DNA of 56,396 nucleotides, taken from an uncultured bacterium (lineage in GTDB: Bacteria > Babelota > Babeliae > Babelales > Babelaceae). The stretch is taken from positions 1 through 56,396 of the forward strand of contig CAIKXM010000034.1 of NCBI GenBank assembly GCA_903831405.1, written 5' to 3'. The notes under the pieces were generated by a model that ran no database searches, was not told where the DNA came from, and worked only from the letters and a program-made list of their open reading frames with translations. How positions within the stretch are numbered: the first letter of the stretch is position 1; every line of letters begins with the position of its first letter. Both the position numbers and the translations under genes were made by a program. This document shows, in pieces, positions 1 through 56,396 of this stretch.

Positions 1-173
1 AAAAATTATTTTTATATATAAAATTTTAACAATAGTAGTAATTCTATGCATTGCTTCATTACACTGCTTGCTGTAGTTAAAAAAATATTGTTGATCTTTT
101 TTTTAACTACCATACAGTACGATCTACAAAACCAATGAGTGCAAAAACAATCACAATAAAAAAGGAACGATCT

Positions 174-965
174 ATGAACGTCTCGCTATGGTATTGTATT
201 TGTATAGCAATTTGTACGACTTCTTTATTGTTATCCATGGAGCAAAATTTTCCATTGCATGCCATAGATCAACAAGCACAAGCTTTTGCACTATCGGTTG
301 TAACGGCAAAAAAAGCAACCGATGAGTTGGCAGTGTATTGTCATTCTATCAAGCACTGTATTGATGAAGCAGCAGGAGGGCACAGGGGACCTGTTGAGAA
401 GAAGAAAACTGAAGAATTTGTCCGGCGCTTAGAACAAATTGATCGTACTGCCCTGGAAATACGATCATGTACAAAAAATTTGTCTAGTACTATTAAATTG
501 GCCTATTGTAATGCTCAGTGGGCACATAGGGCAGCAACGCAGTATGCGCTATCTCATGGAAGCGTTCCATCAGTAGCTCCTATAGGGAAAAGTTTGCAAA
601 AAGCTTCGGATTATATAATGAATATGAATTCTATTGAGAGACTGGTAAGCAATACTGATGTACATAGCATTGAACAGGTAGCCTTTAGGTTAAGATATAT
701 TATGCACTATGTGTCAAAAGTAATATTTTCTACTAAAATTTTAGAAAATTCTCTCTACGGTGCGCCTGCAAAAGAATTTGCACAAACAGCGCAGCAATTT
801 TTTACAAGAGCTTTTAAGGATGAAAAAACGATTGAGTCAAATGCTTGCAATATCCTCTGGCTTATAACACTTGCAAAGAGCCATGCGCCAGACAGTTCTC
901 CTGTGCAGAATATAGAACAAAAAACAGGCAACATTGTTGAGGCTGCTCAAGCGTTACACGTGTAA
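174..965 (+). CDS. Exported helical protein of unknown function (paralogue A)
   Basis: This is a 263-residue protein with no domain I recognise. I start it at the ATG at 174 because AAAGGAACG lies just upstream and this places a hydrophobic signal-like segment at the N-terminus; an ATG at 135 would bury that segment. The mature part looks all-helical and rich in Ala, Gln and His. It is clearly a paralogue of the next gene: both carry an IKLAY-x-NAQWAHRAA block near the middle, a Y-G-x-P-A-K block and a C-terminal AQALH ending. Conservation of these blocks while the rest diverges argues that both copies are functional. Export through the Sec system is inferred. The role is unknown. Confidence 0.75.
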   Translation: MNVSLWYCICIAICTTSLLLSMEQNFPLHAIDQQAQAFALSVVTAKKATDELAVYCHSIKHCIDEAAGGHRGPVEKKKTEEFVRRLEQIDRTALEIRSCTKNLSSTIKLAYCNAQWAHRAATQYALSHGSVPSVAPIGKSLQKASDYIMNMNSIERLVSNTDVHSIEQVAFRLRYIMHYVSKVIFSTKILENSLYGAPAKEFAQTAQQFFTRAFKDEKTIESNACNILWLITLAKSHAPDSSPVQNIEQKTGNIVEAAQALHV

Positions 966-1099
966 AGAGAGAACAAGTTTGTAATGGTGATAATACATAT
1001 GTGATAACACATACGGTTACTATTTTTTTTGCTATTCTATAGTACGCGCTTTAAAAAAAGATGTGCATACAGATAATCGCATAAAAAAGGAAGTTTTAT

Positions 1100-1906
1100 A
1101 TGAAAAAAGTATGTGTATATTATGTCTATGTATCATTGTGCCTGATTATTCCATCAACAGCATGGTGCATGTATCAAGAAAACAACGTATACATGGCAAA
1201 ACAACAGGCTGATGAACTAGTAGATTCAATTATATCTTCACAGCGTGCTAGCTATGAGATGCTAACATATGCCCATTCTATTGAAGCGTATACTACAGAA
1301 GCAATACAAGCGCACTATGGAATTGTCGCAAAGGAAAGTGCGACAATATTTCAAAGTAATATAGAAGATATAACTACTGCTACGCTATCAATCCCAATAG
1401 ATATAAAGCATATGTTACATGCTATTAAATTAGCGTATTTTAATGCTCAATGGGCGCATAGAGCAGCAATGCAGCACGCTCAATCTACCGGCATGATTGT
1501 AGCAATGCCTGCTATTATAGAACAATACTTGCAGAATGCATCATCGCAGATTAGTTCTATTGATACATTCGAAAAGCTTATCAATAGAACCGATACAGAT
1601 AGCATTACAAAGTTGATACATGCTTTAAAGTATTGTATGTACCATGTTTCAGCAGTAGTACATTCTATAAAAATTTTCGAAAATACATTCTATGGATTGC
1701 CTGCAAAGTCTTTTGCTTGCGAAGCAGAAAAAAATATAGCAGAAGCTTTTGTCAAAGAATTAGCGATTGCAAGGCATGCGCGCAACATTCTCTGGCGAAC
1801 AGCTGTTGCACAAAAATATTCGCCAGCTGGCGATCCTCCTGCCCAATTGGCAGAGCAAAGAATGGATACTCTTGTGGACAATGCTCAAGCATTGCATATT
1901 GGCTAA
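1100..1906 (+). CDS. Exported helical protein of unknown function (paralogue B)
   Basis: This 268-residue protein begins with a signal-like segment rich in Tyr, Val and Cys. AAAAAAGGAAG lies upstream of the ATG. It matches the preceding gene along its length, with the same NAQWAHRAA core, the same segment resembling KIFENTFYG-P-AKSFA, and the same AQALH terminus. The two genes lie head to tail, 134 bases apart, with AT-rich DNA between them, so this is a tandem duplication with independent leaders rather than a tight operon. No catalytic motif is visible. It is probably periplasmic or secreted (inference). Confidence 0.75.
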   Translation: MKKVCVYYVYVSLCLIIPSTAWCMYQENNVYMAKQQADELVDSIISSQRASYEMLTYAHSIEAYTTEAIQAHYGIVAKESATIFQSNIEDITTATLSIPIDIKHMLHAIKLAYFNAQWAHRAAMQHAQSTGMIVAMPAIIEQYLQNASSQISSIDTFEKLINRTDTDSITKLIHALKYCMYHVSAVVHSIKIFENTFYGLPAKSFACEAEKNIAEAFVKELAIARHARNILWRTAVAQKYSPAGDPPAQLAEQRMDTLVDNAQALHIG

Positions 1907-2009
1907 ACATATATCGTTCTATTGTAATTATTGACGTAACGCAGTAATATGCTCTGTTATAATTCACCAAGCGATTAATTAACATTTTTTAAAAAAGTGG
2001 GAATTGTTC

Positions 2010-3353
2010 ATGCATACATCGTGTTGTTTAATAAAAGAATATATACATGATCTGGCTAAATGCTTTTTGCACGGGTATATATTTTTTATAGCGTGTGCTA
2101 CAAGCTTAAGCTGCACAAAATTAGTATGCGCAGATATAGTTAGTGCAGAAAAATCTTCCCTGCAACGTATTACTGATTTAATCGAAAAGAATTCGGCACA
2201 ATTATCAAGCAAGCAATACAAGATTGATATGAGTTATCGATCTGCTCGACAAAAGTTAATTGGATATGTTCCGCATATAGCCTTTCAATCATTGTGGCAA
2301 ACAAGTGGTAGTTGGCCAACGGTTCCCTATCAACAGACAAGTTTGCGCGTTGATCAATTGATCTTTGATGGATACGGCCCCATTGAGCATTACAATCAAG
2401 GGCTCTATGATATGCGTGCAGAGCAGGCTGGCTGGAGCGTTGAGCGTAACGATCTTTTTTTTGAAAGTGCTCAAAAAACAATAGCCTTTAGTCGTCAAAA
2501 TACCATACAAGAGTATTCTGCTGCGAAAACATTTTTTGCAGAGCTCGATTCAGACCGTGCTGTGCTTGCCAAAAATAGTGGTCTTGCAACCGTTGTACAA
2601 GAAGATCTTGCACGGGCTAATGCTGCACAACAAGAAACGCTCCTCAAGCAACCACAGAGAAATAGGGATGCCTTGGTGCGTGAGCTGTGGACTATAACCA
2701 ATATGCCATTCGACTTTGCGCCTCTCTATGATTTTGATGCAAAGCGAGCGTTTGTGGATCGTGTGCTACAACAAGAAACTGTTACCTCTCTTACCGGGCG
2801 AGCAAAACAGTATAACCCGTTTATGGATGTATTAAATCAGCGTATTGAAAAGGCTGATTATACCGCACGAGTATTGCCGCGCGCGTATTTGCCAAAAGTG
2901 GGCGGTTACTATACGACGTTAGATCAAAAGGTGCCTATTCAGTTAGACTATCTTGATTTTCCTCGTCAATGGTCACTTGGAATAGCGCTTGAATGGGAGT
3001 TTGATGGATGGAAGCATATTGATGATCGTGATATTGCAAAGGTAGAGAAGCTGCAGCTTGAGTGTGAGCGGCTACAAACGGTCAATACGTTTGAGAAAGA
3101 TATTACCGAGTCATATGCAACTATAGCGAATCTTGCCGAACAAATTAGCGAAAAAGAAAAAATCATACAGGCGCAAATACAGGCCTATGAGCAGCAAAAA
3201 GCATTTTTATCGGTTGGTCTTGCTTCATGTATTGATGAGGCAGATGCGTATACAAAGGTAAAAAGTACCCAAGACGAACGCAATGAGTTGTCTGCAAAAA
3301 TGGCAGTGGAATATGAAACAATACAGCTTATAAGTGGATTTACGCTCGAATAA
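2010..3353 (+). CDS. TolC-like outer-membrane efflux protein
   Basis: This 447-residue protein is the likely outer-membrane channel of the tripartite efflux pump encoded by the next three genes. I start it at the ATG at 2010, six bases inside a TTG start, with AGTGGGA upstream. An N-terminal hydrophobic export segment is followed by long amphipathic helices with Gln, Glu and Ala repeats, and by two segments typical of the outer-membrane factor family: V-D-Q-L-I-F-D-G near residue 110 and SLGIALEWEFDGW near residue 325. Length and helical-hairpin character fit TolC-type proteins (usually 420-500 residues). A gap of 23 bases to the adaptor gene supports one operon. Substrate is unknown. The family call is from pattern and context. 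Confidence 0.75.
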   Translation: MHTSCCLIKEYIHDLAKCFLHGYIFFIACATSLSCTKLVCADIVSAEKSSLQRITDLIEKNSAQLSSKQYKIDMSYRSARQKLIGYVPHIAFQSLWQTSGSWPTVPYQQTSLRVDQLIFDGYGPIEHYNQGLYDMRAEQAGWSVERNDLFFESAQKTIAFSRQNTIQEYSAAKTFFAELDSDRAVLAKNSGLATVVQEDLARANAAQQETLLKQPQRNRDALVRELWTITNMPFDFAPLYDFDAKRAFVDRVLQQETVTSLTGRAKQYNPFMDVLNQRIEKADYTARVLPRAYLPKVGGYYTTLDQKVPIQLDYLDFPRQWSLGIALEWEFDGWKHIDDRDIAKVEKLQLECERLQTVNTFEKDITESYATIANLAEQISEKEKIIQAQIQAYEQQKAFLSVGLASCIDEADAYTKVKSTQDERNELSAKMAVEYETIQLISGFTLE

Positions 3354-3376
3354 CATTGAGGAAATGAAGGCACACA

Positions 3377-4570
3377 ATGACAAAAAAAATAGTATTATAC
3401 GGCACCATAGTATTGCTCGGCGTCGGAGCAGTGGCTGTTGCAATAAAAGTTAAAAACTCATCCAAGATCTCTGGAGAACAGCTCTACGCTACAACACTGC
3501 CAGAGAAAAGAACTATTAAAGCAGTTGTCAAAACATCAGGCACTATTCAAATTAAAGAGACAATGAAAATAGGCTCTCTAGTGCTTGGCCGTATAGAAAA
3601 GCTCCTGGTAGAAGAAAATGAGGTAGTTAAAAAAGGGCAACTGCTTGCTATTATTGATGATGGCAAAGCTGACAATGACGTACTAGAAGCAAAGGCATTA
3701 CTTGAGCAAGCACAAGCTGATTACGCATACCTGCAAAAACGATTTGCACGCGACAGCGCAATGCATGAGAAGCTATTTATCTCTGATGATGCCTTTGATC
3801 TATCATATAAAAATATGATCGCTGCCGCTGCAAGTGTTGCTGCTCTCTCTGCAGCCTATCAGAGAACAAAGTTACTCTATGAACATAAATCTATCAAAGC
3901 TCCCGACAATGGCACGGTCATATCAAAAGATAGTGCTGAAGGCGAAACGGCAACGCTTACCTCTCCTGCAACGATTATATATACGATTGCAAAGTCGCTC
4001 GAAAATATGGAAATTAAACTTGAGGTTGATGAAAATGTTATTGCAGTGCTCAAGAAAGGCGATAATGCAACGATAGTATTCTCCTCGTATCCCGAAAAAA
4101 ATTATGAGGCAAAAATTACTGATATTTCGCGCGCACCACGTCTGCTTAATGGTGCGGTTAACTATTATGTAACGCTGTTATTTAAAAATGAAAAAGATCT
4201 CTTTAAGCCTGGCATGACGCTTGATGCAGAAATAGTAATAAGCAACAAGACAAATGTACTCAGCGTTCCCGCTCATATTTTTATGATTCAGCGTGATGCA
4301 GTCAAAGTTGTCGGCAATGCTTTGCAGATGAAGGTGAATGCGTTGTCAGCAGAAGAATTAGAGCGTATTGAACGTGCTGAGAATCAGCGAACGTTATGGG
4401 TGATTCGCAACAATGCTTTTGATGAGGTTGCTGTAACACTTGGTAGCACTGATGGTGCGTTCTATGAAGTTATTGATGGCATTGATGACAAATCAGTTGT
4501 GCTCGTAGACGTACCCGAAACAGATGCTATGAAAGAAATGTTTAAAAAATTCTTTGGCAAGGGATTATAA
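3377..4570 (+). CDS. MacA/HlyD-type periplasmic adaptor of an ABC efflux pump
   Basis: This 397-residue membrane fusion protein would bridge the inner-membrane permease and the outer-membrane channel. It has one N-terminal transmembrane anchor (about residues 5-23), then a lipoyl-like segment (GRIEKLLVEENEVVKKGQ, about 73-90), a coiled-coil hairpin rich in Glu, Ala and Gln (about 105-160), the second lipoyl half beginning SIKAPDNGTV, and a beta-barrel domain with the usual FKPGMT-x-D-A-E-I-V segment. This order is that of MacA/HlyD adaptors. It lies between the channel gene and the permease gene with gaps of 23 and 8 bases, so it is almost certainly co-transcribed with them. Confidence 0.88.
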   Translation: MTKKIVLYGTIVLLGVGAVAVAIKVKNSSKISGEQLYATTLPEKRTIKAVVKTSGTIQIKETMKIGSLVLGRIEKLLVEENEVVKKGQLLAIIDDGKADNDVLEAKALLEQAQADYAYLQKRFARDSAMHEKLFISDDAFDLSYKNMIAAAASVAALSAAYQRTKLLYEHKSIKAPDNGTVISKDSAEGETATLTSPATIIYTIAKSLENMEIKLEVDENVIAVLKKGDNATIVFSSYPEKNYEAKITDISRAPRLLNGAVNYYVTLLFKNEKDLFKPGMTLDAEIVISNKTNVLSVPAHIFMIQRDAVKVVGNALQMKVNALSAEELERIERAENQRTLWVIRNNAFDEVAVTLGSTDGAFYEVIDGIDDKSVVLVDVPETDAMKEMFKKFFGKGL

Positions 4571-4578
4571 TAAAGCAG

Positions 4579-5808
4579 ATGAATCCTCTCATTCTTTTTC
4601 AAACATCATTGACGGCTCTCATCAAGCATAAAGGACGGTCTTTCTTGACTATGCTTGGTATTATTGTGGGTATAGCAGCTATTATTGTCACCTTTTCAAT
4701 TGGCAGTGGTGCCGAAAAACGGGTAACTGAGCAAATAATGTCTATGGGCGATAATGCTATCTTTATTATTCCCGGCAATGTTATAGAGCGAGGTGGTGCG
4801 GTACGTCCTGGCGACAAACTTATCAAAGAAAAAGATCTGCGCGCTATTGCGGCGCAAGCGCCATCGGTACGCTCGCTATCTCGTGGCAATGAATCTATTC
4901 AAATTATGGAATATAGGCTGCAGTCAGTGAGTGATAGGATACATGGGGTTGATGCGCTCTTTTTACCCTTAATTGCTAAAAAGACGCTCAAGTGGGGCGT
5001 TTCGTTTAACGATAACGATGTATTTCTTAAGCGACAAGTGGTGGTACTTGGCGAAGCGTTGACACAAAAGCTTTTTGGTAAGCTAAATCCTGTTGGCCTA
5101 ACCATGCGCATTGCCAAGCGCCCGTATACTATTATTGGAGTGCTTGCGCATGTCGAAGTGTTTTTTGGTACCAATGATCCAAATAATTATGCCTATATCC
5201 CTTACAGCGTGGCAAAAAAATATTTTGCAAAGCCAGAAGAATCAAAACAGGATTTAGGTTTTATTGCACTTTCGCAATATAGCGATCAAACATCTGATAA
5301 ATCAAGTCGTATTATCAAGCGCATACTGAGAGCTTCGCGCAATGTAAAAGATGCTCAGGATGACTTTACTATGTTTGATCAACAGTCTATAGCTACCTCG
5401 GCAACTGCTGCAGCAGGTGTTATTAAATTGTTTGGATTAATTGCAGCATCTATATCACTCTTTGTTGGTGGTATTGGCGTGATGAATATTATGCTTGTCT
5501 CGATCAAAGAGCGCACGCGTGAGATAGGAGTACGTCTTGCTATTGGTGCAACCCCGGGATTGATTCAATTGCAGTTTTTGATTGAGTCGATTGTGCTCAC
5601 GTTCTGTGGAGGGTTGCTTGGTATAGCTTGTGGGGTGCTGATGCAAAAATTTCTCTCCTCGGTTACTAACTTGCCGGGCACTATTTCCTGGCAAGCGCTG
5701 GGAATATCGTGCCTTATTACCTTGTTTGTAGGATTGTTTTTTGGATACTATCCTGCACGTGTTGGATCGCTCTTAAATCCTGTTGATGCCCTGCTGGATC
5801 GAAAGTAA
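4579..5808 (+). CDS. MacB/FtsX-type ABC transporter permease
   Basis: This 409-residue inner-membrane permease has one N-terminal transmembrane helix (about 18-38, containing GIIVGIAAII), a large periplasmic domain (about 50-270), and three C-terminal helices. The last part carries the family hallmark: GGIGVMNIMLVS, then ERTREIGVRLAIGA, where the coupling helix contacts the ATPase. In E. coli MacB the ATPase and permease are one chain; here they are separate, as in LolCDE or many Gram-positive systems. The gene starts 8 bases after the adaptor gene and is followed within 10 bases by the ATPase gene. The likely substrate is a peptide, macrolide or envelope compound; this cannot be read from the sequence. 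Confidence 0.9.
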   Translation: MNPLILFQTSLTALIKHKGRSFLTMLGIIVGIAAIIVTFSIGSGAEKRVTEQIMSMGDNAIFIIPGNVIERGGAVRPGDKLIKEKDLRAIAAQAPSVRSLSRGNESIQIMEYRLQSVSDRIHGVDALFLPLIAKKTLKWGVSFNDNDVFLKRQVVVLGEALTQKLFGKLNPVGLTMRIAKRPYTIIGVLAHVEVFFGTNDPNNYAYIPYSVAKKYFAKPEESKQDLGFIALSQYSDQTSDKSSRIIKRILRASRNVKDAQDDFTMFDQQSIATSATAAAGVIKLFGLIAASISLFVGGIGVMNIMLVSIKERTREIGVRLAIGATPGLIQLQFLIESIVLTFCGGLLGIACGVLMQKFLSSVTNLPGTISWQALGISCLITLFVGLFFGYYPARVGSLLNPVDALLDRK

Positions 5809-5818
5809 AAAAAATATC

Positions 5819-6502
5819 ATGGCTCTTATTGACGCACGCTCTATTGTTAAAACGTTTGCAAGTAATGGTGGAGATTTGCCTATTCTCCATGGCATAACTA
5901 TTGCTATCGAAAAAGGCGAGTTTGTTGCTATTGTGGGACAATCAGGATCGGGAAAGACAACTCTGATGAACATTCTTGGCTGTCTTGATATAGCAACCTC
6001 TGGGACGTATGTATTTGATGGTATTGACACAACAACACAGTCACTAAGCGAGCTTGCGCGCATTCGTAACAAAAAAATAGGATTTGTATTTCAGCAGTTT
6101 AATTTGTTGCCTGATTTAACCGCTCTTGATAACGTTATGCTTCCACAGTTATATGCAAATATATCAACCAGAGAGGCTCGTGCACGAGCAGTTGAATTAC
6201 TTGGGCGCATGGATCTTGCAAGTCGTATGCATCATTACCCCAACCAGCTTTCGGGTGGACAACAGCAACGGGTATCAATTGCGCGAGCGCTGGTCAACAA
6301 GCCGATGATGATTCTCGCTGATGAGCCGACGGGTAATCTTGACTCGCAAACAGGTAGTGCGGTGTTTGAGTTGTTCCAGCAATTGAATGCTATGGGCACC
6401 ACCATTATTATTGTGACGCATGATCGTGAGCTGGCGCAAAAAACCAATCGGGTTATATCGCTACGCGATGGTGTTGTTATTTCTGATGTCGTTAATCGCT
6501 AA
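5819..6502 (+). CDS. ABC transporter ATP-binding protein (MacB/LolD type)
   Basis: This 227-residue ATPase is the energy-coupling subunit for the preceding permease. Visible motifs are Walker A GQSGSGKT (residues 40-47), the Q-loop within FVFQQFNLLPDLT, the signature LSGGQQQR (about 146), Walker B with the catalytic Glu in MILADEPTGNLD, and the switch His in IIVTHD. The NLLPDLTA-x-DNV segment is typical of the MacB/LolD subfamily. I chose the ATG at 5819 because the family starts just before the first strand; starts at 5783 or 5786 would overlap the permease gene and add a non-family extension. It closes the four-gene operon of channel, adaptor, permease and ATPase. Confidence 0.93.
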   Translation: MALIDARSIVKTFASNGGDLPILHGITIAIEKGEFVAIVGQSGSGKTTLMNILGCLDIATSGTYVFDGIDTTTQSLSELARIRNKKIGFVFQQFNLLPDLTALDNVMLPQLYANISTREARARAVELLGRMDLASRMHHYPNQLSGGQQQRVSIARALVNKPMMILADEPTGNLDSQTGSAVFELFQQLNAMGTTIIIVTHDRELAQKTNRVISLRDGVVISDVVNR

Positions 6503-6574
6503 TTGTATTGGTACGTAGTAAGAAAAGGCTCTATCCATGTTCTACGTGTGTCTTTAATCTATGAAAAGCATAGT

Positions 6575-6991
6575 TTACCGTGGCCAATAATTTTTTAAAA
6601 CTAAGACTGGACCATCATTGATCTCAAACTCAGCTGTTCGATGCCAGCCTAATAATACTGTACCTATATTCATCGAAGATTCACTCAGCAAAGCATCTTG
6701 CGGTAATTCAAAGGAACCTGGCCCAAATGTTTTTCCGTTGAAAGTTATGCTTAATATAGGATGCCATGTATTGTCATGATCCTTTTTGTCACCAAATTTT
6801 GACCCTTTAGGTGGAATTTCCAATGTAATTGTAGCTTCTTTAGAGGGTGCAAAGTTAGTCCCTTTGTAATACTCTACGAAATTAACATATTGAGTTACGT
6901 TGGTATTATTCTTCACGATCAATTTTGCAGTTTGAGTGAAGTTAACGATAGCTAAAAAACATACGCTTAATGCATAATAATAATATTTCAT
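6575..6991 (-). CDS. Small exported GPGSF-family protein
   Basis: This 138-residue protein has a signal peptide ending near residue 20 (SVCFLAIVNFTQTA). AAAAAGGAG lies 8 bases before its ATG. The mature start LIVKNNTNVTQYVNFVEYY and the block ITFNGKTFGPGSF match four other genes in this window (8660-9229, 10006-10632, 11872-12417 and, more weakly, 23735-24259). A second shared block near the C-terminus is LGWHRTAEFEIND. The alternating hydrophobic pattern suggests a small beta-sandwich (inference). I do not recognise a named family. It faces the efflux operon tail to tail. Confidence 0.75.
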   Translation of the reverse strand: MKYYYYALSVCFLAIVNFTQTAKLIVKNNTNVTQYVNFVEYYKGTNFAPSKEATITLEIPPKGSKFGDKKDHDNTWHPILSITFNGKTFGPGSFELPQDALLSESSMNIGTVLLGWHRTAEFEINDGPVLVLKNYWPR

Positions 6992-7134
6992 AACAATAAC
7001 TCCTTTTTAAAGGTAAATAAATTTTTCTTAGCTTACTCATTCTATTTGTTCATCATATCCAGCTAAAAGTTTCGCTTTTTATTATATTGCTTATTTTATA
7101 CTTCTTATTGTTTCAGATTGAAGCAATAAGAGTC

Positions 7135-7166
7135 AATAGTATGTATTTTTTTTAATACATACTATT
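7135..7166 (-). terminator. Hairpin downstream of the 7254-7922 gene
   Basis: A perfect 13-bp inverted repeat (7135-7147 with 7154-7166) closes a loop of six T. It lies 88 bases past the stop of the leftward gene ending at 7254. On the minus strand the loop is A-rich and no strong T tract follows, so it may act as a weak terminator or an RNA 3'-end stabiliser. Confidence 0.45.
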
Positions 7167-7253
7167 TCGCACATTTAAAAAGAATCTAGCTATATATTGT
7201 ATTGTAGGGAGGGGATAGATAAGTAACTGAATAAATTACTTCTGTTTATTGTT

Positions 7254-7922
7254 TTAATGAGCATAGGCTATAGTAGCCCATCTATGAGTTAGCTGCATAT
7301 AGCATTCAGTGGCCTTTATTTTTTCTCGAGCTATTTTATCAGACGTATATGCTAGTTGGTATGAATCATTGCGGCAATGCAGGCATTCTTTTACTTTGCT
7401 CAGATGTGTATGTGTTGCATGCACAGATTCTTCAGCCTCTTGAAGATTGCTAAATACTTTTTGCGCGTATTGTTGTGCTTCTTCACCATATTTTTTTGCA
7501 ATACAAAGTTGTAGAAAGTCAGCATAGTGTTGAATGTACATTTTTATCTGATCAAGTAGTTGATTGAGCGGCTTGATATCAAGATCTTCACCACCAAAGG
7601 TGCTCTCAAAAAATTCTGAGTCAAAAGAGAATGGATCATCAGAGGCATGCGATAGAACAGTACTTTGATCATCATCATCATGCTCAACAGGATTGCACTG
7701 TTGCGCTTGCTCTGGATCAACAGGCTGAGGTATTGTTGTAGATATTGTATGATTACCCTCTCTTGGTGATTCTAAAACAAATCCATTAGATTGTAGCAAT
7801 AAATCATCAAGTGATGATGACATAGATGTCGATGGTATAGAATTTTCGGGCAGCTCCATGCTTATCAGTGATGGCGCCAAAAATAGAGAAAGACATAAAA
7901 GTACGCAGTGAAATAAGTTCAT
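7254..7922 (-). CDS. Exported protein of unknown function, acidic middle and helical C-terminus
   Basis: This 222-residue protein begins with a signal peptide (LLCLSLFLAPSLIS, about residues 8-21). Residues 25-120 are Ser-, Glu-, Asp- and Gln-rich and probably disordered, including a run of Asp around EHDDDDQ. The last 90 residues look like two or three amphipathic helices with Cys and His residues (CLHCRN). No family is recognised. The ATG at 7922 has a modest AAGAG upstream. An extended -10 promoter is visible about 46 bases upstream. It is exported by inference, and its role is unknown. Confidence 0.65.
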   Translation of the reverse strand: MNLFHCVLLCLSLFLAPSLISMELPENSIPSTSMSSSLDDLLLQSNGFVLESPREGNHTISTTIPQPVDPEQAQQCNPVEHDDDDQSTVLSHASDDPFSFDSEFFESTFGGEDLDIKPLNQLLDQIKMYIQHYADFLQLCIAKKYGEEAQQYAQKVFSNLQEAEESVHATHTHLSKVKECLHCRNDSYQLAYTSDKIAREKIKATECYMQLTHRWATIAYAH

Positions 7923-7968
7923 AATAAACTCTTTGCTAAAAAATATACTGTTATATGATGTTATTAAT

Positions 7969-7977
7969 AGTATAGCA
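7969..7977 (-). promoter_or_regulatory. Extended -10 promoter for the 7254-7922 gene
   Basis: Read on the minus strand, TGCTATACT is an extended -10 element (TGn plus TATACT). It sits 46 bases before the ATG at 7922. No convincing -35 is present, which is common for extended -10 promoters. Confidence 0.45.
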
Positions 7978-8581
7978 TATCACAAAACTATTTTGACTTA
8001 ATGTTGTTTTTTAAACTCTTGTTATTTTTACGTTCTATTTTTTTTTAATACAGATATTTTTTAGGTGTATTAAAAATTATTAGCATGGTATACAAAACAG
8101 CGCCAAACAGCGCCAAGGGTTTTAATGTATATCAAAAACAACAAAGTAATATGTAGCTGTAAAATTCTTACGTGATTATGTTTAAAAAATCGTTATATTT
8201 TTACTATCGTAACAATTGATTGCAAAGCTCTATTAAGTTAATTTTTAAGAGTTCTATGACAACAACTCGTAATTTGTTAACATAGAAAAAGAGAAAAAAT
8301 TTTTATGCAACATACTCAAATTTACTGATTAATTAAAAGTTTACTTATTTTGATCTATTTATATTATCTATATTATTTTCATTCGTTATACACGATTCTC
8401 ATCATCGTTATTTTTTAACTCTATAACAAATTTTCAACTTTTCTATCTAGAGCCACTTTTAAATTAACTGCACAACATTCGCTACTTTTAACATTACTTT
8501 ACTTTTTTTTGAGCAATACTAAAAACATAGTTGCATAAAAATCTCTGATTTTATTTCTTCTGCACAAAATATATAATCAGC
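7975..8581. other. Long AT-rich intergenic stretch without a gene
   Basis: About 600 bases carry no convincing reading frame on either strand. They are strongly AT-rich with many T or A runs. The only order I see is a 10-bp tandem duplication (AACAGCGCCA twice) near 8096-8116. The right edge is the terminator of the next leftward gene. It could be a decayed gene, but no protein similarity is readable. Confidence 0.5.
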
Positions 8582-8623
8582 AAAAAAAGGTATGTATCAA
8601 AAAACGATACATACCTTTTTTTT
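8582..8623 (-). terminator. Strong terminator hairpin, active in both directions
   Basis: A perfect 17-bp inverted repeat (8582-8598 with 8607-8623) flanks a short A-rich loop. The stem core is GGTATGTATC flanked by A7 and T8, so each strand has a T tract. It lies 37 bases past the stop of the leftward gene 8660-9229. Confidence 0.85.
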
Positions 8624-8659
8624 AAATCTCAAAACTCAATGCGCAACTCTTATAAAAAA

Positions 8660-9229
8660 TTAACCACCCACACCAAAAAGAGCTTTAAATTTTAAATATA
8701 TTTCTCCACTTCCTGGGGAAGTTTCATTTATTTCTAAATGTAGCGTATTAGCCCATCCCAATAATGTATCAACCTCTTTCCTACCTGTTTCTTTAGTTAT
8801 TTCTTCTGAAGTTATCGACCAATGACCTTGGGGAAGATCACCTTTGACATATTTAAAAATTTTTAAACCATCTATAGATCCTGGTCCATATACCTTAGGA
8901 TCCTTATAATCTTGTTCGCCAAATTTTTTACGAGAAACTGTCAATGACATGACTTGCCAATCGTAGTTATCATAATTAAATTCTTCTTCACCTCTATTTT
9001 TTTGCATATCTACTGGATTAATATAAAAAGTAACTGTTTTATCCTCTTGCTTTGACACTATACCATAAGGTTTAGGTAAGAACATATTTGAGTCTAATCG
9101 AGTAATATTAATGTCTGCTTTTACATAATAATTTGTCTTGTTTTTAAAAACAATACGGGATGCAGAAATATAAGAAACTCCAAATAACAAAAGACCAATA
9201 GTTAAAATTTTTAAAACTTTTCGATTCAT
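8660..9229 (-). CDS. Small exported GPGSF-family protein
   Basis: This 189-residue protein has a signal peptide ending near ISA-S (residue 23). The mature start RIVFKNKTNYYVKADINIT is the family N-terminal strand with the N-x-T motif. The core motif here is VYGPGSIDGL, a variant of GPGSF, preceded by SRKKFG. The C-terminal block LLGWANTLHLEIN matches LGWHRTAEFEIN in the 6575-6991 product. AAGGAG lies 8 bases before the ATG. The promoter and 60-base leader are nearly the same as those of 10006-10632, so the two genes were duplicated with their regulation. Function is unknown. Confidence 0.78.
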   Translation of the reverse strand: MNRKVLKILTIGLLLFGVSYISASRIVFKNKTNYYVKADINITRLDSNMFLPKPYGIVSKQEDKTVTFYINPVDMQKNRGEEEFNYDNYDWQVMSLTVSRKKFGEQDYKDPKVYGPGSIDGLKIFKYVKGDLPQGHWSITSEEITKETGRKEVDTLLGWANTLHLEINETSPGSGEIYLKFKALFGVGG

Positions 9230-9289
9230 GATCCATTCTCCTTTTTTATATCAATACACTATATAATTTACTTTTATCCCTATTTGTTA

Positions 9290-9318
9290 GTATTACAAAT
9301 TGAAAACATAAAAAGCAA
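9290..9318 (-). promoter_or_regulatory. Promoter of the 8660-9229 gene (shared family promoter)
   Basis: On the minus strand TTGCTT (9318-9313), a 17-base spacer and TAATAC (9295-9290) form a sigma-70-type promoter. The spacer ends in TTTTCAATTTG, which is also found before 10006-10632 and 17063-17464. The predicted transcript start leaves a leader of about 54 bases. Confidence 0.7.
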
Positions 9319-9480
9319 TGTTTGTAAAAATATAATAATCATGATATTGATTTTGAATGTATATCAATAATTCAAAAAAACCCTTACATCTTGACAATAC
9401 ATAAGAACATATCAAGCTAAGTAATAGTATAAATACGTATAATTACATAATAATTACAGAGTAGAAGGATAAGGGAAATA

Positions 9481-9918
9481 ATGAAAAATAATATACAGTT
9501 TTTTGCAATCTATGGATTATTAACAATAACTACAATGCCATTGTTGTGCATGGAACAACAAGCGGCTTGCTGCACAGCAGCAGCGTCACTGCCAAAAATA
9601 ATTACATTGCAAGAAGAAAGAGCCGCTATCCAAGAACTAGAAGCAGCTGCATTCTATCAAGATTTAGAAACATATATAGTAGCAATACAACAATTAGTAG
9701 AAGAAGCACGACAAGCGGCAGAGCAAGCAAGTAGAGCAGCAGCAATTGTAAACTACAATCTGATGCAAGCTCAAGTAGCTGCAGCTCAATATGCACTAGA
9801 TAGCAAAACAAGTGCAGAATACATAGCTCCATTTGCAGGCAAAAAAGAAGCTGCTGAGCAAAAAAGAGTGCAAGCTATACAAGAATATAACGAGCTGTAC
9901 AATCAATTGCATAATTAA
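9481..9918 (+). CDS. Exported Ala/Gln-rich coiled-coil protein
   Basis: This 145-residue protein has a signal peptide (LLTITTMPLLC, about residues 13-23) followed by CMEQQAACC. The Cys near the cleavage site could make it a lipoprotein, although a strict lipobox is not clear. Residues 45-145 are one long Ala-, Gln- and Glu-rich amphipathic helix with heptad-like spacing (VEEARQAAEQASRAAAIV), so a coiled coil is likely. GGATAAGGGA lies before the ATG. It converges with a GPGSF-family gene across a strong shared terminator. No family is recognised. Confidence 0.68.
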   Translation: MKNNIQFFAIYGLLTITTMPLLCMEQQAACCTAAASLPKIITLQEERAAIQELEAAAFYQDLETYIVAIQQLVEEARQAAEQASRAAAIVNYNLMQAQVAAAQYALDSKTSAEYIAPFAGKKEAAEQKRVQAIQEYNELYNQLHN

Positions 9919-9924
9919 AAAATA

Positions 9925-9979
9925 AAAAAACAAAGAGAGCTATGGATGGTTTTCTAATCCATAGCTCTCTTTGTTTTTT
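9925..9979. terminator. Bidirectional terminator, 23-bp perfect stem
   Basis: Positions 9925-9947 pair perfectly with 9957-9979 across a 9-base loop. The stem has A6/T6 ends, so both strands carry a T tract. It lies between the convergent genes ending at 9918 and 10006 and can serve both. Confidence 0.9.
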
Positions 9980-10005
9980 ACACCATCAATTTTTTTCGTT
10001 GGACT

Positions 10006-10632
10006 TTATTTGTTCTTATCATAATAATCTTTGTAATCGTTAGGATCTATAAAATCTGGCATCAATACAGAATCAGCAACTCCGGCAATATCGACTATCT
10101 TAAAGCCGTTGGTATGATCCCATCCAATAACTGCTGCATTGTCTTTCCATAGATAAGGAGCAGAATTACCTGTCTCCATACTATATGAATATCCATTAGG
10201 CTTATTAAATTTATAAAACCCACTTGGTTTTGTTTTAAAAGATCCTGGGCCATACTCTTTGCCATTAAAAGTAATTTTTGTAACATACCAATCCCAATTT
10301 TCAATAGGTCTTGATGATTGCTCCGCAGGAATCGTTAACATAATATCATTTGTCATTTCACTTTTATCTGGATAACGATTTGGCAAATTATGCAGATCTT
10401 CAAGTGCATAAACAGCACCAATAATACCAATTCCTGTCACCATAGATCCTACTGCAATAATCTCTCCCAAGTAGGCAAAAATTCTGCCTACATTGAATTT
10501 TCCTGGAATATATTGTGTAAAAGTTATTTTTTGCTCCCGTTTGGTTTCATTTCTTACCCAATACTTTGATGCTTGCACGCTTTGTCCAAATATCAAAGTT
10601 ATTAATAAAAAACCTAATTTTAAACTTTTCAT
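10006..10632 (-). CDS. Exported GPGSF-family protein with hydrophobic insert
   Basis: This 208-residue member of the small exported family has a signal peptide ending near VQA-S (residue 22). The mature start KYWVRNETKREQKITFTQY has the N-x-T strand and is followed by IPGKF. Unlike its relatives it has a hydrophobic, Gly-rich insert (about residues 55-75, IAVGSMVTGIGIIGAVYA), which could be a membrane-spanning or buried helix. The core ITFNGKEYGPGSF and the later VIGWDHTNGFKIVD are family blocks. AAAAGGAG lies 6 bases before the ATG. It shares promoter and leader with 8660-9229. Function is unknown. Confidence 0.78.
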   Translation of the reverse strand: MKSLKLGFLLITLIFGQSVQASKYWVRNETKREQKITFTQYIPGKFNVGRIFAYLGEIIAVGSMVTGIGIIGAVYALEDLHNLPNRYPDKSEMTNDIMLTIPAEQSSRPIENWDWYVTKITFNGKEYGPGSFKTKPSGFYKFNKPNGYSYSMETGNSAPYLWKDNAAVIGWDHTNGFKIVDIAGVADSVLMPDFIDPNDYKDYYDKNK

Positions 10633-10697
10633 ATCAATCTCCTTTTTTTATATCGACACACTATATATTTATTTTTATCTTTTGTCTCTGTTTATTA

Positions 10698-10726
10698 GTA
10701 TTACAAATTGAAAACATAAAAAACAA
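10698..10726 (-). promoter_or_regulatory. Promoter of the 10006-10632 gene (shared family promoter)
   Basis: On the minus strand TTGTTT (10726-10721), a 17-base spacer and TAATAC (10703-10698). Spacer and downstream leader match those of the 8660-9229 gene almost base for base. Confidence 0.7.
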
Positions 10727-10853
10727 CAGTTTTATAAAAAACTGTTACGAAAACAATACTTAACAGGAAGGCGATTTGACTTATTCTGCTCCACTAATTA
10801 CAATTAGAACAGCTTTACAAAATATAAATCGATATAAAAAATCAAGGCATACT

Positions 10854-11789
10854 ATGTTTTCAATTATTATTCTCTATGCCATTTGCGCAACAACATTTAC
10901 CCTCAGCAAAGCAGCTCTTGCCTACAGCGCGCCATTCTTTTATGTCGCTGTGCGTATGCTTATTGCAGGAACGCTGCTACTGGGATATTCTTTTTTTACC
11001 CGTATCAAAAAAGCTTATTCAAGCCACATTTCATCAAGCCATACTCTATCATCAAACGGCATATCACCAGAGCCACTCACCACACGAACACTATTCATTT
11101 TTGCACAAATAGTACTCTTTCATATTAGTATTCCCTACTTGGCTGAGATGTGGGCATTAACACATATTACCTCAACTGAATCATCTCTGATTTATAATCT
11201 CTCGCCCTTTATAACAGCAGTATTAGCATACCTATGGTTTAGCGAACGATTATCAAAGCGACAAATTATCGGTCTTTTTATTGGTATAAGTTCAACAATA
11301 CCACTTATTTGGCAGAACTATGCATGCTCGGGGAACACGCTCATCAGTGGCAACATAGCAGCTTTGTTAGCGGTGCTTGTAGCTGTTATTAGTTCAGCGT
11401 ATGCATGGATATTGATCAAAGATTTGCTGCAGCACCAGTATTCTATATCGTATATCAATGGCATCGCGATGCTCGGCGGCGGTATTATTGCATTTATTGT
11501 ATCTATACTTTCTCACGAGTGGGCGCATGGTGCACCGGTCAGTGCATGGATACCTTTTATAACACTTACCCTTGCTATTATTGTTGTAGCCAATATCATT
11601 TTTTATAATTGGTATGGCATATTACTCAAGAAGTATTCACCAACATTACTTGCCTTCGCAGGTATCCTAACGCCTATATTCACCAATATCTTTGGGACAC
11701 TTTTTTTAGGTGAATGTTTTATCTGGATGAATGTAGTCGCTCTTGCCTGTTTAGGCATTGGAATGACATTGTTTATAACAAAGAAATAA
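10854..11789 (+). CDS. EamA/DMT-family permease
   Basis: This is a 311-residue integral membrane protein with about ten transmembrane helices arranged as two EamA repeats. Repeat 1 begins FSIIILYAICATTFTLSK with the typical segment YVAVRMLIAGTLLLG and ends in an ITSTESSLIYNLSPFITAVLAYLWFSERLS block. Repeat 2 ends in the parallel block ILTPIFTNIFGTLFLGE. Drug/metabolite transporters of this family export or exchange small metabolites; the substrate is not predictable. I start at the ATG at 10854 (AAGG 6 bases upstream), because this puts the first helix at the N-terminus. A TTG start at 10776, which also has an AGGAAGG upstream, would add 26 residues. Confidence 0.85.
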   Translation: MFSIIILYAICATTFTLSKAALAYSAPFFYVAVRMLIAGTLLLGYSFFTRIKKAYSSHISSSHTLSSNGISPEPLTTRTLFIFAQIVLFHISIPYLAEMWALTHITSTESSLIYNLSPFITAVLAYLWFSERLSKRQIIGLFIGISSTIPLIWQNYACSGNTLISGNIAALLAVLVAVISSAYAWILIKDLLQHQYSISYINGIAMLGGGIIAFIVSILSHEWAHGAPVSAWIPFITLTLAIIVVANIIFYNWYGILLKKYSPTLLAFAGILTPIFTNIFGTLFLGECFIWMNVVALACLGIGMTLFITKK

Positions 11790-11829
11790 GAGCAGAAGCA
11801 AATCAATTAATTGATTTGCTTCTGCTCTT
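11788..11829. terminator. 42-bp perfect spacer-free palindrome at gene ends
   Basis: Positions 11788-11808 are the exact reverse complement of 11809-11829 with no spacer, and the palindrome begins inside the stop codon of the EamA gene. T3 follows on the plus strand. It lies between convergent genes and probably terminates both transcripts. Confidence 0.8.
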
Positions 11830-11871
11830 TAAAAAACTCTACCGTAAATTTATTTTCGGATACAGTTTTTT

Positions 11872-12417
11872 CTAATAATTAGATGTTTTTCCAGGTTTTC
11901 TATATTGTTTCAATTTTAAAACTGGTTGACCATTAATGTCTTCTCGAATCTCAAAAACTAAACCGTGATCATATGCTAATAAAACATTTTCATTTTGACC
12001 AAAAAAAGGTACCAAAGAAACTATACCAAAACTACCTGGACCATAATCTACACCATTAAAAGTAAATTTTTTTATAGCATGAACCTGATTATTATGAAAA
12101 GTTTCGCTTGGTACTGCATCTAATGGTTTTTTAGCTGGTTCTATACATTTTACTACCCTAATACTTGCAGTTGTTACATAATTGATATTAGGAAGGTTTC
12201 TTATCGCCCCTTCTCCAGCTAAAGAAAGTCCTACTGTTGGGAGAAAGCCTATAACCATTCCTGCGTACGCTGCATCTTTACCGGGATTTCTTATAGCATC
12301 TTCTACCGTAACAGTATAATCACGTTCAGTATAATTATACCACGTTATCATTGCTGCATGAACTGGATTTATTATTAACAATAGTAAAGCTAAAAAACTA
12401 TGCACTATTCTCTTCAT
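11872..12417 (-). CDS. Small exported GPGSF-family protein
   Basis: This 181-residue protein starts at the ATG at 12417, chosen because AAAAAAGGAG lies 4 bases upstream and the signal peptide (SFLALLLLIINPVHA) then begins at once; a longer frame from 12459 has no signal-like start. The mature start MITWYNYTERDYTVTVE has the family N-x-T strand (NYT). The core is FTFNGVDYGPGSF, followed by LLAYDHGLVFEIRED, equivalent to the LGW block of its relatives. A Gly-rich hydrophobic stretch (AAYAGMVIGFLPTVGLSLAG) parallels the insert in 10006-10632. Function is unknown. Confidence 0.77.
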   Translation of the reverse strand: MKRIVHSFLALLLLIINPVHAAMITWYNYTERDYTVTVEDAIRNPGKDAAYAGMVIGFLPTVGLSLAGEGAIRNLPNINYVTTASIRVVKCIEPAKKPLDAVPSETFHNNQVHAIKKFTFNGVDYGPGSFGIVSLVPFFGQNENVLLAYDHGLVFEIREDINGQPVLKLKQYRKPGKTSNY

Positions 12418-12498
12418 TTTTTCTCCTTTTTTATTATATCTATACCTATAACTGTACAAATATACCTATTACATTCGTACCTATATTATTATTTTATA

Positions 12499-12527
12499 GT
12501 ATTGCAAATAGATAATAACAAAGTCAA
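12499..12527 (-). promoter_or_regulatory. Promoter of the 11872-12417 gene
   Basis: On the minus strand TTGACT (12527-12522), a 17-base spacer ending in ATTTG, and CAATAC (12504-12499). The geometry and spacer end match the other family promoters. A TATAAA a few bases further on could be an alternative -10, but its spacing would be too long. Confidence 0.5.
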
Positions 12528-12562
12528 TAATCTGTAAAACTTTTTAAAAATATACATGTTCA

Positions 12563-12608
12563 TGCCAGAGTAGAGAGTGGATTTTAAAATCCACTCTCTA
12601 CTCTGGCA
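12563..12608. terminator. 46-bp perfect spacer-free palindrome
   Basis: Positions 12563-12585 are the exact reverse complement of 12586-12608. It lies 53 bases past the stop of the leftward gene 12661-13797. No T tract of note follows on either strand, apart from the TTTT/AAAA at its centre, so the terminator role is inferred from position. Confidence 0.6.
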
Positions 12609-12660
12609 GTACAAAAGGTCACGTAATCCAGCTCAATTTTTCTACTGCCACACTATGCGC

Positions 12661-13797
12661 TTATTTCCTAGCTGGAGCGCTTGGAGCTGGGGGAGCAGCA
12701 GCATGAGCCGAAGTTATAGCGCTACTTACCGCATTTGTTATAGCCTGTATAGCACTTGTTATATCACTATTCTGACTTATTGGTGCACTTGGCGCAGGCG
12801 CAGGTACTGCGCTCCGCGCACTACTTATAGCATTGCTTACCGCGCCGCTTATCGATTGTGCAAAGCTATTTATATCTTCCATAGGATCACTCATATCACT
12901 TGGATCAGAAGCACCATCGTTAAGCTTTTTCTGTTGCATGCTTTTGCGTACCCAGGCAAAAACAATACAACCAACAGCTCCTGCAACCGCCGTTATTTTG
13001 GCAATTTTATCGGGTGATGCCATACTATCCCAATCCATAAACAGCGTTACCACATTTTCAAGCATAGCAGGCGCAATCAATGTCGACATTATCAATGCGC
13101 TTGATGTATCGCCTGTGGCAACTGTTTGTCGTGCAACCGCTATAGCTCTTTTTTTGCGTGCACGCATAAGCATATTGCCGCGTGTGAGCGCAGCTTCCAC
13201 ATCTTGATTGCTTTGTCGCAATGCAGCGCAACCTGCAAAACGTTCAGACTGCAAACTTGCTGCATGAGTAATGTCTTGCATGTCTATAACAACTTCTCCA
13301 GGATGCTGCGCCGCTGGAGCTGCTGATGGATTTTCTACTGATGCTACTGCAACTAATGGGGGCCCTTGTTGTTGTGTGAAAGAAGAATTCATCAAACCTG
13401 CTACCGCCTGATTACTTCTTTGTCTAATAGCTATCACTGCAGGGATCTGCGTAGCTGAGGGAGATTCTTTCATTGCTGGAGATATTTGTTCCAACGAAGG
13501 AGGCTGTGGAAACTGTTCTACAAAAAGCTCAGCCTGGGATTGCAGTGTATGATCAATATCTTCCTGCTCATCTATAACTACTTCAGCAGAACGCTGCTGC
13601 GGCGAAGTAGAAGCCGAAGAATGCTCTTCGATTTCTGGAGGTGATTGCTGTCCTGATTTGCTATACATATACGATCCATATGATCCAGCATTCCACATAT
13701 CAGCAGGCTTTTGCTGAGTAGGATTCTGCTCCATGCTATAGGCACAGGAGATATACAAGCACGACAGGCTCAAAAAATATATATACGTATTCTTCAT
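12661..13797 (-). CDS. Exported Ala/Ser/Pro-rich protein with two hydrophobic segments
   Basis: This 378-residue protein starts at the ATG at 13797, chosen because GGAGG lies 8 bases upstream and the signal-like segment (YIYFLSLSCLYISCAYS) follows. Residues 25-220 are Gln-, Ser-, Pro- and Glu-rich and probably disordered, with a weak internal repeat: EVVIDEQEDIDHTLQSQAELF and EVVIDMQDITHAASLQSERF both occur. Two hydrophobic helices follow (ALIMSTLIAPAMLENVVTLF and ITAVAGAVGCIVFAWV), then a basic KSMQQKK. The C-terminus is Ala/Pro/Ser-rich with repeated SAVSNAISSA-like segments. It may be a membrane-anchored surface or inclusion protein (inference). No family is recognised. Confidence 0.65.
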   Translation of the reverse strand: MKNTYIYFLSLSCLYISCAYSMEQNPTQQKPADMWNAGSYGSYMYSKSGQQSPPEIEEHSSASTSPQQRSAEVVIDEQEDIDHTLQSQAELFVEQFPQPPSLEQISPAMKESPSATQIPAVIAIRQRSNQAVAGLMNSSFTQQQGPPLVAVASVENPSAAPAAQHPGEVVIDMQDITHAASLQSERFAGCAALRQSNQDVEAALTRGNMLMRARKKRAIAVARQTVATGDTSSALIMSTLIAPAMLENVVTLFMDWDSMASPDKIAKITAVAGAVGCIVFAWVRKSMQQKKLNDGASDPSDMSDPMEDINSFAQSISGAVSNAISSARSAVPAPAPSAPISQNSDITSAIQAITNAVSSAITSAHAAAPPAPSAPARK

Positions 13798-14011
13798 ATA
13801 TCTATCCTCCAGGGTTTTTTGCGTGTACAAATATACTCGGTAAAAAAAGACTGCCTACTCTAGAAATTTTCTAGCTTCTTATATTCACTTTTACGAAAAT
13901 AGTATCTAAAAGTTTTTCATACTCTAATAAAAACAAATCAAAAAAGTCTATATTGTGCTAAAAGAGATCTCTCGTTTTTATTAACAAAACAGGCAAAAAA
14001 GGGAATAAAAA

Positions 14012-15544
14012 ATGAAAATACAAACATATGCCATGCTTTTGAGCTTGCTGTTATGCCTATCAAAAATCGTTCTTTGCAATGCCCAACAAGAAAGTGTTAC
14101 AACTGATGCACAAATTACCGCTGGACTAAAAATTAAAAAAGATATCCAGCAGCCGCAACCATACACCCAAACAAGTGCATGGCTCAGCTTAAAAACAAAC
14201 AGAGAGTTACGGGATGCACTATTTCCCTCCTATGCCAAAGAACCCTATAAAACCATTATAGAAAAAGCAGTAGTACAAGAAGAAGCCTATCGACTTTCAC
14301 ACTATGTCTTTTATTATACAACTGTCCCGGCAATCAAAATTATACGAGATCTTTATACAGAGCTATATCATATACAATATAAAAAGAGACTTACACCAGG
14401 TTTCCCATTTTTACTACTACAAACAATGGATAAGAAAAGCTTTTGCGAGCTGTATACTGATACAGAGGTACAATCAGTTATTAATGCAAAAATTGCAACC
14501 AATATATCACTGTTCTCAAATATCGAGAGCAAAAAAACAGCAGTTAACTACTTTGTGCATGCACCAAAAAACACACAACTCGAGCCCTGGCATCTTGAGT
14601 TTATTGCAACACAGCTCTCTATGCCTGCAAGTAGCATTACACACTATATACAGCAGCTACAAGAATTATATAATAAATATTTTACGCATGCAGCGCCTGT
14701 AAACAACAATACACTGCTGCAAATTTTTATCCCCAAAGAACAAACTGCCACAAACACGTACATTACAATGAAAGGCTTAAGCTTTTCGTGGGATCCGGGA
14801 GTAATTGTTAGAATTCTTTTAAACGAAGCAATCAATGGTGCTATCATCAGCTTGGCAGGTGAAGAATTATTTACCAATGCTTTCAAGCGTCTGGTATGGG
14901 TACCTGATGTATTGGGGCAAGACACTAATATCACTAGTAAACCATATCAACAGTTCAAACATGCCGTTGATACAGACTTAGTAGAAACAGCCGCCTTTAA
15001 AACAGCCCCATTTTTGCAAGCGTTTATGACAACGCCCTATATTATTGCCCATAGCAATAATGCAATAGAGGCAAAAATACTATTTTCTACACAGCAGGTA
15101 GTTATTGAGCCAGAGAGTACTATTTTATTTTTTGAATATTCTACGCTCCAAGAGAAACAGAACAGTGAATATTATCAACAGCTACATGCAATAGCTGAAC
15201 AGATAATACTATCATTGCCAGTACACAGTGTATCGACAGTGTCAGAGATACTATCAACACCAGAGACATCAATAGTACCGGCAATACCAACATCAAAGAT
15301 GTTATCAGTACCAGAGGTCTTGGGGGTGCCATCAACTCGGGCAACTACAGAAGAACTATCAGCACACAGCGTATCTCCAGAAACAGTAGATCAAAGAACA
15401 CCCATAAGAGCATTAGCAACACAGGCAAAAGAAAAAAATAGCGATCGAGAAAAAATACAAGCAGAGATAGAATCAATACGTCAAAAAATAAAAGCAGATA
15501 TGATAACAATTCGTGAGTCAATGCGAAAAAGCAAGACAACATAA
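14012..15544 (+). CDS. Large exported protein of unknown function with coiled-coil tail
   Basis: This 510-residue protein has a signal peptide (MLLSLLLCLSKIVLCNA). AAAAAAGGGAAT lies before its ATG. Residues 50-395 look globular and mixed alpha/beta, Tyr- and Thr-rich. Residues 395-455 are a low-complexity Ser/Thr/Val/Pro linker with VPAIPTSK- and TPETS-like repeats, and the last 50 residues are a charged helix (EKIQAEIESIRQKIKADM) that probably forms a coiled coil. I see no catalytic motif. It converges with the recombinase gene, and 119 bases without an obvious terminator separate them. Confidence 0.65.
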   Translation: MKIQTYAMLLSLLLCLSKIVLCNAQQESVTTDAQITAGLKIKKDIQQPQPYTQTSAWLSLKTNRELRDALFPSYAKEPYKTIIEKAVVQEEAYRLSHYVFYYTTVPAIKIIRDLYTELYHIQYKKRLTPGFPFLLLQTMDKKSFCELYTDTEVQSVINAKIATNISLFSNIESKKTAVNYFVHAPKNTQLEPWHLEFIATQLSMPASSITHYIQQLQELYNKYFTHAAPVNNNTLLQIFIPKEQTATNTYITMKGLSFSWDPGVIVRILLNEAINGAIISLAGEELFTNAFKRLVWVPDVLGQDTNITSKPYQQFKHAVDTDLVETAAFKTAPFLQAFMTTPYIIAHSNNAIEAKILFSTQQVVIEPESTILFFEYSTLQEKQNSEYYQQLHAIAEQIILSLPVHSVSTVSEILSTPETSIVPAIPTSKMLSVPEVLGVPSTRATTEELSAHSVSPETVDQRTPIRALATQAKEKNSDREKIQAEIESIRQKIKADMITIRESMRKSKTT

Positions 15545-15663
15545 TATATATTTACACTATAGTACGATTTTCTTAGCTTTATACAAATAGCATAACAGTA
15601 CAATCTGCTGCTGAGAGCTCCCCATGCGACTTTTTATCTATCTGTGCATATTTTTGCCAAAGC

Positions 15664-16662
15664 CTACAACGCCTTAAAAATTTCTTCCAAGAATCTTTCT
15701 GGTGCAGCTTCTTTGCGCTTTTGCTGTTCGATATCAGCCAAGTATATCTCTGTGGTAACCGGCGAGCTATGACGCAGCGCAAGCTGCACTTCGTAGAGCG
15801 ATGCGCCCGAGCGCAGTGATAATACGCCAAAAGTGTGACGCAGTGAGTGAGCGGTCAGACGCGACGAGTTAATACGCGCCGCGCGAAACAGATTTTTAAC
15901 CAGGCGTGAGAGCGAGTGAATAGTGATACGCTGACCAAAGTTACGGTCTGAGAGTGAGATAAAAAGCGATTGACCAATCTTTGAGCGTAGCTTTTTGCCC
16001 CGTGCACCACGCACTTTTTTGCGCGTAATAAAATAGTCTTCTAGGCAACAGAGTACCGTTTTGGTAAGTACCACAAAAGCATCTTTGCCCGAGCGCCCTT
16101 TACCGCGAACCCATAGTATTGCCTCGCCTTCTCGCACACTATCATCAAACGCAATATCACTAATATCAGCACGCTGCACCTCAATAAGACGCAACCCGGT
16201 GTGCACCAGCAGTGTAATCAGCGCAGCATCGCGCTTGCCCTGCAGCGTTGTAGTATCAATAGCAGATAAAACAGTTTTTACTTGTTGTGGGGTCAGTGCA
16301 TCTTTGTGGTGGTACTTGGTGGTCCGTCGTATCGACTTGACCCCCGTGGTAATGTTTGGATAGAGGCCCATCAACTCAGTCCAGGTAAAAAAGCGACGCA
16401 CTACGACAAAGTAATGGGCACGGGTGAACGGCTTGAGGTTGGCCTCGTTCATCCATAACTTAAACTGCAGTATAGTTTCGCGCGTTGGCTTGGTTATGCG
16501 TCGCTCAGAGAGCCAGCGCAAAAAGCGCATAAGCGCGTTCTTGTATGAGACTTGTGAGCGCGGGGCAATGTCAAGATACACAAGCCATTGCTGCAATAGT
16601 GCAAGCCATTGAGGCGCGGTGATTGTTTGCAGCGTATTATTATGTGAATCAATTGGTTCCAT
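15664..16662 (-). CDS. Tyrosine recombinase (XerC/XerD or phage-integrase family)
   Basis: This 332-residue protein has a SAM-like N-terminal DNA-binding domain (about residues 15-105) and a catalytic domain (about 120-320). The full catalytic set is present: Arg158 in HTGLRLIE, Lys188 in RGKGRSGKD, His272 and Arg275 in HSLRHTFG, His298 in LRHSSP, and the nucleophile Tyr307 in TEIYLA. So it should be active. Length fits XerC/XerD (about 300) or a small integrase. Its codons look richer in G and C than those of its neighbours. It lies alone among accessory genes, with no phage or plasmid genes beside it, so chromosome-dimer resolution and mobile-element integration both remain possible. Confidence 0.9.
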   Translation of the reverse strand: MEPIDSHNNTLQTITAPQWLALLQQWLVYLDIAPRSQVSYKNALMRFLRWLSERRITKPTRETILQFKLWMNEANLKPFTRAHYFVVVRRFFTWTELMGLYPNITTGVKSIRRTTKYHHKDALTPQQVKTVLSAIDTTTLQGKRDAALITLLVHTGLRLIEVQRADISDIAFDDSVREGEAILWVRGKGRSGKDAFVVLTKTVLCCLEDYFITRKKVRGARGKKLRSKIGQSLFISLSDRNFGQRITIHSLSRLVKNLFRAARINSSRLTAHSLRHTFGVLSLRSGASLYEVQLALRHSSPVTTEIYLADIEQQKRKEAAPERFLEEIFKAL

Positions 16663-16847
16663 ACTATATGCCCCTTTTTCTCTTTTTTTATTTAAAACAA
16701 TGCAATCAGGTATTTCACTATAATAGAACCATATACTGGAACCATATTCATTTCTTTATACTCAAGATTCATTGCAGCCTTTCACGTCTTTATATAGCTT
16801 AGAGTAGAATGTCAGCAACAATCCTGCAAGCGATGAGGAGGTGCACA
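16663..16847. other. Intergenic region upstream of the recombinase with GAACCATAT repeats
   Basis: Two copies of GAACCATAT lie 13 bases apart (16726-16734 and 16739-16747), and the related inverted word GGTTCCATA overlaps the recombinase start near 16655. They could be binding sites for the recombinase or a regulator (speculation). No other gene signal is seen in this stretch. Confidence 0.35.
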
Positions 16848-16904
16848 ATGAGCAAGAAAAAAGATTGCTTACTAAGAATTGAAATAAAATTCATTCATTC
16901 ATAG
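16848..16904 (+). CDS. 18-codon mini-gene with an ideal ribosome binding site
   Basis: ATG at 16848 is preceded by GAGGAGGTG at a 5-6 base distance, the best Shine-Dalgarno sequence in the window. The frame encodes MSKKKDCLLRIEIKFIHS and then stops. It may be the surviving 5' end of a lost gene, a leader peptide, or a chance frame. No family can be assigned to so short a peptide. Confidence 0.35.
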   Translation: MSKKKDCLLRIEIKFIHS

Positions 16905-16968
16905 AACAGAATACGAGAAGAGTATAGCACAGTACAAGTTTTGCCCGGACAAAACATAGTAATAACTA

Positions 16969-16997
16969 TTGCTTTTTGTATTTTCAATTTGTAATAT
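16969..16997 (+). promoter_or_regulatory. Promoter of the 17063-17464 gene (shared family promoter)
   Basis: TTGCTT (16969-16974), a 17-base spacer and TAATAT (16992-16997). The spacer ends TTTTCAATTTG exactly as in the promoters of 8660-9229 and 10006-10632 on the other strand. The leader would be about 59 bases. Confidence 0.7.
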
Positions 16998-17062
16998 TAA
17001 TAATAGTGAAAAAATAAGAAGCAGTTTAGATAAAAATACAATGTAAAAAAAGGGCCATTGGT

Positions 17063-17464
17063 ATGAAGATACATTTTAAAAACGTAAGTATTGGTATTGC
17101 ATTATTGTGTACATTTTTTTTTACTCATATGTGCCTATGCTTTACTCCTCAAGCACTTGACATTACTTTTACGATACAAAATACAACAGGCATAGATAAG
17201 CAAATTGTCTTCGAAAAATATTCTTCGCAAAAAATAAGAGGATTTTCTGCTCCCGCTATACCTGCTGGAACGATTACAAAGACTGTTCCGTCGCAATCTA
17301 CGATCAAAACAACAATTGATAGAGCAAGTTATTTTAAAGTAAAGGCTTTGGGTCAATATATTAAAAACAAAACGGGTAGCGATCTTTTTTTTCCAGAAGA
17401 TGGTCCAGAAGTTATTTTAACTATCAAAGAAAATCCAACTGTTGATACAAACTTTGCATCATAA
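17063..17464 (+). CDS. Small exported protein, distant GPGSF-family relative
   Basis: This 133-residue protein has a signal peptide (GIALLCTFFFTHMCLC). The mature start LDITFTIQNTTGIDKQIVFEKYSS is the same N-x-T first strand as in the GPGSF family (compare FTIQNTT with YSIKNNT at 23735-24259). It lacks the GPGSF block, so it may be a shortened or diverged copy. The shared promoter upstream supports common descent. AAAAAAAGGG lies upstream of the ATG. It begins a run of three rightward small exported genes spaced 27-32 bases apart, probably one operon. Function is unknown. Confidence 0.68.
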   Translation: MKIHFKNVSIGIALLCTFFFTHMCLCFTPQALDITFTIQNTTGIDKQIVFEKYSSQKIRGFSAPAIPAGTITKTVPSQSTIKTTIDRASYFKVKALGQYIKNKTGSDLFFPEDGPEVILTIKENPTVDTNFAS

Positions 17465-17496
17465 TAAATAAACGATTTAAAAAAAGGGAGCGAAAC

Positions 17497-18096
17497 ATGA
17501 AAGCATTTTTGAAAGCCTTATTGGTGATAAGTTGTTTTATAGTACCTATCATCACAACACATACATCAACAATAAAAATTGTATATAATGGCGACTGGAA
17601 GCCTGGTAAGTTCTTAATTATACATTTACAAAGTGCTGAATTGTGTGAAGAACGATTATTAGCGGTAGATATAGAGAAGAGAAAGGCATTCTTTTTAAAA
17701 ACATCAGCAGGAAGTGACTCTATGATACGCGTGGCAGAATATTTAAAAAATGCCCCGAATAACATAATTTTTACCGACTTTAGCCCAAAGATACAAAATA
17801 TAAAACAAGATAACATAATATATAACGAAGATTGGGGTTGGAATTGTAATGTAAATATAGCTTCTTGTTATGTAATAGATTACCCTGGCAATATTACGCA
17901 AAAACCTGTCGAAGTTAGGGTCAAGGGTATCATAGGAATGGGAACAATGACAGGTTTAGCATGGGCTTTTAGAGAAGAACCAACCTTACATACTTTTGAC
18001 TTTAGAAATGCAGATGGATCAAGACCAACAAATACAGATGAAGTTATAACTATTAATAATAATGGTTCTATAACATATAAAGGAATTACAAAGTAA
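17497..18096 (+). CDS. Small exported protein with W-G-x-C motif
   Basis: This 199-residue protein has a signal peptide (ALLVISCFIVPIITTHT) and AAAAAAGGGAG before the ATG. The second half carries NEDWGWNCNVNIASCYV followed by EVRVKGIIG, which resembles the segment DDNWGMCGIAKVKGRIL of the next gene. The end, ITINNNGSITYKG, resembles the decayed fragment at 19353-19465. Four Cys could form disulphides in an exported protein. It is the middle gene of a likely three-gene operon. No family is recognised. Confidence 0.68.
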   Translation: MKAFLKALLVISCFIVPIITTHTSTIKIVYNGDWKPGKFLIIHLQSAELCEERLLAVDIEKRKAFFLKTSAGSDSMIRVAEYLKNAPNNIIFTDFSPKIQNIKQDNIIYNEDWGWNCNVNIASCYVIDYPGNITQKPVEVRVKGIIGMGTMTGLAWAFREEPTLHTFDFRNADGSRPTNTDEVITINNNGSITYKGITK

Positions 18097-18123
18097 ATAT
18101 CAAATAATAGGAGAAGAATTTTT

Positions 18124-18534
18124 ATGAATACCTATCTACAAAACGTATGCTTTATTGTGTGTATAGCTATTGGATTGCCTCTATGTGGAGCAAAACTTTT
18201 AGTAAATTATGTTCCACCTCAAAACTCTCAAGGTGATTATGGTGAATTAACCATAACTGCAAGCGCTCCAGAATGGGTTTGTAATACGGTTTACGATTAT
18301 AAGTTAAATAAAGATAATGATTGGACCTATGATGATAATTGGGGAATGTGTGGTATAGCAAAAGTAAAAGGCAGAATTCTTCATCGTAATCAATATGGAA
18401 TTATGGAGCAAACACCTTTTGAATTTACTGTTCCTGAAAAAAAAACAGGTATGTATGAACATATTGGGATTAAAATATATTCAGATGGCATGACTCAGCC
18501 ATTAAATTATGATAGTAATACTAAGAAAAAATAA
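18124..18534 (+). CDS. Small exported protein with W-G-x-C motif
   Basis: This 136-residue protein has a signal peptide ending near LCG-A (residue 23). ATAGGAG lies before the ATG. The mature start KLLVNYVPP is a short strand; the centre EWVCNTVYDYKLNKDNDW leads into DDNWGMCGIAKVKG, matching the preceding protein. The Cys pair and Trp spacing suggest a shared small fold with one disulphide (inference). It ends the three-gene run and is followed by a terminator hairpin at 18595. Function is unknown. Confidence 0.68.
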   Translation: MNTYLQNVCFIVCIAIGLPLCGAKLLVNYVPPQNSQGDYGELTITASAPEWVCNTVYDYKLNKDNDWTYDDNWGMCGIAKVKGRILHRNQYGIMEQTPFEFTVPEKKTGMYEHIGIKIYSDGMTQPLNYDSNTKKK

Positions 18535-18594
18535 CACAGAAAATTAATTGATACATTCAACGCGAACCTGTTTGCTATTTATTATCTACGTACA

Positions 18595-18625
18595 AAAAAG
18601 GGTCACGAATTTCATGACCCTTTTT
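18595..18625 (+). terminator. Terminator after the 17063-18534 operon
   Basis: An 11-bp stem (AAAAAGGGTCA, 18595-18605, with 18615-18625) closes a 9-base loop and ends in T5. It is 61 bases past the stop at 18534. Confidence 0.8.
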
Positions 18626-18739
18626 ATTTATATCTATGCAGGCTCATCTTCATAACTGGTACTATTGAGAACCACCAACTTGGACTTTTATTATTACTTT
18701 ATAAAAAACTTTTCTACATTCTTTTGCTTTTTACAAGAA

Positions 18740-19165
18740 TTATCTTATTTGAGTTTGCCCTTTGACGCGCACAGATTTTTCATCATAACTGATACTATGA
18801 GAGTCATCAGCCTTAACTTTAATTGTTACTTTGTGAAAGTTTTTTCTAAAATCTTTCATTTCAATAAAATGTTCTTCGGGCAAACTATTTGACGAAGAAG
18901 CAGGCTTTGTAAATGAAATTTGTATAGACTTTAAATCATGCGTGGAACACAGACTAAGATTTTTTTCAAAAATATCTGTATTTTCTTGCACAATAACATC
19001 TCGAGCCGAAATACACTGTTGCGAAGCTGAGCCAACATCAATACTGACTTTTTTTATAAACTTCATATTTTGGTGAAATTCGATTCGTACAATATATGAG
19101 TACACAGATAGTTGTATCATGCTCGCAAGCATACAGAGCAACAAAACAATCACTTTTCCTTTCAT
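18740..19165 (-). CDS. Small exported protein of unknown function
   Basis: This 141-residue protein starts at the ATG at 19165, chosen because AAAAAAGGAG lies 5-6 bases upstream; a longer frame from 19216 starts in non-signal sequence. The signal peptide is VIVLLLCMLASMIQLSVYS. The mature part starts with the strand YIVRIEFHQN and has two Cys (QQC and SLC), with a C-terminal beta-rich stretch VTIKVKADDSHSISYDEKS. It belongs in style with the neighbouring small exported proteins but lacks GPGSF. A plausible TTGACA with 17-base spacing to ATATGT lies upstream (about 19247-19275). Function is unknown. Confidence 0.65.
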   Translation of the reverse strand: MKGKVIVLLLCMLASMIQLSVYSYIVRIEFHQNMKFIKKVSIDVGSASQQCISARDVIVQENTDIFEKNLSLCSTHDLKSIQISFTKPASSSNSLPEEHFIEMKDFRKNFHKVTIKVKADDSHSISYDEKSVRVKGQTQIR

Positions 19166-19352
19166 ACATTCTCCTTTTTTATCGTATTTTTTATTGTGTA
19201 TATTTTTATCATGCATAATACATATATCTACATATCGTTAAACATATTTCTTTGCCCTTTACTCTGTCAATACAAGACAATATGTTTTTTTTACTTTGGA
19301 TGAATGAAATAAAAGTATGCTATATTTTTTATAATAACTAAGGAATTTTGAT
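19166..19352. other. Intergenic stretch between a small exported gene and a decayed fragment
   Basis: This AT-rich stretch contains the leader and probable promoter of the leftward 18740-19165 gene and, at its right end, the broken approach to the fragment at 19353. I see no intact gene here. Confidence 0.5.
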
Positions 19353-19465
19353 GACTGATAGTGATATATGACTCTGCAAAACAAGGTTCGGCTTGGTTGG
19401 CAGGTAGAATGGTATATCTTATTGATGGAAACGGCACTATAACAAGTTATCATGACTGGAATTAA
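19353..19465 (+). pseudogene. Decayed C-terminal fragment of a small exported protein gene
   Basis: An open stretch without a proper start encodes a tail, from YDSAKQGSAWLAGRM to LIDGNGTITSYHDWN, and then stops. It aligns by eye with the C-terminus of the 24337-24828 product (YDTEDQGLAAWNEAG ... ILADGSAMHYIYLS) and with the ITINNNGSITYKG end of 17497-18096. Upstream, stops break the frame; an AAGGAATTTTG-ATG at 19351 is in another frame. I read it as the remnant of a former family member. Confidence 0.5.
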
Positions 19466-19516
19466 ATATATTGCCTAAGTTTTGTATATACCAACATATG
19501 AGTCTATAGTACACTG

Positions 19517-19560
19517 AAAGAGAGATAATTTTTACTTTAAATTATCTCTCTTTTTCTTTT
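19517..19560 (+). terminator. Terminator upstream of proS
   Basis: A 15-bp perfect stem (19517-19531 with 19539-19553) with a 7-base loop is followed by a T-rich tract. It lies 51 bases after the decayed fragment and 44 bases before proS, so it insulates proS from the region to its left. It may be the surviving terminator of the decayed gene. Confidence 0.8.
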
Positions 19561-19603
19561 TTTTAATCAGAAAATTTTCCACCTAAAAAAATTAGGAATA
19601 AAA

Positions 19604-21052
19604 ATGGCAGACAAATTGCCCGATATAAAAACACAGTTCTCCGAATGGTACCAAGAAGTAATTAATCAGGCTGAGCTTATCGACCAGGCTCCCGTGCGTG
19701 GTTGTATGGTTATGCGGCCCTATGGATATGCCATTTGGGAGAATATACAAAAAAATCTTGACGCTCGTATCAAAGCACAAGGCTATCAAAACTGCGCCTT
19801 CCCCCTGCTTATCCCCGAGAGTTTTTTGCAACAAGAAAAAAGCCATGTCGAAGGTTTTGCGCCCGAAGTTGCTGTTGTCACCCATGCAGGCGGCTCAGAA
19901 CTCGAAGAAAAACTGGTCATACGTCCTACATCAGAGACCATTATCCATCATATGTTCTCCCGCTGGATACACTCATGGCGCGACCTGCCTATGAAAGTTA
20001 ATCAATGGTGCAGCGTTATCCGTTGGGAAATGCGCCCTCGCCCTTTCTTGCGCACAACCGAATTTTGGTGGCACGAGTGCCATGCGGCACATGCAACACG
20101 CCAAGAAGCACATGCTGATTTAACAGCAGCGCACTACAACATATACAAAAATTTTATTGAGCATGACTTGGCAATCCCCGTGATTACTGGTGCAAAGTCA
20201 GTTAACGAGCAGTTTGCAGGCGCTGATCTCACATTGACACACGAAGGCGTTATGCAAGACGGCAAAGCATTGCAGATGGCAACCTCTCATATGATCTCGC
20301 AGTCATTTGCCAAAGCATTTGCTATGCAGTTTCAGGATGATGCGGGCACGATGCAGTATCCATGGTTAAGTAGCTTTGGTGCAACGACTCGGCTGATTGG
20401 CGCTATGATCATGGTACATGGTGATCAAAAAGGCCTTGTTTTGCCACCCTCTATTGCGCCCTATCATATAGTCATTACCCCTATTGTTAAAACGACCAAC
20501 AAAGACAAAGTACTCGCGTACGCAGAAAGCATTAAAGCACGACTCGAGAAAACATTTCGAGTACATATTGACACTACGTCTTCAACCCCTGGTGCAAAAT
20601 TCTACCATTGGGAAGTACGCGGTGTTCCTATACGCCTTGAGGTTGGCGAGCGTGATGTGGATGGTAACGTCTGTGTATGTGTTGAACGTATAGATAGCAG
20701 TAAAACAGTGGTATCTACTATAGAGCAATCAAGTTCACCAGAACAAGAAGATCCCCTGCAATTATTTTTTGCAGAAAAACTCGAGTCAATTCGCCACAAA
20801 ATGTTTAGCAAAGCATCTGCAATGCAAGCCTCATGGCTTACGCGCTCAGCTGATGTAGCAGAATTTGGTCCGCGCATCGAGCAGCATGGTGGCGTCATAC
20901 AAACGGGTTGGTGTGGTGGCAATGAGTGCGAAAAAGCATTAAAGCAATACAAGGCAACGATACGCTGCTTGTCCGAAGACAAATCATGTACAAGTTGTTG
21001 CGTATGTAAAAAGCCTTCGATAACTGATTGTATAATTGCTAAGTCTTACTAA
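19604..21052 (+). CDS. proS: Prolyl-tRNA synthetase (archaeal/eukaryotic-like short type)
   Basis: This 482-residue class II synthetase charges tRNA-Pro with proline. Visible marks are the N-terminal FSEWYQEVINQAEL, motif 1 region VRGCMVMRPYGYAIWE, motif 2 VIRWEMRPRPFLRTTEFWWHE, motif 3 GATTRLIGAMIMVHGD, an anticodon-binding domain (about 290-390) and a Cys-rich C-terminus with WCGGNECE and SCTSCCVCKK likely to bind zinc. It lacks the large editing insertion of the E. coli type, and its length of about 480 residues fits the archaeal/eukaryotic-like form also found in some bacteria. AGGAAT precedes the ATG. dnaN follows 16 bases later, so the two may be co-transcribed. Confidence 0.95.
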   Translation: MADKLPDIKTQFSEWYQEVINQAELIDQAPVRGCMVMRPYGYAIWENIQKNLDARIKAQGYQNCAFPLLIPESFLQQEKSHVEGFAPEVAVVTHAGGSELEEKLVIRPTSETIIHHMFSRWIHSWRDLPMKVNQWCSVIRWEMRPRPFLRTTEFWWHECHAAHATRQEAHADLTAAHYNIYKNFIEHDLAIPVITGAKSVNEQFAGADLTLTHEGVMQDGKALQMATSHMISQSFAKAFAMQFQDDAGTMQYPWLSSFGATTRLIGAMIMVHGDQKGLVLPPSIAPYHIVITPIVKTTNKDKVLAYAESIKARLEKTFRVHIDTTSSTPGAKFYHWEVRGVPIRLEVGERDVDGNVCVCVERIDSSKTVVSTIEQSSSPEQEDPLQLFFAEKLESIRHKMFSKASAMQASWLTRSADVAEFGPRIEQHGGVIQTGWCGGNECEKALKQYKATIRCLSEDKSCTSCCVCKKPSITDCIIAKSY

Positions 21053-21068
21053 CATTTAAGAAAAGAAT

Positions 21069-22232
21069 ATGAAAAAAAATACACAATTTTTTATTGTAGA
21101 GCAAAAGCAACTCGTAGCGATACTAACCGCAATGCAACCTATCTGTAACAAGAGAAGCCCGCTTGATGTTACGACATCGATACTGTTTTATATAACGCCC
21201 AAAGAATTGATCATCAAAAGCACTGACCTTGAGATAAGCTTTCAGGCAAGTTGTGCGCTCGAAGAAGTAACCATAACACAAGAGATGTCCTTTCTTGTTC
21301 CCGGTAAACGGTTGTTTGATTTGGTAAAAGACCTTAGCGGCCTGGTAACCTTTGAGCTTGATGGTAGTCGATTACTGGTAAAAGCATCACGTATGAAGTG
21401 CGCGCTCTCTATCCAATCAGCAGAACTGTTTCCCACGCTGCCAGAAAAAATTGAAAACATTCTCCACTGCGCAAGCGAAGAATTGCTTGCAATGCTAGAG
21501 AAGGTAGTGTTTATGATCCCTCAGTCGACAACAACGCCAGCGCTTAATGGATTGTTTATCGAAATCGATGCGAACGGTTTTGCACTAACTGCTACCGATG
21601 GTCACTGTCTAAGCCATGTACACAATACTGCGTGGACGCTGCAGGAGTACCACTCATGGTTATTGCCAAAGCGCGCAGTTATCGAATTAAAAAAGATTCT
21701 TGAGACAAGTTTGTGTGCTGGTCCTATTTTTCTTGGTACCTGTGGCAATCAAATAGTTTTTTCAACTGATACGTTTAACTTCTTCTCAAAAGTTCTCACT
21801 GATCAGTATCCACAATACAAGCCAATACTCCTGCATGATACCTTTTTTCAACTACAGGTATTACGCGATGACTTGGTTGGCGCACTGCGCAGAGCTGGAT
21901 CCCTGCTTGCTCAACAGTTCATTGCTACCAAATTCACCTTTGATGCGACACATAAAACAATCACCACACACTTAAAGAACAAAGAAATAGGTGAAATCAA
22001 AGAAGAAGTTTCACTGCAGTCGTATACTGGTGAGAATCTCGTAATATATGCCTATGCACCCTATATTATTAATGGTTTGCAAAATATACATCAAAAAAAT
22101 ATTACCATGTACATTCTCTCACCGGTTAAACCGCTTATTTGTACCTTTGACATAAATGAACATACCGCGGGAACTTATATAATAATGCCTGTTTCGGCTA
22201 GCGCCAATAATAGTAGTGAATCAGAGCTGTAA
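21069..22232 (+). CDS. dnaN: DNA polymerase III beta subunit (sliding clamp)
   Basis: This 387-residue protein would form the dimeric ring that holds the replicative polymerase on DNA. The three clamp domains are visible as repeats: domain 1 ends in LVPGKRLFDLVKDL and ELFPTLPE; domain 2 carries TTPALNGLFIEID-x-N and TATDGHCLS; domain 3 includes FSKVLTDQYPQYKPIL and ends near ITMYILSPVKPLICTF-x-I. The usual C-terminal MPVS/MPMR-type ending is present as IIMPVSA, followed by a short Asn/Ser-rich tail (ANNSSESEL). The recF gene follows 34 bases later, a classic arrangement. No dnaA gene or clear DnaA-box cluster is seen nearby. Confidence 0.95.
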   Translation: MKKNTQFFIVEQKQLVAILTAMQPICNKRSPLDVTTSILFYITPKELIIKSTDLEISFQASCALEEVTITQEMSFLVPGKRLFDLVKDLSGLVTFELDGSRLLVKASRMKCALSIQSAELFPTLPEKIENILHCASEELLAMLEKVVFMIPQSTTTPALNGLFIEIDANGFALTATDGHCLSHVHNTAWTLQEYHSWLLPKRAVIELKKILETSLCAGPIFLGTCGNQIVFSTDTFNFFSKVLTDQYPQYKPILLHDTFFQLQVLRDDLVGALRRAGSLLAQQFIATKFTFDATHKTITTHLKNKEIGEIKEEVSLQSYTGENLVIYAYAPYIINGLQNIHQKNITMYILSPVKPLICTFDINEHTAGTYIIMPVSASANNSSESEL

Positions 22233-22266
22233 AAATGGGAATGAGTCGCAAAGAGTACATTAAAAA

Positions 22267-23439
22267 ATGAAAATAGATACCTGCTATATAAAAAACTTTA
22301 GATCTATACAAGATCTTGCAGTGGACTTTGACGCACGCTGCATTATTATCGAGGGCGGCAATGGCAGCGGAAAAACGTCATTGCTCGAGGCCCTGTATTG
22401 CTCTTGCTTTCAAAAGTCATTTCGCACCTCTGATACCAAAGAATGTATTAGATTTGCCCAAGAGCATTATGCAATAAAAATCAGTGGCGTTAATAATGCT
22501 GCTGAGGAGTGGAGTCTTTATACGGCGCGCTCAGCAGAGAGACGGGTCATCAAGTTAAACGAAAAAAGTGTACTAACACAAAAAAGCATTTTTGAGATAT
22601 ATAAATGTGTTTTTTTGAGCGCGCAAGACAGTGCAATTATAGCAGGATATCCCGAAGCACGTCGCAGCTTTTTTGATAATGCAATGGTATTGTACAAGCC
22701 GCAACTTATAGAACTATTCAAGAGCTATAGACAGGTATTAAAACAGCGAAACGCTTGCCTTGAAAATGCTTTTACGGGAAGATCCACTGCGCTATATGAT
22801 AAAAATGTACATGATAGAACTTCATATGACGCAAGCGCTGCAAATAAAGAGCTGCACGTGTGGACTGAGAAACTAGTAACACTGAGCTATCAGTTAACGA
22901 TAGAGCGAAAAGCTTTTTTGCACGTTATGCAGACTATCTGTGATGATATTTTTAGCACTATTTTTGCACAATCATCTACCATACGGATATCGCTTGAGTC
23001 GAAAATAGTATTCGAGAACAGTGTATGTGAATCTACTAGTTCAATATCAATAGAAGATTTTTATAAGCAGAACAGTGCACTATTATTACGCGAAAAATAC
23101 TTCAAAAAAACATTGTTTGGCGCTCATCTCGATGACTTTAAAATTTTGTTTAACAACACTCCGGCAAAAGAATTTGCATCGCGTGGGCAGCAAAAGTTAT
23201 TAATCTTTGTACTCAAGTGCGCCCTGCTTAAGACGATGGATAATGATGCTATATTTCTTGTTGATGATTTTTTAACAGACTTTGATCAAGAAAATTTTGA
23301 GAAAGCATTGTACTATATTCTCTCGCTTCCTACACAAGTATTCATAACTACCCCACATTCAATTGATCATGTTATTGCAAAAAATACGCAGGTTACTGTC
23401 CAGAAAATTTTCCTGTCCATGCAACCGTTAATTGCATAA
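22267..23439 (+). CDS. recF: DNA recombination/repair protein RecF
   Basis: This 390-residue SMC-like ATPase helps load RecA at gaps. Walker A is GGNGSGKTS near residue 34, within the family start YIKNFRSIQDL. The region KCVFLSAQDSAIIAGYPEARRSFFDNAM is the RecF counterpart of the usual SPEDL...GSPxxRRRFLD block. The ABC-type signature is ASRGQQKLLIFVLKCAL, followed by Walker B IFLVDDFLTDFD and then VFITTPH. It is slightly longer than usual (about 360), mostly in the middle arm (residues 165-190). It follows dnaN by 34 bases, so both genes probably share a transcript. Confidence 0.93.
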   Translation: MKIDTCYIKNFRSIQDLAVDFDARCIIIEGGNGSGKTSLLEALYCSCFQKSFRTSDTKECIRFAQEHYAIKISGVNNAAEEWSLYTARSAERRVIKLNEKSVLTQKSIFEIYKCVFLSAQDSAIIAGYPEARRSFFDNAMVLYKPQLIELFKSYRQVLKQRNACLENAFTGRSTALYDKNVHDRTSYDASAANKELHVWTEKLVTLSYQLTIERKAFLHVMQTICDDIFSTIFAQSSTIRISLESKIVFENSVCESTSSISIEDFYKQNSALLLREKYFKKTLFGAHLDDFKILFNNTPAKEFASRGQQKLLIFVLKCALLKTMDNDAIFLVDDFLTDFDQENFEKALYYILSLPTQVFITTPHSIDHVIAKNTQVTVQKIFLSMQPLIA

Positions 23440-23595
23440 GTTCAGATAGAAACTTTAGTAGGTAGTATACGTATTTTTAAAAAAACTTTTCTGCAAAGTT
23501 TGACATTAATATATAAGAGTGTATAATTAGTGCTTATATATAAGATTTAATTGTAGAGATTTACAATTTGATTTTTATAAAGGCTCTCCTTTTTT
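23440..23595. other. Intergenic region after recF
   Basis: About 155 bases separate recF from the first of two hairpins. It is AT-rich and I see no gene in it. A short direct TATATAAGA-like word occurs twice (near 23510 and 23538). Confidence 0.4.
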
Positions 23596-23634
23596 CCAGC
23601 GTGTTGACTTTATTGTCAATGCGCTGGTTTATTT
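23596..23634 (+). terminator. Terminator after recF
   Basis: A 13-bp stem (23596-23608 with 23615-23627), fully paired in RNA if two G-U pairs are allowed, is followed by a T-rich tract. It lies about 156 bases past recF. Confidence 0.65.
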
Positions 23635-23651
23635 TTGTGCTCAAAAAACTA

Positions 23652-23703
23652 TCAAGCAAAAGGGTGCAGTTTTACAACAGTAAAACTGCACCCTTTTGCT
23701 TGA
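23652..23703. terminator. 24-bp perfect inverted repeat with 4-base loop
   Basis: Positions 23652-23675 pair exactly with 23680-23703 across AACA. The stem contains an A4/T4 run but no external T tract. It lies 31 bases beyond the stop of the leftward gene 23735-24259 and close to the recF terminator, so it probably terminates the leftward transcript. Confidence 0.7.
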
Positions 23704-23734
23704 TTCTATCCTATTATAATTTCCTGTGTCTGCA

Positions 23735-24259
23735 TTATTTTTTTAGTATTACAGGATTTTCTTGTGCATCATATTCTATACTAAATATATTTTGACTCAT
23801 CCCTTCTCCGAGTAATAAATCTTGACTACCTGGTAAGCCCAAAACACCACAGATAGGATCATTCATATTTGTTTTATATGTTTTCATGGTTCTTTTAGGA
23901 ATATTAAAAGAACCAGGTTGATATATTATTGGAGAAAAAGGTTTGCCGTTTTTTGAGGTACCTTCTATTTTTATATCAAGAACATTCCCCGCCCAATCAA
24001 AAAAACCGGGGTGACTCATACTTTTTTCTGGTTGCAAAATATTTTTATTTTCTTCTATTTTTTCTGCTTTTATTGGCACCAAACCTGATTCCCAGGATGT
24101 GTTGCTGCACTTATGACTTAGCTCTCCTGGCAAAAATTTTCGAACAGTAATTGTTTGTGGTTGATCTGTATTATTCTTTATTGAATAACTTACTGCAAAT
24201 ACATTGCAACCAATCGAGATAATGAGTATAAAAAAACTTATCTGTATTGTACGTTTCAT
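23735..24259 (-). CDS. Small exported GPGSF-family protein (divergent)
   Basis: This 174-residue protein starts at the ATG at 24259, because GGGAG lies 8 bases upstream; a TTG two codons earlier is less likely. The signal peptide is ISFFILIISIGCNVFA. The mature start VSYSIKNNTDQPQTITVRKFLPGE has the family N-x-T strand, and the core is KPFSPIIYQPGSFNIP, where QPGSF replaces GPGSF. The end, NIFSIEYDAQENPVILKK, parallels FEIREDINGQPVLKLKQ of 11872-12417. It follows the leftward gene 24337-24828 by 77 bases and may be co-transcribed with it. Function is unknown. Confidence 0.75.
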   Translation of the reverse strand: MKRTIQISFFILIISIGCNVFAVSYSIKNNTDQPQTITVRKFLPGELSHKCSNTSWESGLVPIKAEKIEENKNILQPEKSMSHPGFFDWAGNVLDIKIEGTSKNGKPFSPIIYQPGSFNIPKRTMKTYKTNMNDPICGVLGLPGSQDLLLGEGMSQNIFSIEYDAQENPVILKK

Positions 24260-24336
24260 AATCAATTCTCCCTTTTAAATTTAAAATTATTTTTCTTTAT
24301 TTTTTTTCTTTTGGAACCATTCTCCACTCTTCATTA

Positions 24337-24828
24337 TTAAGACAGATAAATATAATGCATTGCACTGCCATCAGCCAAAATACAAATGGTGTCAGCACCT
24401 GCCTCATTCCATGCGGCAAGTCCTTGATCTTCTGTATCATAAAATTTGCTTCTATCCGTAAGATCGATATAACCACTCTTTCTAAAGCCATCCTTGCCCG
24501 TTAATGTATAATCAATACGGGTAATCTTATTTGGATAGTTACTCTGGTATATCTCATATACATCGTTAACACCATGTATGGGGCTATGAGCTTTTTTAAT
24601 AATTGATTGTAGATTTGTTTCTTGATCACGATGATATAATGTTAAATTACAACTGAGAGTTCTACACTGCTTTTGAGGTTTGTATACTGCTTTTTTTTGC
24701 AGTTGTGCCATCGCATCAGCTTGATTAGTATCGATATATTTTATTATTATATTTTGAGCATCGAGTACAGAGACACAGAGCATGAACAGTATTGCACATG
24801 CGTTAATTATACCTATTTGTTTTTTCAT
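24337..24828 (-). CDS. Small exported protein of unknown function
   Basis: This 163-residue protein has a signal peptide (IINACAILFMLCVSVLDA) and AAAAAGAGGAA before the ATG. The mature start NIIIKYIDTNQ is a strand like those of its neighbours. Two Cys lie close together (QCRTLSCNL) and a third in DTICILADG, so disulphides are possible in the periplasm or outside the cell. The C-terminal YDTEDQGLAAWNEAG resembles the decayed fragment at 19353-19465, so there were at least two copies of this type. A perfect TTGACA -35 lies upstream on the minus strand near 24905, but the matching -10 is not clear. Confidence 0.68.
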   Translation of the reverse strand: MKKQIGIINACAILFMLCVSVLDAQNIIIKYIDTNQADAMAQLQKKAVYKPQKQCRTLSCNLTLYHRDQETNLQSIIKKAHSPIHGVNDVYEIYQSNYPNKITRIDYTLTGKDGFRKSGYIDLTDRSKFYDTEDQGLAAWNEAGADTICILADGSAMHYIYLS

Positions 24829-24949
24829 AACAAATTCCTCTTTTTTATATGTTCTACTATTTTAAACGATTACCTATATATAGCCTAAACTTTATTAATT
24901 CAATTTGTCAATAGATTTTAAAGTAGCGAAACATATGTATAAAAATGCT

Positions 24950-25065
24950 CGCCTCCAAAACGCACCCAATCAGGACATCCCGACAACAAGCAAGGCGGAG
25001 ACCTGTCAGAGGTCTCAAGGCCGCAGCAGTGAGGGATGTCAGAGGCGGGAAAGAGAGGGGAGGCA
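24950..25065 (+). ncRNA. ffs: Structured RNA candidate resembling bacterial SRP (4.5S) RNA
   Basis: A G+C-rich island of about 115 bases stands out from AT-rich DNA and has no gene. GCCTCC (24951-24956) pairs with GGAGGC (25059-25064), and GACATCCC (24974-24981) with GGGATGTC (25033-25040). The apex resembles SRP domain IV: ACC (25001-25003), a short CTG/CAG helix, TCAG (25006-25009) opposite GCAG (25023-25026), and a GGTC-TCAA-GGCC hairpin where GGAA is usual. TATAAA at 24938-24943 would start RNA at about 24950, right at the outer stem. Against the call: the tetraloop is not GNRA, the two arms are unequal in length, and a rival 7-bp hairpin GAGACCT/AGGTCTC exists. Confidence 0.42.
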
Positions 25066-25282
25066 ACATAAACAACATAAAAACACAAGAACAATAGCGG
25101 GAAAACTATCAAAAAAAAAGGGGACATAAGAGAGGAAGTAATATTGCTGTTCAAAAAAACTAAACACAGAATAAAAGATACAAAAAATGAAACCAAACGG
25201 TGAAAAAACCTGTGCAAAACAAGCGCAGACTGCAAAAACTATTTAATTTTAAAAAAAAGAAAAGAAAGAGTTTTTTAAAATT
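25066..25282. other. A-rich intergenic stretch between RNA candidate and ruvC end
   Basis: About 215 bases, purine-rich on the plus strand (many A and G runs). I see no gene or clear hairpin. On the minus strand, T-rich runs just past the ruvC stop may act as a weak terminator. Confidence 0.4.
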
Positions 25283-25756
25283 TTACAACATTTTCCATAC
25301 ACCACACAGCGCTATCGCGAGCGCATCAGTGGCATCAAGTGGCAAACCATCAAGAGAAACTTTGGGAAAAAGCATTTGCAAAACCCGCGCAACCTGCTCC
25401 TTCTCAGCGCCACCAAAACCAGTAACAATCTGCTTGATCTCACGTGGCGCATACTCATGCAATGCAAGCGAATGCTTCTGCGATAGCAGATAGAGAGCCC
25501 CGCGCAAATACCCAAGCTTTAAAAAATTTTGTGCATTTTTACCCATAAAAGAGGTCTCAAGCGTGAGCGCCGTAATGGAATGGGTCTGTATCGTATCATT
25601 AAAAAAATCATAAAAAAGCTGCAGACGAACTGGTATCGACAGGCCCTGCGCCATCTTAAAAACACCAACATCAACAATGCTCAATCGATTGCCCGTACAT
25701 TCAATTATGCTATAACCAGCAATACGAAACCCCGGATCAATGCCAAGCATTTTCAT
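25283..25756 (-). CDS. ruvC: Crossover junction endodeoxyribonuclease RuvC
   Basis: This 157-residue resolvase cuts Holliday junctions. The four catalytic acids are in place at family spacing: Asp7 in LGIDPGF, Glu67 in LTLETSF, Asp141 and Asp144 in DATDALAIAL. The segment MGKNAQNFLKLGYLRGALYLL is the typical RuvC helix. I use the ATG at 25756, one base after the stop of the upstream methyltransferase gene; this gives the usual family start and length, whereas a longer frame would overlap that gene. It is last in a leftward run with dnaB. The ruvA and ruvB genes are not in this window. Confidence 0.93.
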   Translation of the reverse strand: MKMLGIDPGFRIAGYSIIECTGNRLSIVDVGVFKMAQGLSIPVRLQLFYDFFNDTIQTHSITALTLETSFMGKNAQNFLKLGYLRGALYLLSQKHSLALHEYAPREIKQIVTGFGGAEKEQVARVLQMLFPKVSLDGLPLDATDALAIALCGVWKML

Positions 25757-25757
25757 T

Positions 25758-26486
25758 TTAGTTGCTAAACTTAAGATGATATACATAGGTCGGTGGAACA
25801 TTGCGCAAAACAAATACTTTCTTTTTTTCTATTGCCGTTGCACAAAAATCCTGCACTTCTTTCTTTACTAATTTGAGACAATCACATGACGCACCCCAGG
25901 TAAAGGTAGTCTTGATATCCGGCAACCAGCGATACTCGATATATGACCAATGACCACCAGGAGCAAGAGAATCACGTATCGCGAGCAGGCAACCTTGCAC
26001 AAGCAGTAGTGGAAATGCATTAAAAGGCAATGTAGTAATCACCACGTTATACGAATGCTTCTGGATGTTGTACAGATCTCTAAATTTTTCAAAACCACAG
26101 GCATACACGCGAACACGCGCGCTGCCCTTTGCGCTATACTCTTCGCTCTCAACCATACTGGTTAATTTTGCTGCAAGCTCACTATCAGACTCAACAATAT
26201 CATACACATCGCCAGGACGAAGGTTCTGTAAAATTTGACGAGTAACTACACCCGTGCCAGCACCAGCCTCGAGAATATGATAGGGAGTAGTAGTAACAAC
26301 ACTGTCTCGATTGCACACATAACGCGTCAGCTCGCGACAGGTATAGGGCGATGAGGGTACCACTGAGCCAATCTCATGGGGATGTTTTACAAATTCTTTT
26401 AAAAAAAGCTGCCACTCAGAAGGAACAACAAAACAACAAAACGAGAGAACGCTTAACAGCGCGAACACATAGACAGATTTCTTCAT
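25758..26486 (-). CDS. SAM-dependent methyltransferase, phospholipid N-methyltransferase (PmtA)-like
   Basis: This 242-residue protein has an N-terminal hydrophobic segment (VFALLSVLSFCCFVVPS) that could be a signal or membrane anchor. Next comes FLKEFVKHPHEIGSVVPSSPYTCREL, the characteristic entry of PmtA-type phospholipid methyltransferases, then the SAM-binding motif ILEAGAGTGVVTRQIL, the acidic strand VYDIVESDSELAAKL, and the NPPY-like position as TTLPFNAFP. PmtA-type enzymes methylate phosphatidylethanolamine towards phosphatidylcholine at the membrane; a related rRNA dimethylase-like fold is the main alternative. It overlaps dnaB by 4 bases (ATGA) and abuts ruvC, so it is translationally coupled to replication genes, an odd partnership. 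Confidence 0.72.
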   Translation of the reverse strand: MKKSVYVFALLSVLSFCCFVVPSEWQLFLKEFVKHPHEIGSVVPSSPYTCRELTRYVCNRDSVVTTTPYHILEAGAGTGVVTRQILQNLRPGDVYDIVESDSELAAKLTSMVESEEYSAKGSARVRVYACGFEKFRDLYNIQKHSYNVVITTLPFNAFPLLLVQGCLLAIRDSLAPGGHWSYIEYRWLPDIKTTFTWGASCDCLKLVKKEVQDFCATAIEKKKVFVLRNVPPTYVYHLKFSN

Positions 26487-27853
26487 TCTTCAGCCTCATC
26501 AAACAGGGTTAATTCTTTTTGAAAGTTCATATATATAGTTCCCGTTGGACCGTTTCTATGCTTACCAATAATAAGTTCGGCAGAAGAAGGATTTTCGGTA
26601 TCAACGTTATATACAATGTCACGATATAAAAATAATATTAAATCAGCATCCTGCTCAATAGCACCAGACTCACGCAAATCCGAGAGTAATGGCCGACGCT
26701 CAACACGACTATCAACCGCACGCGAAAGCTGCGACAGCGCAACAATAGGAATTTGCAGCTCTTTTGCCAAAGCCTTAAGCGAGCGAGAAATTTCGGACAC
26801 TTCTTGGTGACGATTCTCATGCCGCTTGGATGAATTAATCAATTGGAGATAGTCAATCACCAACATATCCAAGCCTTTTTCCATCTTCAGTTTACGCGCT
26901 TTTGTTCGTATCTCAAGAATACTTTGCATTGGTGTGTCATCTATATATAGCGGCATGGACGCAAGCCGCGATGCGGTTGCCGTTAATTCAATCCACTCAT
27001 CTGAGGTAATAGTTGCCGTACGAATAGCCTGATGATTAATGCGAGACTCACTTGAGAGCAGTCGGAGAGCAAGCTGCTCCGCGCTCATCTCGAGTGAGAA
27101 AAATCCAACGTTGCGACCAGCCTGAACTGCTTGCGTTGCAAAGCGTAGCGCTAAGGCAGTTTTACCCATTGAGGGACGTGCAGCAAGAACAATCAAATCA
27201 CCCTTCTGAAAACCACTGGTAATTGCATCAAATTTTCTAAACCCTGTCGAAACTCCCGTGATACCTTTTGTCATTCCATTGATCTCAGAGAGATGTTGGA
27301 ATGTTTTTTTTAACCATACGGTAAGCTGAACAAATGATTGAGATGACCTTTTTTGTGCAATTTGAAAAATCGTCTGCTCAGCCTCATCAAGAACCGTTTC
27401 TAAGTCTTTATCATTGCTGTGATAACACTGATTGATTATTTTCGAAGCCGAAGTAATAAGCTCGCGCAAAACATACTTCTCACGAACTATGCGCGCATAA
27501 TGTTCTACAAGACCAAGTGCGGGAATATTTTCTTGCAAAGAAAGTAAATATTCCATACCGCCAACCTCATCAAGAACCTGCTGCTTTGATAATTCATCGG
27601 CAACCACAATACTATCAAGTCGTTTGTTATGTTGGTATAAATCAACAAAAACACGAAACAGCGTCCTGTGTGATGGCACATAGAAATTTTCTACAACCAA
27701 TATTTCGGATACGATAACAATGTTCTCATCATTTAAAAGTAATGAACCAAGAACAGCGCGCTCAGCATCAATATTATGAGGCAAGCTTTTGCCCAAAAAT
27801 TTTTCTGCCGCTATAATGCGAGTTTTTTCTTGTACTACTTTTTCCGTATACAT
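26483..27853 (-). CDS. dnaB: Replicative DNA helicase DnaB
   Basis: This 456-residue hexameric helicase unwinds DNA at the fork. The N-terminal domain begins SLPHNIDAERAVLGSLLL. The RecA-like domain shows Walker A RPSMGKTA (residues 226-233), then FFSLEMSAEQLALRLLSSES, Walker B LVIDYLQLI and the arginine-finger region RESGAIEQDADLILFLYR. No intein is present. I use the ATG at 27853; a TTG three codons earlier is possible. It follows rplI by 230 bases and overlaps the next gene by 4 bases. The rplI-dnaB order is common in bacteria. Confidence 0.96.
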   Translation of the reverse strand: MYTEKVVQEKTRIIAAEKFLGKSLPHNIDAERAVLGSLLLNDENIVIVSEILVVENFYVPSHRTLFRVFVDLYQHNKRLDSIVVADELSKQQVLDEVGGMEYLLSLQENIPALGLVEHYARIVREKYVLRELITSASKIINQCYHSNDKDLETVLDEAEQTIFQIAQKRSSQSFVQLTVWLKKTFQHLSEINGMTKGITGVSTGFRKFDAITSGFQKGDLIVLAARPSMGKTALALRFATQAVQAGRNVGFFSLEMSAEQLALRLLSSESRINHQAIRTATITSDEWIELTATASRLASMPLYIDDTPMQSILEIRTKARKLKMEKGLDMLVIDYLQLINSSKRHENRHQEVSEISRSLKALAKELQIPIVALSQLSRAVDSRVERRPLLSDLRESGAIEQDADLILFLYRDIVYNVDTENPSSAELIIGKHRNGPTGTIYMNFQKELTLFDEAEE

Positions 27854-28083
27854 TTTTACCAATCAGTCGATTATAATATACAATGCTATTTTCTTTATTT
27901 TCTCAATGTACGTATGTATAGCCAAGCTTCTGTATATACCAAGATTCTTTTAGTTTTATACAAATAGTATGGGCACAAAAGCATATATATCTTTATATAG
28001 TAAAAAAGTAACTAAAAATATTTTTTTAAAACCCATGCGCCAATAATTTTAAAAAAAGTACCCATTCAATAGCTACTACCCTG

Positions 28084-28527
28084 CTATTCTGCCATAACTT
28101 TTACGGTTACTGATGGCTGCAATTGTGAAGACAATTTAATAGTTACACTATGAGAGCCTTTTTCTTTGATGTTTTTGCCAAAAATCACTTGATTTTTAGA
28201 TATTCCAACCCCATTTTTTGCAAGCTCATCAACAATTTCTTGTGCGCTTACGGCACCATACAGCTTACCGTCATTATGAATTGGTTTTTTGATTTTGATT
28301 TCAATTGAACCAATTTTTTGTGCTAGCAATGATGTTTTTGAAGCAACTTCTTCTTTGCGATTTTCTACCAAATGAATTTTTTGTTTATAATTTTTTTCAT
28401 TTTCGGGAGTAATTTGGATAGCCAATTTGTGCGGAATAAGATAATTGCTTGCAAAGCCTGCAGACACCGTAATAATTTCTCCTGCAATACCAACTTTTTC
28501 TACGTCTTTTAACATATATACGTTCAT
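28084..28527 (-). CDS. rplI: 50S ribosomal protein L9
   Basis: This 147-residue ribosomal protein binds 23S rRNA with its N-terminal domain (MNVYMLKDVEKVGIAGE, with the typical GFASNYLIPHKLA) and extends a long helix to a C-terminal domain. I start at the ATG at 28527 because GGAG lies 5 bases upstream and the family starts here; an ATG at 28542 would add five residues. The usual length is about 148. It precedes dnaB on the same strand. Confidence 0.95.
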   Translation of the reverse strand: MNVYMLKDVEKVGIAGEIITVSAGFASNYLIPHKLAIQITPENEKNYKQKIHLVENRKEEVASKTSLLAQKIGSIEIKIKKPIHNDGKLYGAVSAQEIVDELAKNGVGISKNQVIFGKNIKEKGSHSVTIKLSSQLQPSVTVKVMAE

Positions 28528-28621
28528 ATAAGCTCCATCCATTTTTAACTACATAGCTATAAAAAAAACCGTTAACGAACCTTAAGTATAAACATAAAAA
28601 AATTCTTCTCAAAACAATTTT

Positions 28622-28975
28622 TCAAATAACTCTCCTGCAATTAAATATAAGCGCATTGTTGCAATAAACATCTCCTATACATATTTTTTTATCTACTGTT
28701 TGTATTCTAACGCAAAGTAAAGAGTCACCTCTAGTATACAGACTTGTTGTTTTTTTAAACCAAAAAATCTTTTCATTACACACATCACCTGATTTGCTAT
28801 GCTCTTTCATATAGGCAGCTAATGCGTATTCAAACATATTTTTTGCTACTCGATTTTGACGATGTTTCTTAATAATCATGTGCATGCTTTGTATATGTAT
28901 TCGATACATACCCGCATATACAGCGAGCATGCAACACAAGACCGCCCCCAGTAATCCCGCCATAAATACATGCAT
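28622..28975 (-). CDS. Small membrane-anchored protein in a pseudopilin cluster
   Basis: This 117-residue protein starts at the ATG at 28975, set by AGGGGA 7 bases upstream, only 4 bases past the stop of the upstream pseudopilin gene. One N-terminal transmembrane helix (FMAGLLGAVLCCMLAVYAGMY) precedes a basic helical stretch and a Cys-rich C-terminus (VCNE, LCVR, ICIG, YCNN, FNCRR). It lacks the G-F-x-x-x-E prepilin cleavage motif, so it may be a diverged minor pilin or an assembly factor. Position and size suggest it works with the two pseudopilins. Confidence 0.6.
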   Translation of the reverse strand: MHVFMAGLLGAVLCCMLAVYAGMYRIHIQSMHMIIKKHRQNRVAKNMFEYALAAYMKEHSKSGDVCNEKIFWFKKTTSLYTRGDSLLCVRIQTVDKKICIGDVYCNNALIFNCRRVI

Positions 28976-28979
28976 ATCA

Positions 28980-29465
28980 CTATCCCCTGCAAAGAATAAC
29001 AAACTGTTTTTTGGACTTTCCTACAATAGCAATACGCACAAAAGCATTCGACTCACTACTGCCACGATCGATACACAAAGACGTACATACACCTAATATC
29101 TTTTTTTGAGTCGGTTTCCATTGCTGCGGGGCAGCAGAAGCAGGGCCTACCTCACTGTATAAGATATTGCCCCGTTTTTTTACACAACGATGTACTCCAT
29201 CCGCACACTGCCACAAGGTGCTCGTTTGCTTTGATATGGTAAGAACAACCCCTTGCGAAGATTCGATAGCAGTTAAAAACTCTGAGAGCTGCTCGATCAT
29301 GCAACAATCTTCAACAAAAAATCGTCCATCGATAAGAAACGCATCGTACGCGGGCATAATGCGATACATACTGTACATACATAATGAAATAATTAGCAGC
29401 CCTATGCTTGCCGCAAGCATAAACTCCAATAATATAAACCCTATAACCCTTTTTTTTGGCTTCAT
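28980..29465 (-). CDS. Type IV pilin / type II secretion pseudopilin-like protein
   Basis: This 161-residue protein starts at the ATG at 29465. The prepilin peptidase motif is clear: a short basic leader MKPKKRVIG, then FILLEFMLAASIGLLIISL, with Glu at position +5 of the mature protein and a hydrophobic helix behind it. The remainder is a small globular domain with several Cys (EDCCMIEQ, QCADGVHRC, VCTSLCID). A GTG four codons earlier is an alternative start. Such proteins form the minor pseudopilus tip in type II secretion or competence systems. It lies in a three-gene leftward cluster; no ATPase or platform protein is in the window. Confidence 0.75.
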   Translation of the reverse strand: MKPKKRVIGFILLEFMLAASIGLLIISLCMYSMYRIMPAYDAFLIDGRFFVEDCCMIEQLSEFLTAIESSQGVVLTISKQTSTLWQCADGVHRCVKKRGNILYSEVGPASAAPQQWKPTQKKILGVCTSLCIDRGSSESNAFVRIAIVGKSKKQFVILCRG

Positions 29466-29479
29466 TATATTGTCCACGT

Positions 29480-29911
29480 TTATTGTCCACGCCTATCGCA
29501 GAAAACATATTCTGCTTTTTTTACCAGTTTATTTCCGCTTTTATTAACCAAACTTTTTTTATTTATCAGAGAAGATGAAGATATGGTCACTATATACACA
29601 CCACGCTCTCTATCATGAGTAATCACACGGGCAAGAGTATCGTTAGTACTAGCGCTAACACGAGAGAGAATCGATGACAAATCAGCAGCAGTAGACAAGT
29701 GTAAACCTATTTTTTTACTATAATTATCAAACAATAATTCTTGCATATATTCTTCCCTGCATTCACAAAGCGCAGATGAATATGCGCGATACAAATACGT
29801 TGCAGCGCTTATTACCACCAACAAAATTACGGCAGCTTGGGCAACCTCAATCAAGAAGAAACCTTTTGCTTTGTGTTGATTGTTAAAAAATTTACTATGT
29901 AAGCTAGTCAT
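29480..29911 (-). CDS. Type IV pilin / pseudopilin-like protein
   Basis: This 143-residue protein has the prepilin leader ending in KAKG and the mature start FFLIEVAQAAVILLVVISAATYLY, with Glu at +5 and an uninterrupted hydrophobic helix. The leader is 17 residues, longer than most. The globular part is short with Ser-rich strands and a closing VFCDRRG. It is first in the pseudopilin cluster, 14 bases upstream of the next gene's ATG, and lies head to head with the exported J-like gene at 30002. Role inferred: a minor component of a type II secretion or type IV pilus machine, fitting the large exported proteome. Confidence 0.75.
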   Translation of the reverse strand: MTSLHSKFFNNQHKAKGFFLIEVAQAAVILLVVISAATYLYRAYSSALCECREEYMQELLFDNYSKKIGLHLSTAADLSSILSRVSASTNDTLARVITHDRERGVYIVTISSSSLINKKSLVNKSGNKLVKKAEYVFCDRRGQ

Positions 29912-29918
29912 ATAATTA

Positions 29919-29947
29919 TTGAACTTAAAAATATCATCAGGTATTAT
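29919..29947 (+). promoter_or_regulatory. Promoter of the 30002-31087 gene
   Basis: TTGAAC (29919-29924), a 17-base spacer and TATTAT (29942-29947) in the 90-base gap between divergent genes. A transcript starting near 29954 would have a leader of about 48 bases. Confidence 0.5.
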
Positions 29948-30001
29948 GTAATAGTGGTGAACTTCATATCTTGACTAACCTATAGCAATAAAAGGGCGTA
30001 A

Positions 30002-31087
30002 ATGAAATACTTTTTGTTTTTATCGATCATATTACTTTTTGTCGCACAAGACATTTCGTCAAAAGCAACAATAAGCACAGACCCCAAAAGCATATCAGGG
30101 AATACTAATGGTAAAATCCCCAATATGAAAGACATGAAAGAAGTACTCGACAAAGAACCGCTCGACCTCAAAGAAGACGATGGCAAAGTCACCCCCGAAG
30201 ATGTCGAAGAAATGCAAAAATTTATTGAAGGACTTAGTGATACTGAGCGCGCTGAACTCGAAAATCTGGGACGTGAAATTATCAAATCTATGGACCCTCA
30301 AGAATTACAAGAATTTGCAGGAGCGCTGGGTATTTCATCTGACGAGCTATTAAACGAGGCAAATAAGCCGTTAGAAAAAGCACCTATCGAAGCGGTTAAG
30401 CCCGTAGAAAAACCAGTTATTGACGTCAAAGTATCCGGATCATCAGCATCGCTAAAAGTTCGTGATACAACCGCCGAAACCGTAGTCAAAACGCTTATCA
30501 AACATCTCACTTCGCTACAAAGCAAAGAGAGTGAAATAACAAAAGCAAATAAAAAAATTGCATCACATAGCACTGATATCGTAAATTTAATCACCTACCT
30601 CAATACCATTGTCAAAAAATCGTACTACAAGCAACTAGTCAGTGAAAAGTATCTTGATTTGTTTAGACTGCTCGAAGGATTAAACAAAATAGTTGAAAAA
30701 TATGAACCTCGCATTGTTATTGCAGCTCAAAAGAAAACTGATACAACATCTCCCTACGCAATACTGACTGTTTCGCCTACAGCAACACACAAGGAGATAG
30801 AGACTGCATATAAAAATCTTATGGCGAAGTACAGCGATAGTGAAGAGAATGAAGACGCCCTCACCATGCAAACAATTGAAGAAGCGTATGCAGAAATTGG
30901 CGATGAGAAGACACGCAAGCAGTACGACAGAGAACATACCGCGCAAGAAAGCTATGATCAAAAACTTTCTGGCGAAACAAAAACAGCATTAAGTGAAATT
31001 GCAACGGAATTCGAAAAAGTTTTCTCACGAGAAGATATTTTGAGCTCCATTGAAGAATTTATAAAAGCATTCGAGGTTGCTGCATAG
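30002..31087 (+). CDS. Exported J-domain-like protein lacking the HPD motif
   Basis: This 361-residue protein has a signal peptide (FLFLSIILLFVAQDIS). Residues 50-125 are acidic and helical; 155-245 form a helical domain shared with the next gene; 250-309 read as a J-domain: SPYAILTVSPTATHKEIETA, then AYAEIGDEKTRKQYD. The loop that should hold His-Pro-Asp reads KYSDSEE (YSD at 277-279), so it cannot stimulate an Hsp70 in the normal way. A C-terminal helical block (residues 315-361) is also shared. AAAAGGGCG precedes the ATG. Exported, HPD-less J-like proteins might bind J-domain partners or host chaperone targets (inference). Confidence 0.75.
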   Translation: MKYFLFLSIILLFVAQDISSKATISTDPKSISGNTNGKIPNMKDMKEVLDKEPLDLKEDDGKVTPEDVEEMQKFIEGLSDTERAELENLGREIIKSMDPQELQEFAGALGISSDELLNEANKPLEKAPIEAVKPVEKPVIDVKVSGSSASLKVRDTTAETVVKTLIKHLTSLQSKESEITKANKKIASHSTDIVNLITYLNTIVKKSYYKQLVSEKYLDLFRLLEGLNKIVEKYEPRIVIAAQKKTDTTSPYAILTVSPTATHKEIETAYKNLMAKYSDSEENEDALTMQTIEEAYAEIGDEKTRKQYDREHTAQESYDQKLSGETKTALSEIATEFEKVFSREDILSSIEEFIKAFEVAA

Positions 31088-31117
31088 TTAGCAAACTGTA
31101 TTTTTTAAAATAACAGT

Positions 31118-31167
31118 AGAGAATAACGGATAGAAAATAATCACTTCTATCCGTTATTCTCTGTTTT
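31118..31167 (+). terminator. Terminator after the first J-like gene
   Basis: An 18-bp perfect stem (31118-31135 with 31145-31162) with a 9-base loop is followed by GTTTTT. It lies 31 bases past the stop at 31087, so the two J-like genes are probably separate transcripts. Confidence 0.85.
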
Positions 31168-31265
31168 TAAAAGAAGTTTGTTACGTAGTTGAACTTCACC
31201 CCCGCCTGGAGTATCTTGGGGTACAACAACCCCTGGCAACTTTTTTAATGAAGGATACGACGCAC

Positions 31266-33680
31266 ATGAGACGCTTTTATTTTCCCCTGTATGTTTGTTT
31301 TGCTTGTACGTTTATCACCGCTGTCAATACTAATAACAACCCTAACAACACATTTACCGTTCCTATTATTGATACGGTAGCACAAGCAATCAATACCAAA
31401 AATAATACCGAAAAAATATCGCCGATAGAAGAGCTAAAATCGCTCCAAAACAATACCGCTCATAATTCGAGCATCGACGAAAATAATACTGAATATAGCG
31501 AAACTCAAGACAGAGAAAATACAGAAACACAAGAATACAATTCACTACAACAAGAACTTAGTGAAGAGAGTCCATCTTTTTATTCCTACAAGACCTCAAC
31601 AAGTGATAACCTTGCCGCTCTGGTCGAAAAGCTAGAGTCACTCAATCAAAAAAGTGCTTCACTATTCTTTAGAGAAAATAAACTAAAGTCATGGCATCAA
31701 GAAATTGCTGACATTATTCATTATGTACGCATTATAAACAAAAAAGAGCATAACAAACGCCTTGAGCAAGAATCATACAAACCGCTACACGCTGCCCTTA
31801 AAGAACTTACACAAACGCTTGCCACCTACGAGCCATTAATAATCATTCCTGATATAACAAAAATCCTCCAAGAATCCCCCTACGCCATTCTTGGAGTAGA
31901 AAAAAATGCAACAGACGAGGAAATTGCCGCTGCATATCAAAATTTTTATCAGCAGTACACGGCAGAAAATATACAGCAACGCATGCAACAAGAGAATGCA
32001 AGCGAAAAAGACATTAAGCGCGAAAAGAAAGCAGGGGCAATTGTTCTTGCAACCGTACAGCAGGCCTATGACAAAATAAAAACAGAAGCAGACAGAGCAG
32101 CCTATACAAGCCATGAAGGAGAAGAGCATAGTGACCAGTTATCAACAGAGTCCAAAAATGCACTGCAAAAAATCACCGCAACGCTTGGCCGCCTGCTCTA
32201 CTCAGGGCAATTACTAACTCAGATAGAAAAATTTATCAAAGAATACGAACCACAAGAACTCGAAAAGAAAAAAGCATTAACAAAGTCTGAGCTTGAACGT
32301 ATTGGTGAAGAAAAAATTCGCCTCTCACAACGCCCAACCCCCTCTCAAGCTTCGCAGTCAAGAGACTATGGGTATGGCTATGGCAGTGGAGCTGATTATT
32401 ACCCTGGCGGGGATTATGGAAACTACGGCGGAGGTAGCTATGGTGGCAGTTATGATGGCTATGACCCATATAGTCTAACACAACCAGTATCAGGCGGATC
32501 AGAGATGAGTGGAAAAGGCGGAGGCGGAGCTTCGGGAGGTCCCGGTTCTACAGACAAAGGCAAAACTGACAAAGATAAAGACAAAGATAAAAAAGAAGAA
32601 GCAACTCAATTGAGCGAATCAAAAGAAAAAAAAGAGATCAACAAGAAATTTACAAAAATAGAGGCAAACCACCATCAACTTAATAAACTTCTTTCATCAT
32701 TAGACAAATTAGAAGCAGATGAATTAAAAGCAAGGCGAACGGCGGCGATAGAGAGTGGCAGAAGTCAAACACCACCCGTAGGAACAGACGGACCACCGCC
32801 AGCACCAATTGTGATTGGACCCCCAACACAAAAAGAAAAAGATGCAAAAACGTTAGTAGATGACCAAAAAAAGGGTATTAATGATGCAGCGAAAAAGCTC
32901 ACTGAGTTGTACACAGAGCTATTGGTTGATATCAAAAACGCGCAACAAGCTCAACCAGGAACAACAGTAACAGGCCTCACACAAAACGAGTGGAATGCTT
33001 GCAAAAATAAAATGAACAACTTAACAGGCTTAAGCAAATATGCTATTGAAAAGCTTAGAGAAATAAAACACCCTAGAGATGCTGAAACCATTGCAATGGC
33101 TATTAACGAAGTACGAACATATCTAAAACTACCTCTTATTTTGGGACCAAATGCTACTGATGAAGCGAAAGCTGGCACAAAAAATACACCAGCAGGACCT
33201 ATTATCCTTAACCAAGCAGAAGCAAGCAGCAAAAAAAATCTGCGCACTTTTGAACAAGCTCACACAACGCTCGAAGATGCGCTCATAAACCTCGAAGAAG
33301 CTATAGAGACAAGAAGCAAAATACCTTTGGGACAATCACCAATAAAAACAATGAGATCAGACAAAGCAATTGGAGAACAAGTAGAACAACTCGCCCAAAA
33401 AGCTCTAGAATTAGTTCAAATATACGATCGACTGAACACCAACAACCTCGCCCCAAAAGAAATCGCTCTGTACAAAAAAGCCATGGAAAAATTTGAAGCA
33501 AAAATAATAATGATCATAGAACAACTTGCTAATAGAAAAGAAACCAAATCCATTGCTCAACAACTGGAATCAGCCATTGATACTTTCAGAGAAAAACACC
33601 TTGACATGGATCGCATTAGAGCACCAAAAGAAGAGACAGATTCTCAAGAAGATGCTACAACACCCCAAGAACAAGGGTAA
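31266..33680 (+). CDS. Large exported J-domain-like protein lacking HPD, with Gly/Tyr-rich linker
   Basis: This 804-residue protein starts at the ATG at 31266, because AAGGA lies 10 bases upstream and the signal peptide (RRFYFPLYVCFACTFITAV) then begins at once; an ATG at 31248 is possible. Residues 25-110 are Asn/Glu-rich. About 110-200 is a helical domain, and about 202-285 a J-like domain (SPYAILGVEKNATDEEIAAA, then VQQAYDKIKTEADRAAYTS), where QQYTAEN replaces the HPD loop and an insertion is present. About 365-430 is Gly/Tyr-rich (DYGYGYGSGADYYPGGDYG) followed by a KDKDKDK run. The rest is charged helix. The three-part core is paralogous to the previous gene. Confidence 0.75.
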   Translation: MRRFYFPLYVCFACTFITAVNTNNNPNNTFTVPIIDTVAQAINTKNNTEKISPIEELKSLQNNTAHNSSIDENNTEYSETQDRENTETQEYNSLQQELSEESPSFYSYKTSTSDNLAALVEKLESLNQKSASLFFRENKLKSWHQEIADIIHYVRIINKKEHNKRLEQESYKPLHAALKELTQTLATYEPLIIIPDITKILQESPYAILGVEKNATDEEIAAAYQNFYQQYTAENIQQRMQQENASEKDIKREKKAGAIVLATVQQAYDKIKTEADRAAYTSHEGEEHSDQLSTESKNALQKITATLGRLLYSGQLLTQIEKFIKEYEPQELEKKKALTKSELERIGEEKIRLSQRPTPSQASQSRDYGYGYGSGADYYPGGDYGNYGGGSYGGSYDGYDPYSLTQPVSGGSEMSGKGGGGASGGPGSTDKGKTDKDKDKDKKEEATQLSESKEKKEINKKFTKIEANHHQLNKLLSSLDKLEADELKARRTAAIESGRSQTPPVGTDGPPPAPIVIGPPTQKEKDAKTLVDDQKKGINDAAKKLTELYTELLVDIKNAQQAQPGTTVTGLTQNEWNACKNKMNNLTGLSKYAIEKLREIKHPRDAETIAMAINEVRTYLKLPLILGPNATDEAKAGTKNTPAGPIILNQAEASSKKNLRTFEQAHTTLEDALINLEEAIETRSKIPLGQSPIKTMRSDKAIGEQVEQLAQKALELVQIYDRLNTNNLAPKEIALYKKAMEKFEAKIIMIIEQLANRKETKSIAQQLESAIDTFREKHLDMDRIRAPKEETDSQEDATTPQEQG

Positions 33681-33714
33681 ACAACCAAAAAAAATAACCA
33701 CAACAAAAAAATAC

Positions 33715-33733
33715 GTTAAAAACTGTTTTTAAC
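33715..33733 (+). terminator. Weak AT-only hairpin after the large J-like gene
   Basis: An 8-bp stem (GTTAAAAA with TTTTTAAC) around a 3-base loop lies 35 bases past the stop at 33680. It has no G+C core, so terminator strength is doubtful. Confidence 0.35.
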
Positions 33734-33821
33734 AAATAGGGAAAAAAGAGCTCACTAAAAACTAGTAATACGCGTATTTTTACAAAAAAAAAGAGTATCC
33801 TTTTTAAAGCAAAAGGCGATT

Positions 33822-43700: not shown

Positions 43701-44658
43701 CTCAGTCACCACAACACTTACCTTAGGTAGAGCTGGTCAAGCAGTAACTGTTGCAAGTACACTTAACGTTGATAGCGGTATTATTGATAGAACCGCCGCA
43801 GGCACGCTTGCTATTGGCGGAACCAATGTAACGACACTCAGTCTTGGTAGGAGTGGACAGACAACCGCAATTCTTGGCAATCACACCATTGCAGGAACTA
43901 CCGTTGCAAGCGGTTCGATTACGCTCAACGCTGCAAACGAACTTCGTTTTGCTGATAGCGATTCAAGTAATTACGTTGGATTCAAGTCAGGGGCAACAAT
44001 AGCAAGCAATGTAGTGTGGACGCTTCCTACAACCGATGGAACCCTTGACCAGGCACTGGTAACTAATGGCTCTGGCACTACCAGTTGGGCAACATTGCCA
44101 CGTGTTGAAGCTCTCGACTACTTTTTAACCCCTCCCTATAATACACAAAATAGCGGTGCGGCTGCAACGCGCGTTGCACAAACTTCATTCGAAGGAGCTA
44201 TATACACACTATATCGCGATGTTACCTTCAGCAAAGTAGGGCTACGACTTACCGCATTCACTGCGCCTGGCAGACTGTCAATGTATTTCTATCAAACACC
44301 TACCGGTGCTGCAAGTAGCGCCGGATCACCTGCAGCACGTGTTGCAGGTATAACGAGTGCAACACCAGTCAGTGGTGTCAATACCATAACACTTGATTCG
44401 CCAGGCTCTGCAACACTCAAGGCAGGCATTGTCTATGTTCTGTGGGGAAGATCTTCAGCTACTGGTGCCTTTACGCTGAGAACACTCTCGACACTCGATA
44501 TGGACTTATGCAACCAAAATATGATAACAGGTACCGCTCCTATGACCTATAGTACTGGAATTGCAGCTAACACAACCCCTGCTACTTTTAATGCAGCAAC
44601 ACAGTCGAGCGCTTCTTCCAATGATGTAACCCCTATACTGCGATTAACTAACTTTTAA
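40672..44658 (+). CDS. Giant exported tail-fibre-like repeat protein 2
   Basis: This 1328-residue paralogue of the preceding gene has the same signal peptide, the same VFGGQPYITYIPKDVHITGD block, the same LKTGDSMSGNLVM, a diverged globular region and a shorter repeat stalk. The stalk contains TGVLPIVNGGTN, SSTLAIGDSVTTTLTLGRAG and FADSDSSNYVGFKSG words. The conserved C-terminal domain (about 165 residues from ALDYFLTPPYN) ends LRLTNF, as the partner ends MRFTNF. Several repeat units are closer to those of gene 1 than the flanking domains are, suggesting gene conversion. AAAAAAGGAG precedes the ATG. Likely a surface fibre with a variant head or mid-region (inference). Confidence 0.8.
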   Translation: MKWFINQRKTIARISLLFLISQISLPLLGESVHDQPDRAPRHDYENLPEDVFGGQPYITYIPKDVHITGDLTVDGSLITPGGSGLFVLKTGDSMSGNLVMSNQKSIYLQEPTTNGTNTINLQAPSSITAPYTITFPASQGDQYGAPINDGSGNLTWQNPCQMVAAIDGDMTGFVNIADSTISFDGTSNTFAIAPTASAYTIYCHGKEVIIDTAKELIIDADVTGPHYIFFAPPDALHPLHYLKEYYAFPGFDAGILISVIYWDGYEQTAVLTTNSRHISKCDLTWLTWVRNIIGTQHRDGLTMYGYKQNSDLDANIQVGLYPGTIVAGELVNTITDGPITAPLVPFQQPIAYPASIPILYHDEELPLHFHKDPATLFPYKNNGAGTRLNFNQYNAELNVWQQTQATDGYYVAYWICATSSMIQPIICIQGERQDATIDDAQLNNNFLSLTFGDFPFEILRPLYLMIMQTSDSYTNSMKAIIRDVTDLRAQTLIDLRDMLPISHSTLVGVANTNSHPADAIATVGLSGLLSGQTDVQESLSVLGNNIDQGLNTTSSPTFAGLRSTLPILADGGVNVTGPGGSMNIGTANTSNIHIGDSTTPHFTSDIYIGTSGTTIHMPGTVIQPIIIHPEIVGQYIDLNLTTPPRYIVSTSNSGMRICDGINPSGAQITTNNDSTGWILSIPTTLSSGIMTLSPGSAGFSITGGSAPFTIVGGATPFTINQGSHDPLTLGTANGLTLDGVGGQVLSLQAASSLLTGALTSTDWNTFYNKQTSTPTLNALAPFASTGIMVMTNATTPAFAARTIIGTTNQISVANGNGVSANPQLSLPQDIALTSNPTFASMTLGNSVAGKLTLREASANGTNYVALQSPPALASNITLTFPSSTPTNGYYLQTDGSGNLSWSAVSLTSGITGVLPIVNGGTNSATALSNSRIMVSSGGAIVEASALSNGMVAQTAANTFTARTITGASNQVSVANGDGVSGNPMLSLPSTVILTGASSINSSSSTLAIGDSVTTTLTLGRAGQAVTVASTLNVDSGIIDRTAAGTLAIGGTNVTTLSLGRSGQTTAILGNHTIAGTTVASGSITLNAANELRFADSDSSNYVGFKSGATIASNVVWTLPTTDGTLDQALVTNGSGTTSWATLPRVEALDYFLTPPYNTQNSGAAATRVAQTSFEGAIYTLYRDVTFSKVGLRLTAFTAPGRLSMYFYQTPTGAASSAGSPAARVAGITSATPVSGVNTITLDSPGSATLKAGIVYVLWGRSSATGAFTLRTLSTLDMDLCNQNMITGTAPMTYSTGIAANTTPATFNAATQSSASSNDVTPILRLTNF

Positions 44659-44682
44659 TTACATTTTTAATCTATACAAGCA

Positions 44683-44740
44683 AGGCAATAAAGAGGGACG
44701 CTTTCTACTAGCTAGTAGAAAGCGTCCCTCTTTATTGCCT
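44683..44740. terminator. 58-bp perfect spacer-free palindrome
   Basis: Positions 44683-44711 are the exact reverse complement of 44712-44740. It lies 25 bases past the stop of giant gene 2 and between convergent genes. The arms contain TTTCT and AGAAA runs rather than a flanking T tract. A terminator role is inferred from position. Confidence 0.7.
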
Positions 44741-44879
44741 AAAACAGTCTCGAACGTATTTATTTCATTTTTTTCAACGGCAAATACTTGCCGCTACGTT
44801 TCTTGTAAATATCTCACCTATAGCAGATAATATTTGCACGCATAACACGCTTTTAATATAACGCGTTACCATTCACTTG

Positions 44880-45503
44880 TTATATCCCTACGCTAAAGCC
44901 AAAACCAATTCCCGGATACGAATTGCCATAATAACCACCCCAACCACCATAATAAGGCCATGCAGGCACCGGATACGGGTCATAGACGACATACGAACGT
45001 TTGCTACGATTATATTGTTTATTCTGCATATGCTGCTCATGCAACTTTTGCAGTCGCAGGTCAATAAAATCTTTAAAATGTTTTTCTACAAATGTTTTAA
45101 TTGATGTTCTATTGATTACTGTTTCGTACTCTTTGCTATATAGCGATCCCTTGCGGAACAACAATAGAGCTGAGGATCCAGCAGCAATAGGAAACTGTGT
45201 ATACATTTTTTGCAGCCCACCACGTGTTGCATTAACAAACAAAAAGTGAATCGATGCTTTTTTATATCGACGCTCGCCCGAGACTGCCTGCAGCGCAGCT
45301 GTCTCTTGTATAACTTTATAATACCGCTCGTTTCTCTGCATCTTATCAAGATCAGTTAGCGTATACACATACACAACCGAATAGGGATACTTCATCAGTG
45401 CACGATTAAACTGTTCATCTGTTTTTATTATACTAACAGCCGCCTGGACACATGCTCCAGCAAAGAACAAACTCATTACTCCTAACAATTTTACATAACG
45501 CAT
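44880..45503 (-). CDS. Exported thioredoxin-fold-like protein without CxxC, Tyr/Gly-rich tail
   Basis: This 207-residue protein has a signal peptide (VMSLFFAGACVQA). AAAAAGGAGG lies 5 bases before the ATG. The middle resembles a thioredoxin fold: YSVVYVYTLTDLDKMQ sits where VVDFWAxWCGPC would be, and SSALLLFRKGSLYSKEYETV resembles the cis-Pro strand PTLLLFKNG. Both the active-site Cys pair and the cis-Pro are missing, so it should not do redox chemistry. The last 35 residues are Tyr-, Pro-, Gly- and Trp-rich (PWPYYGGWGGYYG-like). It may be a binding protein. The fold assignment is tentative. Confidence 0.6.
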   Translation of the reverse strand: MRYVKLLGVMSLFFAGACVQAAVSIIKTDEQFNRALMKYPYSVVYVYTLTDLDKMQRNERYYKVIQETAALQAVSGERRYKKASIHFLFVNATRGGLQKMYTQFPIAAGSSALLLFRKGSLYSKEYETVINRTSIKTFVEKHFKDFIDLRLQKLHEQHMQNKQYNRSKRSYVVYDPYPVPAWPYYGGWGGYYGNSYPGIGFGFSVGI

Positions 45504-45563
45504 AAAAACCTCCTTTTTATATAAACAACTACACTATATACTCCACTCATTATTTTATTTTCT

Positions 45564-46625
45564 CTATTTTTTCTCTATTTTTTTAACATCTACACCTACT
45601 ATCTTGTGTGAATCTTTTTTTAATCTATGATTCACTACTTTGTCGATAAAGCGATTAATTTTATATGCATATTCTTCGGGACCATTAAATAGCGAGTCAA
45701 AATGACGTCGACCACCGGTAATCCATAAGCGCTTATAGGATGATTGCGCTGATTCGTATAACTTGGTAACTGCTGAAACGGGAATTTTTTCATCATGATC
45801 GCAACCAATGATAAGAATGGGAATAGATACATTGTGTATTGCATCAATACCACTCAGCGGCACCATCATCGTATGTATTTTTGTCGCATCAAGATTGGTA
45901 ATAGCACGCAGCCAAAACTTGATAAACTCCTGTACACGAGGTCTATACGCATTTTTCTTGAGTATATTTTTTATATATGCCGGTGCTTTTAATTTATCAA
46001 TACTGCGGCTGATAAGCTCATCACTTGAGTCAATAGGACAATCCCAAATAGCAGCATCAAAGAGCGGCTGCATTGATTGTGCAATGATTGACGAAACAGC
46101 ACCCATCGAAAATCCATATGCTATAATCGGCTTATTTGAGAGCGCTTTATATGAGCGTAAAAATTTGACCGCTCCAATAACATCATATGCTTCGTCGCGT
46201 CCAAAAGAGCATACCTGGCCATCGATACATTCTCCATGAGCACGAAAATCAAAAATCATAACGTTATAGTTAGTAAAAAGTAATCGCAAAAACGTCGCAT
46301 CATATTTATTACAGGTATATCCATGACAAATAAGAATCGTTGCCTTTGCCCCTGGCCGATGAATTAGTATGCCTTTTCTCTCAATCATACGCTCAGAGAG
46401 GGCATGCTCTTGCGAATAAAAAACAACTGATTCTTCCCGGCCCCCATTGAGATGTTTTGCATGATCACGTTTGAGCGACGTATAGCCCAAACCACAGCAT
46501 GATGTTTTGTCCATATGCGTTCCCTGTGGCATAGGAGCAGATTTATGCTTGTTGATTGAAACAATATACGAACTGCCAAAAATCATCACACACGAGACCA
46601 AAAGAATTTTAATATATAGTTTCAT
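45564..46625 (-). CDS. Exported or membrane-anchored alpha/beta hydrolase
   Basis: This 353-residue protein has an N-terminal hydrophobic segment (ILLVSCVMIFGSSYIVSI) and an alpha/beta-hydrolase domain (about 75-330). Visible parts are the oxyanion-hole HG in ILICHGYTCNKYD, the nucleophile elbow GFSMG with Ser173, an acid in IIGCDHDEKIP (Asp276 or Asp278) and His308 in GGRRHFDS. It resembles the S33 peptidase-like/YqkD group of esterases. The substrate is unknown. It overlaps the upstream lytic-enzyme gene by 4 bases (ATGA), so the two are translationally coupled, which suggests joint action on envelope or host material (inference). Confidence 0.85.
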   Translation of the reverse strand: MKLYIKILLVSCVMIFGSSYIVSINKHKSAPMPQGTHMDKTSCCGLGYTSLKRDHAKHLNGGREESVVFYSQEHALSERMIERKGILIHRPGAKATILICHGYTCNKYDATFLRLLFTNYNVMIFDFRAHGECIDGQVCSFGRDEAYDVIGAVKFLRSYKALSNKPIIAYGFSMGAVSSIIAQSMQPLFDAAIWDCPIDSSDELISRSIDKLKAPAYIKNILKKNAYRPRVQEFIKFWLRAITNLDATKIHTMMVPLSGIDAIHNVSIPILIIGCDHDEKIPVSAVTKLYESAQSSYKRLWITGGRRHFDSLFNGPEEYAYKINRFIDKVVNHRLKKDSHKIVGVDVKKIEKK

Positions 46626-47194
46626 TGTGCGCCTCCTCTCTCAACAAATATAGTATTATAATGATGTAAACGTTTTTTATAAAAAGTAGCTAGATCAGCA
46701 TATCGCTGTGTTGGCTGCCCATAGGGCGCATCAGGAAAGGATGCCCATACACTTGCTGTTTTCTTGAGTACAAGCGGAAACCGCCCCTTTTTGAGATCAT
46801 CAAGAGCCGATCGTTCGTATATTAATTGCAACGCTGCTCGATCTTGATTGCGCGGCTGAAAATTTTTCAAACCCATTTTTTTTGAAATATAATCCCAGGT
46901 TGAACTGAGAAATTGATATCTCCCTGCCGCGTCAGAACAGAAAGATCTCTTTGCATGGCGCATGCGTGGATGATCGACAAAGTTCGAAAACAATACACCG
47001 GTAAAGCAGGTACGATAGCCATTTTGATTAAACGTCCCTTCTGAATACGCAATCGTGTCAAGAAAGGCAACAACTGCCGGGTTACGCAAACAGCGCTGCA
47101 GCTCTTTTTCGCGAAGCGGCTCATACTCAATACAGCGAATCGTACAAAACAAAAATAACCAAAAAATATACATTCGTGCGTGTAATACTTTCAT
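46622..47194 (-). CDS. Exported lambda-R-type (GH104-like) peptidoglycan lytic enzyme
   Basis: This 190-residue protein starts at the ATG at 47194, because AAAAGGAG directly abuts an ATG at 47200 but sits 6 bases before this one. A signal peptide (MYIFWLFLFCTIRC) precedes a domain very like the lambda endolysin R: VVAFLDTIAYSEGTF with the catalytic Glu52, VDHPRMRHAKRSFCSDAAGRYQFL, QDRAALQLIYERSAL, KKGRFPLVLKKTASVWASFPDAPYGQP. Lambda R cleaves the MurNAc-GlcNAc bond, forming an anhydro end. With its own signal peptide and no holin nearby, it is more likely a cell-wall remodelling or secreted enzyme than part of a phage lysis cassette. Confidence 0.88.
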   Translation of the reverse strand: MKVLHARMYIFWLFLFCTIRCIEYEPLREKELQRCLRNPAVVAFLDTIAYSEGTFNQNGYRTCFTGVLFSNFVDHPRMRHAKRSFCSDAAGRYQFLSSTWDYISKKMGLKNFQPRNQDRAALQLIYERSALDDLKKGRFPLVLKKTASVWASFPDAPYGQPTQRYADLATFYKKRLHHYNTIFVERGGAQ

Positions 47195-47419
47195 AAACAT
47201 CTCCTTTTATTATATAACTATATTTCTATTTGAAAATAATAATAGAAGATTACAACAATAAAAGCAACTGTTTGAAAAATATATTACAGATACTGTCTTT
47301 TTTAACTCTTTTTACTGCATTGATTCCTGCACTAATCAGAAAAGTTATACAGAAAACAAAAAGATTCTATAAAAGGTACGTGCAAAATCATGTTACACTC
47401 ATTCAAGAAAGGACATACT

Positions 47420-47593
47420 ATGAAGAAAATAATTGAATCTACCTATGATAAAATAACGCGCGATAAAAAAAGAAAAGAAAATATCGAAAAAGAATATCAA
47501 GAATTATTAATAACTGAATTACTTGCTGCAGCTATGCAAAAAGATTCTACTTCAGTACGTGATCTTGCTAAAGAAGCCGGTATTTCACTCTAG
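47420..47593 (+). CDS. Short XRE-like protein cut off inside the helix-turn-helix
   Basis: This 57-residue protein starts at the ATG at 47420 with AAAGGA 6 bases upstream. A charged helix (about 7-32) leads into ELLAAAMQKDSTSVRDLAKEAGISL and then a stop. That ending is the first half of an XRE-type helix-turn-helix (helix 2 and the turn), where one expects the recognition helix to continue. Either it is a truncated antitoxin-type regulator or a complete short protein. No toxin gene with a recognisable family is next to it. Confidence 0.5.
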   Translation: MKKIIESTYDKITRDKKRKENIEKEYQELLITELLAAAMQKDSTSVRDLAKEAGISL

Positions 47594-47775
47594 TTAACAA
47601 AAAACATATAAGGCGGCGCAAATTTACGAGCGTTTTTGCACAATAAACTTTATTGGATCATAAGCAACAAATATATGTTTATTGAAAAATCATAATCAAA
47701 AAACACATACTACTTAGATATGAGAGATTTTATTTCACTTGGCAAAAAAGTACACAAAAAAGGAGAAGTTGCTTC

Positions 47776-50661
47776 ATGTTATACAAAAAAATCGCACTAC
47801 AGATAATTATTCTGAGCACCTGCATAGCACTTGCGTTGCACGCCGAGCTGCCACTGACAAAGATAAAGGGTTTAGCGGAACCTTTTAGAGGGTCTATAGT
47901 TACCGAACAACTTACTACTGACAGAAGACCTGCGACTGCCGCTGCACTTATAGCAGAACAGAAAACCTCTCAAGAAGATTCTGTTGATGACAATATCTTT
48001 TCACCAATCTATGGCGCTCTTGCATGGCATTCGCCCTATCTACTAAATCTATGGCAACTTGATAGCGAGTCAGCAACTGCCAATCTGGTGCACCAACTCT
48101 TTAACCTGCAATTTGATGGGGTAACCTTTGATATCTCTGGCATACCTGGCAATACCATTAGCCATCTATCATGTGAAAACCTCGGCTATATCATTGGGTT
48201 GCTCTACAACTACGAACAAGCAATGAACGCGTATCAAAAGCAAGTAGATGAAAACACGGCGTTGGTCAAGGAAGAAGAGCTACGCAGAAAAAAAATAGCA
48301 CAACAAGAAGACCCCTCTAGGCATGAAGCGCAACAGGGCGAAGATTCTCCACGCCAAGAACAAAGAACACCGTCACCTCAGGGCAACAAAGTAGGTAAAA
48401 AGTCGCCAAGACCAACAGAAAAACAAAGAGAATTTTCAAAGTACAAAAATGAAGAACCGCTCAGAATAAAAAAAGAGCTTACCGATAAGCTTACTGCATA
48501 CCTTGATACACTAAGCCCAGCACTAATTAAGCACAATATCGTCACCTATTATACCATCCAACTGGCTCATCTAGATGCAGATATTGCACGTGAACAAGAC
48601 CAAGCAAAAATACAAGCATTGCAACGCAAAAAAGCTGATTTAGAAAGTAAATTAGTTGCTGAACAATCTTCTGATAGCAACACTATTACTCTAAGATCTT
48701 ACAGTGAAGGCAAAAATTCTTTTGTTAATGATGTGGTCAACTCGATGCTTGATACACGCTACCTGCCACATAACACAACATTGCTTTTACTTGCATGCAT
48801 GTGGAAGAAGGCAAATAGCTTTGAAGATATCATGCAATATCTATATGGCGTTTATACTGCGCTTGATAACAAAACAGCACTTTTTACCGATACAATCAAT
48901 GATGGATTAAAAATCAACTCATCATCAACACATCTTTTCGAAGCGCAAGTTATTGATATACCATCATCAACGATAAGCTATCAAGCTTTTAACTCTGTTC
49001 TTATGCCAATAATTACACAGCAACCATACACCGCTGCAGAATATCAAAAACTAATTACAACAAGTCCAACAGATTTATATAAAAATCTTGCTGATTATAC
49101 ATTCGCCTTCCTTGGCTTTGATATCTTTGGCGATCCGACTGCTACGCTGCTGCCACCCGAAGTTACTATGATTATGAAAACACAGTATGGCGAAACAACC
49201 TTTCCTGATTGCGGAGAAACATCACTGCTCAACTTTTTTGCAGCAGTTCTCTACAACCCTCTAGAAAAAAATTGGAATCATCAACTTCTCGATGCAATCA
49301 ACGCAGATCAAAAACTCAAAAAATTCTTCCATGATTTTTCACCAAGCACACTCAATACACAACATGCACATAACAGATGGGCGCAGGTTTTATCGGGCAA
49401 AGCAGGTGTTGACTATACAAGAGCAAACAGATGCGAAATTAATGCCGGCATCGACAATATGCTCAAGGTTATTGCAGCGCTTGTTCCTGGAGTAAGCACC
49501 TTTGATGATCTCGCGCGCATACTAAACAGTAATGGTGTACAAATTAATTTTAAAACACCGGCACAACCGAATCAAAATTTCACAACAATACCTATTACAT
49601 TAACCAAAAACGACACAAAACTTGTTCTTGAGTGGTTATTTAATCCTGGCCATTTTCACCTATCTTTTCCACCAAAAGCAGTGCAAAACGATCCACGGCC
49701 AATGCTGTTACACGCTATGCCTTTTAATATCGCCAGACTAACTGACGTAGCTATACAAGCTCTACTAGCTCATTATAATAACAATCAAATAATCACCAAT
49801 TATTACCAAGCTTTTTTATATGGTATACAAGACCCTAAATTATTATTACAAGTAGTTGGTACTATTACACAATGGGAAAAAGCACCAGTATATACAGTGT
49901 TATTACTGCGCTCTCTATATAATGCATTATCAAAAATACAACTACCTGATGATGATCAGGAAATGTATCAAGAACAATTTTGGAGGACAATTAACACAGC
50001 ATTAATACCGGTAGAAAATATCGTATCAACAAAAAATATAACAACAGCAAAAGATATACTTAAACCGTCGTATTTAAATGCCCTTTTATCACAATCGACA
50101 GCTGCAATTGAAAACATAGATATTGAAAAAATAAAAGACATTATAACAACTATACATAATGAAAAATATAGATGGATCTCAATAGGAATCATACTACGAC
50201 AAGATCAATCCGTTCCTATTGTACAACAACTATACAAATTAATTACATCAATAATACCACCCTTCCAAGACGATGAGCTGAAAACTGATTTTATAGAAAT
50301 CATATTACAAAAGGATCCAACCATTCCAGCTGTAGCACAATTATATAAAATAATTAAACAAATTATACCGACCATAGAAAAAGACTATATGAAAAGATCT
50401 ATTATACTCGCAATATTAAAACATGACCCGATTAATCCAATCATCCTAGAATTATATAATCTTATTGAGCCAATGTTATCAACTACACTTGTCGAAGACG
50501 GTGGCATTTTACAATCATTACTAATGCAATATCAAAAAAATCAAACGATACCTGTTTTGCAAAGATTACATAACATCATATCACCTAATCAACCACAGCC
50601 TATTACTACTTATACACCAACTACAAGACACGACGGTCCAAATATCGATGAAGTTGATTAA
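47776..50661 (+). CDS. Large exported protein of unknown function with C-terminal helical repeats
   Basis: This 961-residue protein has a signal peptide (LQIIILSTCIALALHA) and AAAAAGGAG before the ATG. A region at about 70-160 is globular; 165-235 is a charged low-complexity linker (Glu, Gln, Arg, Lys); 235-630 is mixed, with a conserved-looking TTFPDCGETSLLNFF (Cys479, Glu481) and a later NPGHFHLSF (His626, His628). The Cys and His could be a catalytic pair, but that is speculation. The C-terminus (about 795-945) holds roughly four helical repeats of about 37-40 residues with the pattern IILxxDxxxPxxxQLYKLI. I do not recognise the family. Confidence 0.65.
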   Translation: MLYKKIALQIIILSTCIALALHAELPLTKIKGLAEPFRGSIVTEQLTTDRRPATAAALIAEQKTSQEDSVDDNIFSPIYGALAWHSPYLLNLWQLDSESATANLVHQLFNLQFDGVTFDISGIPGNTISHLSCENLGYIIGLLYNYEQAMNAYQKQVDENTALVKEEELRRKKIAQQEDPSRHEAQQGEDSPRQEQRTPSPQGNKVGKKSPRPTEKQREFSKYKNEEPLRIKKELTDKLTAYLDTLSPALIKHNIVTYYTIQLAHLDADIAREQDQAKIQALQRKKADLESKLVAEQSSDSNTITLRSYSEGKNSFVNDVVNSMLDTRYLPHNTTLLLLACMWKKANSFEDIMQYLYGVYTALDNKTALFTDTINDGLKINSSSTHLFEAQVIDIPSSTISYQAFNSVLMPIITQQPYTAAEYQKLITTSPTDLYKNLADYTFAFLGFDIFGDPTATLLPPEVTMIMKTQYGETTFPDCGETSLLNFFAAVLYNPLEKNWNHQLLDAINADQKLKKFFHDFSPSTLNTQHAHNRWAQVLSGKAGVDYTRANRCEINAGIDNMLKVIAALVPGVSTFDDLARILNSNGVQINFKTPAQPNQNFTTIPITLTKNDTKLVLEWLFNPGHFHLSFPPKAVQNDPRPMLLHAMPFNIARLTDVAIQALLAHYNNNQIITNYYQAFLYGIQDPKLLLQVVGTITQWEKAPVYTVLLLRSLYNALSKIQLPDDDQEMYQEQFWRTINTALIPVENIVSTKNITTAKDILKPSYLNALLSQSTAAIENIDIEKIKDIITTIHNEKYRWISIGIILRQDQSVPIVQQLYKLITSIIPPFQDDELKTDFIEIILQKDPTIPAVAQLYKIIKQIIPTIEKDYMKRSIILAILKHDPINPIILELYNLIEPMLSTTLVEDGGILQSLLMQYQKNQTIPVLQRLHNIISPNQPQPITTYTPTTRHDGPNIDEVD

Positions 50662-50695
50662 TTACTAGCAAATTCTTTGTGCACTACTATTTGCA

Positions 50696-50735
50696 CATAG
50701 AGAAAAGCCAGTACATGTACTGGCTTTTCTCTATG
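50696..50735. terminator. 40-bp perfect spacer-free palindrome
   Basis: Positions 50696-50715 are the exact reverse complement of 50716-50735, centred on GTACATGTAC. It lies 35 bases past the stop at 50661, between convergent genes. A terminator role is inferred from position. Confidence 0.7.
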
Positions 50736-50815
50736 ATTACACAATTTCATACATCTGGATGCTGTATCTGGATACTGTTATTAAACAAATATCCCAAATG
50801 CAAAGCTCAAGTCTT

Positions 50816-56396: not shown

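Follow-up and report, generated by a model that had tools for sequence, protein, structure and literature searches.

Two neighbouring genes of an uncultured bacterium, P1 and P2, raise the question of what a J-like domain is for when it lacks the HPD tripeptide and sits in a protein that is predicted to leave the cytoplasm. The genes were analysed within a window of 56,396 nucleotides, which is the whole of C34, one of the 50 contigs that make up a 974 kb genome (G000). The positions of both genes and their parts in the window are as follows.

30002..31087, + strand: P1, an open reading frame of 361 aa, predicted to be exported
30002..30070, + strand: N-terminal hydrophobic signal-like segment of P1 (approximate), sequence MKYFLFLSIILLFVAQDISSKA
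30140..30391, + strand: N-terminal helical module of P1, common to the family and lost in P2 (approximate; leave-out HMM)
30473..30736, + strand: helical domain of P1 ahead of the J-like insert (alignments and model)
30746..30931, + strand: J-like domain of P1, residues 249-310 (Pfam DnaJ, 40 bits; PDB J-domains)
30833..30841, + strand: P1 codons at the HPD position, Ser278-Asp279-Ser280 (alignment)
31248..33680, + strand: P2, an open reading frame of 810 aa, predicted to be exported
31599..31856, + strand: helical domain of P2 ahead of the J-like insert (alignment, model)
31872..32111, + strand: J-like domain of P2, residues 209-288, with an extended helix II-III region (sub-threshold Pfam DnaJ; model; Foldseek)
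31959..31967, + strand: P2 codons at the HPD position, Thr238-Ala239-Glu240 (alignment)

P1 consists, in order, of a signal segment, the N-terminal module, the helical domain, the J-like domain, and a closing helix; it has no C-terminal part and ends before the region matched by the C-terminal profile of the family. P2 has a signal segment, the helical domain, the J-like domain, and the closing helix, followed by Gly/Tyr-rich and charged linkers and a helical C-terminal part. The signal peptides proposed by the initial annotation correspond to N-terminal hydrophobic signal-like segments in both reading frames, and the core motifs that it quoted were likewise present in both proteins.

Several other large or exported proteins are encoded downstream. 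Directly after P2 comes a WD40 beta-propeller protein whose start is signal-like (window 33822-35075, +), and an exported, fibre-like protein of 1664 aa with long repeated segments of the GTLAIGGTNVGTLSLGRSGQTTAI type lies at 35272-40266 (+). Two further large proteins, 1328 and 961 aa long and with zero Pfam matches, are encoded at 40672-44658 (+) and 47776-50661 (+). A thioredoxin reductase with a fused C-terminal thioredoxin domain, a layout like that of NTRC, is found at 50816-52315 (-).

We examined whether the J-like fold proposed for both proteins is borne out by profiles and models. Residues 251-309 of P1 matched Pfam DnaJ (PF00226) at 40 bits (E 4e-10), above the cut-off of 27.8, and residues 211-237 of P2 matched it at 18.3 bits (E 0.0024), which is below the cut-off and does not identify the domain on its own. 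AlphaFold models of the cores, built on six sequences, contained J-type helices in both proteins, with a mean pLDDT of 81.2 for P2 and 80.7 for P1 and pTM values of 0.55 and 0.59, the placement of the two domains relative to each other being uncertain. In Foldseek searches with both core models, the top PDB neighbours were J-domains (probability 1.00, target TM mostly 0.6-0.8), none of the PDB matches reaching E<=0.001. BAR-domain matches in the same searches were dismissed as low-probability helix matches. Searched against the PDB, a profile of 22 family members picked out DnaJ chains (E 2e-10; profile positions 91-170), and the J resemblance is therefore beyond chance. As expected from the initial annotation, the cores of P1 and P2 are thus predicted to carry the chaperone-type J fold.

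Next, the positions required for cochaperone activity were compared. The residues aligned with HPD were SDS in P1 (S278-D279-S280) and TAE in P2 (T238-A239-E240), which agrees with the replacement noted earlier; the "YSD" given for P1 comprises Y277 and S278-D279. HPD was present in none of the 22 J-bearing homologues, which fall into four family-level groups (f1, f6, f10, and f11). The nearest approaches were HPS (G048) and SPD (G006), and the middle proline was retained in 15 of the 22. HPD was intact in the DnaJ of the same genome and in five other J-proteins with signal-like segments (L002:1477-2367, L003:1483-2154, L004:1498-2304, L006:1483-2568, and L007:352-1866, all on the - strand). 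The basic face of helix II is the docking surface for DnaK in known J-proteins. The net charge of this helix averaged +0.9 in the family (0 in P1 and -1 in P2), compared with +3.4 in 30 DnaJ proteins of the phylum, and was +2 to +4 in the five exported HPD-bearing J-proteins. The family thus lacks both hallmarks of a functional Hsp70 cochaperone, the HPD tripeptide and a basic helix II patch. Because they are gone, stimulation of Hsp70 by the J-like domain is unlikely; contact with Hsp70 or with J-proteins is still conceivable. Judged from relatives in sister lineages, the HPD-less state is old.

The Hsp70 complement of the genome was also inspected. It contained one full-length Hsp70, DnaK; a second was looked for in the genome and not found, the other match being limited to 103 model positions. 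For the five exported J-proteins that keep HPD, host Hsp70 could therefore be a target. Several small J-domain proteins are clustered in an f4 genome (G028; L101:6872-9958).

P1 and P2 were 32% identical over the shared core and are tandem paralogues, a relationship that the initial annotation did not mention. When both proteins were left out of its construction, the profile of the N-terminal module scored 42.1 bits for P1 and 2.3 bits for P2, and the C-terminal profile scored 17.4 bits for P2 in a region that is partly low-complexity. These results indicate that the two copies are complementary, the N-terminal module being kept in P1 and the C-terminal part in P2. The absence of HPD from both copies stands as an observation but counts as a single case because the genes are tandem duplicates; two independent losses were ruled out. 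A genome of the same genus (G005) has a single copy (L069:9675-10970, -), interrupted where a frameshift follows a run of lysines, beyond which the remainder of the C-terminal part continues in another frame. This frameshift may be a sequencing error.

To place the pair in its family, 56 proteins in 54 loci were collected by reading loci. A search with a five-row alignment gave four named loci, and the named relatives include proteins of candidate division TM6 bacterium GW2011_GWE2_41_16 and of a Candidatus Babeliaceae MAG, among others, which places the organism in Dependentiae. A signal-like N-terminal segment was found in 54 of the 56. A profile search gave matches in 98 of 101 genomes, a count that overstates the family since part of it consists of ordinary DnaJ proteins matching the J section of the profile. 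The dnaB locus of the f3, f12, and f15-f18 genomes checked (L197, L199, and L201-L206; several of these stretches are short) showed no recognisable family member, and presence throughout the phylum is therefore not established for every lineage. The J-like domain occurred in 22 of the 56 proteins (f1, f6, f10, and f11) and was absent from 34, including L179, which was counted as J-less on the grounds that its two parts join directly. In J-less orthologues, the helical stretches on either side of the insertion point were -6 to +7 residues apart. Since these flanking parts join directly, the J-like domain has been cleanly inserted and is not a decaying cochaperone. These results indicate that the family can dispense with it: the helical protein, predicted to be exported, is widely conserved, and the insert is optional.

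The origin of the insert was then considered. With an f1 J profile, the J regions of f6 and f11 scored 27.6-39.1 bits, no better than DnaJ itself at 34.5-47.1 bits; sequence proof of a common origin of the f1, f6, and f11 inserts was not reached because DnaJ scored equally well or better. In trees, J-bearing lineages appeared in more than one place, requiring two changes with DnaB alone and three with the concatenation. Given this scatter, a single origin followed by losses and several gains cannot be told apart.

The neighbourhood of P1 had been taken as a pointer to secretion, and the divergent genes are the following.

29480..29911, - strand: pseudopilin-like gene with a GFFLIEV motif, divergent from P1
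28980..29477, - strand: pseudopilin-like gene with a GFILLEF motif and a weak ComGE-type match
28622..29002, - strand: third small gene of the pseudopilin group, with no clear prepilin motif
28084..28542, - strand: rplI, a conserved landmark of the locus
26483..27862, - strand: dnaB, a conserved landmark of the locus

Most relatives have the gene next to ileS and opposite the pseudopilin-like group, an lnt-like gene, rplI, dnaB, and ruvC; in the window itself, ileS is not adjacent to P1 and P2. The family protein could accordingly be an accessory part or a dedicated client of a type II secretion or type IV pilus-like machine and be expressed together with the divergent minor pseudopilins. A divergent prepilin-like gene was among the next four genes for 40 of the 56 members, secretins were detected in 96 of the 101 genomes (drafts that may miss genes), and a type II secretion system is the only secretion system reported for Babela massiliensis (PMC4378268). 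However, the protein outlives this neighbourhood: judged from the locus only, it was kept without adjacent pseudopilins in f2 and part of f1, and at L075, L079-L082, L174-L177, and L099. Among the 101 draft genomes, no secretin was detected in G007, G016, G073, G078, and G087, and the family protein was present in G007, G016 (96% complete), G078, and G087. Neither P1 nor P2 matched a family of type II secretion or type IV pilus components in Pfam or NCBIfam. A link to secretion is thus only suggestive, and a role in such a machine seems unlikely. In the window's genome, two secretin genes lie near each other (L139 and L140; G000:C30:9864-10349 and 14437-14919), with a similar spacing in many genomes of the phylum.

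Alternatively, P1 and P2 could be exported to act on host structures. HPD-less J-domains, including exported Plasmodium examples, are classed as type IV J-proteins (PMC6681276), and the J fold and replaced HPD of P1 and P2 place them in this class. Compared at the level of the J fold only, they resemble the Plasmodium RESA group in having a corrupted HPD and in being exported proteins of an intracellular parasite. The biology would suit such a role: these intracellular parasites have large exported repertoires (PMC6561590, PMC4378268), and the same genome exports five HPD-bearing J-proteins. Many signal peptides have been reported for Chromulinavorax (PMC6561590), and a type II system and three lineage-specific DnaJ-domain proteins for Babela (PMC4378268). 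In contrast to the RESA group, however, this bacterial family has a fixed locus in most lineages examined and carries the J-like domain as an optional insert. A fixed locus and J-less orthologues are more in keeping with a core protein of the envelope than with an effector that changes fast, and a RESA-type role is improbable.

Pam16/Magmas is another case of an HPD-less J-domain (PMC8605242), and like it the P1/P2 family, which also falls outside the classical cochaperones, carries a J-like domain with a replacement of the same kind. A regulator that pairs with an HPD-bearing J-protein, as Pam16 does with Pam18, would find candidate partners in the exported J-proteins of the window's genome. 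Pam16, however, pairs with a J-protein at a translocase, whereas an exported J partner was undetected in several genomes containing the family. In G044 (98% complete) and others, which have the J-like protein, the single Pfam DnaJ match was the cytoplasmic DnaJ. With only DnaJ at the search threshold, no exported partner was detected in G044, which makes a Pam16-like regulator very unlikely in general. Lastly, local decay of a working cochaperone, for which the missing HPD and nothing else speaks, was rejected as scarcely credible, since the search for an HPD-keeping orthologue found none among the 22 and the frames of both P1 and P2 are open.

On the reading that we favour, the J fold has probably been repurposed for binding or spacing in a scaffold protein of the envelope and does not act as a cochaperone; this reading draws on the computed fold, the absence of HPD from all 22 homologues, the clean insertion, the fixed locus, and the duplication pattern. 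P1 and P2 would be copies of an exported, mostly helical protein that occupies a fixed chromosomal place in many Dependentiae (TM6) lineages. In some lineages a J-domain sits between two of its helices; this domain has kept its fold, has lost the Hsp70-stimulating HPD along with most of helix II's basic charge, and would serve as a binding or spacing module of a periplasmic or surface scaffold. In the window's lineage, the gene was duplicated into the complementary copies. The signal-like segments suggest an envelope location, and P1 and P2 may work together in the presumed scaffold. The family still resembles class A DnaJ in its J-type helices and its PYxIL, AYxxI, and RxxYD motifs, but differs in lacking HPD, in a weaker basic helix II, in an extended II-III region in most members, and in being exported; the zinc and G/F domains of DnaJ had no match in it. 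A conserved non-cochaperone role outside the cytoplasm, as the initial annotation proposed, fits the absence of HPD, the lost basic charge, and the single DnaK. Its placement in the J-like domain did not hold: with 34 of 56 orthologues J-less, the conserved role belongs to the helical protein itself, to which the J fold is an optional addition.

Literature searches, limited in library coverage and search terms, found no paper describing this protein. It is an undescribed, widely conserved protein, predicted to be exported, in a hard-to-grow phylum of intracellular bacteria. We tentatively suggest that a conserved Dependentiae protein outside the cytoplasm acquired a J-domain and retained it purely for interaction, with no part for Hsp70. 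If true, this would provide a bacterial envelope counterpart of the HPD-less J-like proteins, beside a separate set of exported HPD-bearing J-proteins that might reach host Hsp70. The natural series of proteins with and without the J insert, with HPD-bearing exported J-proteins alongside, allows the role of a J fold without Hsp70 to be asked.
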